Assembly: GCF_028613635.1 (NCBI RefSeq)
Contig: NZ_JAQRMY010000002.1
Location: forward strand, 310,001-374,000
Origin: Devosia sp. ZB163
GTDB taxonomy: Bacteria > Pseudomonadota > Alphaproteobacteria > Rhizobiales > Devosiaceae
Length of the DNA: 64,000 bases
Direction of reading: 5' to 3'
Of this stretch, positions 1 through 64,000 are shown one piece after another. Position numbers and translations under genes: made by a program. The notes under the pieces are model-generated. The model saw nothing but the letters and a program-made list of their open reading frames with translations, made no database searches and was not told the DNA's origin. Numbering within the stretch: the first letter of the stretch is position 1; each line of letters opens with the position of its first letter.

Positions 1-1
1 A

Positions 2-340
2 GCCATTCTCGCGCTCGTGGGGCTGGGCTGGAACCTCCTCACCAACTCCACGACCATGCCCACCGACGTCGCGCAGGGCGTCCTGGGGTTGTTCTTCGCG
101 TTCATCCTCATCGATTTCTTCGCGGCACTCGCCTCGTTCTGGCACGAGCCGAAGGAGGATTGGCGGCTGCTCGTCTGGCTGATTCCGCAGCGCTTCTTCT
201 ACAGGCAGCTGATCTACATCGTCGCCATCCGGGCCGTGGTTTCGGCGATACAGGGGTCAGCCGTCGGCTGGGGAACGCTGCATCGAACCGCCCACGTAAC
301 TGCGCTTCCGCGGGGACTCATGGAGGCGGGGAAGGGGTGA
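2..340 (+). CDS. Processive family-2 glycosyltransferase, C-terminal fragment
   Basis: Only the last 112 codons are in the window; the 5' end lies off the left edge. The fragment has two hydrophobic stretches (around VLGLFFAFILIDFFAAL and the QLIYIVAIRAVVSAIQG segment). They are joined by a short cytoplasmic turn with a KEDWRLL...PQRFFYRQ stretch and followed by GWGTLHRTAHV. This is how membrane-embedded GT2 synthases of the PgaC/NodC/BcsA kind end: paired transmembrane helices, then a conserved W-G-x-L-x-R-T box. The family polymerises extracellular polysaccharide from nucleotide sugars at the inner membrane. Which polymer is made cannot be told from this piece. Family assignment is inferred from the C-terminal pattern only. 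Confidence 0.6.
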   Translation, partial: AILALVGLGWNLLTNSTTMPTDVAQGVLGLFFAFILIDFFAALASFWHEPKEDWRLLVWLIPQRFFYRQLIYIVAIRAVVSAIQGSAVGWGTLHRTAHVTALPRGLMEAGKG

Positions 341-386
341 TCTGCTCGCGCAACCGGCATGCGACACAGCCACCGATTCACCCTCA

Positions 387-414
387 TTGCGCCCCCGCGC
401 AGCCCCGCTATACT
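387..414 (+). promoter_or_regulatory. Possible sigma-70 promoter of the CNNM/CBS gene
   Basis: TTGCGC (387-392) and TATACT (409-414) are separated by 16 bases and lie about 50 bases upstream of the ATG at 463. The match is moderate and has not been tested; it is the only -10-like hexamer in this short gap. Confidence 0.3.
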
Positions 415-462
415 CCCGCCTCCAAAGCGACCCGATGCTGAGTGCGGGGCCGCAACACCGAT

Positions 463-1746
463 ATGGCCTTGTTCCTCGAAATCATGATTGTCGCCGTCCT
501 GACCCTGGTCAACGGCCTGCTCGCAATGAGCGAACTGGCGGTGGTCTCGTCCCGCCCCGCCCGCCTTAAGGTCCTCGCCGCCGAGGGCAAGCACGGCGCC
601 AGGGTGGCGCTCAAGCTTCAGGACGACCCCGGCAAGTTCCTTTCCTCCGTCCAGATCGGCATCACGCTGGTCGGCGTGCTCTCCGGCGCCTTTTCCGGCG
701 CCACGCTGGGCGAACGCCTGGGGCACTCGCTGGTCGGCGCTGGCATCGACCCCGGTATCGCCATGCCGCTGGGCGTCGGTATCGTCGTCATCATCATCAC
801 CTACCTCTCGCTGATCATCGGCGAGCTCGTGCCCAAGCAGATCGCCCTGCGCGACGCAGAGGGCGTGGCGACGCGCGTGGCGCCGCTGATGAGCTTCATC
901 GCCTCGGTCGCGGCGCCCCTGGTCTGGCTGCTCGACATCTCGGGCCGCCTCGTGCTGCGCCTGCTGGGGCAGGGCGGCGAGACCGAGGAGAAGGTCACCG
1001 ACGAAGAGGTCAAGACCATCATCGCCGAGGCCGAGAGCGCCGGCGTCCTCGAGACCGAGGAACGCCACATGATCTCGGGCGTCATGCGCCTCGCCGACCG
1101 TTCGGCGCGCGGGCTGATGACGCCGCGCCTCGACGTCGAGATCATCGACCTGAGCGAAAGCCGCGAGGAGATGATCGAGAAGCTGCGCGAGACGCGCCAC
1201 TCGGTCCTGCCGGTGCAGGATGGGCCGGTGGATTCGATCGTCGGCGTGATCGTCCGCAAGGACCTCGTCCAGAACGTGCTCTCCGAGCAGCCGCTCGACG
1301 TGCGCGCGCTGGTCAAGCAGGCCCCCGTGGTCATGGACCGCTCGAGCGCGCTCGACGTGCTCAAGGCCATCCGCGGCTCGCTGGTGCACATGGCGCTGGT
1401 CTTTGACGAGTACGGCCACTTCGAGGGCATCGTCACCCCGGGCGACGTCCTCGAGGCGATCACCGGTGCGTTCCAGGAGGAGGAAGGCGACGAGAAGCCC
1501 TACGTCACCCGCGAGGACGGCTCGTTCCTCGTCTCGGGCTGGATGCAGGTCGACGAGTTCCAGGCCCATATCGGCGTGCCGGTGCCCAAGGACGCCAAGT
1601 ACGAGACGGTCGCCGGCTTCGTCCTCGCCGAGCTCAACCACCTGCCGCAGGTGGGCGAAGCCTTCGAGCGCGGCCACTGGCGCTTCGAGGTCGTGGACCT
1701 CGACGGCCGCCGCATCGACAAGGTGCTGGTGACGCGGCTGACCTAG
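463..1746 (+). CDS. Hemolysin-family CNNM/CBS-domain membrane protein (HlyC/CorC)
   Basis: Encodes about 427 residues with the standard three-part build of the CorC/YfjD/CNNM family. An N-terminal DUF21 membrane domain (roughly residues 1-180) contains the LVNGLLAMSELAVVSSR helix, where the small-residue/Ser-Glu motif lines the ion path. A CBS pair follows (about 200-330), containing GLMTPRLDVEIIDL and VFDEYGHFEGIVTPGDVL. The C-terminal CorC_HlyC domain ends at 427. Members are linked to Mg2+ or Co2+ efflux, with the CBS pair sensing nucleotide. I place the start at ATG 463; a GTG at 442 in the same frame would add seven polar residues before the first helix. The gene stands alone and faces the next one tail to tail across a short hairpin. 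Confidence 0.85.
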   Translation: MALFLEIMIVAVLTLVNGLLAMSELAVVSSRPARLKVLAAEGKHGARVALKLQDDPGKFLSSVQIGITLVGVLSGAFSGATLGERLGHSLVGAGIDPGIAMPLGVGIVVIIITYLSLIIGELVPKQIALRDAEGVATRVAPLMSFIASVAAPLVWLLDISGRLVLRLLGQGGETEEKVTDEEVKTIIAEAESAGVLETEERHMISGVMRLADRSARGLMTPRLDVEIIDLSESREEMIEKLRETRHSVLPVQDGPVDSIVGVIVRKDLVQNVLSEQPLDVRALVKQAPVVMDRSSALDVLKAIRGSLVHMALVFDEYGHFEGIVTPGDVLEAITGAFQEEEGDEKPYVTREDGSFLVSGWMQVDEFQAHIGVPVPKDAKYETVAGFVLAELNHLPQVGEAFERGHWRFEVVDLDGRRIDKVLVTRLT

Positions 1747-1761
1747 CCGCCACTGCGTGCT

Positions 1762-1779
1762 CCTCCCCAAGCGGGGAGG
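1762..1779. terminator. Hairpin between convergent genes
   Basis: CCTCCCC (1762-1768), loop AAGC and GGGGAGG (1773-1779) form a perfect 7-bp stem in the 44-base gap between two converging genes. No long T-run follows on either strand, so an intrinsic terminator is plausible but not certain. Confidence 0.4.
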
Positions 1780-1790
1780 GGCGCATCCCC

Positions 1791-2528
1791 TTAGAGTGCG
1801 CTGAGCTCCGACTTGGGCCAGTCGTAGAGCATCCGGTTCTCGTTGAACCCCGGCTCGATCATGTCGATCAGCTTGGGCGCCACCGCTGCCGGTGGGGGCA
1901 GGGTCTCCGGATCCTCGCCCGGCACCGCCTGGGCGCGCATCGCCGTGCGCACCGCGCCGGGATAGAACACGTTGGCCCGCACATTGGTGACGCCGCCGGT
2001 CTCGGCTGCATAGGACTTCACCAGCGCCTCGAGCGCCGCCTTGCTCGCGGCGTATGGGCCCCAGAAGGCCTTGCCCGAGCGCGCCGCCGAGGAGGACACG
2101 AACACCGCGCGGCCGGCTTCGGACTGGCGCAGCAGCAGGTCGAGCGAGCGGATCAGCCGGTAGTTGGCGGTGACGTTCAGCGCCATCACCTTGTCGAAGT
2201 CCTTGGGCTCGAAATGCGCCACCGGGCTCAGCACGCCCAGCATGGCGGCATTGGCGACCAGCCCGTCCAGCTTGCCCCAGCGCTCGAACACGGCGCGGCC
2301 CAGCCGGTCGATGGCATCGCCATCGCGCAGGTCCGCCGGCACCAGCGTAGCGCTGCCACCGGCAGCCTGGATCTCGTCATCGAGTTCCTCGAGGCCGCCG
2401 ACGGTACGCGCCACGGCGATGACATGCGCCCCGCGCCGCGCTGCCTCGAGTGCGGCCTGGTAGCCGATGCCGCGCGAAGTGCCGGTAACGAGGACGATCT
2501 TGCCCGCGAGGGATTTGGACATGGTCAT
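1791..2528 (-). CDS. Short-chain dehydrogenase/reductase (SDR)
   Basis: A 245-residue classical SDR, probably NAD(P)-dependent and cytoplasmic. The cofactor motif TGTSRGIG is at residues 15-22, the NAG-equivalent is NAA at 93-95, and the catalytic Ser146, Tyr159 and Lys163 (YAASK) are all present, so it should be active. The substrate is unknown. The C-terminus is short, with a proline-rich stretch (about 208-220) in the lid region. It lies downstream of purF in the same direction with a gap of about 150 bases holding a GC hairpin, so co-transcription is possible but unproven. The YciK-like group is a reasonable relative; I would not name a reaction. Confidence 0.85.
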   Translation of the reverse strand: MTMSKSLAGKIVLVTGTSRGIGYQAALEAARRGAHVIAVARTVGGLEELDDEIQAAGGSATLVPADLRDGDAIDRLGRAVFERWGKLDGLVANAAMLGVLSPVAHFEPKDFDKVMALNVTANYRLIRSLDLLLRQSEAGRAVFVSSSAARSGKAFWGPYAASKAALEALVKSYAAETGGVTNVRANVFYPGAVRTAMRAQAVPGEDPETLPPPAAVAPKLIDMIEPGFNENRMLYDWPKSELSAL

Positions 2529-2643
2529 GCGAGGGAGGCCCGATTGTGATGTTGCGGCGCTTCTAGCGAGGAAGCGCGCCCGATGCCAGTGCGGCGGATA
2601 GTCGTCCGGTCACCTTGCACCGCCGGCACCGCCTCCACCGTCA

Positions 2644-2662
2644 CCCCGGGCCCGGCCCGGGG
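2644..2662. repeat. GC palindrome downstream of purF
   Basis: CCCCGGGC, loop CCG, GCCCGGGG: an 8-bp perfect stem just beyond the purF stop codon. It resembles the CCCGGGC...GCCCGGG intergenic palindromes common in this group. It could act as a terminator or mRNA stabiliser; there is no T-run. Confidence 0.4.
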
Positions 2663-2680
2663 GCTTCTGTACTGTGCGGC

Positions 2681-4171
2681 TTAGCTCGCTTCCTTCATCA
2701 GCGACAGCGTCTTGGGAGCGCTCTTGGAACGGCCCGTGAGGTCGGTGAGGCCGGTCGGGTAGTCGCCGGTGAACTGGTGGTCGGTGAACTGCGGGTTGCC
2801 CGGGTCGCGCTTGATGCCGCCGACGGCCTCATAGAGCCCGTCGATCGACAGGAACGCCAGCGAGTCCGCGCCGATATAGTGGCACATCGATTGCAGGTTC
2901 GCGTGCTGGTTGGCCAGCAGGTGCTCCGGATCGGGCGTGTCGATGCCGTAATAGTCCGAGTGGAAGATCATCGGAGAGGCGACGCGGATATGCACTTCGC
3001 GTGCCCCGGCATCGCGGATCATCTGCACGATCTTCACCGAGGTGGTGCCGCGCACGATCGAGTCGTCGATCAGCACGACGCGCTTGCCCTCGATCTCGGC
3101 GCGGTTGGCCGAGTGCTTGAGCTTGACGCCGAAGGCGCGGATCGACTGGGTCGGCTCGATGAAGGTGCGGCCCACGTAGTGGTTGCGGATGATGCCGAGC
3201 TCGAACGGAATGCCGCTCTGCTGCGCATAGCCGATCGCCGCGGGCGTGCCGCCATCGGGAACGGGCACGACGACGTCGGCCTCAACCGGCGCTTCCTTGG
3301 CGAGGTTGATGCCCATCTTCTTGCGCGCCGCATAGACCGGGCGGCCGGCGACCACGGAGTCGGGGCGGGCGAAGTAGACATACTCGAACAGGCAGATGCG
3401 CTCCGGCCGCGGCGCGAATGGCTTCACCGAGTCGATGGTGTAGGTGCCGTCGGGCTGGATCTCGCAGATCACCACTTCGCCGTTCGCGACATCGCGCACG
3501 AACTTGGCGCCGATGATGTCGAGGGCGCAGGTTTCCGACGCGAAGATCGGCTTGCCGTCGAGATCGCCGAGCACCAGCGGCCGGATGCCGTTGGCGTCGC
3601 GCGCGCCGATCAGCTTGGTGCGCGTCATGGCGACGAGGGCAAAGGCGCCCTCGAGGTGCATCAGCGCATCGATGAAGCGGTCGGAGGAGGCGACCTTCTT
3701 TGAGCGCGCGATGAGGTGCAGCACCACCTCGGTGTCCGAGGTCGACTGGCAGATGGCGCCCTGCGCGATCAGCTGCCGGCGCAGCGTCAGGCCGTTGGTG
3801 AAGTTGCCGTTATGGGCAATGGCGATGCCGCCCACTTCGAGCTCGGCGAACAGCGGCTGGACGTTCCTGAGGATCGTCTCGCCCGTCGTCGAATAGCGCA
3901 CGTGCCCCATGGCCATGTGGCCGGGGAGGCGCTTGACCGTCGCCGGGTCGGTGAAGTGATCGCCCACGAGGCCGAGCTGGCGCTCCGAATGGAACTGCTT
4001 GCCGTCGAAGCTGACGATGCCCGCCGCTTCCTGTCCGCGATGCTGCAGGGCATGCAGGCCCAGCGCAGTCAGCGTCGCAGCCTCGGGATGCCCAAGGATG
4101 CCGAACACGCCGCATTCCTCGCGAAGCGTATCGTATTCCCATTCGTTGAGCGGTTTGGCGTGGTCGTTCAC
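2681..4171 (-). CDS. purF: Amidophosphoribosyltransferase PurF
   Basis: First committed step of purine synthesis: PRPP plus glutamine gives 5-phosphoribosylamine. The product is 496 residues from a GTG at 4171. That start is preferred because GAGGTG sits six bases upstream in the message and the product begins MNDHAKPLNEW; upstream codons in frame give only a basic leader. Cys20 (in REECGVFGILG) is the expected N-terminal nucleophile of the class II glutamine amidotransferase domain after propeptide removal. HALQHRGQEAAGI and TSDTEVVLHLI follow in that domain. The C-terminal phosphoribosyltransferase domain carries the PRPP loop VLIDDSIVRGTT. It sits directly downstream of cvpA, an old and widespread pairing. 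Confidence 0.97.
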   Translation of the reverse strand: MNDHAKPLNEWEYDTLREECGVFGILGHPEAATLTALGLHALQHRGQEAAGIVSFDGKQFHSERQLGLVGDHFTDPATVKRLPGHMAMGHVRYSTTGETILRNVQPLFAELEVGGIAIAHNGNFTNGLTLRRQLIAQGAICQSTSDTEVVLHLIARSKKVASSDRFIDALMHLEGAFALVAMTRTKLIGARDANGIRPLVLGDLDGKPIFASETCALDIIGAKFVRDVANGEVVICEIQPDGTYTIDSVKPFAPRPERICLFEYVYFARPDSVVAGRPVYAARKKMGINLAKEAPVEADVVVPVPDGGTPAAIGYAQQSGIPFELGIIRNHYVGRTFIEPTQSIRAFGVKLKHSANRAEIEGKRVVLIDDSIVRGTTSVKIVQMIRDAGAREVHIRVASPMIFHSDYYGIDTPDPEHLLANQHANLQSMCHYIGADSLAFLSIDGLYEAVGGIKRDPGNPQFTDHQFTGDYPTGLTDLTGRSKSAPKTLSLMKEAS

Positions 4172-4261
4172 GACGTGCACCTCGGCTTGGTGGCGGGCCA
4201 AAAGTCGACGGGACCGCAAGTGCGGTCCCGATCGCGAAATTACAATGCGCTCACCCGAAGT

Positions 4262-4891
4262 TCATCGGGTGTTGCTTGCCGGCGCCGCGTCCAGCGGCGC
4301 GTCGTTCTCGAGCTGGTCCGTGCCTTCTTCCGGCGCGGCATCCTGCGTCGTTCCCTCGGCGGGCGGCTCTTCATCGCTACCGGTCCCGCGATGCAGCAGG
4401 TCCGTCACCTGCTTCTCGAGGTCAGGCGGCAGCATGCCGATGAGGCTGTTGCCGAGATCCTCGAGCACCGGCAGCGAGCGCGAGTCGCGTGCCCAGCTCG
4501 GCAGGTTGTTCGACATCAGCCACAGCCCGAAGACCACCACGACCACCGCGATCAGCACGCCACGGGCGACGCCAAAGACGAAGCCCAGGGTCCGGTCGAG
4601 CGGCCCGATGCGGCTGTCGACCACGAAGTCGGCAATCCGCATGGTGATGAGGTGGAGGATGATCAGCGCCACGATGAACGTGCCGCCCACCGTCACGATG
4701 TCGGCCACAAGCTCCTCGGCGATGTACTGCCGGGCGATTTCCTTGTGGTTGAAATAGGCATAGGCCGCAATGGCGGCCGAGCCGGCCCAGGTGGCCAGCG
4801 ACAGGACCTCGCGAGTGAATCCGCGCGCGGTTGCGAGGATCGCCGAGATCAGCACGAGAACGCCGATGCCGACGTCGAATGCAGTCAACAT
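4262..4891 (-). CDS. cvpA: CvpA family membrane protein
   Basis: A 209-residue inner-membrane protein with four hydrophobic helices in the first 130 residues (for example FDVGIGVLVLISAILATARG and the segment around GVLIAVVVVVFGLWLM), then an acidic, Pro/Ala-rich C-terminal tail of about 50 residues that is probably disordered. The layout and the GFTREVLSLATWAG loop fit the CvpA family. In Enterobacteria it is needed for colicin V export and is co-transcribed with purF, as its position 90 bases upstream of purF suggests here. The molecular function is unsettled; envelope or biofilm roles are reported for relatives. Confidence 0.88.
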   Translation of the reverse strand: MLTAFDVGIGVLVLISAILATARGFTREVLSLATWAGSAAIAAYAYFNHKEIARQYIAEELVADIVTVGGTFIVALIILHLITMRIADFVVDSRIGPLDRTLGFVFGVARGVLIAVVVVVFGLWLMSNNLPSWARDSRSLPVLEDLGNSLIGMLPPDLEKQVTDLLHRGTGSDEEPPAEGTTQDAAPEEGTDQLENDAPLDAAPASNTR

Positions 4892-5013
4892 GTATGAAAC
4901 CCACCGCTGGGACCCGCTTCGAGACCCGTGTAACCGCTAATTCCGGCAAAGCCAAGCCGGGAGGATGGCGCGCATGGCCGATGTTCACGGAAAGCGCAGG
5001 CGTCGCGCATGCC

Positions 5014-6402
5014 TTACTCCGCCGCCTGCCGCTGCGCCCGCGCCGCGATCTTGCCGATGAGTTCGGCAAGTTCGGCATACTCGCCGACCACGATCCCGGA
5101 CGGGACGTCGCCCTTGCCCAGTCGCCCCGTGACCGCGCCCTGAAAGCCCAGTTTCTGGGCCTCGCGCAGTCTCATCGCCGCATGCGCCACGGGCCGCACC
5201 CCGCCCGCCAGCGAGATTTCGCCGAAATAGACGTTGGAGGAGGGGAGCGGCGAGCCCATCAGCGACGAGATCAGCGCCGCCGCGACCGCAAGGTCTGCCG
5301 CCGGCTCGTTGATCTTCAACCCGCCCGCGACGTTGAGATAGATGTCGTTGGCCCCGATGCGCACGCCACAGCGCGTTTCGAGCACCGCCAGCACCATCGA
5401 GAGCCGCGACGAATCCCAGCCCACCACCGCACGCCGTGGCGTGCCGAGCGGGGAGGGCGCCACCAGCGCCTGGATCTCGCACAGCACCGGCCGCGTGCCT
5501 TCCATGCCGGCGAATACCGCCGAGCCCGCGGCATCCTTGTCGCGCTGGTCGAGGAACAGCGCCGAGGGGTTGGCGACCTCGCGCAGCCCCAGCGTCGACA
5601 TCTCGAACACGCCGATCTCGTCGGTCGCGCCGTAGCGGTTCTTCACGCCGCGCAGGATGCGGAAGGTGTGGCTCGAGTCGCCCTCGAAGTAGAGCACCGC
5701 GTCGACCATGTGCTCGACGACGCGCGGCCCGGCAATCTGCCCGTCCTTGGTGACGTGGCCCACGAGCACCACCGCCGCGCCCGACTTCTTGGCGAAGCGC
5801 GTCAGGGCCTGAGCCGATGTGCGCACCTGGGTCACTGTCCCCGGCGCACTCTCCACCCGGTCGGTCCACAGCGTCTGGATCGAATCGATGATGACGAGGT
5901 CGGGGGCAGGGCCGTTCTGCAGCGTCGCGAGGATGATCTCGACATTGGTCTCGCTGGCGAGCAGCACCGGCTTGTCGCCAAGTCCGAGACGCTGCGCGCG
6001 CAGGCGCACCTGCGCCACCGCCTCCTCGCCCGACACATAGACGATGCGCCGGCCCCGGTCCGCCAGCGCCGCGGCCGCCTGCAGCAGCAGCGTCGACTTG
6101 CCGATGCCCGGATCGCCACCTACCAGCACCGCCGAGCCCTTCACGAAGCCGCCACCGGTCACACGGTCGAGCTCGGCGATCCCCGATTCCACCCGCGCCG
6201 CGGTTTCAGTCTCGCCCGAAAGCGGCAGCAGCTCGATAGGCCGGCCCCCGGCCATTGCGGACTTGGGCCCCGCGCCAACCCCCGAATCGACGATCTCCTC
6301 GACGATGGTGTTCCACTCGCCGCACGACTCGCACCGGCCCTGCCACTGCGTGCTCGTCGACCCGCAGGCCTGGCAGACATAGGAGGTTTTGGTGCGCGCC
6401 AT
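5014..6402 (-). CDS. radA: DNA repair protein RadA
   Basis: A 462-residue RecA-like branch-migration ATPase acting in recombinational repair. The N-terminal zinc finger has Cys10, Cys13, Cys24 and Cys27 (CQAC ... CESC). Walker A is GGDPGIGKST at about residues 95-104, and the Walker B region is LVIIDSIQTLW. The RadA signature appears as KNRYG instead of the usual KNRFG, a conservative change. The last 150 residues form the Lon-protease-like domain, which lacks a catalytic serine in this family. ATG 6402 gives MARTKTSYVCQACG; an upstream in-frame extension does not look like protein. Upstream of cvpA in the same direction. Confidence 0.96.
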   Translation of the reverse strand: MARTKTSYVCQACGSTSTQWQGRCESCGEWNTIVEEIVDSGVGAGPKSAMAGGRPIELLPLSGETETAARVESGIAELDRVTGGGFVKGSAVLVGGDPGIGKSTLLLQAAAALADRGRRIVYVSGEEAVAQVRLRAQRLGLGDKPVLLASETNVEIILATLQNGPAPDLVIIDSIQTLWTDRVESAPGTVTQVRTSAQALTRFAKKSGAAVVLVGHVTKDGQIAGPRVVEHMVDAVLYFEGDSSHTFRILRGVKNRYGATDEIGVFEMSTLGLREVANPSALFLDQRDKDAAGSAVFAGMEGTRPVLCEIQALVAPSPLGTPRRAVVGWDSSRLSMVLAVLETRCGVRIGANDIYLNVAGGLKINEPAADLAVAAALISSLMGSPLPSSNVYFGEISLAGGVRPVAHAAMRLREAQKLGFQGAVTGRLGKGDVPSGIVVGEYAELAELIGKIAARAQRQAAE

Positions 6403-6607
6403 GAAGTGCCCCGGAATCGAAGGATCAGTTAGCCGGACTATGCCCGGCATTGCAAGAACGAAGAGTGAACGCTGTCGCGGGTTATTCGCCTGGCCACAAG
6501 TGAGCTGTGAGTGAACGGGCCAGGCGCGCTCGAAATTGTGCTGATCCCCGCAACGCTCCCACAATGGAGCCGAGCTATCATGCGCATCCCGATCTGCGGA
6601 CCCCGCC

Positions 6608-7156
6608 ATGTCGCAACCCGAGGTAACAGTCGAATTGGACCGCCTCGAGGACCTGTTCGCCGCGCCTGAGATCGCCCCGTTCGAGGGGCGCTTCTCGAGT
6701 CGGACCGGGATGCAGCAGCTGATAGATGCGATCGAGGACGCCGGCCTCGGGCGTACCGCGGAGCCCATCACCGTCGTGATCCGTACACCGGAGGGTGGCG
6801 ACGCGATCGTGGTCGCGGCGGCCATTCGCGGCTATTGCGACGAACGGCTCGCGCGTGATGCGTCGGAGTTGCGCATGCTCCGGCGTTCCGGACACTATTC
6901 GCTGCGGATCGGCATCGCGCTTCTGGCCGGCTGCCTTCTGATTTCGGCCTCGATCAGCTCCATGTCCTTCCTGCCCGGCTTCATCCGCCGCGTGCTGGGG
7001 GAGAGCTTCGGTATTGCAGGCTGGGTCGTGCTTTGGCGCCCGATCGAACTCCTGGTCTTCGAACCCTGGCCGGTCCGCCGGGACGTGCGCATGCACAAAC
7101 GACTGCGCGATGCTTCCATCCGCGTCGTTGCCACTGGTGGCGCCGCCGCAGGGTGA
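6608..7156 (+). CDS. Hypothetical protein with two membrane segments
   Basis: Encodes 182 residues. The N-terminal half (1-95) is acidic and soluble-looking, with an IDAIEDAGLG...EPITVVIRTPEGGDAI stretch. Two hydrophobic segments follow: one around YSLRIGIALLAGCLLISASI, the other around FGIAGWVVLWRPIELLVF. The tail is basic. The order of soluble domain then helical hairpin suggests an inner-membrane protein with a cytosolic N-terminal domain. I do not recognise the family. It diverges from radA across about 200 bases and converges on the yidB-like gene with the stop codons back to back. Confidence 0.6.
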   Translation: MSQPEVTVELDRLEDLFAAPEIAPFEGRFSSRTGMQQLIDAIEDAGLGRTAEPITVVIRTPEGGDAIVVAAAIRGYCDERLARDASELRMLRRSGHYSLRIGIALLAGCLLISASISSMSFLPGFIRRVLGESFGIAGWVVLWRPIELLVFEPWPVRRDVRMHKRLRDASIRVVATGGAAAG

Positions 7157-7705
7157 TCAGAACGTGCCGAACATCCGGTCGCGCATCTCGGTATCCGAAG
7201 CGGGCATGTTGCCGCCCGGCGTCGCGCGGTCGACCGCTGCGGGGATTGTCGTAGCCAGCCGCTCCAGCAGGTCCTCGCGGGACAGCCCGGTGCGCCGCGA
7301 CAGCTCAGCGAGGTTCTCGGCGCCGACGGCCTGCTCGACCTGCGATGGCGACAGTCCCTGCGTCGGCACGTTCATGTTGACCCAAGAATCCGCCGTGTCG
7401 GCCTGTCCCGACTTGCGGAAGCTGTCCATCAGGTCGTCGAGGCCGCCCGTCAGCACATTTCCATTGCCATTCCCGCTGCCCGGGGCAGGTGCGGGTTGCC
7501 CGGCCGCCTGGGGGCTGCCGCCCCCGAACAGCTCACCCAGTCCGCCCAGGATGCCCGACAGGCCATCCTGCACCGGAGTACCATCCGGGTTGGTGCGGTT
7601 CTGCAGGCCCTTGAGGGCGTCGGAGATCTTGTCCCGGTTCTGGTAGCCCGCCACGGCCAGGAGGCCGAGAAGGGCGAGCATAGAGGGCATACCGTTCTTC
7701 GCCAT
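7157..7705 (-). CDS. YidB-like DUF937 protein
   Basis: A 182-residue protein of the YidB/DUF937 group. A hydrophobic N-terminal helix (SMLALLGLLAVAGYQN) is followed by a Gly-rich linker (DGLSGILGGLGELFGGG, then PAPAPGSGNGNGN). The conserved C-terminal block contains WVNMNVPTQGLSPSQVEQAVG, LAELSRRTGLSREDLLERLA and PAAVDRATPGG. The family is widespread and poorly understood. In E. coli, yidB is an uncharacterised gene near gyrB. The stop codon abuts that of the convergent hypothetical gene. It follows the glsB-like gene with a 27-base gap, so the two may share a message. Confidence 0.8.
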   Translation of the reverse strand: MAKNGMPSMLALLGLLAVAGYQNRDKISDALKGLQNRTNPDGTPVQDGLSGILGGLGELFGGGSPQAAGQPAPAPGSGNGNGNVLTGGLDDLMDSFRKSGQADTADSWVNMNVPTQGLSPSQVEQAVGAENLAELSRRTGLSREDLLERLATTIPAAVDRATPGGNMPASDTEMRDRMFGTF

Positions 7706-7732
7706 GCCAAAACTCCTTTCGAGTGTCGGCTG

Positions 7733-7987
7733 CTAGGTGCGGCGCCGCATGTAGGCGCCGTAGATAAACAGCACTATCACCGCTCCCACGATGGCCCCGA
7801 GCAGCCCGGCGCCTTCGCCCGGCTGATACAGACCGAAGGCCTGGCCGAGGAACGAGGCGAGGAAGGCACCGACGATCCCGAGCACCGCCGTCATCACGTA
7901 GCCGGACGGCCCACCGCTGTTGGGCAGGATGAGCTTGGCGACGATGCCGGCCACAAGGCCGATCAGCAGTGTCCAGACAATACCCAT
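7733..7987 (-). CDS. GlsB/YeaQ/YmgE family stress-response membrane protein
   Basis: Encodes 84 residues and about three transmembrane helices with glycine motifs: WTLLIGLVAGIVAKLI, then GYVMTAVLGIVGAFLAS and GLLGAIVGAVIVLFIYG. This is the transglycosylase-associated small membrane protein family, often induced by acid or general stress; the name implies no enzymatic activity. The start at 7987 (MGIVWTLL) was chosen because the frame stays open far upstream only as an antisense-type shadow with no homologous-looking sequence. Confidence 0.85.
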   Translation of the reverse strand: MGIVWTLLIGLVAGIVAKLILPNSGGPSGYVMTAVLGIVGAFLASFLGQAFGLYQPGEGAGLLGAIVGAVIVLFIYGAYMRRRT

Positions 7988-8070
7988 CGACGCTTCCCCA
8001 ACGACCAGCCCGCGGGAGGTGCGGACGTCGCCAGAACGCGCTGCGATGGAATGGAGTTCCCTGCCGCGGA

Positions 8071-9207
8071 TCAGGCCGACGGCGCGGCGGTCTCGATGTA
8101 GTTCCGCGAGTAGCGGCCCTTGAGGCTGGTCAGGATCTCGTAGCCGATGGTGTTGGCGATGTCGGCGTGGTCGTCCACCGTCACCTGCTTGCCGATGACT
8201 TCGGCCATCTCGCCCGGGGCGGGGGGCTGGGGCAGGTCGGTGATATCGACACCGAACATGTCCATCGAGATGCGGCCGACCACCGGGCACGCCTGCCCGC
8301 GGATCACCACGCTGGTGCCGCGATGGTTGTTCGAGGACGAGAGCGCCCGGAAGAAGCCGTCGGCATAGCCGAGCGCGACCACCGCGATGCGGCTGTCGCG
8401 CGACACCGTCTGCAGCGCGCCGTAGCCCACGGTTTCGCCGGTCTTGACGTCCTTGGTCATCAGGATCGGCGCTTCGAGCGTCACCACCGGCGACATCGGA
8501 TTGCGGCGTCCGGCAACGGCGCGCCCGCCATAAAGCGCGATGCCGGGGCGGACCATCTGGAAGTGGTTCTCCCGGTTGGTCATCAGCCCGGCCGAGTTCG
8601 ACAGCGACGCCGGAACGCCCGGGAACTGCGCCATCACTGAGGTGAACAGCGCCAGCTGCGTGCGGTTCTTCTCGTGCGCCGGCGTATCGGCGCAGGCGAG
8701 GTGGCTCATGATCATCTGCGGCTGGTAGCCGATCTGCTCGATCATGCGCTTGACGATCGAGGTCTCGTTCAGCCGGAAGCCGAGCCGGTTGATGCCGGTG
8801 TCGAAGTGCAGCGCCGCCGGCAGCGCCTGGTTCGACTGCAGGCAGGCCGCGAGCCACTCCTCGAGCATCGGGATCGAGGCGAGGCAGGGCATCAGCCGCT
8901 CGCCGACATAAAGCGGCGCAGAGCCCGGATAGAGCCCCGAGAGGATGAAGATGTGGCTGTCTTCGGGGAGGGCGGCACGCACCGCGATGCCCTCGTCGGG
9001 TGTCGCGGCGAAGAAAAAGCGGGCCCCGGCCTCGTAGAAGGCGCGCGAGGCCTGGGCGATACCCGTGCCATAGGCGTCGGCCTTCACTACCGCGCCGGTC
9101 AGGGCGCCGCGGCTGACCTTGTCGAGCGCCTGCCAGTTGCGCTTGAGGGCGCCCAGGTCGACCGTGAGCCGCCCGCCGTAACCGGTCGCAATGGCCGGTG
9201 CCGCCAT
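8071..9207 (-). CDS. alr: Alanine racemase
   Basis: Converts L-alanine to D-alanine for peptidoglycan. It has 378 residues from ATG 9207; a GTG three bases upstream, overlapping the dnaB stop, is the alternative. The PLP lysine is in AVVKADAYGTG (about residue 42), and the beta-domain stretch LGYADGFFRAL also fits. MRPGIALYGG is read here as MVRPGIALYGG, the usual motif. The product has the fold III layout of a TIM barrel then a beta domain. The gene starts within a few bases of the dnaB stop, so the two are translationally linked, the usual arrangement in this order. Confidence 0.95.
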   Translation of the reverse strand: MAAPAIATGYGGRLTVDLGALKRNWQALDKVSRGALTGAVVKADAYGTGIAQASRAFYEAGARFFFAATPDEGIAVRAALPEDSHIFILSGLYPGSAPLYVGERLMPCLASIPMLEEWLAACLQSNQALPAALHFDTGINRLGFRLNETSIVKRMIEQIGYQPQMIMSHLACADTPAHEKNRTQLALFTSVMAQFPGVPASLSNSAGLMTNRENHFQMVRPGIALYGGRAVAGRRNPMSPVVTLEAPILMTKDVKTGETVGYGALQTVSRDSRIAVVALGYADGFFRALSSSNNHRGTSVVIRGQACPVVGRISMDMFGVDITDLPQPPAPGEMAEVIGKQVTVDDHADIANTIGYEILTSLKGRYSRNYIETAAPSA

Positions 9208-9209
9208 CA

Positions 9210-10700
9210 CTATTCCATCCTCTCCGGCAGGTAGTCGGCGCGCGCGAGGTTGCCGAAGCGCGTGAACTGCGCCTCAAAGCTCACCTGCACGGTGCCCGTG
9301 GGACCGTGACGCTGCTTGCCGATGATCACTTCGGCCTTGCCGTGCACCTGTTCCATCTCGCCCTGCCACGCCAAGTGTTCCGGCGTGCCCTCCTTGGGCT
9401 CCTTGTTCTTGAGGTAGTACTCTTCGCGATACACGAACAGCACCACGTCGGCATCCTGCTCGATAGAGCCGGATTCGCGCAGATCCGAAAGCTGCGGATG
9501 CTTGTCGTCGCGGTTTTCCACCTGTCGGCTCAGCTGGCTGAGCGCGATGATCGGCACCTCGAGCTCCTTGGCCAGCGCCTTGAGCGTGGTGGTGATCTCG
9601 GTCAGTTCCTGCACCCGGTTCTCGCTCGATTTCTTCGACGAGCCACTGAGCAGCTGCAAATAGTCGACGATCAGCAGGTCGAGGCCCTTCTGGCGCTTCA
9701 GCCGGCGGGCACGGGCGGCGAGCTGCGCCACCGAGATGCCGCCGGTGTCGTCGATATAGAGTGGCACCTGCGCCATCAGGTTCGAGGTGTCGACCAGCTT
9801 CGAGAACTGGCTCTCGTGGATGTTGCCGCGCCGGATATCCGACGACGAGATCTCGGCCTGCTCGGCGAGAATACGCGTCGCCAGCTGCTCGGCACTCATT
9901 TCGAGGCTGAAGAAGCCGACATGGCCGCCATCGATGGTCTTGGTGTGCCCGTCGGCCTGCACTTCGCCGCGGAAGCTCTTGGCCACATGGAAGGCAATGT
10001 TGGTGGCGAGCGAGGTCTTGCCCATGGCGGGACGCGCCGCGAGGATGATCAAGTCCGAGCGCTGCAGCCCGCCCATCAGCCGGTCGAGGTCGTTGAGCCC
10101 GGTGGCGGTGCCCGACAGCGTGCCGTCACGGCCATAGGCCTCGCCGGCCATCTTGATGGCTTCGGTCAGCGCCGCCGAGAAACTCTGGAAGCCGCCGTCG
10201 TAGCGGCCCTTTTCGGCGAGATCGAACAGCGCCTTCTCGGCCTCTTCGATCTGCTTGTTTGCCGTTGCCTCGACATCGGAGTCGTAGGCGACCTGCACCA
10301 TCTCCTCGCCGATCTGGATCAGGTTCCGGCGGATGGCGAGGTCGTAGATCGATTGGCCGTAATCGGCCGCGTTGATGACGGTAGTCGCCTCCGCCGCAAG
10401 CCGCGCGAGGTATTGCGGCATGGTCATTTCGGCGGTCAGCTGGTCGGCCAGATAGGTCTTGGCAGTGACCGGAGTCGCCGTCTTGCCGGCCCGGATGATC
10501 TTGGCCAGCACCTCGTAGATCGTCCGGTGGATCGGCTCGTAAAAGTGCTCCGCCATGAGGAAGTCCGACACGCGGTAGAACGCCTCGTTGTTGACGAGGA
10601 TCGCGCCCAGTAGCGCCTGTTCGGCCTCCACGTTGTGGGGGGCGAGTCGGAAGGGCTTTTCCCCGTCCGGATGCAGGCGATGCACGTTGTTGTCGGCCAT
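9210..10700 (-). CDS. dnaB: Replicative DNA helicase DnaB
   Basis: A 496-residue hexameric 5'-3' helicase of the replication fork. The N-terminal domain (about 15-120) contains PHNVEAEQALLGAILV. The RecA-like C-terminal domain has Walker A RPAMGKTSLA, the Walker B stretch LLIVDYLQLL, and the DLRESGSIEQDADVV motif. Length and motifs are normal and no intein interrupts the Walker A site. In many Hyphomicrobiales dnaB directly follows rplI; here about 7 kb of other genes separate them. Confidence 0.97.
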   Translation of the reverse strand: MADNNVHRLHPDGEKPFRLAPHNVEAEQALLGAILVNNEAFYRVSDFLMAEHFYEPIHRTIYEVLAKIIRAGKTATPVTAKTYLADQLTAEMTMPQYLARLAAEATTVINAADYGQSIYDLAIRRNLIQIGEEMVQVAYDSDVEATANKQIEEAEKALFDLAEKGRYDGGFQSFSAALTEAIKMAGEAYGRDGTLSGTATGLNDLDRLMGGLQRSDLIILAARPAMGKTSLATNIAFHVAKSFRGEVQADGHTKTIDGGHVGFFSLEMSAEQLATRILAEQAEISSSDIRRGNIHESQFSKLVDTSNLMAQVPLYIDDTGGISVAQLAARARRLKRQKGLDLLIVDYLQLLSGSSKKSSENRVQELTEITTTLKALAKELEVPIIALSQLSRQVENRDDKHPQLSDLRESGSIEQDADVVLFVYREEYYLKNKEPKEGTPEHLAWQGEMEQVHGKAEVIIGKQRHGPTGTVQVSFEAQFTRFGNLARADYLPERME

Positions 10701-10879
10701 GGCGACTCGGGGACTCTCCGTTTGTTAAGGATCGCTTTACCAGCCTTACGCAGCCGGCCCCACCAATTGTGACCCACGCGTGACCGAATCGGGCCGCCGA
10801 TGAGGCAGCCCATTGTGGTTAGTGTTGAAAGCGGGGGAAACTGTGGCGGCTGATTTGCGAATCGGTGGAAGGGCTTGGG

Positions 10880-12463
10880 TCAGTCCAGCACTGCCATCTC
10901 GCCCAGTGATTCGAAAAGCGGCCCAAGGTGCGCCTCGTACTTCTTCCAGCCCTTGACCGACGAGCTGTAGATCGGCTGCCGCACCTGCCATCGGCTCGGG
11001 GTCTTTACCAGCCGCTCGGTCTTGTGGAAGTCGAGGCAGGCCTCCTCCCACTCGAGCCCGAGGAAATCGATTAGCTCCCGGCTCTTGCCCTCCTGGTCGG
11101 CAATCAGCGCCTCGTAAGAGAAATCCAGCATCCGGATCGGCAGCACCTCGCGCCAATGCGCCATCAGCCGCCGGTACTCGCGATAATAGCGCCCGAGCAC
11201 CGCAAGGTCGATGTTGTACCCGTGGTTCTCATTGAAATGATGCGTGAAGCACGACACGCAATTGTCGATGGGATCGCGCATGCAATGGATGACCCGCGCA
11301 TTGGGGAACAGCAGGGCGATCAGGCCCAGATGCTCGAAGTTGTGCGGCATCTTGTCGGTGATGCGGAGCCCAGGCCCGCCATACTGGCGCAGCTTCTCCA
11401 GATAGAGCTTGGCAATGTCGCGGGACTGGCTCCTTGTGAGCCGTTGGAGCGCTGTCCCGGGTGTGTCGGCTCCCCCGAGATCGCGAGCGAGGTCGCCTAG
11501 AACCCCCAGTTCGCCTGCGCCCGTCACCTGGCTGTGACTCGAAGCGATCTGCTCGGTGAGCGTGGTCCCGGATCGCGGCATCCCGACGATGAAGACCGGT
11601 ACCTCGCTGTCTATGCCGAAGTCCCTTCGGTCTGCAAAGAAGGCTGGAGTGAGAACTTCTATGAGTTCTTGATGCAGGGAGACGTACTTCGCAAAGTCAT
11701 AAGTTCGCTCGTAGTGGCTCTTTGCCCGCGAGAAGAGCTGGAAAGCCTGGTCGAAATTGCCAAGGTCCGCCTGTGCCTTGGCTGCGCTGTGCTGGAGCGC
11801 GGAGTGGGCCTGCGGATCGTCGCTCGGCTCTCCCGCAAGTTCGAGCAGTATGCGTGGCTCGGGATCGGAGCTTGTGAATCTGTGGGCAACAGCCAATCCG
11901 ACAAGAGCCTGCCTGTCCCGGGGATATTGCCTCAGCACGCGACGGAACAACCTGGTGGCCTCTTCGACCTCCCCCAGGTCGGTGAGTACGTTGCCGAGAC
12001 CTACGATCGCTTTTGGTAAGCCGGGTGCCAGCGTCCGGGCTCGGCGATAAAACGCCAGTGCTGCGCCCGAGCGGTTCATGAGCTTGTTCACGCGTCCCAG
12101 GTTGCAGATCGCGTCCACAAAGTCTGGTTGCAGCTCGACTGCCTTCGCCAGGGCGCGCTCCGCTTTCGAGAGGTCGCGAGCGGAGATGTATGCCACACCG
12201 AGATTGTTGAGGTACTGCGGCTCGGAGGAGCGCAGGCGAACTGCCTGCTCTGCCAGCCTTACCGCGGCGGCAGGCTGCTTCGCCTCCAACGCCAGTGTGC
12301 TGAGAAGGTTCAGCGCATCGGGGTGGTGGGGGGCCTCACGCAGGACCGACTGGTAGGCGTACTCGGCTTCAATGAACCGCCGCTGCTTTTGAAGTGCCAT
12401 GCCCTGTCGCAACAGGCGGCCATACCGGTCGCCGCGATCGTCACTTTGTCCCGGCACCCTCAT
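10880..12463 (-). CDS. TPR-repeat sulfotransferase family protein
   Basis: About 527 residues. The N-terminal half carries tetratricopeptide repeats (for example ALQKQRRFIEAEYAYQSVL, LAEQAVRLRSSEPQYLNNLG and ERALAKAVELQPDFVDAICN). From about residue 280 follows a sulfotransferase domain with the PAPS 5'-phosphosulfate loop FIVGMPRSGTTL and the 3'-phosphate motif RVIHCMRDPIDNC. Such fusions are thought to sulfate proteins or glycans; the acceptor is unknown. I start at ATG 12463, since a TTG at 12505 would put the first codons inside the terminator of the preceding barrel gene; a later ATG near 12400 is also possible. No clear ribosome site distinguishes them. Confidence 0.8.
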   Translation of the reverse strand: MRVPGQSDDRGDRYGRLLRQGMALQKQRRFIEAEYAYQSVLREAPHHPDALNLLSTLALEAKQPAAAVRLAEQAVRLRSSEPQYLNNLGVAYISARDLSKAERALAKAVELQPDFVDAICNLGRVNKLMNRSGAALAFYRRARTLAPGLPKAIVGLGNVLTDLGEVEEATRLFRRVLRQYPRDRQALVGLAVAHRFTSSDPEPRILLELAGEPSDDPQAHSALQHSAAKAQADLGNFDQAFQLFSRAKSHYERTYDFAKYVSLHQELIEVLTPAFFADRRDFGIDSEVPVFIVGMPRSGTTLTEQIASSHSQVTGAGELGVLGDLARDLGGADTPGTALQRLTRSQSRDIAKLYLEKLRQYGGPGLRITDKMPHNFEHLGLIALLFPNARVIHCMRDPIDNCVSCFTHHFNENHGYNIDLAVLGRYYREYRRLMAHWREVLPIRMLDFSYEALIADQEGKSRELIDFLGLEWEEACLDFHKTERLVKTPSRWQVRQPIYSSSVKGWKKYEAHLGPLFESLGEMAVLD

Positions 12464-12466
12464 CTC

Positions 12467-12501
12467 CAAAAAGGGAAGTGCCGGCGAGCGTTCGCCGGCA
12501 C
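12467..12501 (-). terminator. Intrinsic terminator of the first outer-membrane protein gene
   Basis: Perfect 10-bp stem GTGCCGGCGA / TCGCCGGCAC (12478-12501) with a four-base loop. Read leftward it is followed by CTTCCCTTTTT (12467-12477). It lies 23 bases past the stop of the barrel gene at 12524 and immediately before the sulfotransferase start. Confidence 0.8.
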
Positions 12502-12523
12502 TCAATGAGCCTGGTAGTCGAAG

Positions 12524-13195
12524 CTAGAAGCTGAAGGTCAACCCAGCCTGAACGACATGGCTGCCGATATTGACGTCGAGCGGCTCGTCGTCTTCGTCTT
12601 CGAGCGTCAGGCCGGGCATGGCCTTGTAGCGATAGCCAAGGTCGAGCGCGATGCCGCTCGCAATCTCGAACTGGACGCCAGCGCCAATCTGGAAGGCGAG
12701 ACCAGTTCCAGAAACCTCCCAGTTCCAGTCTGTGAAGTCGATGTTGGCGTGTCCTAGACCGACACCGCCACCGACGTAAGGCGTGATCCCGCCACCTACA
12801 TCGAGGTCGTACCAAAGGTTGCCCAGCAGGTAGAGGGTCGACACCGAACCGTCGAAATCGGCCCAGACATCATCGGGGTCCGAGACTTCGTTGATCCCGG
12901 AGGAGCCGCCGGACAGCTCAAGCTCGACGCGCAGCGCGTCAAAGACCTTCGTGCCAACAGCGACGCCGAGCATGTACCCGGTGTCAGTGTCGATGTCGTA
13001 GGTGTTGTCGTAGTAGTCGCCCTCCAGGCCCGGAGCCCAGACGCCACCAGCGAACAGGCTCACATACCAGTCGCCGGGCTCGGAGGCGGTAACTGCCTCG
13101 ACGGGCGCATCGACGATCAGATCCGCCGCGGTGGCCGCACCGGCCATCGAGACTGCCGCAGCGACGGTCGCCACGGAAAGAAGACGCTTCACCAT
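12524..13195 (-). CDS. Outer-membrane beta-barrel protein, paralog 1 (Omp25-like)
   Basis: A 223-residue secreted porin-like protein. A Sec signal peptide (MVKRLLSVATVAAAVSMAGA, cleaved near TAA-ADLIVDA) precedes the barrel. Alternating strands with aromatic residues include WYVSLFAGGVWAPG, GYMLGVAVGTKVF and ALRVELELSGG. It ends in SHVVQAGLTFSF, whose terminal Phe is the BAM beta-signal. ATG 13195 has a strong GGGAGAAG six bases upstream. It belongs to the Omp25/Omp31/opacity-like surface family of alphaproteobacteria; its function may be envelope stability or adhesion. Three paralogs lie within 4.2 kb. Confidence 0.85.
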   Translation of the reverse strand: MVKRLLSVATVAAAVSMAGAATAADLIVDAPVEAVTASEPGDWYVSLFAGGVWAPGLEGDYYDNTYDIDTDTGYMLGVAVGTKVFDALRVELELSGGSSGINEVSDPDDVWADFDGSVSTLYLLGNLWYDLDVGGGITPYVGGGVGLGHANIDFTDWNWEVSGTGLAFQIGAGVQFEIASGIALDLGYRYKAMPGLTLEDEDDEPLDVNIGSHVVQAGLTFSF

Positions 13196-13647
13196 AGATA
13201 CTTCTCCCAAGAAATACTGCCAGCCGTATGGCAGAGTCGGTAGTCCGGTGAAAGGCGCTGGATTGTTTCGGAACTTGAATTCGCGTGGTATGTCGTTGGC
13301 GCGCAACACTTTCTGCGAATTTTGTTCATTTGCTGTTCAGAAACGCAGCGCCTTTCGCAAGTAGAGAGCAGGTATTGCTCACGGGGAGGGCGCGAGCCCC
13401 TGGGCAGCGGATCGCCGAGGACAGCGCCTTCGACCGGATACAGGCACGCGAGCGGGCAAGGGATTTTCGGCGCGTGCTACACCGCAGCCCTTCGACTCGC
13501 GCCATTGGTCAGTAGCAGAGCAGAAAGTCCGCAGAGGTGTGCCGGGCGGCTGGGGACCGAAGCGACCGGAGGGAGTTTGAGCGTGGGCGTAAAATGAAGA
13601 GGCCGGGATAGCTCCCGGCCGAAAATTTCCCGATCGCAATTTACCGA
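13196..13647. other. Intergenic region between outer-membrane paralogs 1 and 2
   Basis: A 452-base gap without a credible gene. It holds the leader and presumably the promoter of paralog 1 (right of 13195; relatively AT-rich 13260-13360) and the terminator of paralog 2 at its right end. The reading frames here are short, Arg/Ser-rich and unlike known proteins. Confidence 0.6.
13601..13620 (-). terminator. Terminator of outer-membrane paralog 2
   Basis: GGCCGGGA-TAGC-TCCCGGCC, an 8-bp stem 28 bases past the stop. Leftward it is followed by a T-containing CTTCATTTT tract. It is a member of the GGCCGGGA/TCCCGGCC hairpin set seen four times in this region. Confidence 0.7.
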
Positions 13648-14337
13648 TCAGAAGCTGAAGGTGACGCCAGCCTGTACGATATGGTTGGTCGCACTGCTGA
13701 CGACCTTGTCCCCTGGACCCATCGGGAAGTCGGGGTCGGTCACTTCGGCGTCGGGCTGAACGCGATAGCGATAGCCCAGACCCAGCGAGACGTCCTCTGT
13801 CACCGCATAGTTGATACCGGCACCAAGCTGGTACAGCAGGCCGCTGGTGTTCGACTCGTCCGAGCTGAAGTCGGAACTGAGGACGTCGTAGCCATAGCCG
13901 ACGCCTCCGCCCAGGTAGGGAGTGAATGCCGTACCCGTGTCGATGTCGTACCAGAGGTTCGCAAGGAGGTTGTAGCCGGTGCTCTTCATAGCTCCATCGG
14001 GAACAGGGCCGCCGAGAAGCTCGGAGACCTCGGAGCTCACAACTGAGAACTCCACTTCACCGCGAAGATTGTCGAGAATCTCCCTGCCGATCGCGCCGCC
14101 AACGATGTAGCCGGTGTCAAAGCCGACGTCGAAGGTGATGCCGACAGGTACTCCGCCATCATAGGCAGTGACTTTTGCTTCCGGCAGCGAGCCGCCGGCA
14201 AAGAACGTCGCATAGAAACCGCCCTGCTGAGTGGCGGGACCGGCCGTGATGGTTTCGACAGCCAGATCGGCGGCGCCGGCTGCACCAGCCGATGCCACCA
14301 CCGCGGCGGCAGCCGCAGCAGACAAAATACGCTTCAT
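13648..14337 (-). CDS. Outer-membrane beta-barrel protein, paralog 2
   Basis: Encodes 229 residues. An Ala-rich signal peptide (MKRILSAAAAAAVVASAGA) ends before AADLAVET. Barrel strands include GGFYATFFAGGSLPEA, DTGYIVGGAIGREIL and RGEVEFSVVSSEV, and the last strand NHIVQAGVTFSF has a terminal Phe. It shares the order of conserved blocks with its neighbours: LLANLWYDIDTG, PYLGGGVGYG, YQLGAGI, LGLGYRYR. It is clearly divergent in sequence, so the duplication is not recent. It has its own terminator and is probably monocistronic. Confidence 0.83.
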   Translation of the reverse strand: MKRILSAAAAAAVVASAGAAGAADLAVETITAGPATQQGGFYATFFAGGSLPEAKVTAYDGGVPVGITFDVGFDTGYIVGGAIGREILDNLRGEVEFSVVSSEVSELLGGPVPDGAMKSTGYNLLANLWYDIDTGTAFTPYLGGGVGYGYDVLSSDFSSDESNTSGLLYQLGAGINYAVTEDVSLGLGYRYRVQPDAEVTDPDFPMGPGDKVVSSATNHIVQAGVTFSF

Positions 14338-14455
14338 GAAGGCCCCCTTGGAATCTATCAGGCGACGTTCTGCACGGGTGGGGCGCCGAATGCGAGCAGA
14401 ATGATAAGTCTGAAACTAGAAGTAATCCGCATAGACAGACGACCTCAAAGCAAAG

Positions 14456-14481
14456 CAGGCCGGGAGTGCCCCCCCGGCCTG
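14456..14481 (-). terminator. Terminator of outer-membrane paralog 3
   Basis: CAGGCCGGG (14456-14464) and CCCGGCCTG (14473-14481) form a 9-bp stem. Leftward it is followed by CTTTGCTTTG. It lies 66 bases after the stop of paralog 3. Confidence 0.65.
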
Positions 14482-14547
14482 TCTGGATAGTGGTTTGGAC
14501 TGGATTAGGCATCCCGGCGTCGGGCCGCCTGCCTCGCGGTTCAGCAA

Positions 14548-15222
14548 TCAGAATGCGAAGTTCAGGCCCACTTGGAAGACGTGGCTGCTGAGGTCGATGT
14601 CCTCCAGCGTATTCCCCCAGTCATCATCGAGGTCCAGGCCCGGGACCGCCTTGAAGCGGTAGCCGAAGTCCAACCCTACGTTCTGGGCGACATCGACCCG
14701 CACGCCGGCGCCAAGCTGATAGGCGAAGCCCGAGCCGTCGAGTTCCCAGAGATCGGGCGTGAAGTCGTCGATACCTGTGCTCACCCAGGCCACACCGATA
14801 CCGCCACCGATATAGGGGGTGAAGCCGTTGCCCACGTAGAAGTCGTACCAGAGGTTGCCCATCAGGTAGACAGCATCGACCGAGTCACCGTCGAAGGTGG
14901 TGTTCCAGAACTCCGAGTAGACTCCGGAGATGTCATTGCTCGTGCCGGACAGTTCCACTTCGACGCGCAGCGCGTCCCAGACTTTCGTGCCAACCACGAC
15001 GCCGAGAGCGAAACCGGTATCGGTCTCGAAGTCCCAGTCGCAGCCGCACATCTGGCCAGTAAAGTCCGGCGTCCAGGCCGCGCCTGCGAATACGCCGACG
15101 TACCACATGGGTGGCGGCTCAACGACGACGATGGGCTCCTCCGCCAGGATGTCCGCCGCGAACGCAGGCGCCGATATCAGAAGGGCCGTGGCAGTTGCGA
15201 CGGCCGCAAGCAGTTTCTTCAT
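14548..15222 (-). CDS. Outer-membrane beta-barrel protein, paralog 3
   Basis: Encodes 224 residues: signal peptide (MKKLLAAVATATALLISAPA, cleaved before AADIL), a short Pro-rich linker (VVVEPPPMW), then a barrel with YVGVFAGAAWTPDF, GFALGVVVGTKVW and ALRVEVELSGT, ending LSSHVFQVGLNFAF. One unusual feature is a CGCDWDFETD turn with two cysteines near residue 60, absent from the paralogs; a disulfide in an extracellular loop is possible. Same family and direction as paralogs 1 and 2. Confidence 0.83.
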   Translation of the reverse strand: MKKLLAAVATATALLISAPAFAADILAEEPIVVVEPPPMWYVGVFAGAAWTPDFTGQMCGCDWDFETDTGFALGVVVGTKVWDALRVEVELSGTSNDISGVYSEFWNTTFDGDSVDAVYLMGNLWYDFYVGNGFTPYIGGGIGVAWVSTGIDDFTPDLWELDGSGFAYQLGAGVRVDVAQNVGLDFGYRFKAVPGLDLDDDWGNTLEDIDLSSHVFQVGLNFAF

Positions 15223-15559
15223 TTCCGCAATCTCCCAGAGCGAGTCAGTTATTGACTGACTGATTCATTGCGCTTCGAATAGTTGTGGAAATGTTCACGT
15301 GTGAAGATGGCCTAATACATGTAGCGAAGTCGCCACATTGGTAAATATAGGTAGTTGTTGTACTAAATCGCACCAAGATAGTCTGACTCAATATCTGCAG
15401 GTGCGTCTCTTAGATGCTATGTAGGGCATGTGCGGTTCGACCGGTCTGGATTGTGGCTGCGACGCGGGCGCACATATAGGGGGCGGTCGGCCCCTGATCT
15501 CAACAGCCCCGGTGACGCTCACGCGAGCCCTGGTACGACGACCCTGTCGCCCGCCAGCC
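15223..15559. other. Intergenic region upstream of outer-membrane paralog 3
   Basis: A 337-base gap. The part from about 15240 to 15425 is notably AT-rich for this window and should contain the promoter of paralog 3, including repeated TGACTGACTGA at 15254-15264 and several TA-rich hexamers. No credible open reading frame or RNA gene was seen. It ends at the convergent end of marR. Confidence 0.5.
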
Positions 15560-15994
15560 TCAATCGGGCTCGCCGTCGCGCTCCAGCGCAGAAACGACCC
15601 GGCGCAGCATGTCATGGAACGCCGGGCGCTCTTCGGGCCGGAGGGCGCTGGTGGCGATGTCATTCACCTCCACGGCGGCGCGAAACGCGGCCTCCGCACG
15701 CTCGAGCCCCAGCGGGGTCAGCGCGATCCTGGCGCTGCGGCGGTCGTCGGGGTCGGGCGTGCGGACGATGAGCCCGTCGCGCTCCATGCGGTTCAGCGTG
15801 TTGGCCATGGTCGGCTGCTCGACGGCCGCCACTTGCACCAGCTCCTTCTGCGTCATCGTGCTTCCGTCCTGCAGGGCGAAGAACACCGGCATCGGTCCGG
15901 AGCCCGTGCCGATGCGTCGCTCCAGTGACCGCGCGAACAGGCGCGCCGCCCAGTTGGTCAGGTAGCCCGCCGAGGTCTCTCGTTCGTAGCTCAT
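15560..15994 (-). CDS. MarR-family transcriptional regulator
   Basis: Encodes 144 residues from ATG 15994; an ATG two codons upstream at 16000 is the alternative. Winged helix-turn-helix features are clear: LVQVAAVEQPTMANTLNRM is the recognition region, and GLIVRTPDPDDRRSARIALT is the wing with the hallmark D-x-R-x. Flanking helices would form the dimer interface. It diverges from a cytochrome b561 gene across 73 bases carrying two tandem operator-like repeats, one of which overlaps its own start, so it probably represses itself and the cytochrome. The ligand is unknown; there is no obvious redox cysteine, so an OhrR-type peroxide sensor is unlikely. Confidence 0.88.
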   Translation of the reverse strand: MSYERETSAGYLTNWAARLFARSLERRIGTGSGPMPVFFALQDGSTMTQKELVQVAAVEQPTMANTLNRMERDGLIVRTPDPDDRRSARIALTPLGLERAEAAFRAAVEVNDIATSALRPEERPAFHDMLRRVVSALERDGEPD

Positions 15995-16032
15995 GTGCAT
16001 AGCTTGCTATTGATGTGCATAGGGTGCTATTT
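15993..16032. promoter_or_regulatory. Tandem 20-base repeats, probable MarR operators
   Basis: Two contiguous 20-base direct repeats (15993-16012 and 16013-16032) match at 17 of 20 positions. Each contains an inverted repeat: ATAGC-TT-GCTAT at 15999-16010 and ATAG-GGTG-CTAT at 16019-16030. The period is close to two helical turns. They overlap the marR start and the -35/-10 region of the cytochrome gene. Confidence 0.65.
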
Positions 16033-16033
16033 A
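16004..16033 (+). promoter_or_regulatory. Possible promoter of the cytochrome b561 gene
   Basis: TTGCTA (16004-16009) and TATTTA (16028-16033) with an 18-base spacer, ending 35 bases before the ATG. It is embedded in the repeats, so occupancy by MarR would block it. Confidence 0.4.
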
Positions 16034-16067
16034 GATCTTCGGGAGTGCTGAACGCAAGGAGTTTCCG

Positions 16068-16601
16068 ATGTCCGCAAAGAGTACCGCGACGCGTTACGGC
16101 AGTGTGGCTATCGCCATTCACTGGTTGAGCGCGGCAATGATCCTGATCCTGTTCGCTACCGGCCTGCTGGCGGCAGGGCAGGGCGATCCTTCAGCCAAGC
16201 TGGCGCTGCTGCGCGCCCATATTCCGTTCGGGGCAGGGGTGCTGATCCTGACCCTGTTTCGCGTCACCTGGTGGTTCGTCGCCGATCGTCGGCCCGGCGC
16301 GCCGGCGGCTCAGCCGCGCTGGCAGCAGTGGGTCGCCAAGGGCGTTCACGTCGGCCTCTACGTCGTCGTGCTGGCTGCCGCCGCCAGCGGCATCGCGACC
16401 CTGGTCGTCTCCGGAGCGTTGCCGGCTATCATCGGCTCCGCCGCGCTGCCAGATTTCGAAACCGTTCTGCCGCGCCTCGCCCATGGCATCATCACGCGCC
16501 TGATGCTGGTGCTGCTCGCCCTGCATGTCGGCGCAGCGCTTTACCACCAGTTCATCCGCCGCGATCGCCTGCTGGCCCGCATGGGCGTGGGCACTGCCTG
16601 A
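16068..16601 (+). CDS. Cytochrome b561 family membrane protein
   Basis: Encodes 177 residues with four predicted helices. Candidate haem-ligand histidines are in AIAIHWLSAAMIL (helix 1), LRAHIPFGAG (helix 2), GVHVGLYVVVLAAAASG (helix 3) and LLALHVGAALYHQFI (helix 4), the pattern of bacterial cytochrome b561 (YodB/CybB). These carry electrons from the quinone pool, and some reduce superoxide. The ribosome site AAGGAG lies seven bases before ATG 16068. It is divergent from marR and probably under its control. Confidence 0.88.
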   Translation: MSAKSTATRYGSVAIAIHWLSAAMILILFATGLLAAGQGDPSAKLALLRAHIPFGAGVLILTLFRVTWWFVADRRPGAPAAQPRWQQWVAKGVHVGLYVVVLAAAASGIATLVVSGALPAIIGSAALPDFETVLPRLAHGIITRLMLVLLALHVGAALYHQFIRRDRLLARMGVGTA

Positions 16602-16604
16602 CAG

Positions 16605-16633
16605 AACGAAAAGGCCGGGATCGCTCCCGGCCT
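16605..16633. terminator. Bidirectional terminator between cytochrome b561 and paralog 4
   Basis: AGGCCGGGA-TCGC-TCCCGGCCT stem (16612-16633) in the 58-base gap between convergent genes. The minus-strand reading ends in CCTTTTCGTT. The 29 bases are identical to those at 17732-17760. Confidence 0.75.
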
Positions 16634-16659
16634 CAAAGTTCCTCGATGTCCCGACGGGG

Positions 16660-17382
16660 TCAGAAGCCGAAGGTCAAGCCGGCCTGAACCACGTGGCTGC
16701 CGTAGTCGGCGACGGCGTCGTTGCCATTCCCCTCGACTTCGGCGTCGACGATCGCCTTCCAGCGATAGCCCAGATCGAGTGCGATGTTGTCGGCGACGTC
16801 GATCTTCACGCCCGCGCCCACCTGATAGGCGAGGCCCCAGCCGGAGAGGTCGACCGATGCGTTGAGAGGGGCGCCGATGACCGCATCAGCGCTGACGAAG
16901 CCGACACCAACGCCCGCGCCGACATAAGGCGTGAAGCCCGCGCCGGTGTCGATGTCGAACCAGACGTTACCGAGCAAGTAGGTGGTGGAGGCGGAGCCGT
17001 CGGTGAGCGGGAGGGCAACCGAGCCGTCGACCGGGGCGGCCGGACCGCCGCTGATGGTCACGTCGTTGAGGCCAAGCGAGCCAGTGGAGACTTCGACTTC
17101 ACCGCGGAGGTTGTCGGTGATGCGCACGCCAACGGCGGCACCAACAAGCCAACCCGTGTCAGCGCCGAAATCGAAGAACTGCCCGAAGTCCGGCGAGCCG
17201 TCATCGGCTTCGATATTGTGGGCCCACACGCCGCCGCCGAACACGCTCAAGTACCAGCCGGTATCGGCAACCGCCACAGGCTCATCCACCGGCACATCAA
17301 CGATCAGATCGGCTGCCAGGGCCGGAGTTGCTGCAATGAGCGCCACCGCGGCAGCGCCCGTGAAAAGCTTGAAAAGGTTCAT
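16660..17382 (-). CDS. Outer-membrane beta-barrel protein, paralog 4
   Basis: Encodes 240 residues: signal peptide (MNLFKLFTGAAAVALIAATPALA, cleaved before ADLIVDV), a barrel with GWYLSVFGGGVWAHN, GWLVGAAVGVRITDNL and RGEVEVSTGSLGL, and the final strand SHVVQAGLTFGF. The mature start (AADLIVDVPV) is closest to paralog 1, whereas TDNLRGEVE resembles paralog 2. It is separated from the other three by the marR/cytochrome pair. Confidence 0.83.
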   Translation of the reverse strand: MNLFKLFTGAAAVALIAATPALAADLIVDVPVDEPVAVADTGWYLSVFGGGVWAHNIEADDGSPDFGQFFDFGADTGWLVGAAVGVRITDNLRGEVEVSTGSLGLNDVTISGGPAAPVDGSVALPLTDGSASTTYLLGNVWFDIDTGAGFTPYVGAGVGVGFVSADAVIGAPLNASVDLSGWGLAYQVGAGVKIDVADNIALDLGYRWKAIVDAEVEGNGNDAVADYGSHVVQAGLTFGF

Positions 17383-17789
17383 GATTTAAGGTTCCCAAAC
17401 AGTATCGAGTCGAGTGATGGCAGATCAGCAGTCACTGTGGAACAATGAACTTGACCAGTCGGCATCTAAATGCGGATGTGGCGCATCCTGGCAACACATT
17501 GAGCAACGACGTCGGTAAGTTACTTCCGAGTTAGCACTTAATGCGCGGCAATTTATTCGTCGCTGCAGGGTACTCGCGCTCCATGCACTGAGAGCGCCAT
17601 GGTCTCCGATGCCGGTGTCGGCATCGGCGGCGCCGCGGCGATGTCGCGGGAACGAGGTGTTGTGGATGTTGGTGGGCAATCGGCTCGAGGCCCGGGGGAA
17701 CGAAGCTCCGCCTGCAACCGATCCCGCGCAAAACGAAAAGGCCGGGATCGCTCCCGGCCTTTCGCACATCTGCGCTTGGCAGCTTGTTC
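17383..17789. other. Intergenic region between rplI and outer-membrane paralog 4
   Basis: A 407-base gap. The left 170 bases are AT-richer and should hold the promoter of paralog 4. The right end holds the rplI terminator. Small frames on the plus strand here have no family resemblance. Confidence 0.5.
17732..17762 (-). terminator. Terminator of rplI
   Basis: AAAGGCCGGGA-TCGC-TCCCGGCCTTT (17737-17762), an 11-bp stem whose minus-strand 3' side runs CCTTTTCGTTTT, 28 bases past the rplI stop. It shares 29 identical bases with 16605-16633. Confidence 0.85.
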
Positions 17790-18365
17790 TTACTCTTCTT
17801 CGAAGGCGTCCACAGCGGCGGAACCGGCTTCGGCCTGGCCGGCGGCGAACTGCTCGGCGGCTTCGTCGTCGTAGTTGATCGCGGTCAGGTCTTCGCCCTT
17901 CTGCTGGCGCTCGGCTTCGTCTTCCGAGCGGGCGACGTTGACGGTGATCGACACGGCGACTTCGGCGTGCAGGTTCAGCGGCACGGTGTGAACGCCGACG
18001 GTCTTGATCGGGTTCGCAAGGTCGATCTGCGCACGCGTAACGGCGTAGCCGTCCGAGATCAGCGCATCGGCGACGTCGCGCGAGGAGACCGAGCCGTAGA
18101 GCTGGCCGGTTTCACCCGCCTGGCGGATGATGACCACCGACTTGCCGTTGAGGCCCGAAGCGACGCCGGCAGCGGCCTCGCGGCGCTCCTGGTTGCGCTT
18201 CTCGATGTCGGCGCGGTCGCGCTCGAAGCGCTTGCGGTTGGCCTCGGTGGCGCGGAGCGCCTTCTGCTGCGGGAGCAGGAAGTTACGGGCGAAACCGTCC
18301 TTCACCGACACTTCGTCGCCGATGTGGCCGTGCTTGCCGATACGCTCGAGGAGAATGACTTTCAT
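17790..18365 (-). CDS. rplI: 50S ribosomal protein L9
   Basis: Encodes 191 residues. The N-terminal rRNA-binding domain ([19 protein letters not shown] ... [13 protein letters not shown]) is canonical, followed by the long connecting helix ([19 protein letters not shown]) and the C-terminal domain with [16 protein letters not shown]. About 40 extra acidic, Ala-rich residues at the C-terminus, compared with the 149-residue E. coli protein, are common in alphaproteobacteria. Last gene of the rpsF-rpsR-rplI operon. Confidence 0.98.
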
Positions 18366-18492
18366 TTTGCTTTTCCTATGCTGTCCCGTTCACGAGTGAA
18401 CGGTTAGGAGCCGCCGGTATCGGCAGCCCCAACCAATCCCGTCGGCAAGCTGGCGCGCTCTGCAGCGCCAACCGCCAACTTACGCATCGTTC

Positions 18493-18747
18493 TTACTGAA
18501 CGGCGTAGGGCATGATGCCGATGAAGCGGGCGCGCTTGATGGCCTTGGCCAGTTCGCGCTGCTTCAGGGCGGAGACCGCAGTGATGCGGGAGGGGACGAT
18601 CTTGCCGCGCTCGGAAACGTAGCGCTGCAGCAGGCGGACGTCCTTGTAGTCGATCTTGGGCGCGTTCGGGCCCGAGAACGGGCAGGTCTTGCGACGGCGC
18701 TGGAACGGACGGCGAGCCGTAGTCGTGGTCAGGTCTTTGATGGCCAT
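18493..18747 (-). CDS. rpsR: 30S ribosomal protein S18
   Basis: Encodes 84 residues with the basic N-terminus [16 protein letters not shown], then [20 protein letters not shown] and [16 protein letters not shown], all diagnostic. It sits 21 bases downstream of rpsF with a GGAAGGAAG ribosome site. Forms a heterodimer with S6 on the 30S platform. The 127-base gap to rplI carries no gene, whereas many relatives have a DUF2232 membrane protein there. Confidence 0.98.
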
Positions 18748-18768
18748 TTGGCGCTTCCTTCCGTGAGA

Positions 18769-19185
18769 TTAGAACCGGCGCGGCGGACGACGGTCGCCGC
18801 GGTCGAAGCCGCCGCGGTCGCCACGCGGGCCGCCCGGACGGTCGCCGCGATCGTCATCGCGATCGCGCTTCTGCATCATGGCCGACGGGCCTTCCTCGAG
18901 CTCATCGACGCGGATGGTCATGAAGCGCAGGATGTCTTCATTGATGCCCATCTGGCGCTCCATCTCGGCCACCGCGGCGTGCGGAGCGTCGATGTTGAGC
19001 AGGGTGTAGTGAGCCTTGCGGTTCTTCTTGATGCGGTACGAGAGCGACTTCAGCCCCCAGTACTCGTTCTTGGTGACCTTGCCGCCGCCGTTGGCGAGCA
19101 CCTCGGTCAGGGCCGCGGTCAACTCTTCCACCTGCGTGGGGGAAACGTCCTGGCGAGCCAGGAAAATATGTTCGTAAAGGGCCAT
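18769..19185 (-). CDS. rpsF: 30S ribosomal protein S6
   Basis: Encodes 138 residues beginning [20 protein letters not shown], with the ferredoxin-like core including [19 protein letters not shown] and [13 protein letters not shown]. The C-terminal 40 residues are a disordered Asp/Arg/Gly tail ([13 protein letters not shown] then RRPPRRF), an alphaproteobacterial extension. First gene of the operon; a strong GGAAGGAAGG precedes its ATG. Confidence 0.98.
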
Positions 19186-19505
19186 AAGCGCCTTCCTTCC
19201 AGAGAGTTACACTCTGCAGTCCTTCGGCGCGGAGCCTCCTTGAAGCCGGAAAGGCGTCAAAGCAGTCTTCTAAAGAGCGGGAACACGGGAGGACGGGCGA
19301 ACCCTATCCGGCAAATAGCCGAACCCTCCGTTCAGCCCCCGGCCGAACGAATGCGAGGCGGGCTATAGGGGAAAAGGCCACGAAAGGCAAGCGGCACGCC
19401 GGTTAGGCTTTCGCACCGCCCACTCCACAACGCCCCCTCGCCCCTCTGGGGAGAGGGTCGGCGTGAGGGGCTCTCGGTGCGTCCAGCAGTCTGCGAATCT
19501 GCCGG
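19186..19505. other. Intergenic region upstream of rpsF
   Basis: A 320-base gap with the rpsF leader and promoter on the left. Near 19433-19470 it has an inverted repeat (CCCCTCGCCCCTCTGGGGAGAGGG ... TGAGGGG) of the palindromic type found elsewhere in the window. No gene seen. Confidence 0.5.
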
Positions 19506-19691
19506 TCATGCCGCATTGTACGGCTTGGGCACCTCAAACCCCTGCGACACCAGCAGCGACGTGATCGACGGCGTCAGCGCCCGGCACCCGCAGTTCTTCG
19601 CGTGCTCGTAGTGCCACTCGGCCCGCTGCTTCTTCGTCGGGTTCGGCGGCATCCGATGCGCCTGGTGCCATTCGGAGTTGATCTTGCCCAT
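19506..19691 (-). CDS. Small conserved hypothetical protein
   Basis: Encodes 61 residues starting MGKINSEWHQAHRMPPNP at ATG 19691. It is charged and His/Trp-rich, with TKKQRAEWHYEHAKNCGCR (two close cysteines, CGC, and several histidines), then a hydrophobic C-terminal half (TPSITSLLVSQGFEVP). I recall similar short proteins in Rhizobiales but no function. The His/Cys content would suit metal binding; that is speculation. It diverges from the dehydratase gene across 88 bases. Confidence 0.65.
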   Translation of the reverse strand: MGKINSEWHQAHRMPPNPTKKQRAEWHYEHAKNCGCRALTPSITSLLVSQGFEVPKPYNAA

Positions 19692-19779
19692 GGCCAAGAC
19701 CCCTTTTTCGCATTGTGGCCATTGTGCCATGCAAACCCAGCGGCTTAGAACTGCCAAAACGCAACCGGGGCAATACTCT

Positions 19780-20736
19780 ATGACCGCCGCCGTCCGCTCT
19801 GCCCCGAAGCTTCCCGATCGTAACGCCGTCCGCGCTACCGAAGCGGTCATCCGCAGCCATGTGCGCCGAACGCCCGTGGTTGACGCCTTGCCCGAGGATT
19901 TCGGGCTCCACGGTGCGCCGCTGAACTTCAAGCTCGAGTTCATGCAGCACTCGGGCACCTTCAAGGCGCGTGGCGCCTTCGCCAACCTCCTGCTGCGCAA
20001 GGGCGCCGATCGCGGCGTGGTCGCGGCCTCCGGCGGCAACCACGGCGCCGCCGTCGCCTACGCCGCCATGAAGCTCGGCATCAAGGCGCACATCTACGTG
20101 CCGCGCATCTCCTCGCAGGCCAAGATCAACCGCATCATGCAGTACGGCGCCGAGATCACCGTGGGCGGGGACACCTACGCCGATGCCTATGCCGCGAGCC
20201 ACACCTTCGCCAAGGAACACGGTCTCATCGAGGTCCATGCCTATGACGGCTACGAGACCTTGTGCGGGCAGGGGATGGTCGGGCTCGAGTGGCTCGAGCA
20301 GTCCCCTGGCATCGACACCCTCCTCGTCGCCGTCGGTGGTGGCGGGCTGATCGGCGGAATCGCGGCGGCTGCCGAGGGCAAGGTGCGTATCATCGGCGTC
20401 GAGCCGGAGAACGCCGCCACACTACACGAGGCCACCAGGGCCGGCCATCCGGTCGATGTGCCCGTCAGTGGCGTCGCCGCCGACAGCCTCGGCGCCCGCC
20501 GTATCGGCGAACTCTGCTTCGGCCTCTCCGGCTATATCGACCGCACCGTGCTCGTCACCGACGAGGCCATCACCGCCGCCCAGAAGAAGATCTGGGACGT
20601 TCTGCGCGTCGTGGTCGAGCCTGGTGGGGCTGCCGCCATGGCCGCGCTGCTCACGGGCCGCTACGTCCCCGCCGGCGACGAAAAGGTCGGCGTCCTCCTT
20701 TGCGGCGCCAACACGACAGCGGTGAAGTTCGACTGA
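19780..20736 (+). CDS. Serine/threonine dehydratase (PLP fold type II)
   Basis: A 318-residue catabolic-type threonine/serine dehydratase or racemase. The PLP lysine is in QHSGTFKARGAFAN, the cofactor-phosphate loop is GGGGLIGGIA, and the substrate loop is AASGGNHGAAVA. There is no C-terminal ACT regulatory domain, so it is unlike biosynthetic IlvA and closer to TdcB or serine racemase. Start at ATG 19780 (MTAAVRSAPKL); the frame extends upstream, but that part covers the divergent promoter region. The substrate could be L-threonine, L-serine or 3-hydroxyaspartate. Confidence 0.88.
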   Translation: MTAAVRSAPKLPDRNAVRATEAVIRSHVRRTPVVDALPEDFGLHGAPLNFKLEFMQHSGTFKARGAFANLLLRKGADRGVVAASGGNHGAAVAYAAMKLGIKAHIYVPRISSQAKINRIMQYGAEITVGGDTYADAYAASHTFAKEHGLIEVHAYDGYETLCGQGMVGLEWLEQSPGIDTLLVAVGGGGLIGGIAAAAEGKVRIIGVEPENAATLHEATRAGHPVDVPVSGVAADSLGARRIGELCFGLSGYIDRTVLVTDEAITAAQKKIWDVLRVVVEPGGAAAMAALLTGRYVPAGDEKVGVLLCGANTTAVKFD

Positions 20737-20739
20737 ACT

Positions 20740-20780
20740 GGCAACCTGTTGCCTTGACTTTGCCATCCCCCTCCGGCAAA
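20740..20780 (+). promoter_or_regulatory. Two adjacent dyads upstream of fabD
   Basis: GGCAAC-CT-GTTGCC (20740-20753) and TTTGCC-N10-GGCAAA (20759-20780) lie 74-114 bases before the fabD GTG, with a TTGACT hexamer (20754-20759) between them. They could be a regulator site or a terminator for the upstream gene; no T-run follows. Confidence 0.3.
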
Positions 20781-20853
20781 CGCCGCCGCCAACTGGACGC
20801 CTGTCCGGACGGGGCTTAGGCTTGCCTCAACATAAGAACGGCGGAGGCCACCC

Positions 20854-21804
20854 GTGACCAAGCGCGCATTCACCTTCCCCGGCCAGGGCAGCCAGGCCGT
20901 CGGAATGGGCAAGGACCTTGCCGACACCTACCAGGAGGCTCGCAACGTCTTCGCCGAAGTGGACGAAGCGCTTGGCCAGAAGCTTTCTACCATCATGTTC
21001 GAGGGGCCGGATGAAACGCTCCGCCTCACCGAGAACGCCCAGCCGGCGCTGATGGCCGTCTCCGTGGCGGTGACCCGCGTGCTCGAGGCGCGCGGCGTTT
21101 CCCTCAAGGATCATGCCGCCTACGTCGCCGGCCACTCGCTCGGCGAATACTCGGCCCTTGCCGCCGCCGGTGCCTTCAGCCTTGCCGATGCGGCGCGGCT
21201 TCTGAAGATCCGTGGCCAGGCCATGCAGCAGGCCGTGCCGGTCGGGCAGGGCGCCATGGCCGCGATCCTCGGCCTCGACCTCGAAACCGTGCTGCGTGCC
21301 GCCAACGATGCCGCCGACGGCGAAGTCTGCGGCGTCGCCAACGACAACGCCCCCGGGCAGGTCGTGATTTCCGGCCATGTCGGCGCCGTGAACCGCGCCA
21401 TCGAGCTCCTCAAGGCCGCCGGCGCCAAGCGCGCCCTGCCGCTGCCGGTGAGCGCCCCGTTCCACTGCGCCCTCATGCGCCCCGCCGCCGATGCCATGGA
21501 GCACGCGCTCAACCAGGTGACGGTCAACGCTCCGGTCGTCCCGGTCGTCGCCAACGTGCTGGCTGCGCCGATCTCCGATCCCGAAGAGATCAAGAAGCGC
21601 CTCGTCGAACAGGTCACCGGCATGGTCCGCTGGACTGAGTGCGTGACCTGGCTCGTCAAGGACGGCGGCGTCACCCAACTGGTCGAGCTCGGATCGGGCA
21701 AGGTGCTGAGCGGGCTTGCGAAGCGCATCGCGCCGGAAACGGCCGCGGTGTCGGTTGGCACCCCGGCCGACGTGGATGCGTTCCTGGCTGAAGTCGGTGC
21801 GTGA
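20854..21804 (+). CDS. fabD: Malonyl-CoA:ACP transacylase FabD
   Basis: Loads malonyl groups onto acyl carrier protein. It has 316 residues from a GTG with GGCGGAGG upstream. The motifs are GQGSQ at 10-14, the nucleophile Ser95 in GHSLGEYS, and the catalytic His in PVSAPFHCALM. Length is normal. First gene of the fabD-fabG-acpP-fabF block; a palindromic repeat separates it from fabG. Confidence 0.97.
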   Translation: MTKRAFTFPGQGSQAVGMGKDLADTYQEARNVFAEVDEALGQKLSTIMFEGPDETLRLTENAQPALMAVSVAVTRVLEARGVSLKDHAAYVAGHSLGEYSALAAAGAFSLADAARLLKIRGQAMQQAVPVGQGAMAAILGLDLETVLRAANDAADGEVCGVANDNAPGQVVISGHVGAVNRAIELLKAAGAKRALPLPVSAPFHCALMRPAADAMEHALNQVTVNAPVVPVVANVLAAPISDPEEIKKRLVEQVTGMVRWTECVTWLVKDGGVTQLVELGSGKVLSGLAKRIAPETAAVSVGTPADVDAFLAEVGA

Positions 21805-21940
21805 GACCCCTCATCCGGCGCTGCGCGCCACCTTCTCCCCGACGGGGAGAAGAACAGAGCGCCGGCAGCTGCAGGCGGGTGTTCCTCTCCCCGTCGGGGA
21901 GAGGGTGGACCGGCGAAGCCGGGACGGGTGAGGGGTGAGC
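21805..21940. repeat. Palindromic intergenic element between fabD and fabG
   Basis: Outer arms ACCCCTCATCC (from 21806) and GGGTGAGGGGT (to about 21937) are inverted. Inside are CTTCTCCCCGACGGGGAGAAG and CTCTCCCCGTCGGGGAGAG hairpins. It looks like a REP/RIME-type mobile palindrome, not a gene. Confidence 0.6.
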
Positions 21941-21985
21941 CCCATGATCCAAAGAATGAATCAGACTCTCCAACGGAGCCGATAA

Positions 21986-22726
21986 ATGTTTGATCTGACT
22001 GGCAAACGTGCCCTCGTCACCGGCGCTTCGGGCGGTATCGGACGCGAGATCGCCAAGGCGCTGGCCGCCTCGGGCGCCCGCGTCGCGCTGAGCGGCACCC
22101 GTGTCGGCGCCCTCGAGGAGACCAAGGCGGCCATTGGCGGCGGCGATCACCCGATCATTCCGACGAACCTGTCGGACCTCGAGGCCGTCGACAAGCTCGT
22201 CCCCTCGGCCGAAGCGGCGCTGGGCGGCATCGACATCCTCGTCAACAATGCCGGCGTCACCCGCGACAACCTCTTCATGCGCATGAAGGACGAGGAGTGG
22301 GACGAGGTGCTGGCCGTGAACCTCACCTCCGCCTTCCACCTCACGCGCGCCGTGCTCAAGGGGATGATGAAGCAGCGCTTCGGCCGCATCGTCGGCATCA
22401 CTTCGGTGGTGGGCGTCGTCGGTAACCCGGGGCAGGGCAACTATGCCGCGTCCAAGGCAGGCCTGATCGGCATGGGCAAGGCGCTGGCCTATGAAGTCGC
22501 CTCGCGCAATATCACGGTGAACACCGTTGCGCCGGGCTTCATCGCCTCGGCCATGACTGACGAACTGAACGAAAAGCAGCGCGAGAGCATTCTAGGCAAG
22601 GTCCCGGCCGGTCGGCTGGGCACCGCCGAGGAAGTGGCGGCGGCCGTCGTGTTCCTCGCGTCCAACGAGGCGGGCTACATCACGGGCCACACGCTCAACG
22701 TCAACGGCGGCATGGTGATGCTCTAG
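21986..22726 (+). CDS. fabG: 3-oxoacyl-ACP reductase FabG
   Basis: NADPH-dependent reduction of 3-ketoacyl-ACP. Encodes 246 residues with the cofactor motif TGASGGIG at 12-19, NNAG at 87-90, Ser140, and Tyr153/Lys157 (YAASK). The end GYITGHTLNVNGGMVML is the standard FabG C-terminus. All catalytic residues are present. Confidence 0.97.
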   Translation: MFDLTGKRALVTGASGGIGREIAKALAASGARVALSGTRVGALEETKAAIGGGDHPIIPTNLSDLEAVDKLVPSAEAALGGIDILVNNAGVTRDNLFMRMKDEEWDEVLAVNLTSAFHLTRAVLKGMMKQRFGRIVGITSVVGVVGNPGQGNYAASKAGLIGMGKALAYEVASRNITVNTVAPGFIASAMTDELNEKQRESILGKVPAGRLGTAEEVAAAVVFLASNEAGYITGHTLNVNGGMVML

Positions 22727-23020
22727 GCCGCGTGCGGTCCCCTGACGCCCAGCTGCCTTCTTCCGGAGGCGGCGGGTGGGTGAGTGCAAGGGGGCTGCAA
22801 GCGCAAAGGCTGGGGAAACCGGGCTGTGCGGAATATGGCAATGGCGGGGGAAGTATGTTACGTCCGCCCCTGATTTCGGGTGTGACCCCTACTTGCGAGG
22901 GTATGGAACCACGCCTACAGTCGGCCGCGAACGGCGGCAGGTCCGAGGAAAAAGCTTGAAAACCAGCGCCTCCCGGCCGAAAGAAACGAAACACCTGTCT
23001 GGTAACAAGGGAAGTCAAAT

Positions 23021-23257
23021 ATGAGCGATATCGCTGATCGCGTCCGCAAGATCGTTGTGGAACATCTCAACGTTGACGCGGAGAAGGTCGTCGATAAGGC
23101 CAGCTTCATCGATGATCTGGGCGCTGACTCGCTCGATCAGGTCGAGCTGGTTATGGCTTTCGAGGAAGAGTTCAACGTCGAGATCCCGGACGATGCCGCG
23201 GAATCGATCCAGACCTTCGGCGATGCCGTCGCGTATCTGACCAAGGCCGTCGGCTGA
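23021..23257 (+). CDS. acpP: Acyl carrier protein
   Basis: A 78-residue acidic four-helix carrier. Ser37 in [18 protein letters not shown] takes the 4'-phosphopantetheine arm. AAGGGAAG sits before ATG 23021. The 294-base gap upstream presumably holds its own promoter, as is usual because ACP is made in great excess. Confidence 0.98.
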
Positions 23258-23284
23258 TCGCCGGCTACTGAACGGCTTTCTTCG

Positions 23285-24553
<1,269 letters not shown>

Positions 24554-24645
24554 TCCTCCGCACCCGGGCCAACCGCCCGGGGGCTGGGTTCCTACTGTCG
24601 ACAATATTTCACGCACTATTGCCGCCGCCCAGGGAGGTATGACTG

Positions 24646-25782
24646 ATGGCCAACGAGCGCGAGAAGCGAGCAAAGAAGCGTCGCCGCGGCGGTCTGCTCG
24701 ATATCGTCAATGCGCTGCTGACCCTCACGGTGCTCGGCATTCTTGTCGCTGTCGGCATCTTCCTTTATGGCGCGAACCAGTTCTACGCCCCCGGCGCCGT
24801 CAAGACCGAGACCAACTTCACCGTCGAGAAGGGCTCGTCGGTGATGACCACCGCCCGCCGGCTGGAAGAGCAGGGGATCATCCCACAGGGCCAGCTCCTG
24901 CCATCCGAATGGCTGTTCTGGGCCGGTGCACGCGCCCTGAAGAAAGAAAAGGACATAAAGGCCGGCGTCTACGCCCTCCCGGCGAACGCTTCGATGTCCG
25001 ACGTGCTGAGGGAGATCACCGAGGGCAAGCCGCTCGATTTCTTCGTCCACGTCATCCCGGGCGATACGGCCTACCTGGTCGCCGAGCGCATCAACGCCGA
25101 CAACCCGAACCTCTCGGGCGAGCCGGTCACGCCCCCCGCCGAGGGCTCGCTTCTCGCCGTTCGCTACGACTACACGCCCGGTGATACGCGCCAGTCGGTG
25201 CTGGACAAGATGCAGGCCGAGATGAAGGCAAAGGTCGCCGAGATCTGGGCCGGTCGCGACCCGTCCATCGACAGCGTCATCAAGTCCCCCGAGGAAATGG
25301 TGACCCTCGCCTCGATCGTCGAGAAGGAAACCGGCCTCGAGACCGAGCGCCCGCAGGTCGCCGCTGTCTTCCTCAACCGCCTCAGGAAGAACATGCGGCT
25401 GCAGACCGACCCGACGGTGCTTTACGGTGTCACCGAGGGCAAGAGCGTCATCAACCGCAGCCCGACGTCGTCCGAGCTCAAGCAGCGGACACCGTACAAC
25501 ACCTACCAGATCGACGGCCTGCCGCCCGGACCGATCGCCAACCCCGGCGAAGCGGCGCTGAAGGCAGTGGCCAATCCGGCGACGACGAAGGACCTCTATT
25601 TCGTCGCCAAGAGCGCCAACCCCGCTGATGGCCATCTGTTCGCCGAGAACTACGAGCAGCACCGCAAGAATGTGAGGCTCTACCGCAAGGCCGCTGCCGA
25701 AGCGGAAGCCGAGGCGGCGAGGGAAGCACTCGAGGCCGAACAGGCCGAGGAAGCCGGCGAGAAAGTCGAGCCTGCAAGCTGA
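24646..25782 (+). CDS. mltG: Endolytic peptidoglycan transglycosylase MltG
   Basis: A 378-residue inner-membrane lytic transglycosylase that ends growing glycan strands. A basic cytoplasmic N-terminus (EKRAKKRRRGG) is followed by one transmembrane helix (ALLTLTVLGILVAVGIFLYG), a LysM-like region, and a YceG domain with the catalytic glutamate in LASIVEKETG. Further conserved parts are LQTDPTVLYG and YQIDGLPPGPIANPG. The C-terminal tail is Glu/Ala-rich and probably disordered. Its stop overlaps the yicC start by one base (TGATG). Confidence 0.95.
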   Translation: MANEREKRAKKRRRGGLLDIVNALLTLTVLGILVAVGIFLYGANQFYAPGAVKTETNFTVEKGSSVMTTARRLEEQGIIPQGQLLPSEWLFWAGARALKKEKDIKAGVYALPANASMSDVLREITEGKPLDFFVHVIPGDTAYLVAERINADNPNLSGEPVTPPAEGSLLAVRYDYTPGDTRQSVLDKMQAEMKAKVAEIWAGRDPSIDSVIKSPEEMVTLASIVEKETGLETERPQVAAVFLNRLRKNMRLQTDPTVLYGVTEGKSVINRSPTSSELKQRTPYNTYQIDGLPPGPIANPGEAALKAVANPATTKDLYFVAKSANPADGHLFAENYEQHRKNVRLYRKAAAEAEAEAAREALEAEQAEEAGEKVEPAS

Positions 25783-26675
25783 TGGCTGCTTCACTCGCCA
25801 GCATGACCGGCTACGCCCGCGCCGCCGGTGCGGTCCCGGGCGTCTCCTTCATCGTGGAGCTGAAGTCCGTCAATGGGCGCGGCCTCGACCTCAGGCTGCG
25901 GCTCGCGCCCGGCTTCGACGCGCTCGAAAGCGAAATCCGCCGTCTGGTCGGCAAGTCGATCACCCGTGGCTCGCTGACCGTCTCGCTCAATGTCGATCGC
26001 GAAGGCGAGGGCGGCCGGGTGGTGGTCAACCATCAGGCGCTGGAGGCCGTGCTCGAAGGCTTCAAGTGGCTCGAGTCGCGTGTGGACGCTCAGCGCCCCT
26101 CGCTCGATGGCATCCTGGCCCTCCGCGGCGTGCTCGAGCAGCATGAGAGCCCGCTTTCCGCCGACGAGGAAGAAGCGCTGAACGGCGCCATCCTCGCCGC
26201 CGTCGAGCAGGCCGTCGCTGGCCTCGTGGTCGCCCGCCGCGAGGAGGGGGCTCGCATCGCCGCTATCCTCTCCGAGCGTATCGACGAGATCGCTGCCCTC
26301 ACCAAGGCCGCCGAAATCCACCCCGGTCGCAGCCGCGATGCGATCCTTGCGCGCCTGCGCCAGCAGGTGGCCGAGCTCACCGAAGCGAGCCCCGCTTTCT
26401 CCGAGGAGCGGCTGGCCCAGGAAGCCGTTCTGCTCGCCACCAAGGCCGACATCCGCGAGGAACTCGATCGGCTCGGCGCCCACATCGCAGCCGCCCGCCA
26501 GCTGATCGCCGGGGGTGGCCCGGTGGGGCGCAAGCTCGATTTCCTGTCACAGGAATTTAACCGCGAAGCGAATACGCTTTGCTCAAAGTCCAACGACGTG
26601 GCGCTCACCGCCATCGGCCTCGACCTGAAGGCCGTGATCGATCAGCTCCGCGAGCAGGTCCAGAACATAGAGTAA
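25782..26675 (+). CDS. YicC/YloC family endoribonuclease
   Basis: Encodes 297 residues starting MAASLASMTGYARA, the family's signature opening. KSVNGRGLDLRLR and LDFLSQEFNREANTL, the latter conserved near the end, also match. E. coli YicC cleaves RNA and affects small-RNA stability. It is translationally coupled to mltG and five bases upstream of gmk, a gene pair conserved widely across bacteria. Confidence 0.93.
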   Translation: MAASLASMTGYARAAGAVPGVSFIVELKSVNGRGLDLRLRLAPGFDALESEIRRLVGKSITRGSLTVSLNVDREGEGGRVVVNHQALEAVLEGFKWLESRVDAQRPSLDGILALRGVLEQHESPLSADEEEALNGAILAAVEQAVAGLVVARREEGARIAAILSERIDEIAALTKAAEIHPGRSRDAILARLRQQVAELTEASPAFSEERLAQEAVLLATKADIREELDRLGAHIAAARQLIAGGGPVGRKLDFLSQEFNREANTLCSKSNDVALTAIGLDLKAVIDQLREQVQNIE

Positions 26676-26680
26676 GCCGA

Positions 26681-27322
26681 ATGGATGGGTATCCGCGCCG
26701 CGGAGTGATGCTGGTTCTGGCCTCGCCGTCCGGCGCAGGAAAGTCGTCCATTTCGCGCGCCCTGTTCGCCGACGATCCCAATATCGCGCTCTCCGTCTCG
26801 GTAACGACGCGCGCCCGCCGCACCGACGAGATCGACGGCGTCCACTACCACTTCATCGACGTGCCGACCTTCAAGCGCATGCGCGAGGATGGCGAGTTGC
26901 TGGAAAGTGCCGAGGTGCACGGCAACTTCTATGGCACACCCAGGTCCAGGGTGGAGGAGCGCCTCTCCGCTGGCCGCGATATCCTGTTCGATATCGACTA
27001 TCAGGGCACGCTGCAGTTGCTCGAGCACGCGCGTGCCGACATGGTGACCATCTTCATCCTGCCTCCCTCGATCAAGGAGCTCAGGAAGCGGCTCGAGCGG
27101 CGCGCACAGGACAGTGCGGGCACGATCGACAAGCGGCTGAAGAATGCCCGCGTCGAGATGGAGCACTACGACGAGTACGACTATGTCCTCGTCAACGAGG
27201 ATCTCGAGGCTTCGACCCAGCGCGTTCGCACCATCCTCGCCGCGGCCCGCCTGACGCGCCCGCGCTTCTTGCAATTGGATAAGTTCGTCAAGGACTTGCA
27301 GGACCAGATCGACTCTCTTTAG
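26681..27322 (+). CDS. gmk: Guanylate kinase
   Basis: Phosphorylates GMP to GDP. The 213-residue product has P-loop ASPSGAGKSS near residue 13, and the GMP-binding SVTTRARRTDEIDGVHYHF and GNFYGTPRS follow. The lid and adenine-binding stretch is RRAQDSAGTIDKRLKNA. ATG 26681 was chosen over an upstream in-frame start inside yicC. Confidence 0.97.
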   Translation: MDGYPRRGVMLVLASPSGAGKSSISRALFADDPNIALSVSVTTRARRTDEIDGVHYHFIDVPTFKRMREDGELLESAEVHGNFYGTPRSRVEERLSAGRDILFDIDYQGTLQLLEHARADMVTIFILPPSIKELRKRLERRAQDSAGTIDKRLKNARVEMEHYDEYDYVLVNEDLEASTQRVRTILAAARLTRPRFLQLDKFVKDLQDQIDSL

Positions 27323-27484
27323 GAGCAGTCGAGAGGGTGCGAGCCTCACTCCCTGTTAAGGTTGTGCCTTAACCGCAAGATCAGCTGTGTGTGGAAAACC
27401 TCACACATCTGTGGATGGTGCACGCGTCTGGCTTCCGGCCGTACGGAAACGCACACAATCCTGTTCTTGCGGGGGACCTGAAAC

Positions 27485-27778
27485 ATGCCATTCGAGATCA
27501 AGGCGTGCACGATCGACGAGATGCACCGGCATCCGACCTTTGCCGATCGGACCCAGGCCAAGGTGAAAGTCGTGCTCCGCGAGATCGGTTCGCGCGAGAC
27601 GTTCGACCACAACCTGACGCTCAAGGTGTGGGCCAACACCAACGAGCGGATGAGCAAGACCGAAATCAACACGGCGCTCCTCAGTCGGGCCGCCACCATC
27701 CTCAAGCGCACCATGTCCGTCGCCGACGTCGAAGTCGCCAGCGATGGTAACGTTAGCCGCCCACCGGTAAGCGGCTGA
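27485..27778 (+). CDS. Small hypothetical protein
   Basis: Encodes 97 residues beginning MPFEIKACTIDEMHRHPTF, with GGGGGACC eight or so bases upstream as ribosome site. It is soluble-looking with mixed charge and no signal peptide or membrane segment. An amphipathic stretch EINTALLSRAATILKRTM is likely helical. I do not recognise a family. Coding is supported by base composition and the ribosome site only. It is followed by a CCCCGGG-type palindrome. Confidence 0.5.
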   Translation: MPFEIKACTIDEMHRHPTFADRTQAKVKVVLREIGSRETFDHNLTLKVWANTNERMSKTEINTALLSRAATILKRTMSVADVEVASDGNVSRPPVSG

Positions 27779-27829
27779 ACACCTCCGCGACCCAACTCGC
27801 GGCCCCCGCACCGACCCAGCCCCCCATCA

Positions 27830-27860
27830 CCGTCATCCCCGGGCTTGACCCGGGGACCCA
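27830..27860. repeat. CCCCGGGCTTGACCCGGGG palindrome
   Basis: CCCCGGG-CTTGA-CCCGGGG in the 127-base gap between convergent genes, preceded by GTCAT and followed by ACCCATG. This is the very common alphaproteobacterial intergenic palindrome; it may terminate both genes. Confidence 0.55.
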
Positions 27861-27905
27861 TGCGATGCCGCAGTCTGGTCCCCAGCCGCTTCGCAGGCGC
27901 CCCAC

Positions 27906-28163
27906 CTACCTCCTGCTCAGCAGCATCACGAACTTCGCGATAACCCCCGCCGCGAAGCCGAACAGCATCAATCCGAACAGGAAGCTGCCCAGCACCTGTG
28001 TCATGCCGGCCGGATTGGCGAGGTCATGTGTGACCCACGCAAAGAACAGGATGCCCGCCACCACGACGACGCCGAAGCTCTGCCAGCGCTGGACGAACAG
28101 CGGCACGGCAATCGGTATCGCGAAGGCGAACAAGGCCGCGACGATGGCAAAGGCGCCGCTCAT
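27906..28163 (-). CDS. Small membrane protein downstream of rsmA
   Basis: Encodes 85 residues and three hydrophobic helices ([20 protein letters not shown], then [18 protein letters not shown], then [20 protein letters not shown]). Its ATG overlaps the rsmA stop as ATGA, so translation is coupled. The function is unknown. The regular helix spacing and the overlap make it a real gene despite its size. Confidence 0.65.
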
Positions 28164-28993
28164 CCGCGCCGCGCCCTTGCGAGCTTGAGGAAAGTCTCGA
28201 CCGGCAGCACCTCGGCCCGCTCGTCACCCTTCAGCCCGCCTGCAGCCAGCAGTGGCTCCATCGGCACACCCAGCGACTTAAGGCTCTGGCGCACCATCTT
28301 GCGGCGCTGCCCGAAAGCAGCGCGCGTCACCGCCTCGAGGTCGCGCACCGCCACGCCGTCGGTCGTCGCCTTCGGCCTGATATGCACCACGCTCGAGGTA
28401 ACCTTCGGTGGCGGCGTGAACGCCTCGCGCCCGACATTGAAGGCAATCCGCGCGTCCGTGCGCCAGCCGCAGAGCACTCCCAGCCGGCCATAGTGATCGT
28501 CGCCCGCCTTGGCGATGATCCTCTCCGCCACCTCGCGCTGGAACATCAGCGTCAGGCTCTCGAAGAACGGCGGCCACGGCTCGACCGTCAGCCAGCGCGT
28601 CAGCAGCTCGGTGCCGATGTTGTAGGGCAGGTTGGAAACGAGCTTGGTCTGGCCCTCGGCCAGCGCCGCATAGTCGATCTCGAGCGCGTCGCCCGATATC
28701 ACCTCCAGCCGCCCGGGATAGGCAGCGGCGATCTCGGCAAGGGCAGGGAGCGCACGCTCGTCCCGCTCGATGGCGATGACCTTGCGCGCTCCTTCGGCCA
28801 GCAGCGCCCGCGTCAGCCCGCCGGGTCCGGGGCCCACCTCGATCACTGTCGCCGCCTCCAGCGGCCCGGCGGCGCGGGCGATGCGGGACGTGAGGTTGAG
28901 ATCGAGCAGGAAGTTCTGCCCGAGCTCCTTCTTGGCTCTCAGCCCGTGCGCGGCAATGACCTCGCGCAGCGGCGGTAGGTTGTCGATCTGCAT
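28160..28993 (-). CDS. rsmA: 16S rRNA (adenine(1518)-N(6)/adenine(1519)-N(6))-dimethyltransferase
   Basis: Dimethylates two adenines in helix 45 of 16S rRNA (KsgA). The 277-residue product has [15 protein letters not shown] at the start, SAM-binding [15 protein letters not shown] and the catalytic [11 protein letters not shown]. It is the last conserved member of the lptD-surA-pdxA-rsmA order. A DUF305 gene and a repeat element lie between pdxA and rsmA here, so they are not in one message. Confidence 0.96.
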
Positions 28994-29035
28994 GGTAGCG
29001 GGGATAGCGGATTTATGACGCCACGCAAATGGCGC

Positions 29036-29059
29036 TTGACCTTGCCATCATTGGAAGGT
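29036..29059 (+). promoter_or_regulatory. CueR-type (MerR family) copper operator/promoter
   Basis: A -35 TTGACC (29036-29041) overlaps the 21-base dyad ACCTT-GCCATCATTGG-AAGGT (29039-29059). The arm sequence and spacing are those of CueR/HmrR sites in front of copA genes, where the regulator untwists an overlong spacer. The expected -10 around 29061-29066 is poor (CACGAA). It lies 49 bases before the DUF305 ATG. Confidence 0.65.
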
Positions 29060-29107
29060 GCACGAAAAAGCACTGCCCGGATAGGGCCCTCGACCAAGGA
29101 GACCACC

Positions 29108-29533
29108 ATGCTTAAGCGCCTGATCGCCACCGCCGCACTGATCGCCGTTCCCGGCCTCGCTCTCGCGCAGGATCACTCGGGACACACCACGGCAGCGGCG
29201 ACGGACCTCCCCGCGATCTGCCTCGCCAACGCACCTGCCGAACCGGCTGCGATGGCCGGTCACGCCATGGGTGGCAGCCCCGCCCATCAGGATCTGATGG
29301 ACGGCATGGACCAGATGAACGCGGACATGATGGCGGGCGGCACCGCTGCCGATATCGACGTCGCCTTCGTCTGCTCGATGATTCCCCATCACCGCGGCGC
29401 CATCGACATGGCCGAGGCCGAATTGGCCCACGGCGATGACCCCTGGGCTCGCGAACTGGCCCAGGCCGTGGTCACCGCTCAGGAGAAGGAGATCGCCGAC
29501 ATGATCGCCTGGCTGGAGAAGCAGGGGAAGTAG
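29108..29533 (+). CDS. DUF305 (CopM-like) periplasmic protein
   Basis: Encodes 141 residues from ATG 29108 with AAGGAG upstream. A signal peptide (MLKRLIATAALIAVPGLALA) precedes a His/Met-rich mature protein: DHSGHTT, AMAGHAMGG, then MDGMDQMNADMMAGG and the DUF305 core SMIPHHRGAIDMAEAEL. DUF305 proteins such as CopM bind copper or silver ions in the periplasm. The many His and Met residues and the CueR-like site upstream both point to copper handling. An in-frame start at 29015 would lie within the operator and is rejected. Confidence 0.85.
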   Translation: MLKRLIATAALIAVPGLALAQDHSGHTTAAATDLPAICLANAPAEPAAMAGHAMGGSPAHQDLMDGMDQMNADMMAGGTAADIDVAFVCSMIPHHRGAIDMAEAELAHGDDPWARELAQAVVTAQEKEIADMIAWLEKQGK

Positions 29534-29560
29534 GGCTTTCGCAGACGGAGAACTAAGCCG

Positions 29561-29685
29561 AGACGGCCCCCTCTCATCCTCCCCCATGAGGGGGGAGGTG
29601 CTCTGCCGGTAAGCTAGGCACCATTCAGCCACGAGCTCGACTCTTCACCTCCCCCTTCATGGGGGAGGATGGGAGGGGGCCGTCT
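29561..29685. repeat. Long palindromic repeat, copy A
   Basis: Arms AGACGGCCCCCTCTCATCC... and ...GGATGGGAGGGGGCCGTCT are inverted over about 40 bases each, with inner hairpins CCTCCCCCATGAGGGGGGAGG and CCTCCCCCTTCATGGGGGAGG. It is related to copy B at 55981-56106 in opposite orientation. Confidence 0.75.
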
Positions 29686-29688
29686 GCT

Positions 29689-30705
29689 TCAGTCCGCCCC
29701 GCCCGTCAGTCGATCCGCCAGCCTGATCGCCGCGAGGAAGCTCGTCTCCGAGCCCTTGCCGGTGCCGGCGAGGTCGAATGCCGTGCCGTGGTCCGGCGAG
29801 GTCCTGACGATCGGCAGGCCCAGCGTCACGTTCACTGCCTCGTCGAAGGCCACGGTCTTGATCGGGATCAGCGCCTGGTCGTGATACATCGCGATCACCG
29901 CGTCGTAGCGCCGCCAGTGCGGCAAATAGAACAGCGTGTCCGCCGGCATCGGCCCTTCCGCGAGGATACCCTCGTGCTGCAGCTGGCTGATGGCGGGCGC
30001 CACGATATCGAAGTCCTCGCGCCCAATATTGCCACCTTCTCCCGCATGCGGGTTGAGGCCCGCAAACCCGATGCGCGGCTCGGCAATGCCGAAGCGGGTA
30101 CGCAGGTCATGGGCGACGATCCTGCCGGTGTCGGCGACAAGTTGCAGCGTCAGCAGCGCCGGCACATCCCGGATCGGCACATGGATGGTGGCGGGAACAA
30201 CGCGCAGGTCGTCATGCGCCAGCATCATCACCGGCATGGGCGGATTGCCGTCTCGATCGGTGAGCGCGGCGAGGAACTCGGTATGTCCGGGGTACTTGAA
30301 GCCGGCTGCGTAGAGCGCCGCCTTGTGGATCGGCGCGGTGACGATGCCGCGGCAGGTCCCGGTCATCGTCGCGTTGACGGCCTGCGTGATGGCCTCGATC
30401 ACCACCTTGCCCGAGAGCGGGCTCGGGTCCCCCGGCTTGTCGGGCACGAGCCCTTCGACATGGGCGACCGGCAGGGCGCTGCCGAACCGCGCCGCCGCCT
30501 CGCCGGGCGTGCTGGCCTCCAGCGTCACCGCAAGGCCAAGCCGTGCCGCGCGGGAACGCAGGAAATTGAGATGTCCGTAGACGATGAACGGGGGCAGCCC
30601 CAGCTCGGCGCGCCTGGCATGAAGCCTGAGGATCAGGTCCGGCCCGATCCCGGCGGGCTCGCCCATGCTGACAGCGAGGGGCAGGGGGCTAGCGGCCACG
30701 GGCAT
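29689..30705 (-). CDS. pdxA: 4-hydroxythreonine-4-phosphate dehydrogenase
   Basis: NAD-dependent step of DXP-dependent vitamin B6 synthesis. The 338-residue product has AVSMGEPAGIGPDL at the start. The metal-site histidines are in VTAPIHKAALYAAG and PGHTEFLAAL, and VIAMYHDQALIPIK supplies the third. The C-terminal VRTSPDHGTAFDLAG is standard. It is downstream of surA with 112 bases between them. Confidence 0.96.
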   Translation of the reverse strand: MPVAASPLPLAVSMGEPAGIGPDLILRLHARRAELGLPPFIVYGHLNFLRSRAARLGLAVTLEASTPGEAAARFGSALPVAHVEGLVPDKPGDPSPLSGKVVIEAITQAVNATMTGTCRGIVTAPIHKAALYAAGFKYPGHTEFLAALTDRDGNPPMPVMMLAHDDLRVVPATIHVPIRDVPALLTLQLVADTGRIVAHDLRTRFGIAEPRIGFAGLNPHAGEGGNIGREDFDIVAPAISQLQHEGILAEGPMPADTLFYLPHWRRYDAVIAMYHDQALIPIKTVAFDEAVNVTLGLPIVRTSPDHGTAFDLAGTGKGSETSFLAAIRLADRLTGGAD

Positions 30706-30817
30706 CTCTCCTTGACGAGGGCGGCCGGCAGCGGCCGATGCGGGCCCTATAGCAGGCTAGATGCTAACGCCCAGGCAATGGGCGGCCGTTCCGCCCATCG
30801 CACGCGCGTGGCTGGTG

Positions 30818-31702
30818 TCAGCTGTAGCTGATCTTCGCCTTGGCGCGCAGCTCGTCCATGTACTTCTCGGCCTCGGCCTTCATGGCCTGGCCGCCCTGCT
30901 CGGAACGCAGCTTGCTCTTGATGAAAGTGGTGTCGCGGGCCGAGGTCTTGGAGCACACGGCCAGCATCGAGACGCCCGACTCCGTGACGCGCGGCTTGGT
31001 GATGCCGCCCACGTTGAGGCCAGAGAGCTCCTTGGCCAGCGCGTCGGGCAGCTGGGTGGCATGCCGGCGGCCCATGTCGCGCACGGCGGCGTCCGTATAG
31101 TTCAGCGACAGCTGCACCGCCGAGTCGCAGCCCTGGAAGGCCTTGCGGTACGCATTGGCCTGGCCGGTGCGGGCCGAAGCATTGCCGGCCGTGATGAACA
31201 GCACTTCCTTGAGGATGTAGTCGTAGCTCAGGCCCTGGTCGAGCTTGGCGTCGGCGGCCTTCTCGAGCTCGAGGTCGGAGACCTTCACGCGCGACTGCAC
31301 GACCATCTGGCTGAGCTGCTGCCAGGCCAGCGCTGCGCGGAGGCGCGCGCGCATGGTGTCGAGGTTGACGCCGCGGCCGAGCAGGATCTCGCGCAGCTTG
31401 TCGGTCGACACCTTGATGTTGCGGGCCACCTGCTGGAACGCGTCGTCCACCTGCTGGTCGGTGATCGCGATGTTGTACTTCTTGGCTTCCTGCAACTGCA
31501 GCTGTTCGTTGATCAGCTGGTCCATCGCCGCCTTGGTGCCGCCGCCGCCCTCGAGCGCGAGCAGCTTGGTGCGCTGCGAAATCTCGATGTCGGAGATCGG
31601 AACGCCGTTCACGGTCACCTTGGTTGCGGCATAGGCCGGCGCGACGCTGAGGGTAACACCAACCAGTAGTGCAGCGATGAGGCGGAGCATTGTCGTCACC
31701 AT
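30818..31702 (-). CDS. SurA-like periplasmic chaperone/peptidyl-prolyl isomerase
   Basis: Encodes 294 residues: signal peptide (LRLIAALLVGVTLSVAPAYA), SurA N-terminal helical domain with VNGVPISDIEISQRTKLL and QLINEQLQLQEAKK, then one parvulin-like domain containing ELSGLNVGGITKPRV. One PPIase domain, where E. coli SurA has two, is normal in alphaproteobacteria. It escorts outer-membrane proteins such as LptD, its upstream neighbour, and probably the barrels at 12.5-17.4 kb. I start at 31702, with a second ATG four codons later as alternative. Confidence 0.88.
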   Translation of the reverse strand: MVTTMLRLIAALLVGVTLSVAPAYAATKVTVNGVPISDIEISQRTKLLALEGGGGTKAAMDQLINEQLQLQEAKKYNIAITDQQVDDAFQQVARNIKVSTDKLREILLGRGVNLDTMRARLRAALAWQQLSQMVVQSRVKVSDLELEKAADAKLDQGLSYDYILKEVLFITAGNASARTGQANAYRKAFQGCDSAVQLSLNYTDAAVRDMGRRHATQLPDALAKELSGLNVGGITKPRVTESGVSMLAVCSKTSARDTTFIKSKLRSEQGGQAMKAEAEKYMDELRAKAKISYS

Positions 31703-31831
31703 TCAGTTCGTGGAAGGCAGCCGGATCGCCCCCGGCTCGGCCTACTCGTTTGTTGCAAGAATACGGCTAAAATCCGTTGCTTCGGTGGTACCGGCGGACG
31801 TCTTCCACCGCTGGCTGCGCAAGGGCCAACA

Positions 31832-34189
31832 TCAGTAGTCCTTCCCGAACTGCACGCCACCCGGCGCCTTGAGGAAGAACTTCAGGCCGAACTGCACCGA
31901 GTCGGGGTTGCTCTCGTTCGTAGGCCCGTTCGCCTGGGCGAATCCGCCCGCGAGGAAGTAGCCGTCGTCATAGACGACCTCGCCGCGGGCCTCCAGCCAC
32001 TGGTTGGCCGCAAGGTCCCACGAGAAACTGGTATTGGCGCGCCAGTAGTCGATCGGGAGCGGAGCGCTGCCCCGCACCGTCACCTCGTGCTGGTCCTCGG
32101 TCACGCCGCGAGCGGCATCGGCCGGCAGGAAGATGTAGTCGCCGCCGACCGAGTAGGGGCCGGCGGAAAGGTCGCCGCCGAGGCCGGCGCGCGCGACGCG
32201 TGGACCCTGGGGGTCAACCTGCAGCTTGGCGCCCAGCGTCACGCCCGCAAAAGGCGAACCCCGCGCGCCGAGGACGACATACGAGGCGTCCTCCTGCATG
32301 CCGCTGCCGATCCCGGTATTGACCGGGCCGGTTTCGTTGAAGGCATTGACGCCCGCCAGTTGGAAGCTCTGGCCCGCCGTGATTTCCAGCCACTGGCCGC
32401 CGGCGAAGTTGGCGAGGTAGCGCGCCCCGACATTGGTGCGGAGGCCCGTTTCCTGCAGGTCCGTGCCGGTGAAGCGGTCGTAGGAGAAGATGTTGGTCTC
32501 ATCGAGCACGAAGCTGTGGGCGTTGTCGTTGGTCACACCCACGAGGGCGGCATCGCTGCCGCGATAGACCAGCTGCGCGATCGGCTCGAGCAGGTGCGTA
32601 TCGAAACCGGCGCTGGCGATCAGCGGCCAGCGGATATCCACTGCCGCGATCGGCGTCGCCTCGAACAGGAACTGGTCGTCGGGTTCGGGAAAAACGAGCG
32701 GAGGGTCGCCGTACTCCGCTCCAACGAGATCGCCCCTGTCATACTGGGTGATATCGGCCCGCATACCGAGATAGGGCGTCACGACCAGCCCGCCGGGCAC
32801 AATAGCCTGCCGCTGCCAACTCACCTCGCCCGAGGCGTGCGTCTTGCTGCCTTCGTAGCCCAGCACATAGGGCACCGGGTCGAGAATGGTGCCGTAGACC
32901 TGGACATCGTTCTCGTCACGATAAACGCCGAGCAGGTTGCCGGTCGCGCGGACCTGACCCCATTCACCGAGGTCGAAATAGCCGTTGCCGCGTGCGTTCG
33001 GCAGCGTCGCCGCCTGCTGGTCCTGCACGATGTCGGCGATGGTGTCATTGGGGAACTGCCCCAGCCGCAGGAACTCCTGCAGTCGGATGTCGGCGTAGAA
33101 GTCCCGGCTCAGGTGCGTGGCGTAGACCTCGTTCACGTCCCAGTCGGCGGTGTTGAAGTCGTAGTCGTCGAAATAGGCCGCATCGGAGAACTTGGTGTAG
33201 GACCAGCCGAACGCCCAGTTCTCGACTGGTTGGAACTCGCCCGCCGTCTGGATCGCCCCGCGCCACTCGCGGTTGCCCACACTCGTGAACGCGCCGGGAT
33301 CGAGCTGGTAGATTCCCGAGCCCTGGACCGCGACCCACCCGTAGTCGAAGCGCTGCTCGTACTCGGCAGCCATCAGGAAACCCTGCCGTGTCAGCAGGGT
33401 AGGGGCGAGCAGGATGTCGATGTCTTCGCCCACCGGAACGAAGTACGGGACCGTCAGCCGGCCGCCATACTGCTGCTTGTAGTCGACGCTCGGCAGCCGG
33501 AAGCCGGCGTTCCGCGCGATGGTGGGATCGGGCACGGACAGCCACGGCAGCCACGCGACCGGGATGCCCAGCACCTCCAGCGACGGTTGCTCGAAATAGA
33601 CGGTCTTGGTCTCGGCGTCCTGCACGAGCCGCGCCGCTTTCACCTTCCAGCCGATGCGCTGGCCCTTCTCGTCGACGCAGAGGCCGCATGGCGAATAGGT
33701 CGCGTCGGTGAGCACCGCTTCGAGCTCTTCCGAGTAGCGGACCTCCCGGGCGGTGACCATGGCTCCATCGGTGGTCGTGAGCGTCAGCGACTGGACGAAG
33801 GCCTCCTTCATCCCGCCTGTGACCTCGACCCGGTCGGCCTCGTAGCGCGTGCCCTGCGGGTCGATGACCTCGACATTGCCCTCGCAGATCAGTTCGCCGC
33901 TCTGCTGTTCGTAGCGCAGGTCGTCGCAGCCGATGGTGTAGCCCTGGTACTCCATGACCACGCGGCCCTCGCCGCTGATCACGTCCGCCCGCTGGTCGTA
34001 TTCGAGCAGGTCCGCCTGCACCTTGGCCGGCCCGCCGGGCTCGGGCATTGCGGTGAAGAAATCTTCTGGAAGGAACTGTGCGGCGGCCGGCAGGCTTGTC
34101 GCCACCAGCACCGCGAAGCCGAGCGCAAGCGCCGCGCCCGTCTGGCGCAGATGCGTCAACCCCCCGCGGTCGCGGCGCATTCTGCTCAC
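31832..34189 (-). CDS. lptD: LPS-assembly protein LptD
   Basis: A 785-residue outer-membrane barrel that inserts lipopolysaccharide in the outer leaflet with LptE. Signal peptide (GAALALGFAVLVATSLPAAAA region), then an LptA-like jellyroll (about 50-190; VQADLLEYDQRADVISGEG, EGNVEVIDPQGTRYEADRV), then the large barrel from about residue 230. Two cysteines (SPCGLCVDEKGQ) are placed like the family's disulfide cysteines. Its GTG start overlaps the lptG stop by 4 bases. Confidence 0.94.
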   Translation of the reverse strand: MSRMRRDRGGLTHLRQTGAALALGFAVLVATSLPAAAQFLPEDFFTAMPEPGGPAKVQADLLEYDQRADVISGEGRVVMEYQGYTIGCDDLRYEQQSGELICEGNVEVIDPQGTRYEADRVEVTGGMKEAFVQSLTLTTTDGAMVTAREVRYSEELEAVLTDATYSPCGLCVDEKGQRIGWKVKAARLVQDAETKTVYFEQPSLEVLGIPVAWLPWLSVPDPTIARNAGFRLPSVDYKQQYGGRLTVPYFVPVGEDIDILLAPTLLTRQGFLMAAEYEQRFDYGWVAVQGSGIYQLDPGAFTSVGNREWRGAIQTAGEFQPVENWAFGWSYTKFSDAAYFDDYDFNTADWDVNEVYATHLSRDFYADIRLQEFLRLGQFPNDTIADIVQDQQAATLPNARGNGYFDLGEWGQVRATGNLLGVYRDENDVQVYGTILDPVPYVLGYEGSKTHASGEVSWQRQAIVPGGLVVTPYLGMRADITQYDRGDLVGAEYGDPPLVFPEPDDQFLFEATPIAAVDIRWPLIASAGFDTHLLEPIAQLVYRGSDAALVGVTNDNAHSFVLDETNIFSYDRFTGTDLQETGLRTNVGARYLANFAGGQWLEITAGQSFQLAGVNAFNETGPVNTGIGSGMQEDASYVVLGARGSPFAGVTLGAKLQVDPQGPRVARAGLGGDLSAGPYSVGGDYIFLPADAARGVTEDQHEVTVRGSAPLPIDYWRANTSFSWDLAANQWLEARGEVVYDDGYFLAGGFAQANGPTNESNPDSVQFGLKFFLKAPGGVQFGKDY

Positions 34190-35241
34190 GTCCGTCCGTC
34201 TTCCCTGTTGAGCAGCACCGTTACGCCGATGACGACCGCCACCACCGCTGGCCCTGCAACCGCAATTGCGGGGTGCATGACGCCGGCTGCCCCGGCTCGC
34301 CCCGCCATCTCGGTCACCACATAAACCAAGACACCAAGGACAATGCCATAAAGCACCGCCCCACCATACTTATTGGTCCTTCGATAACTGGCCGTAAACG
34401 CGAAGGCAATGACGAGCGAGCCACACAGGCTGAGCGGAAGGCCGATAAGCCTCAGGAATCGCGTTGCGACTTCCGCGCGCTCGTCCGGATCGTTGAGCCG
34501 CGAGGCCAGCGAGCCCGCCAGTTCCCACACCGTCATGTCCGCCACCGAAGCCATCCGCGCCCGCATGTCGCCGGCCGTGCGCGACGTGGGCAGGCGGAAA
34601 TCGGTGAGTTGCTGGGACATCTCGTTGGAGCGGAATCGCAGGGCCGTCGGCATCACCCATTGGCCGTCTACCAGTTCGGCCGTGGGCGCCTCGATCCGGT
34701 CGCGGGGGGAATCCATCAGGAAAACGCTGACATCGCCGAGCGATCGGCCCGAAGGGTCAACGAACCCGGCCTCGAGAATGTAGTGGATATCGGTGCGCCG
34801 CTCATCGAGCCACATCGTGTTCGTGCCGTCAGAACCGCCTGCCGAGGGCCAGATGCTGCGGTTGAGCTGCACCACCGCCGTATCGAAAGCCAGCGCCACG
34901 AACAGCCCGCCGAGCACCGTCACAGCGAGCGGCGCGCGCATGAGCCGCCACACCGATTGGCCGGCAGCCTTCATGACCGTCATCTCGCGGGTCGACTGCA
35001 GGTTGAGCAGGCCCGCGATGGCGCCCACCAGCACCGTGAAGGGCAGGGTGTCGATGATCCACCGCGACGCCGCCACCAGGATGCCGAGCAGCGCCAGCAT
35101 CGGGCCGCCGGTGTCGGATAGCCTGTCCAGCCGCCCGGTATTCAGCGCTTCCGACAGCATCACGATGCCGAACAGCACCGCGATGGTGATCCCGATATTG
35201 CCCGCGAGCCGCCTGACGATGACCCAGTCCATCCGGTTCAT
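34186..35241 (-). CDS. lptG: LPS export ABC transporter permease LptG
   Basis: Encodes 351 residues of the LptF/LptG family. It has two N-terminal helices including LPFTVLVGAIAGLLNLQS, the coupling helix SREMTVMKAAGQS (E-x-x-V-x-x-A-x-G motif), a periplasmic beta-jellyroll and four C-terminal helices. ATG 35241 overlaps the lptF TGA (ATGA). With LptF and the ATPase LptB (not in the window) it extracts LPS from the inner membrane. Confidence 0.93.
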   Translation of the reverse strand: MNRMDWVIVRRLAGNIGITIAVLFGIVMLSEALNTGRLDRLSDTGGPMLALLGILVAASRWIIDTLPFTVLVGAIAGLLNLQSTREMTVMKAAGQSVWRLMRAPLAVTVLGGLFVALAFDTAVVQLNRSIWPSAGGSDGTNTMWLDERRTDIHYILEAGFVDPSGRSLGDVSVFLMDSPRDRIEAPTAELVDGQWVMPTALRFRSNEMSQQLTDFRLPTSRTAGDMRARMASVADMTVWELAGSLASRLNDPDERAEVATRFLRLIGLPLSLCGSLVIAFAFTASYRRTNKYGGAVLYGIVLGVLVYVVTEMAGRAGAAGVMHPAIAVAGPAVVAVVIGVTVLLNREDGRT

Positions 35242-36326
35242 GCGCTGTGGGCCTCCACCGGCGTGGGGGCGAAGAGGCGCAGCCGCACCGCCAGCAGCAC
35301 CAGCGCCACGACGAGCAGGCCGACGACCGGCACCACCTGCTGCGCCCAGCCGCCGAACGGCAGGTAGGTCAGTATCGCGCGCTCGAACAGCACCGCGCCC
35401 AGCACCACGATCTCGAGCGGAATGCGCGGCTCGCGCCTGCGGCCGCTGGGGAAGCCGGCAATGGCGCAGACGAGCAGGCACAGGCCCAGCACGCGGAACC
35501 CGTCGGCCGTGCGCTCGGCGATGCGGCGCAGCGACTCGGCAGGCCATTCGCCCAGCTCCAGCGCTTCGCTCACCATCGCCCAGGTGCTGAGATCGCCGCG
35601 CCGCTCGCCGGGGTCGGTGTCGCCGGTCAGGCGCTCGAGCGCGATGTCGTAGCGGTCGAACGAGATCTCCGAGAACTGCCCGTCGGTGCGGCGATACTGT
35701 ATGGTGCCGTTCTGCAGCTGCAGCACGTAGCCGAGCTCGTCGGACGTGATCAGCGCGGAATCGGCAATGTAGGTGCGGCGCGTGTTCGGGTCGCGCTGGT
35801 CGTCGGCGAAGAACGAGGTGATCTCGCCGTTCCGCCCCCGTCCGCCCACCGTCACGGTCACGCCGTCCCCCAGCTCGGCGAAGCGGTTGGGCACCAGCGA
35901 TCGGCCGACGAGATCCGCTGCCGCCTGCGAGCGCAGCAGGTTCGCCTCGCGCTTGGCCGCCGGCTCGATCACATGGGCGAGGATCAGCACCATCACCGTG
36001 CCGATGGCGGCATAGACGAGGATCGCCCGGATCAGCGTCGGCAGCAGCTGCGCCACGTGGATGATGTGCAGCTCGCGCGAGGCCTGCAGCGCCCGCAGCA
36101 CCCGGGCGAGGCCGATGGCGATGCAGACATACATGAAGGCGATGGCCAGCTGCGGCACCGCCAGCATGGTCTGCCACAGCAGCGTACCGATACCCCGGTC
36201 GCGCACCGCATCGATGTCCACGATTCTGAGCGTCTGGACGAGGTAGAGGATAGTCAGCGCTACCCCGAAAAGCGCTGCGGCTTCGGCGGCAAAAAGCTTG
36301 AGAAGATAAGTGCTTAGCCGGTTCAT
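35238..36326 (-). CDS. lptF: LPS export ABC transporter permease LptF
   Basis: Encodes 362 residues starting MNRLSTYLLKLFAAEAAAL. It has the same build as LptG: two helices, a cytosolic coupling segment with VLRALQASRELHIIHVAQ, a periplasmic domain (about 120-260) and more helices. First gene of the lptF-lptG-lptD set, with starts and stops overlapping throughout. It diverges from pepA across 199 bases. Confidence 0.92.
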   Translation of the reverse strand: MNRLSTYLLKLFAAEAAALFGVALTILYLVQTLRIVDIDAVRDRGIGTLLWQTMLAVPQLAIAFMYVCIAIGLARVLRALQASRELHIIHVAQLLPTLIRAILVYAAIGTVMVLILAHVIEPAAKREANLLRSQAAADLVGRSLVPNRFAELGDGVTVTVGGRGRNGEITSFFADDQRDPNTRRTYIADSALITSDELGYVLQLQNGTIQYRRTDGQFSEISFDRYDIALERLTGDTDPGERRGDLSTWAMVSEALELGEWPAESLRRIAERTADGFRVLGLCLLVCAIAGFPSGRRREPRIPLEIVVLGAVLFERAILTYLPFGGWAQQVVPVVGLLVVALVLLAVRLRLFAPTPVEAHSA

Positions 36327-36525
36327 GCCACAATGCGGTTCAACGCGCGCCCAACTGCGGAAACAGGTTCTCCGCCGGACCAGCCCCAGTGTGCCCGCCG
36401 CGCCTGTCGCTTGGCAAGAAAAAGCACCGCTCGCGGGACTATGGCAGGCGCGGGTGTTGCGGGATTGACGCGTCGGGGGCTATCTCTCCCCTCAGCATAT
36501 TCCGCCCACCAGGACATCCCGCTCC

Positions 36526-38022
36526 ATGCCCAGCCGTATCGAAATCGCGACCGCATCCCTGCCGCCTGCCGCAGCAGGCACGCTGGTCATCTATGTGGCC
36601 GAGGGCGCAGCACCCGAGGGAGCCGCCGCCGAGGTCTGGCAGGCGACCGGCCTCGACTGGGCCCGCGTATCCTCCGCCGCAGGCTTCAAGGGCAAGCAGG
36701 GCAATGCCATCGACCTCGTGGCGCCCGCCGGCGTTGCAGCCGATCGCCTGCTTGTGCTGGGCAGCGGCAAGGCGGATCAGGATGGCGCGCTGTCGGCCTG
36801 GACCGACCGCGGCGGCTCGCTCGCGGCCAAGCTCGCCGGTGTCAAGGCGCGCAACGCTGCGGTGGTCCTCGACGGGGAGGCCGCGACTCCGGCCCGCGTC
36901 GCCGAGCTCGCCGCCGGCCTCAAGCTCCGGCACTACCGCTTCGACCGCTACAAGGCACCCAAGCCCGACGATAACGGCGACACCCCTCTTGCGGTGACGC
37001 TCCACGTGTCCGACCGCGACGCCACCGACAAGGCCATCGCCGACCGCGATGCGACCACCTCGGGCACCATCCTCGCGCGCGATCTCATCCACCAGCCCCC
37101 CAACGTGCTCGGCACTCTCGAATTTGCCGCCGAGGCCGAAAAGCTCACCGCCCTCGGGGTCGAGGTCGAACAGCTGGACGAGACGGCCATGCGCAAGCTC
37201 GGCATGAACTCGCTGCTGGCCGTGGCGCAGGGCTCGGCGCGCCCGCCGCGTCTGGTCATCATGCGCTGGAACGGCGGCAAGACCGACGACGCCCCGCTCG
37301 CCTTCGTCGGCAAGGGCGTGGTGTTCGATTCCGGCGGCATCTCGCTGAAGCCCGGCCTCGGCATGGAGGACATGAAGGGCGACATGGGTGGCGCCGCCGC
37401 GGTGACCGGCCTGATGCAGGCCCTCGCCACCCGCAAGGCCAGGGTCAACGCCATCGGCGTCATCGGCCTCGTCGAGAACATGCCCTCCGGCTCGGCCATG
37501 CGCCCCGGCGACATCCTCACCGCCATGAGCGGCACGACCATCGAGATCGTCAACACCGACGCCGAGGGCCGTCTCGTCCTCGCCGACGCGCTCTGGTACA
37601 CGCAGGACCGCTTCAACCCGCGCTTCATGATCAACCTCGCGACCCTCACCGGCGCGATCGGCGTCGCGCTCGGCAACGACCACGCCGGCCTCTTCTCGAA
37701 CGACGACGACCTGTCGGCCAAACTGCTGGCCGCAGGGCTCGCCACTGGCGAGAAGCTCTGGCGACTGCCGCTCGCCGCCGCGTACGACAAGCTGATCGAG
37801 AGCCGGTTCGCCGACATCAAGAACTCGGGCGGCCGCCCCGCCGGCTCGATCACGGCGGCGCAGTTCCTCCAGCGCTTCGTCAACGAAACGCCGTGGGCCC
37901 ACCTCGACATCGCCAGCGTGGCGCTGGCCTCGCCCAGCTCCGAGACCAACCAGTCCTGGGCCTCGGGCTTCGGCGTTGCGCTCCTCGATCGCCTCGTGCG
38001 CGACAACTTCGAGGGCAAATGA
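36526..38022 (+). CDS. pepA: Leucyl aminopeptidase
   Basis: A 498-residue M17 aminopeptidase with an N-terminal macro-like domain. The C-terminal catalytic domain has [14 protein letters not shown] and the signature [12 protein letters not shown], which supply two-metal ligands. It removes N-terminal residues from peptides and is a cytosolic hexamer; some members also bind DNA. Its stop overlaps the next start as ATGA. Confidence 0.96.
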
Positions 38023-38582
38023 CCGGCGATCTGCCTCAGCTCCCGCTGACCGCCAATCCGTCGCGCCTGTGGCTGCCGCCGATCGCGGCAGTCGCCGTCA
38101 TTGCCGGGTTGCTGGCGCTGCTGCCGAGCTTTCTCCTGCTGGCCAGTCTGGTGGGGCTGGCAGGCGTTCCGCCAACCTTGGGGCTGACGATACTGGCGCT
38201 GCCGACATTGGCCGTAGCCGTGTTTTTCCTTGCCGTCGGTAGCGTGGTGATCGGCGACCTGCGCCTCGCGCGTCCGGTGCTGACCATCGACGAGCATGGC
38301 GTGTTCGACCGCCGCGTCACCGACGCGCCGATCGCCTGGGACGAAGTGGCGGAGGTCGCGCCGGCCCCCGGCGGTGGTGGCGTCCTCCTGGCGTTGAAGA
38401 CGCCTCGCGAGACCCGCCTCAACCCCTATCGCGCCGGGACGGCAGGGTTTCGCCAGCCGGCGCCCGGCCTCGCCAACATCCCGGTCCGCGCCATGGACCA
38501 GCCGACGCGGCTGCTGGCCGAAACGCTGACGGCGCTCGCTCTGCGCCACGGCGCGGTGCCGCCGGCGGAGAGGAGCGCGTAG
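38019..38582 (+). CDS. Membrane protein with PH-like C-terminal domain
   Basis: Encodes 187 residues. Two hydrophobic helices ([20 protein letters not shown] and the stretch around [16 protein letters not shown]) are followed by a beta-rich soluble part containing [20 protein letters not shown]. That pattern (D-x-x-G-x-x-D-R, then I-x-W-x-x-V) resembles the bacterial PH-like STM3941 family. The role is unknown. It is coupled to pepA by ATGA and two bases upstream of holC, so pepA, this gene and holC form an operon. Confidence 0.6.
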
Positions 38583-38584
38583 CG

Positions 38585-39031
38585 ATGGCCGAAATCCTCT
38601 TCTACCACCTCGAAAGCCAGCCGCTCGAACGTGTGCTGCCAGTGCTCGTCGAAAAGAGCCTCGAGCGCGGCTGGCACGTGGTGGTGGAAACCGGCAGCGA
38701 GGAGCGGGCTGAAGCCATCGACAACCTGCTCTGGACCTATCGCGACGACAGCTTCTTGCCGCACGCGCTGGCCGGCGGCGATGCCGACCACCTCCAGCCG
38801 GTGCTGATCACCACCCGCCCGCACAACCCCAACTCCGCCGAAGTCCGCTTCTTCGTCGATCGCGCCGTGCCCCAGTCGGGCGACGGTTACACGCGCATTG
38901 TCTTCATGTTCTCCGGCCACGACCCCGACGCCGTCTCCGAAGCCCGCACCGCCTGGAAGGCCCTGCGCGACGGCAACGAAGTCACCTACTGGCAACAGGA
39001 CGGCAACGGCCGCTGGTCGAAGAAGGGGTAG
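38585..39031 (+). CDS. holC: DNA polymerase III subunit chi
   Basis: Encodes 148 residues with the HolC pattern: YHLESQPLERVLPVLVEKSLERGW, LDNLLWTYRDDSFLPH (written here as IDNLLWTYRDDSFLPH), and RIVFMFSGHDPDAV. Links the clamp loader to SSB. Linkage to pepA is conserved in many Proteobacteria. Confidence 0.94.
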   Translation: MAEILFYHLESQPLERVLPVLVEKSLERGWHVVVETGSEERAEAIDNLLWTYRDDSFLPHALAGGDADHLQPVLITTRPHNPNSAEVRFFVDRAVPQSGDGYTRIVFMFSGHDPDAVSEARTAWKALRDGNEVTYWQQDGNGRWSKKG

Positions 39032-39084
39032 GGCCCCCGCCGGGCGGCTGGAACCTCCCAGAGTTCGGGCCGTCAGCTTTGCCC

Positions 39085-39201
39085 CCTCATGGCCGGGCTA
39101 GTCCCGGCCATCCAGCTACGCAGCGTCTGCTGCGTGAGAAGAATTGGTCGCCGCGCCGACGCGCGGTCGCTGGATCACCGGGACAAGCCCGGTGATGAGG
39201 G
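39085..39201. repeat. Composite nested palindrome
   Basis: Outer arms CCCTCAT (39085) and ATGAGGG (to 39201), inner ATCCAG/CTGGAT arms, and two self-contained hairpins, GGCCGGG..CCCGGCC (39092-39110) and ACCGGGACAAGCCCGGT (39178-39194), fill most of the gap between convergent genes. A REP-like mobile palindrome is likely. Confidence 0.6.
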
Positions 39202-39236
39202 ACATGACCTGGGCGTCGCACTTCGCTGAAGGGCTG

Positions 39237-40043
39237 CTATTCCGCGGCTGCCATGCCAGCCGTATCGGGGTCGAGCAGCATGTCGCGGTAGAGCTGGGCG
39301 TACTCGTAGCAGATCGAGATCTCATCGATATCGGCGTAGTAGTACGCGTTCTCTTCCTCGCAGATATGGGCCCGGATCGTCAGCGCCCGCGGCAAGACGA
39401 ACTGCGCGGTGATTGCCTCGGCGACTCCCTCGAGCACGCCGCGCGTCCGGAGCAGGCTCGCGATCTCCTGGTAGTCCGCCGTCGCCTCTTCATAAACCAC
39501 GGCAACCGCTGCGCTTTCCGCGCCCTCGCCAGCGAGGTGCGGCGCGGCCATCGCGTTCCAGCTCCTCAGCGCCAGCTCGTGCTCGGCGGTGCAGGTCTCC
39601 ACCCTGTCGGCATCGAGGCCAGCTTCCTTCGCAAGGTCGCCGAACCGATCCGGCCCGCCCCCCACCAGCAGGCAGGCCATCTGGTAGGCACGTTGCACGT
39701 CGAGGCCATGCTCGTCCGAGAAATCGGTGCTCTCCTCCACGGTGCCGAACAGCCTGAACGACAGGAAGTACCCGGCCACCGTGTCGCGCGACGCGGTGTC
39801 CGCCTCCGCCGTCCCCGCCTGCAGCAGCAGCAGGGTGGTAATCGTATCGGCCGCGTCCTCCTCCCGCCCCAGGATCGGCAGCGCCCACTGGTCGATGAAC
39901 ACGTGTCCGAACTCGTGATAGACAGTGCTGATCACATTGCTGATCGCAAACTGCTCCGCCTCTGCGACGGCAGCCTGCGGCTCGATAGCCGACACTGGTT
40001 GAGCAAGCGCCACGACAAGCGCCGCGATGACGAATCTATGCAT
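39237..40043 (-). CDS. Secreted DUF4344 metallopeptidase-like protein
   Basis: Encodes 268 residues: signal peptide (MHRFVIAALVVALAQPVSA), then an early zinc motif STVYHEFGHVFIDQW (HExxH) and an acidic stretch GREEDAADTITTLLLL, whose glutamate could be the third ligand (gluzincin-like). Several cysteines (ACLLVGG, ETCTAEHE, HICEEEN, SICYEY) suggest disulfides. This is the DUF4344 pattern; substrates are unknown. ATG 40043 gives the signal peptide; the frame further upstream does not look coding. Confidence 0.8.
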   Translation of the reverse strand: MHRFVIAALVVALAQPVSAIEPQAAVAEAEQFAISNVISTVYHEFGHVFIDQWALPILGREEDAADTITTLLLLQAGTAEADTASRDTVAGYFLSFRLFGTVEESTDFSDEHGLDVQRAYQMACLLVGGGPDRFGDLAKEAGLDADRVETCTAEHELALRSWNAMAAPHLAGEGAESAAVAVVYEEATADYQEIASLLRTRGVLEGVAEAITAQFVLPRALTIRAHICEEENAYYYADIDEISICYEYAQLYRDMLLDPDTAGMAAAE

Positions 40044-40093
40044 TGCGGATTTGGTCCCCCCGCGCTGACGGAGAACCGGCGCGGGAGGCTCTG

Positions 40094-40522
40094 TCAACCG
40101 GGCTGCCAGCCCGGCTCGGCCTGCTCGAACTTCGAGAACTGGAACCCCGGCGCCACGGTACAGCCAACCAGCGACCAGTCCCCAAGGCAAATCGCCTGCT
40201 GCCAGGCATTGCCCGGGATTACCACCTGCGGGCGTTCGCCCGCGGCAAGGTCGTTGCCGAGCTTGTGCTCGGTGACCTTCCTGGCATCCCGCGAGATGCC
40301 GATGGTCATCGGCGCCCCGGCATACCAGTGCCAGACCTCCGCCGAGTCCACCCGGTGCCACGCACCGGCCTGCCGGTCGGTCAGCAGGTAGTAGATCAGC
40401 GTCGAATGCGGACGGCCCGACGCATTGGGGGCATCGGCGAAGGTCTGCCTGTAGAAGCCACCCTCGGGATGCGGCTCGAGGCCGAGCAGTCCGATGATCT
40501 CCGCCGCGGTCAACTGCGCCAT
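40094..40522 (-). CDS. DUF985 cupin-like protein
   Basis: Encodes 142 residues with LGLEPHPEGGFYRQTF, STLIYYLLTDRQAGAWHRV, AEVWHWYAGAP and VIPGNAWQQA, the conserved blocks of the DUF985 cupins (yeast YML079w relatives). The fold is a jellyroll, and histidines could hold a metal or sugar. The function is not established. Its ATG overlaps the preceding ABC-F stop by one base. Confidence 0.88.
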   Translation of the reverse strand: MAQLTAAEIIGLLGLEPHPEGGFYRQTFADAPNASGRPHSTLIYYLLTDRQAGAWHRVDSAEVWHWYAGAPMTIGISRDARKVTEHKLGNDLAAGERPQVVIPGNAWQQAICLGDWSLVGCTVAPGFQFSKFEQAEPGWQPG

Positions 40523-42408
40523 TACTGGGCCCTCTCGGCCTGCTCGAGCTCCTCGCTGAGCGCCAGCCACTTCTCCTCGGCCGTGGCGATCTCGCCTTCG
40601 AACCGAGCCTTGTCCTTGCCGAGCAGTATGACGCGCTCGGGGGCGCCGTCATAGGTCTTGGGATCGGCGAGGAAGCCATCGACACGCGCCAGCTCGGTGC
40701 GCAGCCGCCCCAGCTTCTGCTCGATGTCCTTGATCGACTTGCGCAGCGGCGCCACCTCGGCCCGCTTCGCCGCGGCCTCCTGCCGGGCGGCCTTGCGGTC
40801 CTCGACGACAACCGGCCCGGCGTCCTTCTTGTTGCCCTTGCCGTTCGAGTTCGACGTCAGCTGGCGCTGGTAGGAATCGAGATCGTCGTCGAATTCCTCG
40901 ATCGTCCCGTTCTGCGCGATCCACAGCTTGTCGGCCGTCGCATCGATCAGGTGCCGGTCGTGGCTGATGATCAGCACCGCGCCCGAATACTCGTTGAGCG
41001 CCGCCACCAGCGCATCGCGGCTGTCGATATCGAGGTGGTTGGTCGGCTCGTCGAGGATCAGCATCCCCGGCCCGCCGAAGGTGATGAGCCCGAGCAGCAG
41101 TCGTGCGCGTTCGCCACCCGAGAGGTTCTTCACCTTGGTGTCCATTCGCGACGTGGTGAGCCCCATCTGCGCGACGCGCGAGCGCCGCTTGGCCTCGCTG
41201 TCATACGGCATCAGCTCGATGACGTGCTCGAACGGCGTCTGCTCGGGCTTGAGCTTGTCGAGCTGGTGCTGCGCGAAATAGGCGATCTCCAGCCCCTTGC
41301 CCTTGCGCATCTCGCCGCCCATCGGCCGCAGGTCGCCGGAGAGCAGCTTCGCGAAGGTCGACTTGCCGTTGCCGTTGACGCCGATCAGCGCGATGCGGTC
41401 GTCCGGGTCGATGCGGTTGGTGATGTGCCGCAGCACGACCTTGTCGCCATAGCCCACCGACACGTTGTCGAAGGTCATCATCGGTGTGGCCGGGATTTTC
41501 TTGGGCTGCGGGAAGTTGAAGGGCAGGGAGGTCTCGTCGAACATCGCCGCCGGCGGCTTCAGCTTGGCGATCATCTTGACGCGGGCCTGCGCCTGCGCCG
41601 CCTTGGTCGCCTTGGCCTTGAAGCGATCGACGAACTTCTGCAGGTGCGCGATCTGGTCGAGCGTCTTCTCTCGGGCCTTGTTGTTGAGCTCCATCTGCAT
41701 GCGGCGCGTCTCTTCGAACGTATCGTAGGCGCCTTTGTAGAAGGTGAGCTTCCTGTGCTCGAGATGCGCGATCGAGGTCACGGCCTTGTTGAGCAGGTCG
41801 CGGTCGTGGCTGATCATGAACACGGTGTAGGGGTAGGTCTGGAGATACTTCTCCAGCCACAGCGTGCCTTCGAGATCGAGATAGTTCGTCGGCTCGTCGA
41901 GCAGCAGCAGGTCCGGCTGGCTGAACAGCACCGCCGCCAGCGACACGCGCATGCGCCAGCCGCCCGAGAGCTCGGAGGTCGGCCCCAGCTGCCGGTCCTT
42001 CTCGAAGCCGAGACCCCTCAGGATGGTCGATGCCCGCGCTTCGGCCGTGTGCGCGTCGATTTCTGCGAGCCGGGTGTGGATGTCGCCGATCCGGTGCGGA
42101 TCGGTCGCCGTCTCGGCCTCGGCGAGCAGCGCAGTGCGCTCCTTGTCGGCGGCCAGCACCACGTCGAGCACGCTCATGTCGCTCGCCACGGCTTCCTGCG
42201 CCACCGAGCCGATGCGGGCTTTCCGGTTGACTTCGATCGAGCCGGTTTCGGGCGCGATATGGCCCTGGATCAGGTGGAACAGGGTGGTCTTGCCCGTGCC
42301 GTTCTTGCCCACGAACCCCGTCTTGGAGCCGTCGGGCAGGACCAGCGAGGCGCCCTCGAATAGAGGACGGCCCTGGATGCGGTAGGTGAGGTCGGTGATC
42401 GTAAGCAT
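40522..42408 (-). CDS. ABC-F family ATPase (YheS/Uup-like)
   Basis: Encodes 628 residues with two ABC domains and no membrane part: Walker A GKNGTGKTT and GVNGNGKST, signatures LSGGWRMRVS and LSGGERARLL, and Walker B LLLDEPTNYLD and LILDEPTNHLD. Between them is the ABC-F linker (YKGAYDTFEETRRMQ then a Lys-rich helix pair) that reaches into the ribosomal peptidyl-transferase region. A C-terminal coiled coil (about 560-628) follows. Length and layout match E. coli YheS. It is probably a translation factor; antibiotic protection is possible but not indicated. Confidence 0.92.
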   Translation of the reverse strand: MLTITDLTYRIQGRPLFEGASLVLPDGSKTGFVGKNGTGKTTLFHLIQGHIAPETGSIEVNRKARIGSVAQEAVASDMSVLDVVLAADKERTALLAEAETATDPHRIGDIHTRLAEIDAHTAEARASTILRGLGFEKDRQLGPTSELSGGWRMRVSLAAVLFSQPDLLLLDEPTNYLDLEGTLWLEKYLQTYPYTVFMISHDRDLLNKAVTSIAHLEHRKLTFYKGAYDTFEETRRMQMELNNKAREKTLDQIAHLQKFVDRFKAKATKAAQAQARVKMIAKLKPPAAMFDETSLPFNFPQPKKIPATPMMTFDNVSVGYGDKVVLRHITNRIDPDDRIALIGVNGNGKSTFAKLLSGDLRPMGGEMRKGKGLEIAYFAQHQLDKLKPEQTPFEHVIELMPYDSEAKRRSRVAQMGLTTSRMDTKVKNLSGGERARLLLGLITFGGPGMLILDEPTNHLDIDSRDALVAALNEYSGAVLIISHDRHLIDATADKLWIAQNGTIEEFDDDLDSYQRQLTSNSNGKGNKKDAGPVVVEDRKAARQEAAAKRAEVAPLRKSIKDIEQKLGRLRTELARVDGFLADPKTYDGAPERVILLGKDKARFEGEIATAEEKWLALSEELEQAERAQ

Positions 42409-42509
42409 GGCGCGGGGGATGCATCCGCAGCCGCGCGGAGTGCGTTACCTGTGTTCAATTCGGTTCTTGTCGAGGCCGAGCCAATAGAGAAACTAGCCGG
42501 AGAAGTCCA

Positions 42510-42899
42510 ATGCGCCGATTGCCCGTCATCCTCGCCCTCTGCCTCGTGAGCGGCGCCGCCAGCGCGCAGGAACTGCACAATCTCGCCGCCTGCCGGCTGA
42601 ACGCCGAGATGGTGACGCTGACCTTCAGCTACCAGGGCGGGGGCTGCGAGAAGACCGGCGACGCCAGTGTCGAGCCCAGCAGCGCCGGGACTGCCATCGT
42701 CACTGTGCCGATAGTCAAGACCGCCGAGGTCTGCACCATGCAGGCCGTGGACGTGTCGAGCGCGAGTGCCGTCGCCGTGGTCGAAGAGGTCAACACGCTC
42801 GATGTCCGCCTCGTCGGCGCGGACGGCACCCTCAAGGCCGAGGGCCGCGTCGAGATCACCCCCAACTCCCCCGACTGCAAGCCGCCCAAGCTGAACTAG
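42510..42899 (+). CDS. Secreted hypothetical protein with four cysteines
   Basis: Encodes 129 residues with signal peptide MRRLPVILALCLVSGAASA, cleaved before QELHN. The mature part is mostly beta with four cysteines (AACRLN, GGCEK, EVCTM, PDCKPP), which could form two disulfides in the periplasm. I do not recognise the family. It converges on the GNAT gene with the stop codons overlapping by four bases. Confidence 0.65.
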   Translation: MRRLPVILALCLVSGAASAQELHNLAACRLNAEMVTLTFSYQGGGCEKTGDASVEPSSAGTAIVTVPIVKTAEVCTMQAVDVSSASAVAVVEEVNTLDVRLVGADGTLKAEGRVEITPNSPDCKPPKLN

Positions 42900-43360
42900 C
42901 TGGCCGCGAGGTCCAGCTCCATCAGCGGCGCCGGGCCGAACCGGGTCTGCGTCACGCCCACCTCGATGAAGCCCATGGCGCGGTAGAAGGCCACGGCATC
43001 GGTGCCTGCTGTCACATGCAGCCGGCGCGCTCCCTGCCGCAGGGCCAGTTGCTTGACCGCCTCGACCAGCGCCCGCCCGATCCCGCCACGCTGGAGGTGG
43101 GGCGTCACGAACAGTCCGTCGAGCTCGGCGGCCCCATCCGCGCGCGGCACCACGGTCGCAAAGCCGACCACTGCGCCGTCGACCTCGGCGACGCAGCCGG
43201 TCTCCGGCTCCAGTTGATCGACCGGCACATCGACCGCGTCCGGATTGGCGATGATTTCGGCGTTCCGCTCGGCATCGACCAGCACCGTATCCCACACGAT
43301 ACGCAGGAGCGCCGGCTGGTCGGTCGGGCGCGCTGGTCTGATGGTGAGCTGGCTGTTCAT
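42896..43360 (-). CDS. GNAT family N-acetyltransferase
   Basis: Encodes 154 residues with [16 protein letters not shown] at the start, the [17 protein letters not shown] acetyl-CoA loop (Q-x-x-G-I-G) and [11 protein letters not shown], standard for this fold. The substrate is unknown. It is unpaired with obvious pathway partners. Confidence 0.87.
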
Positions 43361-43472
43361 GTCGGGACTATGCGCAGCGGGAAACTATGCGGCAACCGGC
43401 GTCTTGCGCCCGTCACGCCTTGTCGGTAGAAGGCCGCACTCCATTTCAGACCCTTCTCCAAGGACCAGACAC

Positions 43473-43895
43473 ATGGCCATCGAGCGCACCTTCTCCATCA
43501 TCAAGCCCGACGCGACCCGCCGCAACCTCACTGGCAAGATCATCGCCAAGTTCGAGGACGCCGGCCTCCGCGTCGTCGCCTCCAAGCGCATCAAGATGAC
43601 CCGCGCCCAGGCCGAGGGTTTCTACGCCGTGCACAAGGAGCGTCCGTTCTACGGTGAGCTCGTCGAGTCGATGATGTCCGGCCCGGTCGTCGTCCAGGTG
43701 CTCGAGGGCGAGAACGCGATCCTCAAGAACCGCGAAGTGATGGGCGCCACCAACCCGGCGAACGCCGCCGAAGGCACCATCCGCAAGGAATTCGCCGTTT
43801 CGGTCGGCGAAAACTCGGTCCACGGCTCGGATGCCCCCGAGACGGCCAAGGAAGAGATCAAGTTCTTCTTCACCGACGACGAGATCGTCGGCTGA
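43473..43895 (+). CDS. ndk: Nucleoside diphosphate kinase
   Basis: Encodes 140 residues with [16 protein letters not shown] at the start and the phosphohistidine His117 in NSVHGSD. The length is normal. AAGGA precedes ATG 43473; the frame extends upstream without plausible coding. It has its own terminator. Confidence 0.98.
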
Positions 43896-43918
43896 TCGCC
43901 CGCCAGGCACGATTTCCG

Positions 43919-43948
43919 AGGGCCGCCTCCGGGCGGCCCTTTTGTTTT
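43919..43948 (+). terminator. Terminator of ndk
   Basis: AGGGCCGCC-TCCG-GGCGGCCCT stem (43919-43940) followed by TTTGTTTT, 24 bases past the ndk stop. Confidence 0.88.
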
Positions 43949-43985
43949 GCTAGCGATCGACCCACAGCGTCGTGAAAGACATCCC

Positions 43986-45980
43986 GTGAACCTTCCCGAT
44001 ACCATCCATCCCGCACTCGCCGCCGCGCTCGCGGAGCGGGGCTACGACACGCTCACCCCGGTGCAACTGAGCGTGCTCGCGCCCGAGGCAGCGGAGCGTG
44101 ACCTCCTGGTGTCGGCCCAGACCGGATCGGGCAAGACCGTCGCCTTCGGCATGGCCATCGCGCCGACGCTCCTCGGCGATGCGCCGGCCTTCGATGCGCC
44201 GACCACCCCGCTGGCGCTGCTGATCGCCCCGACGCGCGAACTCGCGCTCCAGGTGCAGCGCGAGCTGCAGTGGCTCTATGCAGGGACCGGCGCGCGGATC
44301 GCCGCGGGCGTCGGCGGCATGGATATCCGCACCGAGCGGCGGGCGCTCGAACGCGGCGCCCATATCGTCGTCGGCACACCCGGCCGCCTCCGCGATCACA
44401 TCACCAAAGGTGCCCTCGATCTCGGCCAGGTCCGGGCCGTCGTCCTCGATGAGGCCGACGAGATGCTCGACCTCGGCTTCCGCGAGGACCTCGAGTTCAT
44501 CCTCGAAGCCGCCCCCGAGGATCGCCGCACCCTGCTGTTCTCGGCCACCGTCCCGCGCGAGATCGCCGCGCTTGCCAAGACCTTCCAGCGCGATGCGCTC
44601 CGCCTCGTCGCCACCAGTGCCGGCGAGCAGCACGCCGATATCGAGTATGTCCAGATCGTCGTCCGCAACGACGAAAAGGAGCACGCCGTCATCAACACGC
44701 TGCTCCTCCACGACAGCTCGAACACCATCGTCTTCTGCCATACCCGCGAGTCCGTGAAGCACCTGACCGCGCGCCTCGCCAACCGCGGCTTCCCCGTCGT
44801 GGCGCTGTCGGGCGAGCTGACCCAGGCCGAGCGCTCCAACGCGCTCCAGTCCATGCGCGATGGCCGGGCCCGCGTCTGCGTCGCGACCGACGTCGCGGCC
44901 CGCGGCATCGACCTGCCCAACCTCGATCTCGTGGTCCACGCCGATATCCCGTCCAACCCCGAGACCCTGCTGCACCGCTCTGGTCGCACCGGCCGGGCAG
45001 GGCGCAAAGGCATCTGCGCGCTCATCGTCCCGCTGCACCGCCGCAATGCGGCCGCGCGCGTCCTGCGCGCCGCCAATCTGGAATCGACGATGCGCGGCGC
45101 CCCGACCATCGCCGAGATCGACGCCCGCAACCGCCAGCAGATCCTTGCCGTCGCCGGCGAGACCGTGGAGGCCGACGACATCGATGCCGGCTTCGTCGCC
45201 GAACTGCTCGAGCGCGTCACCCCCGAACAGCTCGCCGCCGCCTATATCCGCCGCGAGCTGGCAGCCCGGCCCGCGCCCGAGGAAGTCTCCGAGGCGCCCA
45301 TTTCCGCCTTCCACGAGAAGGCGCCGCGCCGCGACAAGCGCTTCGACGACGAAGGCAAGCGCTTCGTCGATGAGGGGCCCAAGGGCCGGCCCGAGCCGAT
45401 GACGAACGGGCGCTGGTTCACGCTCTCCATCGGCCGCAATCGCCGGGCAGACCCCAAGTGGCTCCTCCCGCTCATCTGCAAGGCCGGCGACGTCACCAAG
45501 CGCGACATCGGCTCGATCAAGATCTTCGATACCGAAACCCGCTTCGAGATCGCCGCCGACAAGGCCGACGCCTTCGCCGCGACGGTTGCGAGCAATGGCA
45601 GCAGCATCGAGAACGGCGCCGATATCCGCCCGTCTTCCGCCCCCGGCTTCCAGAAGCGCGGCAAGCCTGGCCGCTTCGACGATGGCCCGCGCCCGCAGTA
45701 CAACAAGGGCCCGCGCTTCGACGCGCCGCGCCCGGCGCGTGACGATGGTCCGCACTACAAGGTGCGCTCCGACAAGGGCGCCAAGCTCGCGACGAAACCG
45801 GCACGCGACATCACCCCGCCCATCGCCGAGGAAGCCCCGCGCCCGCCGAAGAAGGCCGCCTTCAATCCCAAGGACAAGGGCAAGCCCAAGTACAAGAACC
45901 GGGTGAAGCACGACCCGCCCGCCGATGCCGGCACCGGGCCGCGCAAGAAGCCCAAGGGCGGCTACGACCCGATCAATTGA
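43986..45980 (+). CDS. DEAD-box RNA helicase with DbpA-type RNA-binding domain
   Basis: About 664 residues from GTG 43986; an in-frame TTG at 43947 lies inside the ndk terminator and is rejected. Helicase motifs run in order: Q motif YDTLTPVQLS, AQTGSGKTVAFG, APTRELALQ, VLDEADEMLD, SAT, then HRSGRTGRAGRKG. A Dbp-type RNA-binding domain follows (about 450-530; FTLSIGRNRRADPKWLLP), then a 100-residue basic disordered tail rich in Pro, Lys and Arg. It resembles DbpA/CsdA, which act in ribosome assembly and cold adaptation. Confidence 0.93.
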   Translation: MNLPDTIHPALAAALAERGYDTLTPVQLSVLAPEAAERDLLVSAQTGSGKTVAFGMAIAPTLLGDAPAFDAPTTPLALLIAPTRELALQVQRELQWLYAGTGARIAAGVGGMDIRTERRALERGAHIVVGTPGRLRDHITKGALDLGQVRAVVLDEADEMLDLGFREDLEFILEAAPEDRRTLLFSATVPREIAALAKTFQRDALRLVATSAGEQHADIEYVQIVVRNDEKEHAVINTLLLHDSSNTIVFCHTRESVKHLTARLANRGFPVVALSGELTQAERSNALQSMRDGRARVCVATDVAARGIDLPNLDLVVHADIPSNPETLLHRSGRTGRAGRKGICALIVPLHRRNAAARVLRAANLESTMRGAPTIAEIDARNRQQILAVAGETVEADDIDAGFVAELLERVTPEQLAAAYIRRELAARPAPEEVSEAPISAFHEKAPRRDKRFDDEGKRFVDEGPKGRPEPMTNGRWFTLSIGRNRRADPKWLLPLICKAGDVTKRDIGSIKIFDTETRFEIAADKADAFAATVASNGSSIENGADIRPSSAPGFQKRGKPGRFDDGPRPQYNKGPRFDAPRPARDDGPHYKVRSDKGAKLATKPARDITPPIAEEAPRPPKKAAFNPKDKGKPKYKNRVKHDPPADAGTGPRKKPKGGYDPIN

Positions 45981-46032
45981 CGCCCCCGCGGCGTTGCCGC
46001 ATCCTCCGCCCGGCTCAGGGGGAGGGAAATCC

Positions 46033-46302
46033 ATGCCTTACGTGAAGGTCGAGATCACCAAGGACGGCGTGAGCGCCGAGCAGAAGCGCGCCGTCATCAA
46101 GGGCATCACCGATGTGCTGGTGAATGTGCTCAACAAGGATCCGGCGACGACCTTCGTCGTCATCGACGAGATCGACACCGACAACTGGGGCCACATGGGC
46201 ACCTCGGTAACCGAACTGCGCAAGGCGGCCGCGACCAAGCCGGCCAAGGCCGACAAGCCCGCCAAGGTCGACAAGGCAAAGGCCAGGAAAGTCAAAGCCT
46301 GA
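46033..46302 (+). CDS. 4-oxalocrotonate tautomerase family protein with basic tail
   Basis: Encodes 89 residues. After Met removal Pro1 (MPYVKVEITKDGVS) would be the catalytic base of the tautomerase fold, and the core continues to about residue 64 (FVVIDEIDTDNWGHMG). A 25-residue Lys/Ala/Pro tail (ATKPAKADKPAKVDKAK) then follows, unusual for this family. GGGGGAGGG lies seven bases before the ATG. Its stop overlaps the start of a second tautomerase. Confidence 0.85.
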   Translation: MPYVKVEITKDGVSAEQKRAVIKGITDVLVNVLNKDPATTFVVIDEIDTDNWGHMGTSVTELRKAAATKPAKADKPAKVDKAKARKVKA

Positions 46303-46487
46303 TGCCCGAGGTTCTCGTTCACATCGTCGAAGGGCGCTCGACGGCCGCCAAGAAGGCACTGATGAAGGACATCACCGACGCGGTGGTGAAGAACTTCAAC
46401 GTGCCTCCCGAGCGCGTCGTCGTGCAGATCGTCGAGAGCCCCCGGGACAGCAAGTCAAGGGGCGGAGTGCCCTTCGACGAGATGTGA
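46302..46487 (+). CDS. 4-oxalocrotonate tautomerase family protein
   Basis: Encodes 61 residues, the normal 4-OT size: MPEVLVHIVEGRS gives Pro1, and PPERVVVQIVE continues the fold. The C-terminal GGVPFDEM is typical. It is translationally coupled to the preceding paralog, so the two may form a heterohexamer. Substrates are unknown. Confidence 0.87.
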   Translation: MPEVLVHIVEGRSTAAKKALMKDITDAVVKNFNVPPERVVVQIVESPRDSKSRGGVPFDEM

Positions 46488-46503
46488 CCGCCGATCAAAC
46501 GTC

Positions 46504-47340
46504 CTAATCATGGTGGCGACGATGACGATGATGGCCGTGGCCACCGCCGCTACACGTGTCGGGGTCTGGCTCAGAATCTGGCCCGGGATCGGGCTTGATC
46601 ACCACGCTGCTCCCGTCCGACGTGCCTTCGGCAAGGCTCGCCATCGGCCCCGACCGCAGCCCGGGATTGAAGCAATGCAGGGCCTCTTCGAAGCGGAATT
46701 CGCGCAGCAGCGGCATCTGCGAGCGGGCGTACATGAATGCGGCCCTCAGCTCCTGGCGCTGCCTGCCTGAGATATGGTCCACATTGCCCACGATGGTCGA
46801 TTCCGACGGATCGTAGACCCCGATCTCGCAACTGCCGGTGAGCGTCACGCACTTCCGGTCGGTGTTACAGAGCAGCACTTCGCCGTTGTAGAGCAGCACC
46901 TGCGTCTCGCCGCCGCCGACGGTGAAATCGAACTCTGTCCCGCGCACCCCGATCGTCCCGGTCGGCGTCTTGATCACATACTTGTCGTGATCCGACTCCC
47001 CGGTGGCGAAACGGAACGTCCCCGACAGCGCGTTGATCGCGAACCGTCCCACCGACTGGTCGCTGCGCAGCAGGTAATCCTCGATGAGCAGAGCCGAGTT
47101 CGGCCCCACCACCAGTTCCGTCTCGTCCGAGAACTTGATCTGCACCTGGCCCTTGGGCCCGGTCGTCACATTGTCGCCGATGAAGATATCGGCGCCCACG
47201 GTGAGCACCCTGATACTGCCGGCCGTATCGGCTTCAGCCTGTGGCTTCACACCAAGGGCGGTGCCACTGGCGGCCATGCTCGGCTCGGCAAATAGCGCGA
47301 GCGCAACCATGCTCGCGGCGAACGTTCTGAATACGCACAT
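46504..47340 (-). CDS. Secreted FecR-domain protein, paralog 1, with His-rich tail
   Basis: Encodes 278 residues. An N-terminal signal peptide (FRTFAASMVALALFAEPSMA) is followed by a FecR fold: VLTVGADIFIGDNVTTGPKG, IKFSDETELVVGPNSALLIE, and TPTGTIGVRGTEFDFTV. A cysteine cluster LLCNTDRKCVTLTGSCE follows. The tail is acidic/Pro-rich and ends in GGGHGHHRHRRHHD, a possible metal-binding end. Unlike classical FecR there is no membrane anchor and no sigma factor next door, so it is probably a periplasmic or exported structural version. ATG 47340 is chosen over a TTG eight codons upstream. It converges on the tautomerase gene. Confidence 0.82.
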   Translation of the reverse strand: MCVFRTFAASMVALALFAEPSMAASGTALGVKPQAEADTAGSIRVLTVGADIFIGDNVTTGPKGQVQIKFSDETELVVGPNSALLIEDYLLRSDQSVGRFAINALSGTFRFATGESDHDKYVIKTPTGTIGVRGTEFDFTVGGGETQVLLYNGEVLLCNTDRKCVTLTGSCEIGVYDPSESTIVGNVDHISGRQRQELRAAFMYARSQMPLLREFRFEEALHCFNPGLRSGPMASLAEGTSDGSSVVIKPDPGPDSEPDPDTCSGGGHGHHRHRRHHD

Positions 47341-47673
47341 ATTGGTACATCCCCAACAACCCAACGCGCCACTCCTCCGCCGCGCCGCACGGCATCAGAG
47401 GTCTACTTCCCATTTCGTAGTCGAGTGATCGTTGTGCCGCTGTCCCGGCACAGACATAAAGTCGATATTCGATCTGCGGAGCGTGCCCTGATGAATTGCC
47501 CGCGCTGAAATATCTACACTATCTGCATATCGCGGTGAGAGTAAATCGGCATGGCTATGCGTGTTGAAGCGACGAGAGGCGTAGACCAGTCGTTCGTGAT
47601 CGATTGCCGTCGCCGTAGCCAGCGGCAACGCGCTTACCTTTGGCGAGACTGGGCAAGGCCCGCCGGTGCCGAT
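47341..47673. other. Intergenic region between FecR paralog 1 and the potassium channel gene
   Basis: A 333-base, relatively AT-rich gap. It should hold the promoter of the FecR gene at its left and the end of the channel transcript at its right. A 77-codon minus-strand frame here has no features of a real protein. No repeat or RNA recognised. Confidence 0.5.
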
Positions 47674-48465
47674 CTATTCCTCGTCGTTCGGAATGTTGAG
47701 CACGTGCCCGCACGCCTTGCAGTGTACCGCATCGGTATCATGCCGCTGCAGCCCGCACTGCGGGCAGGGGAAGAACACCTTCTTGGGCCGGAAGATGGCC
47801 GTCGCCAGCCGCACGAACAGCGAGATGCCGATGATCATCACCGCGATCGAGGTGAGCTTGCCCGCCGTCCCCGGCAGCGTTACGTCGCCATAGCCGGTCG
47901 TCGTCACCGACGTGACGGTGAAGTACAGCGCATCGACATAGCCCTCGATCCCGCTGTCGGGACTGCCGAAGAAGGTCAGCACGAAGCCCGACACGACGAA
48001 CAGGAAGGTGACCAGGTTGACGATCGCCTCGCCCTGTTCGCGATACCGCGTCAGGTGGAACTTCTTGAGCGGCCGCCACAGCACTCCGCTCTTGGACAGT
48101 GTCCAGAGCCGCAGGATCCGCAGGAAGCCGAAATTGGCGAGCCAGGCGGGCAGCAGCAGCGTAATCAGGATGAAGATGTCGACGAGGCTCGTCGGCTGCT
48201 TCAGCCAGCGCACCGGGTCGGTCGACGCGAGCGCCCGGGTGACCAGGTCCACGACGAGCAGCGCCGCGACGGCCATGTCGAGCCATATGAAGCTCGGCCG
48301 GTCGCGCAGCAGCGGCGTGAAGATGAAGAAGCCGATGATGGCGAGATCCACCAGCAGCACGGCGAACTGGAAGCGCACCGCCGTCGGCGAGCTGCCGTGG
48401 TAGAGCAGCCGCAGGGTCGACCTTAGATGCGCCAATCCTTGCGGGCGCGACGCCTCCTCGCTCAC
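47674..48465 (-). CDS. Potassium channel family protein with C-terminal zinc ribbon
   Basis: A 263-residue six-helix channel subunit. Helices 1-4 resemble a voltage-sensor domain (the S4-like stretch FLRILRLWTLSKSG has only a few arginines). After S5, the pore loop and selectivity filter SVTTTGYGDVTLPG precede S6. The C-terminal cytosolic part is a compact zinc ribbon, CPQC-x11-CKAC, where a ligand-binding domain would often be. Related channels exist in alphaproteobacteria; the ribbon suggests redox or zinc sensitivity, but that is inference. Confidence 0.87.
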   Translation of the reverse strand: MSEEASRPQGLAHLRSTLRLLYHGSSPTAVRFQFAVLLVDLAIIGFFIFTPLLRDRPSFIWLDMAVAALLVVDLVTRALASTDPVRWLKQPTSLVDIFILITLLLPAWLANFGFLRILRLWTLSKSGVLWRPLKKFHLTRYREQGEAIVNLVTFLFVVSGFVLTFFGSPDSGIEGYVDALYFTVTSVTTTGYGDVTLPGTAGKLTSIAVMIIGISLFVRLATAIFRPKKVFFPCPQCGLQRHDTDAVHCKACGHVLNIPNDEE

Positions 48466-48630
48466 GATGCTCCTCCGTTTCGGCGAACCATGCCCGGCTT
48501 CCGGCTCAAGTCAACTGCGGTGCCTCCGGCCCGCAACTTCCGATGGGCCACGCGCGTTCCGTGGGCAGTCGGGAGCAGGGCAGCCCCCGCGCACCGGCTC
48601 CCGGCGCTCGAGACATAGATGGAGTTGGAA

Positions 48631-49107
48631 ATGCGCCATAACAATCTGCCGGCCGAACGCCGCGAACCCCGCGGCATGACGGCTTTCGACATGCTGCAGG
48701 ACCGTATCGACCACATGTTCGAGGACTTCGCCCAGGGCTTCTCGCTGCCGCGCGGCCTGGGGAGTGGCAACGGCGACATGCTGCCGTCGATCGACATGCA
48801 CGAGAAGGACGGCAAGGTGATGATCTCGGCCGAACTGCCCGGCGTCGAGGAGAAGGACATCGAGATCTCCGTCGACGAAGGCATGCTCACCATCTCGGGC
48901 GAGAAGCGCTCCGAGGTAGAGGACAAGTCGGACGGCACCTACCGCACCGAGCGCAGCTTCGGGCGCTTTTCGCGCAGCATCCGCCTGCCGTTCGACGTCG
49001 ATCCGCAGAAGGTCGATGCCCGCTTCGTCAATGGCGTGCTGAAACTGACGATCGAGCGCCCGGCCGAAGCCGAACCGCGCATCAAGAAGATCGCGATCCA
49101 GCATTGA
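48631..49107 (+). CDS. Small heat-shock protein (Hsp20 family)
   Basis: A 158-residue class A/C alpha-crystallin chaperone that holds unfolding proteins. Core domain is about 52-145: PSIDMHEKDGKVMISAELPG, KDIEISVDEGMLTISGEK, and the conserved GVLKLTIERP (A/G-x-x-x-n-G-v-L). The C-terminal RIKKIAIQ provides the I-x-I motif. ATG 48631 has GGAG six bases upstream; that GGAG is itself part of another ATG (48619). I see no clear ROSE element or RpoH promoter upstream. Confidence 0.93.
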   Translation: MRHNNLPAERREPRGMTAFDMLQDRIDHMFEDFAQGFSLPRGLGSGNGDMLPSIDMHEKDGKVMISAELPGVEEKDIEISVDEGMLTISGEKRSEVEDKSDGTYRTERSFGRFSRSIRLPFDVDPQKVDARFVNGVLKLTIERPAEAEPRIKKIAIQH

Positions 49108-49146
49108 CGCAGTGCCACCTCGCCACCGGCCAGCGCCGCCGGCACC

Positions 49147-49353
49147 TTAGCCGGCGGCGGCAAGCCGCGGCTCGAAGACGCGATGGGCAAGCATCAGAAC
49201 CAGCGCATAGTCGGCATTGCTGAAGCCCAGGCCCTCGATCGCGACGATGCCGGTATAGGGCAGGGTGGCGGCATAGCCGGTGCCGTTGAAGAACAGGCTC
49301 GCAGCGATTAGTGCCGTGATCGGCAGCCGCGGCTGGGGCGCATCGCTGGTCAT
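49147..49353 (-). pseudogene. Truncated MFS transporter remnant
   Basis: A 68-residue frame with a strong ribosome site (GGGAGGA) before ATG 49353. Its first 56 residues look like the start of an MFS sugar-efflux transporter (RLPITALIAASLFFNGTGYA, then GLGFSNADYALVLMLA). The similarity stops abruptly and 12 unrelated residues lead to a stop. The other 11 helices are missing from the surrounding sequence. I read it as a deleted gene whose promoter and start survive; a real short membrane protein is the alternative. Confidence 0.5.
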
Positions 49354-49440
49354 CGGGTCCTCCCGCGACGATCCCTAGGGGAGAGTCGGGGAGGGCCGCC
49401 AATGAATTGCGCTGACACCCGTATCAGCCGGGCTGATGGC

Positions 49441-50238
49441 TCAGTTGCACATGTAGCCGTCGGGCGTGGAGTCGTCGGGCCAGCAGCCATCCGGAATTGG
49501 CTCCCCGCCGCTCTGTCCCTCGATCAGGCTCGCCGTGTTTGTCGGCCGCTCGAAGCCGCGCTGGAAACACTGCTTTGCGTCCTCGACCCGGAACTGCCCG
49601 AGCAGGGGCGCCTGCGACACGGCATAGATGAAGTCGGCCTTGATGTCCTCGCGGGCGCTGCCCTTGAACTGATCGGTATGGCCGAGGATCTGCGACTGCG
49701 TCATGTCGAACTGCCCGAGTTCGCACGTGTCGCTCAGCGTCACGCACTGCTTGTCCTTGTTACAGAGGATCGCCTCGCCGTGGTACAGCAGCACGCGCGT
49801 ATCGGCGCTGTCGACGTTGAAGTCGAACGAGGTGCCGCGCACCCCGATCGTGCCGGTCGGCGTGGTGATGATGTAGCGGTCCTTCGGCGCCCGGCCGGTG
49901 GTGAAGCGGAACGTCCCGGACAGCGCGTTGATGGCGAACTTGCCCGCCGAATCGTCCTGGCGCAGCAGGTAGTCCTCGATCAGCAGCGCCGAGTTCGGGC
50001 CGACGACGAGTTCGGTCTGGTCGGTGAACTTGATCTGCACGAGGCCGGCCGAGCCGGTGATCACGCGGTCGCCGATGAACACGTCGGCGCCGACCGTCAG
50101 CACCTTGGTGTCCGTCTTGCTCTCGAGTTCGGCGGAGGGCTTCACGCCCAGTGCCGTGCCGCTGGCGGCGAAGGTAGGGGAAAGGGTAAGCGCAAAGAGC
50201 GCCAGGGCGAGGGGGGATCGCCAGATCAGGAAGTGCAT
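49441..50238 (-). CDS. Secreted FecR-domain protein, paralog 2
   Basis: Encodes 265 residues, clearly paralogous to the gene at 46504-47340: signal peptide (LALALFALTLSPTFA), AASGTALGVKP shared, VLTVGADVFIGDRVITG, ELVVGPNSALLIEDYLLR (nearly identical) and TPTGTIGVRGTSFDFNV. It also shares the cysteine pattern ILCNKDKQCVTLSDTCE. Its tail ends CWPDDSTPDGYMCN, not the His cluster of paralog 1. There is no sigma factor neighbour. Confidence 0.82.
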   Translation of the reverse strand: MHFLIWRSPLALALFALTLSPTFAASGTALGVKPSAELESKTDTKVLTVGADVFIGDRVITGSAGLVQIKFTDQTELVVGPNSALLIEDYLLRQDDSAGKFAINALSGTFRFTTGRAPKDRYIITTPTGTIGVRGTSFDFNVDSADTRVLLYHGEAILCNKDKQCVTLSDTCELGQFDMTQSQILGHTDQFKGSAREDIKADFIYAVSQAPLLGQFRVEDAKQCFQRGFERPTNTASLIEGQSGGEPIPDGCWPDDSTPDGYMCN

Positions 50239-50446
50239 ATGCGTCCTCGGCTATGCGTACGAACTATGGATATCGCCCGGCCCCCCGGCGGGTGCGATTG
50301 ATGGCCTCCTACACAAGGCGAAACGGGGGAGCCAGCCCCAAAAACCGGGCTCTCGCACGCTGGTACGCCCGCCTGTTCAGGAGCTGTTCAGTTTGGCGAC
50401 CGTGCCCGCTGCCCGCCGCCGACGATCCGATATGCACGGGAGGTAC
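50239..50446. other. Divergent intergenic region, FecR paralog 2 / Gdx
   Basis: Leftmost part of the 308-base gap up to the exporter start. It holds the promoter of the FecR gene and no recognisable gene. The rest of the gap is the exporter promoter and riboswitch, listed separately. Confidence 0.4.
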
Positions 50447-50475
50447 TTCACTCCCGTCGGCGACCGCCCTATATC
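50447..50475 (+). promoter_or_regulatory. Promoter of the guanidine riboswitch-Gdx unit
   Basis: TTCACT (50447-50452) and TATATC (50470-50475) with a 17-base spacer. The expected transcription start near 50482 is exactly where the first riboswitch hairpin begins. Confidence 0.5.
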
Positions 50476-50482
50476 AGCCCGC

Positions 50483-50528
50483 GTCGGGGACGACCCCGGC
50501 ACTTCCCACCCATTGCGGGACGGCCCGC
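50483..50528 (+). ncRNA. Guanidine-II riboswitch (mini-ykkC)
   Basis: Two small hairpins with the class-defining ACGR loops: CGGGG-ACGA-CCCCG (50485-50498, extendable by a G-T and a G-C pair to 50483-50500) and GCGGG-ACGG-CCCGC (50515-50528), joined by a 14-base C/A-rich linker. The second stem ends five bases before the AAGGA ribosome site of the exporter, the usual geometry for translational control. In this class guanidinium makes the two loops dock and frees the ribosome site. The exporter behind it fits. Confidence 0.88.
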
Positions 50529-50546
50529 GCTTGAAGGACTGTTCCC

Positions 50547-50861
50547 ATGGCATGGGTCTATCTCGCCGCGGCCGGTATCCTCGAAATCGTCTGGGCCATC
50601 GGCCTCAAGTACACCGAGGGCTTCACCCGGCTGACGCCGTCGGTCATCACCATCGGTGCCATGATCGCCAGCGTGGCCCTGCTCGGCATCGCGCTGCGCG
50701 ATCTGCCGGTCGGCACCGGCTACGCCGTCTGGACCGGTATCGGCACCGTGGGCACCGCGATCCTGGGGATGATCATCTTCAACGAGCCCGCCACTGCCTT
50801 CCGGCTGGCGAGCATCGGCCTCATCGTCGCCGGTATTGTCGGGTTGAAGCTGGTTTCGTAG
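50547..50861 (+). CDS. SMR-family guanidinium exporter Gdx (SugE)
   Basis: Encodes 104 residues and four transmembrane helices of the small multidrug resistance family. The SugE/Gdx subtype marks are the glutamate in [21 protein letters not shown] (Glu13), the GFTRLTPS loop and the [10 protein letters not shown] motif. This subtype exports guanidinium in exchange for protons, not broad quaternary amines. The riboswitch directly upstream supports the assignment. AAGGA lies nine bases before ATG 50547. Confidence 0.93.
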
Positions 50862-51082
50862 CGGCTCGGTCTCCGCTACAGCGGGGACTGGTAGGGCCTG
50901 ATGGCGCCAGGAGGCGACCTGTTGCAGCCGCGCCACCTATGGTTACCGAAAATTGAAGATAACACAAAAGTTGATGGAACCGTTTGTGCTTTCGCGTAAC
51001 GTCCGGCGCTAGGGGGCTCCGTAACTCGGGGCTATTCCGCGCCGAGCGTCAGCGCACTCTGTTAGAAGGTCAAGTGGGAGCC

Positions 51083-51277
51083 ATGCTGTTCCGCTCCGCT
51101 GAGGTCGTGTCTGTCCTCTCCGCTGTTGTTCTTTTGCTTTTTGCCAAGCACATCCCGGTCGTGAACGAGGTTCTGCCTCTCGCGCAGATGGCGGGCATCG
51201 TGTGCTTCTCGTTCGCCATTTTCCTGAGCCTCAGGATCTACAAGGCCGAACTCGCCCGCATCCGCGCCGAAGAATAG
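51083..51277 (+). CDS. Small membrane protein
   Basis: Encodes 64 residues with two hydrophobic segments (VVSVLSAVVLLLFA and AGIVCFSFAIFLSLRIY) and a charged C-terminus. GGGAG precedes ATG 51083. No family recognised; the ribosome site and helix pair support coding. Confidence 0.55.
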   Translation: MLFRSAEVVSVLSAVVLLLFAKHIPVVNEVLPLAQMAGIVCFSFAIFLSLRIYKAELARIRAEE

Positions 51278-51320
51278 GCTTCCGCCTTTTCCGCATCACC
51301 GGCAGGCGACGCGCCGACTT

Positions 51321-53591
51321 CTAGACAATGAAGTCGGCGCTGCTCAGCGCTATATGGCCGCGCAGCTCGATCTGGAAATCGGCCACCCCATCGCCGTCGA
51401 CGTCACCCTCGATCAGCGTGATGGCGCTCTGGTCGTTCGCCACGTCCTGCCGCGCGATCAACTCGCCAGCCACGCCGCTGAAGCTGTCGGTGAAGGCAAA
51501 TGCCTGATTGCCGCTCCGGGTGCTGTCGGCGTCGATCCCGCCCAGATGGAGCAGGTCGGCGCCGCTGGCGAAGTCCCTGACCACATCACGTGACGCCCCG
51601 CTTCCCACCTCGCCGAGGTCCCGGAAGTCGAACCGGTCGCTGCCCTCGCCACCCTCGAGGATGTCGCGCCCGAGCCCGCCATCGAGCGTGTCGTTGCCGA
51701 ACCCTCCCCGCAGCGTGTCGTCTCCCTCGAGCCCAAGCATCAGGTTGTCGGCAAAGCTCCCGGTCAGCACGTTGTCGAGCGCGTTGCCGGTGAGGCGCCA
51801 GTTCCCCTCGCCATGGAGCTGCAGGTTCTCGATCTCGGCGAACTGGCGCAGGTCCCAGTGCGTCTCCGCCCGGATGGTGTCGACGCCGCCGGTGTCGATG
51901 ATCGTGTCGTCGCGGTCGTTGAGCACGTAATACGTGTCGTTCCCGTCGCCGCCCTCGAGGATGTCGCGACCCCTCAGGCTCTTGAGCTCGTCATTGCCCC
52001 CGTAGCCGATCAGGTGGTCGTTGCCCCGCCAGCTGATCAGGATGTCGTTGCCGCTGCCGCCATGCACCGTCTGGTCGGCGTTCCCGTCGATCCGCGTCAC
52101 CCCCTCGGTCGGCTTCTGGCCATAGATGATGTAGGCCGCCCCCTTGCGCTCCACGCCTTCCTTCAGCGCCCCCGGCGCGCCGACGATCAGGTCGTCGAAC
52201 CCGTCGCCGTTGAAGTCGCCGATGCCGTCGACCGCCTCCGCCATGTCCGCTGGTGCGCCATCGATGCGGAAGCCGTTGCTGCCGTCGAGCGCCGTGACGT
52301 CGATGCCCGGCGTGTACCAGGTCGATTTCCCGTAGACGACGTAACTGGTGCCCGGCTGGTCGACGTTCCAGGCCACGCTGACCACGAGGTCGTCGAAGCC
52401 GTCGCCGTTGAGATCGCCGGCCGACGAGACCGTCGAACCCGAATAGTCCGCGCTCGCATCGCCGCGGATGACGAAGCCATTGCGGCCGTTGAGCTGGTCC
52501 GCGTCGTAGCTCGGCCGGAAGTTGCCCGCCCGGCCGAAGACGACGTAGGATTCCCCGGCCTCGCGGTGGCCGTGCGGGTCGGCGCGCGTCGCGCTGACGA
52601 TGAAGTCGGCGTAGCCGTCGCCATTGACGTCGCCGGCATCCGAGATCGCGGACCCTAGCCCGTCCTGGTAGTCTGCCCCGTCGACCCGGAAGCCGCTCTC
52701 GCCGTCGACGGTGCGCACGTCGAAAACCGAACCGAAGCCATCGGCCTTCCCCAGCACCACATAGGCCGAGCCCGCTTGGCTGGAGAAATCGGGTGAAAGC
52801 TGCGGGCTGGCCACAGCGAAGTCGTCGTAGCCGTCGCGGTTGATGTCGCCGATGCCGCTGAGGGCCCATCCGAGGTTTCCCTCGCCGGCGATGGCAAACC
52901 CGTTGCTGCCATCCAGCTGGTCGAGCGCGATGTCGGCATCAGCGCCTTCCGCACCCCCGAAGACGACGAAGGCGGGGTAGGGCGCCGCTGCATCCCAGGT
53001 ACTCTGCACCCCGATCAGCAGGTCGTCGTAGCCGTCCCCATTGATGTCGCCAGCGCTGGAGACAGACCTGCCAGCACCGTTGAAGTCGCCGGTTCCCGTG
53101 ATGCTGAAGCCGTTGCTGCCATCGAGATCGGCCGTACCGATGCTGGCCTCGAACCCATCGACCTGCCCGTAGATGACATAGGTGGCGCCCGGATAGCGCA
53201 GGATGCCGTCGCCACCGGTACCGCTCAGCATCAGGTCGTCGATGCCGTCCCCGTTGACGTCGCCCGCATCGGAGACGTCGAGCCCGAGGTTGCTGTAGGG
53301 GATATCGCCCTCGATGCGGAAGCCGTTGCTGCCATCGAGGCTGGCGAGGTCGAAGCTCGCCTCGAACCCGGAGGTACTGCCGAAGACGACATATGCGGTC
53401 CCACCACCCAATACGTCCCCGGAGCCGGCGTTGCGCGCCGAAACGATCACATCGGCGAGCCCGTCGCCGTTGACGTCGCCAACCCCGGCCACATCCACGC
53501 CGACCTGATCGCCGAACGCCACCCCGTCGAGTCGAAAGCCGTTGCGGCCGTCGAGATCCTCGACGCTGAACACTGCCGGAAACGTCGGCAT
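51321..53591 (-). CDS. FG-GAP/RTX secreted protein (seven-repeat propeller plus calcium-binding tail)
   Basis: A 756-residue acidic exoprotein. The N-terminal 500 residues contain seven near-regular repeats of about 65-70 residues, each with L-D-G-x-N-G-F-x-I-x-G followed by G-D-x-N-G-D-G-x-D-D and a Y-V-V-x-G end. This is the integrin-alpha FG-GAP blade with a calcium loop, and seven blades would close one propeller. RTX nonapeptides follow (HGGSGNDILISWRGNDHLIG, EGGDGNDTYYV, RGGFGNDTLDGGLGRD). A C-terminal domain with LSSADFIV at the very end suits a type I secretion signal, and there is no Sec signal. No type I exporter is in the window. Possible roles are adhesion or calcium-stabilised surface display. 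Confidence 0.85.
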   Translation of the reverse strand: MPTFPAVFSVEDLDGRNGFRLDGVAFGDQVGVDVAGVGDVNGDGLADVIVSARNAGSGDVLGGGTAYVVFGSTSGFEASFDLASLDGSNGFRIEGDIPYSNLGLDVSDAGDVNGDGIDDLMLSGTGGDGILRYPGATYVIYGQVDGFEASIGTADLDGSNGFSITGTGDFNGAGRSVSSAGDINGDGYDDLLIGVQSTWDAAAPYPAFVVFGGAEGADADIALDQLDGSNGFAIAGEGNLGWALSGIGDINRDGYDDFAVASPQLSPDFSSQAGSAYVVLGKADGFGSVFDVRTVDGESGFRVDGADYQDGLGSAISDAGDVNGDGYADFIVSATRADPHGHREAGESYVVFGRAGNFRPSYDADQLNGRNGFVIRGDASADYSGSTVSSAGDLNGDGFDDLVVSVAWNVDQPGTSYVVYGKSTWYTPGIDVTALDGSNGFRIDGAPADMAEAVDGIGDFNGDGFDDLIVGAPGALKEGVERKGAAYIIYGQKPTEGVTRIDGNADQTVHGGSGNDILISWRGNDHLIGYGGNDELKSLRGRDILEGGDGNDTYYVLNDRDDTIIDTGGVDTIRAETHWDLRQFAEIENLQLHGEGNWRLTGNALDNVLTGSFADNLMLGLEGDDTLRGGFGNDTLDGGLGRDILEGGEGSDRFDFRDLGEVGSGASRDVVRDFASGADLLHLGGIDADSTRSGNQAFAFTDSFSGVAGELIARQDVANDQSAITLIEGDVDGDGVADFQIELRGHIALSSADFIV

Positions 53592-53884
53592 CCCCACCTC
53601 CCAGATGACCACGTCCGCCCAGCGTCGGCCTATCCGTCAAACCTCGGAACGACGCCGAACGCATGGGCGGCCACCGCTCGGCGCATGGCGGAGCGGAAAA
53701 ACCCTGATGCACGGGCGCGGAGCAGGGACGATCGTGCCTGAAAAAGCGGCACCGGCACGCGCCGCCACTCGCCATGCCCTTGCCCCAAGCAGCAGCCATG
53801 ATGGCTCCCATCAAAGCAAATCATCGGGCATGCACCTGACAACCGACCCCGCCTTCCTCTAGATTGCGCGCGGAGAATATGCCC

Positions 53885-55972
53885 ATGAACGCCGTCACCG
53901 CCCCCCGCATCGCCCGTTCGGTCTGCCCGCACGATTGCCCCTCGACCTGTGCTCTCGACGTCGAGGTCATCGACGCCCGCACCATCGGTCGCGTGCGCGG
54001 CGCCAAGGACGATCCGTACACGGCCGGCGTCATCTGCGAGAAAGTCGCGCGCTACGCCGAGCGCATCCATCACCCCGACCGCCTCCAGCATCCGCTCCGC
54101 CGCGTCGGCCCCAAGGGCAGCGGCGAGTGGAAGCGGATCACCTGGGACGAAGCCTTCGACGAGATCGTCGCGCGCTGGCAGGCGATCGAGGCCGAGGACG
54201 GGCCGGAGGCGATCTGGCCCTACTTCTACGCCGGCACCATGGGCCACGTGCATCGCGACGGCATCGAGCGCCTGCGCCACGCCCGCGGCTACTCCATGCA
54301 GTACGACACCATCTGCACCGGCACGGCCTGGCCCGGCTTCCTCGCCGGTGCCGGCAAGCTCACCGGCCCCAATCCCGAGGAGATGGCCGAGAGCGACTGC
54401 ATCGTCATCTGGGGCACCAACGCCGTCGCCACCCAGGTCAACGTGATGACCCACGCCGTCCGCGCCCGCAAGGAGCGCGGGGCGAAGATCGTCGCCATCG
54501 ACATCTATCGCAACGCCACCATGGAGCAGGCCGACCTGGCCCTCGTGGTCCGTCCCGGCACGGATGGCGCGCTCGCGGTGGCGGTGATGCACATCCTCCT
54601 CCGCGACAATCTCGCCGACCGCGCCTACATGGCGCGCTACACCGACTTCTCGCCCGACTTCGAGGCGCACCTCCAGCAGAAGACGCCGGAATGGGCCGCT
54701 GCCATCACCGGACTTTCGGTGGAGGAAATAGAGGAGTTCTCCCGCCTGGTCGGCACCACGCCGCGCACCTATTTCCGCCTCGGCTACGGCTTCACCCGCC
54801 AGCGCAACGGCGGCGTCTCCATGCACGCCGCCCTCTCCATCCCCGCCATGACCGGCGCCTGGCAGCACACCGGCGGCGGCGCCTTCCACTCCAACTCCGG
54901 CGCCGTAAAGCTCAACAAGACCATGATCGAGGCGAGCGATCTCGGCCCCGGCGGCCGCGAGCTCGACATGAGCGAAATCGGCAAGATCCTCACCGGCGAC
55001 GCCGCCGCGCTGAAGGGCAAGGGCCCGGTCAAAGCCCTGTTCATCCAGAACACCAACCCCGTAAATGTCGCACCCGAACAAGGACTTACCCGCGCCGGCT
55101 TCGACCGCGAGGATCTGTTCACCGTCGTCCACGAGCAGTTCATGACCGACACGGCCAGGATGGCCGACATCGTTCTGCCCGCCACGATGTTCCTCGAGCA
55201 CAACGACTATTACCGCCGCGGCGGCCACACCCGTTTCCTCTACGGCCCCAGGATCATCGAGGCCCCCGGCGAGTGCCGCTCGAACTTCGACGTCGTCAAC
55301 GAACTGCTCCGCCGCCTCGGCGCCGACCATCCCTCTATGCACATGACCGATCGCGAGATGGTCGCCCACACCCTGCGCAAATCGCACCTGGGCGAGCTCG
55401 ACGAGATCGAGAAAACCGGCTTCGTCGACATCCGTCAGCCCCCCGGCCAGTCGCATTTCGGCGACGGTTTCGGCTGGCCCGACGGCCGCTACCGCTTCGA
55501 GCCGAACTGGCAGGGCGTCGCGGCACGCGGCGGCTATGTCTGGGTCTGCGATCCCTCGGAAATGCCCCGCTTCGCCGACCACTGGGACGTCAACGAGCAG
55601 GTGAACGCGGAGACACCGTTCCGCCTCGCCACCAGCCCGGCGCGCGCCTTCCTCAATTCGAGCTTTTCCGAAACCGCCGGCAGCCGGAAGCGGCACCCGG
55701 AGCCGACCGTGTTCATCCATCCCGAAGACGCCGCCGAACTGGGGATCGAAGAGGGCGACCCGGTCACCCTCGGCAACCGCCGCGGCGAAGTTGCGCTGGT
55801 CGCGAGCTTCTTTTCGGGCATGCAGCGCGGTGTCCTCATCGCTGAGGGCATCCACCCCAACTCGGCCCACCGCAACGGCGTCGGCATCAATACCCTGATC
55901 GGCTCGGACCCCGTCCGCCCCTTCGGCGGCGCGGCGTTCCACGACACCGCAGTGTGGGTGCGGCGGGGATAG
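53885..55972 (+). CDS. Molybdopterin-dependent oxidoreductase (DMSO reductase family, cytosolic)
   Basis: About 695 residues from ATG 53885 (GGAG nine bases upstream). The N-terminal 4Fe-4S motif is SVCPHDCPSTCALDV plus VICEK, and the Mo-bis-MGD domains follow, with typical ITWDEAFDEIVARW, IVIWGTNAV and TNPVNVAPEQ. The C-terminal MGD-binding domain carries TVFIHPEDAAELGIEEGD and GVGINTLIG. No Tat signal is seen and no partner subunits lie nearby, so it is probably a soluble single-subunit enzyme. The substrate is unknown; no Cys or SeCys ligand position could be assigned with confidence. Confidence 0.9.
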   Translation: MNAVTAPRIARSVCPHDCPSTCALDVEVIDARTIGRVRGAKDDPYTAGVICEKVARYAERIHHPDRLQHPLRRVGPKGSGEWKRITWDEAFDEIVARWQAIEAEDGPEAIWPYFYAGTMGHVHRDGIERLRHARGYSMQYDTICTGTAWPGFLAGAGKLTGPNPEEMAESDCIVIWGTNAVATQVNVMTHAVRARKERGAKIVAIDIYRNATMEQADLALVVRPGTDGALAVAVMHILLRDNLADRAYMARYTDFSPDFEAHLQQKTPEWAAAITGLSVEEIEEFSRLVGTTPRTYFRLGYGFTRQRNGGVSMHAALSIPAMTGAWQHTGGGAFHSNSGAVKLNKTMIEASDLGPGGRELDMSEIGKILTGDAAALKGKGPVKALFIQNTNPVNVAPEQGLTRAGFDREDLFTVVHEQFMTDTARMADIVLPATMFLEHNDYYRRGGHTRFLYGPRIIEAPGECRSNFDVVNELLRRLGADHPSMHMTDREMVAHTLRKSHLGELDEIEKTGFVDIRQPPGQSHFGDGFGWPDGRYRFEPNWQGVAARGGYVWVCDPSEMPRFADHWDVNEQVNAETPFRLATSPARAFLNSSFSETAGSRKRHPEPTVFIHPEDAAELGIEEGDPVTLGNRRGEVALVASFFSGMQRGVLIAEGIHPNSAHRNGVGINTLIGSDPVRPFGGAAFHDTAVWVRRG

Positions 55973-55980
55973 GCAGAAGC

Positions 55981-56106
55981 AGACGGCCCCCTCCCGGCCT
56001 CCCCCATAAAGGGGGAGGTGAAGAGTCGAGGTTCTCGCTTCGATCGTGCCCACAGAGCCGGCAGGGCACCTCCCCCTTTATGGGGGAGGATGGGAGGGGG
56101 CCGTCT
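55981..56106. repeat. Long palindromic repeat, copy B
   Basis: AGACGGCCCCCTCCCGGCCT... and ...GGATGGGAGGGGGCCGTCT arms, inner hairpins CCTCCCCCATAAAGGGGGAGG and CCTCCCCCTTTATGGGGGAGG. The internal GAGGTGAAGAGTCGAG (56014-56029) is the exact reverse complement of the corresponding piece of copy A at 29636-29651, so the two copies are inverted relative to each other. Confidence 0.8.
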
Positions 56107-56121
56107 CTCTCAGCCAGCCGC

Positions 56122-56886
56122 CTAACCGAAATACGCCGACCAGAAGAACCAGGCCGTCAGCCCCAGTCCGTAGACGATCACCAGCGCCCGGATCAGCCCG
56201 GTCGGGATCCGCTTGGCCAGCCGCGCCGCCACATAGCCCCCGATCGTTACCCCGACAAGCGCGATGGAGCCGTGGTACCAGTCGATGGCGCCCGATAGGG
56301 CGAAACGGATGACCCCGACCGCGGCCACGACCACCGAGATCCAGAGCTTCAGCCCGTTCATGGCGTGGATGTCGGTCATCCCCGCCAGTGCCAGGAAGGC
56401 GAGGAGCAGCACGCCGAGGCCGGCGTTGAAGAACCCGCCATAGAGCGAAATAGCCGCGAGCAGCGCCAACAGCAGGATCGCGCCAGCATGGCGGCCACGG
56501 CCCTCACCCGCGAGGCGCCGCACCGCGACATTGAGCCGGCCGCCGAAGGCGAACAGCACCACCGCGAACAGCATCAGCCAGGGCACGACGAGAACGAACG
56601 TCTCGTTCGAAACCCGGAGCAGCAGTTCAGCCCCCAGATACCCGAAGATCAGAGCGACGATCGAATAGGGGATCAGCTTGTCGCGATGGCGCGCGATCTC
56701 GCTGCGGAAGCCGAAGGCGCCGCTCGCGTAGCCGGGCAGGCTCGCATAGGTGTTCGACGCATTGGCGATCACCGGCGGCACGCCGACCAGCACGAGCGCC
56801 GGGAACAGCACGAAGGAGCCGCCACCGGCAAGCGTGTTGATGGCGCCGGCGACGAGCCCGGCGACGAGAAGCAATAGTTCGTTCAA
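56122..56886 (-). CDS. Sulfite exporter TauE/SafE family protein
   Basis: A 254-residue, seven- to eight-helix anion exporter. The start LLLVAGLVAGAINTLAGGGS carries the family's G-x-I-N-T-x-x-G-G-G pattern, and the internal repeat LYGGFFNAGLGVLLLAFL mirrors it. It may export sulfite, sulfoacetate or similar anions. Transcribed in the same direction as the preceding ABC operon, 97 bases away. Confidence 0.9.
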   Translation of the reverse strand: MNELLLLVAGLVAGAINTLAGGGSFVLFPALVLVGVPPVIANASNTYASLPGYASGAFGFRSEIARHRDKLIPYSIVALIFGYLGAELLLRVSNETFVLVVPWLMLFAVVLFAFGGRLNVAVRRLAGEGRGRHAGAILLLALLAAISLYGGFFNAGLGVLLLAFLALAGMTDIHAMNGLKLWISVVVAAVGVIRFALSGAIDWYHGSIALVGVTIGGYVAARLAKRIPTGLIRALVIVYGLGLTAWFFWSAYFG

Positions 56887-56983
56887 CGATAAGGGCCCGA
56901 CAGAGTGAGCCCCCTAGCTACACGTCGCCCCGCTTCGCGGCCAGCGCAAAGGGGTGATTGCACGCATCACCTTTGGTGATGGC

Positions 56984-57772
56984 TCACGCCATCTCCACCC
57001 GCTTCTCGCCGGCCTCGATGCGGAACGGCAGCACGTTCTGCGGCGGCGGCAGCGGGCACACCGCATGCTCGGTGAAGGCGCAGGGCGGGTTGATGGCCTT
57101 GTTGAAGTCGAGGACGATCGTCTTGTCGGTCACGTCCTCGCCGTAGACGAACCTGCACGCCCCGTAGGTCGAGTCACGCGACGTGAGATCGCGGATGACG
57201 AACTGCGGCGCCTCGGGCGTCCCGTGCGTCGCGATCAGTTCGTACTGCGTCCCGTCATGGCTGAACACCGCCTTGTGGGTCGCCACCACGTCGGTCGGGA
57301 TGTTGTGGGACGTGTTGACCGTCAGTTCCTGCTCGAACGGCACCCAGTCGGCGACGATGCGCCACTCCGGCTGAGCGGGGAAATACTCGATGCCGGGGAA
57401 GTTCGCCGGCGCGGTCGAAGCCTTGTCGCGTACGCGCAGCGCATTGTCGCCGTTCATGCTCGTCACCTCCAGCAGGAGGCTGTCGACGTCGAACTGCGGC
57501 GGCTTGTACTTGCTGAGTTGCAGGCGCACCGGCTCGCCACCGTCGGCCGGCGTGAAGGTCACGCCTTCGTCGTCCTCGGTGATCGTCCCCACATGGGCCG
57601 GCCCGGCGGTCAGCACGATATCGTTGTCTTCGGCGGACCCCACGGTCGCCGAACCCGGCTCCAGCCAGTACCGCCCGATGATGTTGAGCCAGCCATTCGG
57701 CGCCTTGAGATTGGTGAGGCGACGAACCTTCCAGGCTCCGAGCGCGGCGAGATAGTCAGTCGGGGCAGTCAT
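56984..57772 (-). CDS. DUF1684 domain protein
   Basis: Encodes 262 residues with the DUF1684 hallmarks: N-terminal KAPNGWLNIIGRYWLEPGS, a central beta-rich stretch, and a C-terminal DFNKAINPPCAFTEHAVCPLPPPQN with two conserved cysteines. Family members are often next to transporter genes; no activity is settled. It lies 19 bases downstream of the last ABC ATPase and is probably in that operon. Confidence 0.87.
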   Translation of the reverse strand: MTAPTDYLAALGAWKVRRLTNLKAPNGWLNIIGRYWLEPGSATVGSAEDNDIVLTAGPAHVGTITEDDEGVTFTPADGGEPVRLQLSKYKPPQFDVDSLLLEVTSMNGDNALRVRDKASTAPANFPGIEYFPAQPEWRIVADWVPFEQELTVNTSHNIPTDVVATHKAVFSHDGTQYELIATHGTPEAPQFVIRDLTSRDSTYGACRFVYGEDVTDKTIVLDFNKAINPPCAFTEHAVCPLPPPQNVLPFRIEAGEKRVEMA

Positions 57773-57791
57773 GCGGGAGTCCTTGGTGAGG

Positions 57792-58538
57792 TCAGGCGGG
57801 CATGCGCGGCACGCTGCGGAGCAGGGCCTGCGTATAGGGATGTCGGGGGTCGTCGAGGATTTTGCGAGTAGGGCCAGCCTCGACGACGCGCCCTTTCTCG
57901 AGGATCACGATCTGGTCGCAGAGCGCTGCGACGACGCCGAGGTCGTGCGACACGAACACCAGCGTCATCTCGGCGGCAAGCCGCTTCAACAGCTCGACGA
58001 TCCGGATGCGGGTCGAAAGGTCCAGCGCGCTCACCGCTTCGTCGGCAAGCAGCAGCCGCGGCCGCGCGACGATCGCCCGCGCGATGGCGATGCGCTGCCG
58101 CTGCCCACCGGAGAACTCGTGCGGATAGCGCCTGAGGATCGTGCCATCGAGCCCGACCGCCTCGAGCGACGCGGTGACCAGCGCGCGCCGGTCGCCTTCG
58201 ATCCCGAGCGAGCGCAGCGGCTCCGAAACGATGGCAAGCACGTTCTGGCGCGGATCGAGCGAGGAGTAGGGGTCCTGGAACACCGCCTGCACCTGCCGGC
58301 GATAGTCGCGCATGAACCTGCCGCTGCGCGGATCGAGCACGGCGCCGTCGAAGTGGACCGTGCCACTGGTCGGGCGCTCGAGCCCCAGCAGCAGCCGCAG
58401 CAGCGTCGTCTTGCCCGAGCCGGACTCGCCAACGAGCCCCACGCTGGTCCCGGCCTTCACGCCAACCGAGACGCTGTCGAGCACCTGCCGACCGCGCGCA
58501 TATCCAAAGCTGACGTTCTCGACGGAGATGAGGCTCAT
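57792..58538 (-). CDS. Peptide/nickel ABC transporter ATP-binding protein (DppF-like)
   Basis: A 248-residue ATPase with Walker A GESGSGKTT, signature FSGGQRQRIAIARA, Walker B LLLADEAVSALD, and the oligopeptide-type C-terminal GRVVEAGPTRKILDDPRHPYTQALL. Pairs with the upstream ATPase in a heterodimer. Its start overlaps the upstream stop. Confidence 0.92.
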   Translation of the reverse strand: MSLISVENVSFGYARGRQVLDSVSVGVKAGTSVGLVGESGSGKTTLLRLLLGLERPTSGTVHFDGAVLDPRSGRFMRDYRRQVQAVFQDPYSSLDPRQNVLAIVSEPLRSLGIEGDRRALVTASLEAVGLDGTILRRYPHEFSGGQRQRIAIARAIVARPRLLLADEAVSALDLSTRIRIVELLKRLAAEMTLVFVSHDLGVVAALCDQIVILEKGRVVEAGPTRKILDDPRHPYTQALLRSVPRMPA

Positions 58539-59344
58539 GCCGTCCCTCCCAGCGCCCGGTCGAGCGACCGCGCCGCGAACACCAGCGACCTAGTGTAGTC
58601 ATGCCGCGGCGCCGAGAACACCGTCCCGACTGGGCCTTGTTCCACGGTCACGCCGCGGCGCAACACGATGACGCGGTCGACGATGCCCGCCACCACCGGA
58701 AGGTCGTGGCTGATGAACAGCAGCGCCATGTTCCGCTCGCGCACGAGCCCATCGAGCAGTTTCACGATCTCGGCCTGCGTGGTGACGTCGAGCGCAGTGG
58801 TCGGCTCGTCCGCGATCAGCAGCTGCGGCCGGCACGCCAGCGCCATGGCGATCGCGACGCGCTGCCGCTGCCCGCCGGAAATCTCGTGCGGATAGGAGCG
58901 TGCGATCCGCTCCGGCTGGGGCAGGGCGACCTGCTCCAGTAGTTCGGTCACGGCCCGGTCGAGCGCTGTGCCGCTGAGATCCTGCCCATCCCGCCGCGCC
59001 CTGCGCTTCAGCGGTTCGGCCACCTGCCGGCCCAGCCGCATCAGCGGATCGAGCGCGGTCAGCGGCTCCTGGAACACGAAGGCTGCCACCGTGCCGCGCA
59101 GTCGGTCCAGCACGCCGTCAGCGGCTCCGATCACCTGTGTCCCGCCCAACAACACCGACCCGCTCTTCTCTATCGACCTGGGCAGCAATCCGGTGGCCGC
59201 CATCGCCGTCAACGACTTGCCGGACCCGGACTCCCCGATCAGCCCCAGCCGCTCCCCGGGAGCAATGCTCAGCGACAGGTCCTTCACCAGCGGCGCCCCG
59301 AGCGTCGAGAGGTTCAGTCCGCGAATGTCGAGCAGGTCGGTCAC
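58535..59344 (-). CDS. Peptide/nickel ABC transporter ATP-binding protein (DppD-like)
   Basis: A 269-residue partner ATPase: [39 protein letters not shown] and the closing [19 protein letters not shown] are typical. GTG 59344 overlaps the permease stop by four bases. Confidence 0.92.
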
Positions 59345-60189
59345 CGCGACACCCTCCGCGTCGGATCGGCGATGTCGCGCAGCCCGTCTGCGAGAAGGTT
59401 GACGCCGATCACCAGCGACACCAGCGCGATGCCGGGCGCGATCGCCCCGATCGGCGCGGTGTAGACCGTCCCCTGCGCCTCCTGCAGCAACCGGCCCCAT
59501 GAGGCATTCGGCGGCGGCGCGCCAAGGCCGAGATAGGAAAGCGATGCCTCCGCGATCACTGCCAGCCCGAACTGCAGTGCAAAGTTCACCGAAAGCGTCG
59601 GCCAGATGTTGGGCAAAACGTGCACAAACACGATCGCAAACCACGATGTTCCAGAGGTGCGCGCCGCCGTGATGTAGTCCATCAGCAGCACTCGCTTGGC
59701 GAGAATTCGGGTCAGCCGCGCGACGATCGCCGACAGCGCAATTCCAAGCGCCAGGATCGCCGTCCCGAGGCTCGCCGTATCGCTCGCCGCGACCACCAGC
59801 ATGGCAAGCAGCAGGGTCGGGAAGGCAATGAGAATATCGAGCGTCGCTGCCAGCGCATCGTCAAGCAGCTTGGTCGCAAAGGCCGCCACGATCCCCAGCG
59901 TTACGCCGATCGCCGCCCCAATCGCCACGGCGCCCACGCCGACGATCAGCGCGATCCGCGAACCGATCATGATCTGCGTGAAGAAATCGCGTCCCAACCG
60001 GTCGGTCCCGGCCCAGTGTGCCAGCGATGGCGGCTCCAGCCGGCCGCCGGACATCGCCGTGGGGTCATAGGGCGTCCACACCAGCGTCAGCAGCGCGATG
60101 ACGACGTGCAGCCCGACGAGGAAGGCGCCAACCCACAGGCTGAGCGAATGGTCGCGTCGGAGGGAGACGGTCTGGTCGAGGCTGGTCAC
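59341..60189 (-). CDS. Peptide/nickel ABC transporter permease (DppC-like)
   Basis: Encodes 282 residues with N-terminal HWAGTDRLGRDFFTQIMIG (the OppC/DppC G-T-D-x-x-G-R-D signature), five or six helices, and the EAA loop around ITAARTSGTSWFAIVFVHVLP. GTG 60189 overlaps the DppB-like stop by four bases. Confidence 0.92.
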   Translation of the reverse strand: MTSLDQTVSLRRDHSLSLWVGAFLVGLHVVIALLTLVWTPYDPTAMSGGRLEPPSLAHWAGTDRLGRDFFTQIMIGSRIALIVGVGAVAIGAAIGVTLGIVAAFATKLLDDALAATLDILIAFPTLLLAMLVVAASDTASLGTAILALGIALSAIVARLTRILAKRVLLMDYITAARTSGTSWFAIVFVHVLPNIWPTLSVNFALQFGLAVIAEASLSYLGLGAPPPNASWGRLLQEAQGTVYTAPIGAIAPGIALVSLVIGVNLLADGLRDIADPTRRVSR

Positions 60190-61142
60190 GAGTGAATGCG
60201 CCCCCTCAGCCGCGGGTCGATCAGGCGCTGCAGCAGGTCGGCGGCAAAGCCGATCAGCAGCACCAGCAGGGTCGAGATGAACAGCACGCCCTGCACATTG
60301 GGATAGTCGCGCTGCTGGATGGCGAGCAGCAGCATCGAGCCGAGGCCGGGCAGGGCGAACACCTTCTCCACCACCACCGCGCCAAGGAAAGTCGTCGCCA
60401 GTTCGATGCCGAGGATCGAAATCACCGGCACGGCGCCGTTGCGGATCCCATGCCGCACCAGCGCCTCGGGAAAGCTTGAGCCGAGCGCCCGCGCCGTGCG
60501 GATGAAGTCGCTGCCGATCACGTCCTGCGTCGCCGAGCGCACGTAGCGCAGGAGGGACGCTGCGATCACCAGCGCGACGGTCAGCACCGGCAGCACCATT
60601 GCTGTCGCTGCCTCGCCGAAATTCGCCCACCCCTTCAGCGGGAAGCCGCCGGAGGGGAAAATCCTGAGGTTGATGGCGAAAACCGTGACGATCAGGATGC
60701 CCAGCCAGAATACCGGAATGGCGATACCGAGCTGGCTCACCACCGAGATCGCCGCGCCGTACCACTTGTCCGACTTCACCGCCGCCACGATCCCGAGCGG
60801 CACCGCGATGACGATTGCGACGAGAAAGCCGAGGATGGTCAGCGGCAGCGTCACGCTCATGCGGTTGCCGATCTCCTCGAGTACGCCCGCCTTGCTGACG
60901 AACGAGGCGCCGAGATCGAAACGTGCGAGGTTGCCGATGAAAGTCAGGAACTGCATCCAGATCGGCTGGTCGGACCCTACCTGCGCGCGCGCGGCCTCGA
61001 TCTGCTGCGCCGTCGCGCCGACGCCCAGCAGAGCGTTCGCCGGATCACCGGGCAGCAGCCGCAACAGGATGAACAGCACCACCGCCGCGATCAGCAGCGA
61101 CAGCAGCAGGATAACCAGGCGTCGGAGGAGGTAGGTGAGAAT
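60186..61142 (-). CDS. Peptide/nickel ABC transporter permease (DppB-like), probable ATT start
   Basis: Family members begin M-L-x-(F/Y)-L-L-R-R-L followed by a first helix. Here that peptide is encoded, but the first codon is ATT at 61142 (ATT CTC ACC TAC CTC CTC CGA CGC), giving 318 residues and normal length. The first ATG/GTG-type codon in frame is a GTG at 61082, which would remove half of helix 1. The EAA-type loop is YVRSATQDVIGSDFIRTAR. Other conserved parts are FILLRLLPGDPANAL and LPGLGSMLLLAIQQRDYP. The start is uncertain; see finding. Confidence 0.85.
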   Translation of the reverse strand: MLTYLLRRLVILLLSLLIAAVVLFILLRLLPGDPANALLGVGATAQQIEAARAQVGSDQPIWMQFLTFIGNLARFDLGASFVSKAGVLEEIGNRMSVTLPLTILGFLVAIVIAVPLGIVAAVKSDKWYGAAISVVSQLGIAIPVFWLGILIVTVFAINLRIFPSGGFPLKGWANFGEAATAMVLPVLTVALVIAASLLRYVRSATQDVIGSDFIRTARALGSSFPEALVRHGIRNGAVPVISILGIELATTFLGAVVVEKVFALPGLGSMLLLAIQQRDYPNVQGVLFISTLLVLLIGFAADLLQRLIDPRLRGRIHS

Positions 61143-61226
61143 TGGAGCAGGCTTTCGAAATGCAAGGAGCGCCGCACTCTATCGCGCGGCGCCCGGATCG
61201 TCATGGTGCAGTGAGATCTGTGCGGC

Positions 61227-62720
61227 TTACTGCGCCTTCTTGATCCCGTAGGCGAAGAACTGCGAGTTCAGCCCGTTCACCGGATAGCCGGTAACGTTCG
61301 CGGCCGAAACCACGATCTGCGGGTAGAGGTAGAGCCAGTTGCTGGCGGCGTCCTCGGCGATGATCTTGTTCGCTTCCGTGAGCTTGGCGACCTGGTCCGC
61401 CTCGGTCGGCGCGGCCTCGGCGTCGGCGATCAGCTTCACCACTTCGGGGTTGTTGTAGCCCCAGTAGAAGTCCGGGTTGCCGTAGAACACGATATCGCGG
61501 TGGTTCACGTGTTCCTGCAGCGTCGCCTGGAAGTTCTTCTCCTGGTAGATCTTGGTGTACCACTCGTTGGCGGTGATGATGTTGATGTTCACCTTCACGC
61601 CGACCTTGGCGTACTCGGCCTGCAGGAACTGCGCGACGATCGGATGCGGATCGTAGTCCGGGGTGTCGAGCGTGAACTCGAAGCCATCCGCGTAGCCGGC
61701 CTCGGCCAGCAGCGCCTTGGCGCTCTCGACGTCATAGGGATCGACGCCGGTGAGGTCCACGTACCACGGGTCGGTCGGCGGCACGATCGAGCCGATCAGC
61801 GTGCCGTAATCGCCCCAGATCGAGTTCAGCAGCTTCGCCTTGTCGGTGGCGCGGGCCAGGGCCTTGCGCACCTTCACGTTGTCGAACGGCGCAACGCGGT
61901 CGTTGTAGGCGAGGATTTCCTTGGTCGTCGAAGCGCCCTCGGTCACCGTGTAGGCCGGGTTGCCGGTGAACTGCGCCAGCGAATCCGGGCTCTGCACCGA
62001 AGTGACGACGTCGACCGCATTGGTCAGCAGCGCGTTATTCAGCGCCGTCGCGTCGGTGAAGTAGGTGTAGATCACTTCGCCGTTGGTCGGCGCCGTGCCC
62101 CAGTATTTGTCGTTGCGTGCGAGGGCGAGGGCCGAGCCGCGGCGCCATTCGCTGAGCGTGTAGGGGCCGGTGCCGTCTTCCGTTGCCGTGATGTCGGTCG
62201 CCTTGTCGTTGACGATCCAGACGTAGCTGAGGTTGTACGGAAGCGAGATGGAGCGGGCCGAGAGCTTGATCACCACGGTCTGGTCATCGGGCGTCTCGAT
62301 GCCGGTGATGGTCGAGAGGCTGCGCTTGCGCGAGCTCTTGGAGGCTTCGGCCGTGACGCGCTCGATCGAGTACTTCACGTCGGCGGCGGTCAGCGGATCG
62401 CCCGAGTGGAAGGTCACGCCCGGCTTCAGCTTGAAGGTGTAGGTGAGGCCATCTTCGCTCGCCTCGTAGCTCTCGACGAGCTTGGGCTCCACGGTGCCGG
62501 CATCGGTCAGTTGGAACAGCGCCTCGTAGACGTTGCCGTTGAAGGCCTCGTTGATGCCCTGGCCAGCGCCCGCGGTGTTGTCGAGGTTCTGCGGCTCGTA
62601 CAGCGAGCCGATGCGGATCGTGGCGTTCGGGTCGAAATCCTGCGCGAGCGCTGCCGGGGCGATGGCTGCGCTACCCAAGAGCGCGGCGACCAGCAGGGCG
62701 CGGGAGTTGAAGAGTTGCAT
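61227..62720 (-). CDS. Peptide/nickel ABC transporter substrate-binding protein
   Basis: A 497-residue periplasmic SBP_bac_5 protein. Signal peptide (FNSRALLVAALLGSAAIAPA) then IRIGSLYEPQNLDN and the family's FKLKPGVTFHSGDPLTAADV and VRKALARATDKAKLL. ATG 62720 is preceded by GGAG six bases away. First gene of the operon. Substrate unknown; dipeptides, opines or nickel are all possible in this family. Confidence 0.93.
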   Translation of the reverse strand: MQLFNSRALLVAALLGSAAIAPAALAQDFDPNATIRIGSLYEPQNLDNTAGAGQGINEAFNGNVYEALFQLTDAGTVEPKLVESYEASEDGLTYTFKLKPGVTFHSGDPLTAADVKYSIERVTAEASKSSRKRSLSTITGIETPDDQTVVIKLSARSISLPYNLSYVWIVNDKATDITATEDGTGPYTLSEWRRGSALALARNDKYWGTAPTNGEVIYTYFTDATALNNALLTNAVDVVTSVQSPDSLAQFTGNPAYTVTEGASTTKEILAYNDRVAPFDNVKVRKALARATDKAKLLNSIWGDYGTLIGSIVPPTDPWYVDLTGVDPYDVESAKALLAEAGYADGFEFTLDTPDYDPHPIVAQFLQAEYAKVGVKVNINIITANEWYTKIYQEKNFQATLQEHVNHRDIVFYGNPDFYWGYNNPEVVKLIADAEAAPTEADQVAKLTEANKIIAEDAASNWLYLYPQIVVSAANVTGYPVNGLNSQFFAYGIKKAQ

Positions 62721-62994
62721 TATGGGCTCCATTCTCGTTGGGCTGGCACCGGATCCGGCTGCCGGCCAGGAGGTCTCTACCTCCATTGAGGCCCTTGATA
62801 GCGCCTCCCGGCCCGCCGCCCTATCCCTTTGCGGGACCATTCCTGCCAAGAGGTGAATGGGACGGAGGAATGGCTTTCTCTTCCAGCGGCGAAGTAAGCA
62901 AACCCGGCCACGGGGTCACAACCCGGCCGGTGCATGGCGGAATAACGCCCCCTTAACGCCGCTTGTTCGAATGTGCTTCCGGACGGAGATTCGG

Positions 62995-63240
62995 ATGCCC
63001 GAGATTGCACTTAGCCTGGCGTACGCTGTGACCCTCGGGGTAGTTGCCGGTAGCAGCTTCCGCCTGGTCGGCTGGGCGCTGGTCGGCACCGCGTTGCTGT
63101 TCACGCTCGTTGTCGCCACGATCATCTCTTCTGCTCCGTTGCTTGTTGGGCTTGGGCTGATCGTCATGAACCTCACCGTGTTCAATATCGGGCTCGTTGC
63201 TGGCGCCACCGTCAGCTACGGCGTGGCCGCCCGCGCCTGA
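62995..63240 (+). CDS. Small membrane protein
   Basis: An 81-residue hydrophobic protein with about three helices (SLAYAVTLGVVAGSSFRLVG, LVGTALLFTLVVATIISSAP and VGLGLIVMNLTVFNIGL). CGGAG seven bases before ATG 62995. No family recognised. It diverges from the ABC operon and precedes the polysaccharide gene. Confidence 0.55.
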   Translation: MPEIALSLAYAVTLGVVAGSSFRLVGWALVGTALLFTLVVATIISSAPLLVGLGLIVMNLTVFNIGLVAGATVSYGVAARA

Positions 63241-63436
63241 AGACTGCCCAACCAGCCGGCGTTCCAGAGTTGTTGACCAGGACAGTGGGCTGAACTAGCG
63301 TCCTCTTCGAGTATTGGGGGCTCGGTAGTGCTTGCGCGCTCGTTGGCGGCATTCAGCGTACACATGGCAAAATCGACGGGTAGCCGATTAATCGGTGCGC
63401 CTGCCGGGACTGCATCTGCGTCGGCGCAGCTTCAAC

Positions 63437-64000
63437 ATGGATGGTAACACCCTTGATTTGCGGGGTGTCGTTGACCTGTTGCAGCGCAGGCTCGGTTTCA
63501 TTGCGTTGGTCATTGCGCTGACGCTCGGCGTAACTGGGTTGGCGCTCCTGGCGATAACGCCGATCTATTCGGCAACTGCGCTGATGCTCGTCGACCCCAG
63601 CAAGAAGAACCTGCTCGATCCCGACGCTCAGGTCGCCTCATCCGCCTCCGATACCATGCGGGTCGATGGCGAAGTCGAGCTGGCGAAGTCGGAGACGACG
63701 CTGCTGGCGGCTGCCGAGGAGCTGGACCTTGCCGACGACCCCGAGTTCGGCCTCGAACTCTCCACATGGGACAAGCTGCTGACCTTCGCCCGGCTGGCAT
63801 CACCCGGCCTGCCCACCGGCGACGAGGCGCTCGCCGAAATCATGGGCAACCTGCGCGCCGCGGTTTCGGTTCAGCGCCGTGGCCTCACCTTCCTCATCGC
63901 AGTCACGGGCCGTTCTACCCGTCCCGAGTTCGCCGCCACGCTCGCCAACACGGTCGCCCGCACCTACATCGCCGAGCAGCTTCGGGCCAAGATCGATGCA
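63437..64000 (+). CDS. Wzz/ExoP-type polysaccharide co-polymerase, N-terminal part
   Basis: 188 codons run open to the right edge. An N-terminal membrane helix (LGFIALVIALTLGVTGLALLA) follows a short cytoplasmic start with LDLRGVVDLLQRR. After it comes the periplasmic Wzz domain: YSATALMLVDPSKKNLLDPD, EVELAKSETTLLAAAEELDL, and a helical stretch ending NTVARTYIAEQLRAK. This is the start of an exopolysaccharide chain-length/BY-kinase protein such as ExoP; the C-terminal kinase part, if present, is off the edge. Confidence 0.82.
   Translation, partial: MDGNTLDLRGVVDLLQRRLGFIALVIALTLGVTGLALLAITPIYSATALMLVDPSKKNLLDPDAQVASSASDTMRVDGEVELAKSETTLLAAAEELDLADDPEFGLELSTWDKLLTFARLASPGLPTGDEALAEIMGNLRAAVSVQRRGLTFLIAVTGRSTRPEFAATLANTVARTYIAEQLRAKIDA

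Follow-up and report, generated by a model that had tools for sequence, protein, structure and literature searches.

A Guanidine-II-gdx unit in Devosia sp. ZB163 and the recurring association of its riboswitch class with a second ATP-synthase subunit a

Guanidine riboswitches are widespread, and fluoride riboswitches control fluoride-sensitive enzymes such as enolase. The closest described counterpart of the unit reported here is the Guanidine-II (mini-ykkC) riboswitch controlling sugE/gdx, a class reviewed as a translational on-switch (PMC12186494, excerpt). In E. coli, the gdx leader carries an ACGA and an ACGG loop, and the Gdx protein performs guanidinium/H+ antiport (PMC13064478, excerpts). 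Na+-I riboswitches control ATP-synthase genes (PMC9971707, excerpt), and the physiological significance of guanidine itself has been called elusive (PMC12186494, abstract).

We analyzed a 64,000-nt stretch of the Devosia sp. ZB163 genome (the window), which holds a unit with the same aptamer, gene and layout as the Guanidine-II-controlled sugE/gdx system and nothing essential that differs from it. Its features were as follows:

50446..50474, + strand: predicted sigma-70-type alphaproteobacterial promoter, CTTCAC-N17-CTATAT, with a predicted start at ~50482 (sequence; S. meliloti consensus)
50482..50528, + strand: Guanidine-II riboswitch aptamer (Rfam RF01068, 45 bits, full length)
50483..50500, + strand: P1 hairpin, 7 bp, loop ACGA (fold, Rfam alignment, covariation in 29 chosen family copies)
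50515..50528, + strand: P2 hairpin, 5 bp, loop ACGG (fold, Rfam alignment)
50534..50538, + strand: ribosome binding site AAGGA (sequence; some of it paired in the fold predicted for 50482-50555)
50543..50546, + strand: UCCC directly 5' of the AUG; candidate switching partner that can pair with the 5' arm of P2 (fold of 50482-50555; leader counts)
50547..50861, + strand: gdx, predicted sugE-type SMR guanidinium exporter, 104 aa (NCBIfam NF008512, 143.2 bits; PDB 6wk5, 108 bits; Pfam PF00893)

At Rfam gathering thresholds, the only match in the 64-kb window was RF01068 at 50482-50528 (+), a full-length match whose score of 45 bits compares with a gathering score of 32 (E 1e-5). Folded alone, the element formed two hairpins joined by a 14-base linker, one with an ACGA and the other with an ACGG loop, the pair also seen in the E. 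coli gdx leader (PMC13064478, excerpt); its fold energy was unexceptional relative to shuffled sequences (z -1.47). Among 29 copies chosen from 91 places in the family, which precede SMR and other target genes, ACG was invariant in both loops (29/29) and both-side changes occurred at 9 of 13 base pairs. A single copy of the 91 (G061:C1:3176454) carried ACGU in place of ACGR in its second loop. The preliminary description had read the two hairpins and the linker from the bases, had assigned them to a class already known, and had staked this on a covariance-model match and on the conservation of ACGR loops in related leaders. The isolated fold and the Rfam alignment bear out the structure, and both the match and the conservation were found. 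These results confirm that the unit at 50482-50861 is a real but ordinary example of a Guanidine-II riboswitch before a Gdx-type SMR exporter. The class of the riboswitch is established by sequence and structure, and its ligand is presumably guanidinium.

The encoded SMR protein scored 143.2 bits with the NCBIfam SugE model NF008512 (cutoff 126), and its best PDB match was 6wk5, which we take to be Gdx-Clo, with 108 bits versus 49 for EmrE. Residues E13, W16, S42, Y59 and W62 were present when read by position. This SugE equivalog score and these residues are shared with the Gdx-Clo/SugE exporters, whereas the window protein is a Devosia sequence for which export is predicted from sequence. 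W16 is conserved among Gdx proteins, and proteins of the Qac subtype have Gly or Ala at this position (PMC7695847, excerpt). W16, the top family match and the top PDB match all point to Gdx, so the Gdx label was chosen over Qac and a Qac-type multidrug role for the gene was rejected. The combination G10-E13-W16-S42-Y59-W62 was found in 20 of the 21 SMR proteins that were framed, out of 22 genes behind family Guanidine-II copies, and the one exception was framed from a wrong start. The evidence supports assignment to the Gdx subtype of SMR, with guanidinium as the putative substrate. The SugE/Gdx-type identity proposed in the preliminary description holds, as does its preference for guanidinium export over the default label of quaternary ammonium resistance, though the two labels are not mutually exclusive.

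A second SMR gene of the genome (G000:C3:607210-607485, minus strand) had Qac models as its best matches, at scores under the cutoffs, and contig C3, on which it lies, carries none of the genome's three Guanidine-II copies. Within the window, a FecR-domain protein is encoded at 49441-50238 (-), divergent from the gdx unit, and a 763-aa FG-GAP protein with RTX calcium-binding repeats at 51321-53612 (-).

Upstream of the aptamer, CTTCAC (50446-50451) and CTATAT (50469-50474) are separated by a 17-base spacer. This arrangement fits the S. meliloti sigma-70 consensus, CTTGAC-N17-CTATAT (PMC2573895, excerpt), and from its position the transcript is predicted to begin at about the first aptamer base. 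A promoter starting at the first hairpin had been proposed from the sequence; the predicted promoter agrees with this, and a scan for E. coli-type promoters missed it. Inspection by eye of 13 SMR leaders placed CTATAT 6-8 nt 5' of the aptamer in six, among them that of the window. AAGGA begins five bases past the second stem, exactly where the ribosome site had been placed, and the ATG of the SMR gene follows at 50547.

When the folded segment was extended past the start codon (50482-50555), the predicted minimum-energy structure broke P2. The P2 5' arm and loop paired with CUGUUCC before the AUG, and the CC of the P2 3' arm paired with the GG of the ribosome site; a 125-nt leader fold differed in detail from this 74-nt fold, and with energies within ~1.5 sd of shuffles these predicted folds are weak evidence. 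In a comparison of leaders, several of which had been given a wrong start codon, TCCC occurred within the final 9 nt before the start in 8/17 SMR leaders (1.4 expected from shuffling) and 8/19 PACE leaders (1.4 expected), P2 was retained in the predicted folds of 2/17 SMR and 8/19 PACE leaders, and the ribosome site was at least half paired in 16/16 SMR and 13/15 PACE leaders where a site was found. The leader folds fit a translational on-switch, which is probably how these leaders act; for the window leader this is a prediction from folding.

In E. coli, gdx became constitutive after a 20-bp deletion covering P2 (PMC13064478, excerpt), meaning that the off state requires the P2 region. A kissing dimer between the E. 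coli P1 and P2 hairpins was found in a mixture with homodimers (PMC7544219, excerpt), which supports the switching model but is no proof of it for the intact leader. The inferred direction of switching is that, without guanidinium, the P2 5' arm would pair with the bases before the AUG and the ribosome site would be partly buried. Binding of guanidinium to the two ACGR loops would hold P1 and P2 together and free the ribosome site, Gdx would then be made, and guanidinium would be exported in exchange for protons.

The genome contains three RF01068 matches in total, all above the gathering score. The two further copies lie on the minus strand, 1.2 kb apart (L006 8756-8710 and 7515-7471). Behind the copy at 8756-8710 comes a ChaA-like CaCA antiporter (PF01699; ChaA-model score 194.6 bits, under the cutoff of 505), and the copy at 7515-7471 precedes a 57-aa hydrophobic ORF followed by a 249-aa ATP-synthase subunit a, here called AtpB2. 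AtpB2 scored 344 bits with the F0F1 subunit a model NF004482 (cutoff 225); another subunit a gene is present in the same genome on contig C1, and no c-subunit gene adjoins AtpB2. The gdx unit would thus be one member of a Guanidine-II regulon together with the ChaA-like antiporter and the small ORF-AtpB2 unit, a regulon that would join export with changed handling of cation and proton flow. We consider it very probable that the window unit belongs to such a regulon, with a translational switch and export by Gdx; the gene families concerned are observed directly. In this genome, the hydrophobic ORF between the switch and AtpB2 (L006 7278-7451, minus strand) matched neither Pfam nor NCBIfam families. 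Equivalents of 57-59 aa occur in five relatives, with size and pattern kept.

Across the family, RF01068 was detected in 70 of 101 genomes. A tblastn census of downstream genes, covering 91 of the 92 RF01068 places (G088:C2:717943 was left out), showed each of them to precede a gene from one of seven families: PACE (PF05232, chlorhexidine efflux; 39/91), SMR/Gdx (22/91), DUF1989 (11/91), AtpB2 (7/91), CaCA antiporter (6/91), guanidine carboxylase (3/91) and ACT-domain (3/91). Beyond the family, 25 order-level Guanidine-II loci were inspected. PACE was the commonest target in the family sample. Chlorhexidine is a bis-biguanide, so the PACE proteins behind Guanidine-II may export guanidinium. 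Locus L244, from another family, has three PACE genes in a row. The ACT-domain protein (PF10000, PF13840) behind Guanidine-II in G005, G017 and G042, all of one genus, is an unusual target.

A PF00119 search found subunit a in 98 of 101 family genomes. A second copy scoring above 200 bits was present in seven of them, from three genera, and in each of the seven it lay behind a Guanidine-II riboswitch above the gathering score; weaker second copies (137-155 bits; G013, G018, G074) are outside this 7/7 count. In G006, AtpB2 directly follows a switch and is itself followed by a second switch (31.8 bits, slightly under the gathering cutoff) with an SMR gene. At the order level, an AtpB2 profile matched 9 of 397 genomes at 1e-105, comprising two known family members, four new AtpB2 and three ordinary subunit a. 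All four new AtpB2, from two further families, lay behind Guanidine-II, with an SMR gene following two of them, and Guanidine-II was absent upstream of the three ordinary genes. Since so few order genomes match the profile, AtpB2 is a minority trait (6/397 at 1e-105), in a count whose threshold lies near the best ordinary scores, so that divergent AtpB2 may be missed. The AtpB2 search of the class (385 genomes, 1e-105) returned the own genome only, as did a phylum search of 398 genomes with the exact DNA pattern for R-L-F-[A/G]-V-M-L-A-G-H.

We then scanned relatives, one genome per species, with AtpB2 peptide patterns that included Val179, and the best 80 of 236 relatives yielded 73 AtpB2 loci and 7 ordinary loci. 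The motif RLFAVMLAGH was present in 71 of the 73, with one further change in the other two, and the 7 ordinary loci read RLFANMLAGH. A switch model built from the 29 family copies, applied up to 330 nt upstream, detected Guanidine-II before 72/73 AtpB2 loci vs 0/7 ordinary loci among these best 80 of 236; for ordinary subunit a, absence of the switch was thus checked at 7 relatives' loci and the 3 order loci. With one c-subunit query, AtpE was found nearby in 0/73 AtpB2 loci vs 7/7 ordinary loci. Among the bearers of AtpB2 are records from Devosia, Shinella, Rhizobium, Agrobacterium, Ensifer, Mesorhizobium, Aminobacter, Bosea, Kaistia and Brucella (former Ochrobactrum). The single AtpB2 locus of the 73 without a detectable Guanidine-II upstream is L164 (Shinella daejeonensis).

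It is extremely improbable that this link reflects chance or the way in which the loci were collected. The scan did select the best 80 of 236 relatives by AtpB2 peptide patterns, but the riboswitch was in none of the search patterns, the 7/7 second copies that a plain Pfam model had found also have it, and the background of the search was ~0.015 matches per 1600 nt. These results show that the association between AtpB2 and Guanidine-II is a recurring one. In 19 AtpB2 loci inspected outside the family, 107-267 nt separated the end of the switch from the gene, an interval that held no consistent ORF, and masking of the Shine-Dalgarno sequence is therefore not directly readable at AtpB2.

AtpB2 is a distinct kind of subunit a. 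A tree built from 37 AtpB2 and 28 ordinary sequences had one branch (100/98 support) separating the two groups, and an ordinary subunit a identity for AtpB2 was ruled out because another copy is present in the genome and the two kinds group apart. An alternate N-ATPase type was likewise rejected (344 bits with the standard F0F1 model vs 61 with the altF1 model). Residues were compared between 80 AtpB2 and 44 ordinary sequences, after four relatives' loci identical to family loci had been dropped. The essential arginine (position 175), His184, Gln229, Glu161 and Glu222 were kept in 80/80 AtpB2. At position 179, four residues past the arginine, Val replaced Asn in 80/80 AtpB2 vs 0/44 ordinary sequences, all 44 of which have Asn; this count is partly due to selection, since Val179 was in the search pattern of the relatives scan, which does not touch the seven family copies, Met225 or Ala107. 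At position 225, four residues from Gln229, Met replaced Val in 80/80 AtpB2 vs 0/44 ordinary sequences, and at position 107 Ala replaced Phe in 80/80 vs 1/44. In an alignment to subunit a of 5dn6, presumably the Paracoccus enzyme, the arginine matched and Val179 stood opposite Asn; we take positions 175, 179 and 229 to correspond to E. coli R210, N214 and Q252. The dN/dS ratio of AtpB2 was 0.02-0.11 in 9 gene pairs, indicating purifying selection. By its score and essential arginine, AtpB2 qualifies as a member of the F0 subunit a family, and it may assemble into F0.

A lone, functional-looking subunit a that is changed beside the arginine and controlled by guanidine most simply suggests that guanidinium disturbs the F0 a/c interface and that a tolerant AtpB2 takes the place of the ordinary subunit a. 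We regard this replacement as a serious possibility, though one that falls short of being probable. Guanidinium, which has the chemistry of an arginine head group, would imitate the essential arginine where subunit a meets the c-ring carboxylate, and the pattern of residues agrees with this, since the arginine, His184 and Gln229 are kept in 80/80 yet Val179 and Met225 are changed nearby. The low dN/dS in all 9 pairs points the same way, as does the lack of a c-subunit gene in the 73 loci, from which it follows that AtpB2 would have to use the ordinary F0. Among described inhibitors, bedaquiline acts at the c-ring as a mimic of the subunit a arginine, and mycobacterial F1Fo is weakly inhibited by an acylguanidine compound (PMC8873251, excerpts), and a 1963 paper on guanidine and alkylguanidines in mitochondrial energy transfer is cited in PMC5609876 (excerpt). 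However, not all arginine mimics can inhibit F1Fo, and steric fit at the a-c interface selects only certain guanidine-like chemotypes (PMC8873251, excerpt), an argument against free guanidinium having a simple effect. AtpB2 is, moreover, only one of several membrane proteins of the regulon and is missing from most genomes with the riboswitch, and Val179 was part of the relatives-scan pattern, though not of the family or order searches.

The loss of an invariant polar residue beside the arginine, together with the co-regulation of AtpB2 with proton-coupled exporters, would also suit a subunit that replaces the ordinary one and slows or blocks proton flow through F0, saving the gradient during proton-coupled export. 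We think such a brake unlikely, as the arginine, His184, Gln229, Glu161 and Glu222, needless in a blocked channel, are kept in 80/80.

If AtpB2 is instead a tolerant replacement, its logic would be that of the fluoride riboswitches, in which spare copies of a toxic ion's targets are made in response to that ion; here the candidate spare is one ATP-synthase subunit and the ion is guanidinium. Na+-I riboswitches likewise place a cation riboswitch before ATP-synthase genes, but those encode Na+-driven complexes or components (PMC9971707, excerpt), whereas AtpB2 is a lone subunit a. Excerpts of the same paper mention ATP synthase under Na+-I riboswitches only, and those of PMC12342949 name guanidine riboswitches and AtpB in unrelated sections. 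Among the literature matches listed, none linked a guanidine riboswitch to a lone subunit a, a CaCA antiporter or PACE, and an earlier mention is possible in the 2017 guanidine-II paper and in supplements, which lay outside the search; the link was also not found in excerpts of PMC12186494, PMC7266159, PMC7736828, PMC3766115, PMC12335538 and PMC13064478. The matches listed for octylguanidine and ATP synthase gave no lead. A guanidine-controlled spare subunit a that recurs across genera makes the F0 motor a candidate target of guanidine, and AtpB2 and the ordinary subunit a form a natural variant pair for studying the a/c interface. If the reading is correct, target replacement inside a rotary motor would stand alongside export by Gdx.

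The other switches around AtpB2 bear on a further explanation. Run over 853,898 bases of relatives' loci at E up to 0.1, the switch model gave 117 matches, all at sensible places: 72 before AtpB2, 16 before a CaCA antiporter (16/16 antiporter loci), 19 before an SMR gene following AtpB2 (19/24 such loci), and five at each of two further positions in Agrobacterium-type loci. With the queries used, neither the antiporter nor an SMR gene was found in 33/73 AtpB2 loci. The ChaA-like antiporter, AtpB2 and MrpF might together answer an ionic imbalance caused by guanidinium or by its proton-coupled export, with guanidinium not acting on F0 at all. In favor of this explanation, which we hold to be possible but on the doubtful side, the antiporter has its own switch in 16/16 loci where it precedes AtpB2, and an MrpF-like gene (PF04066, L166) lies beside a minus-strand switch in Agrobacterium-type loci; it leaves unexplained, however, the supply of just one F0 subunit whose interface residues are changed.

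The MrpF-like gene is an orphan at L166 2763-3056 (-), adjoining the minus-strand Guanidine-II, and MrpF is another single subunit of a proton-linked complex. Minus-strand switches also occur in L176, L182, L188 and L206, with PF04066 tested in L166 only. Where the switch lies far from AtpB2, a short hairpin-like stretch, TCTCG...GAGAT followed by ATG, recurs directly 3' of the aptamer (L158, L160, L168, L185, L189, L193, L135 and L136).
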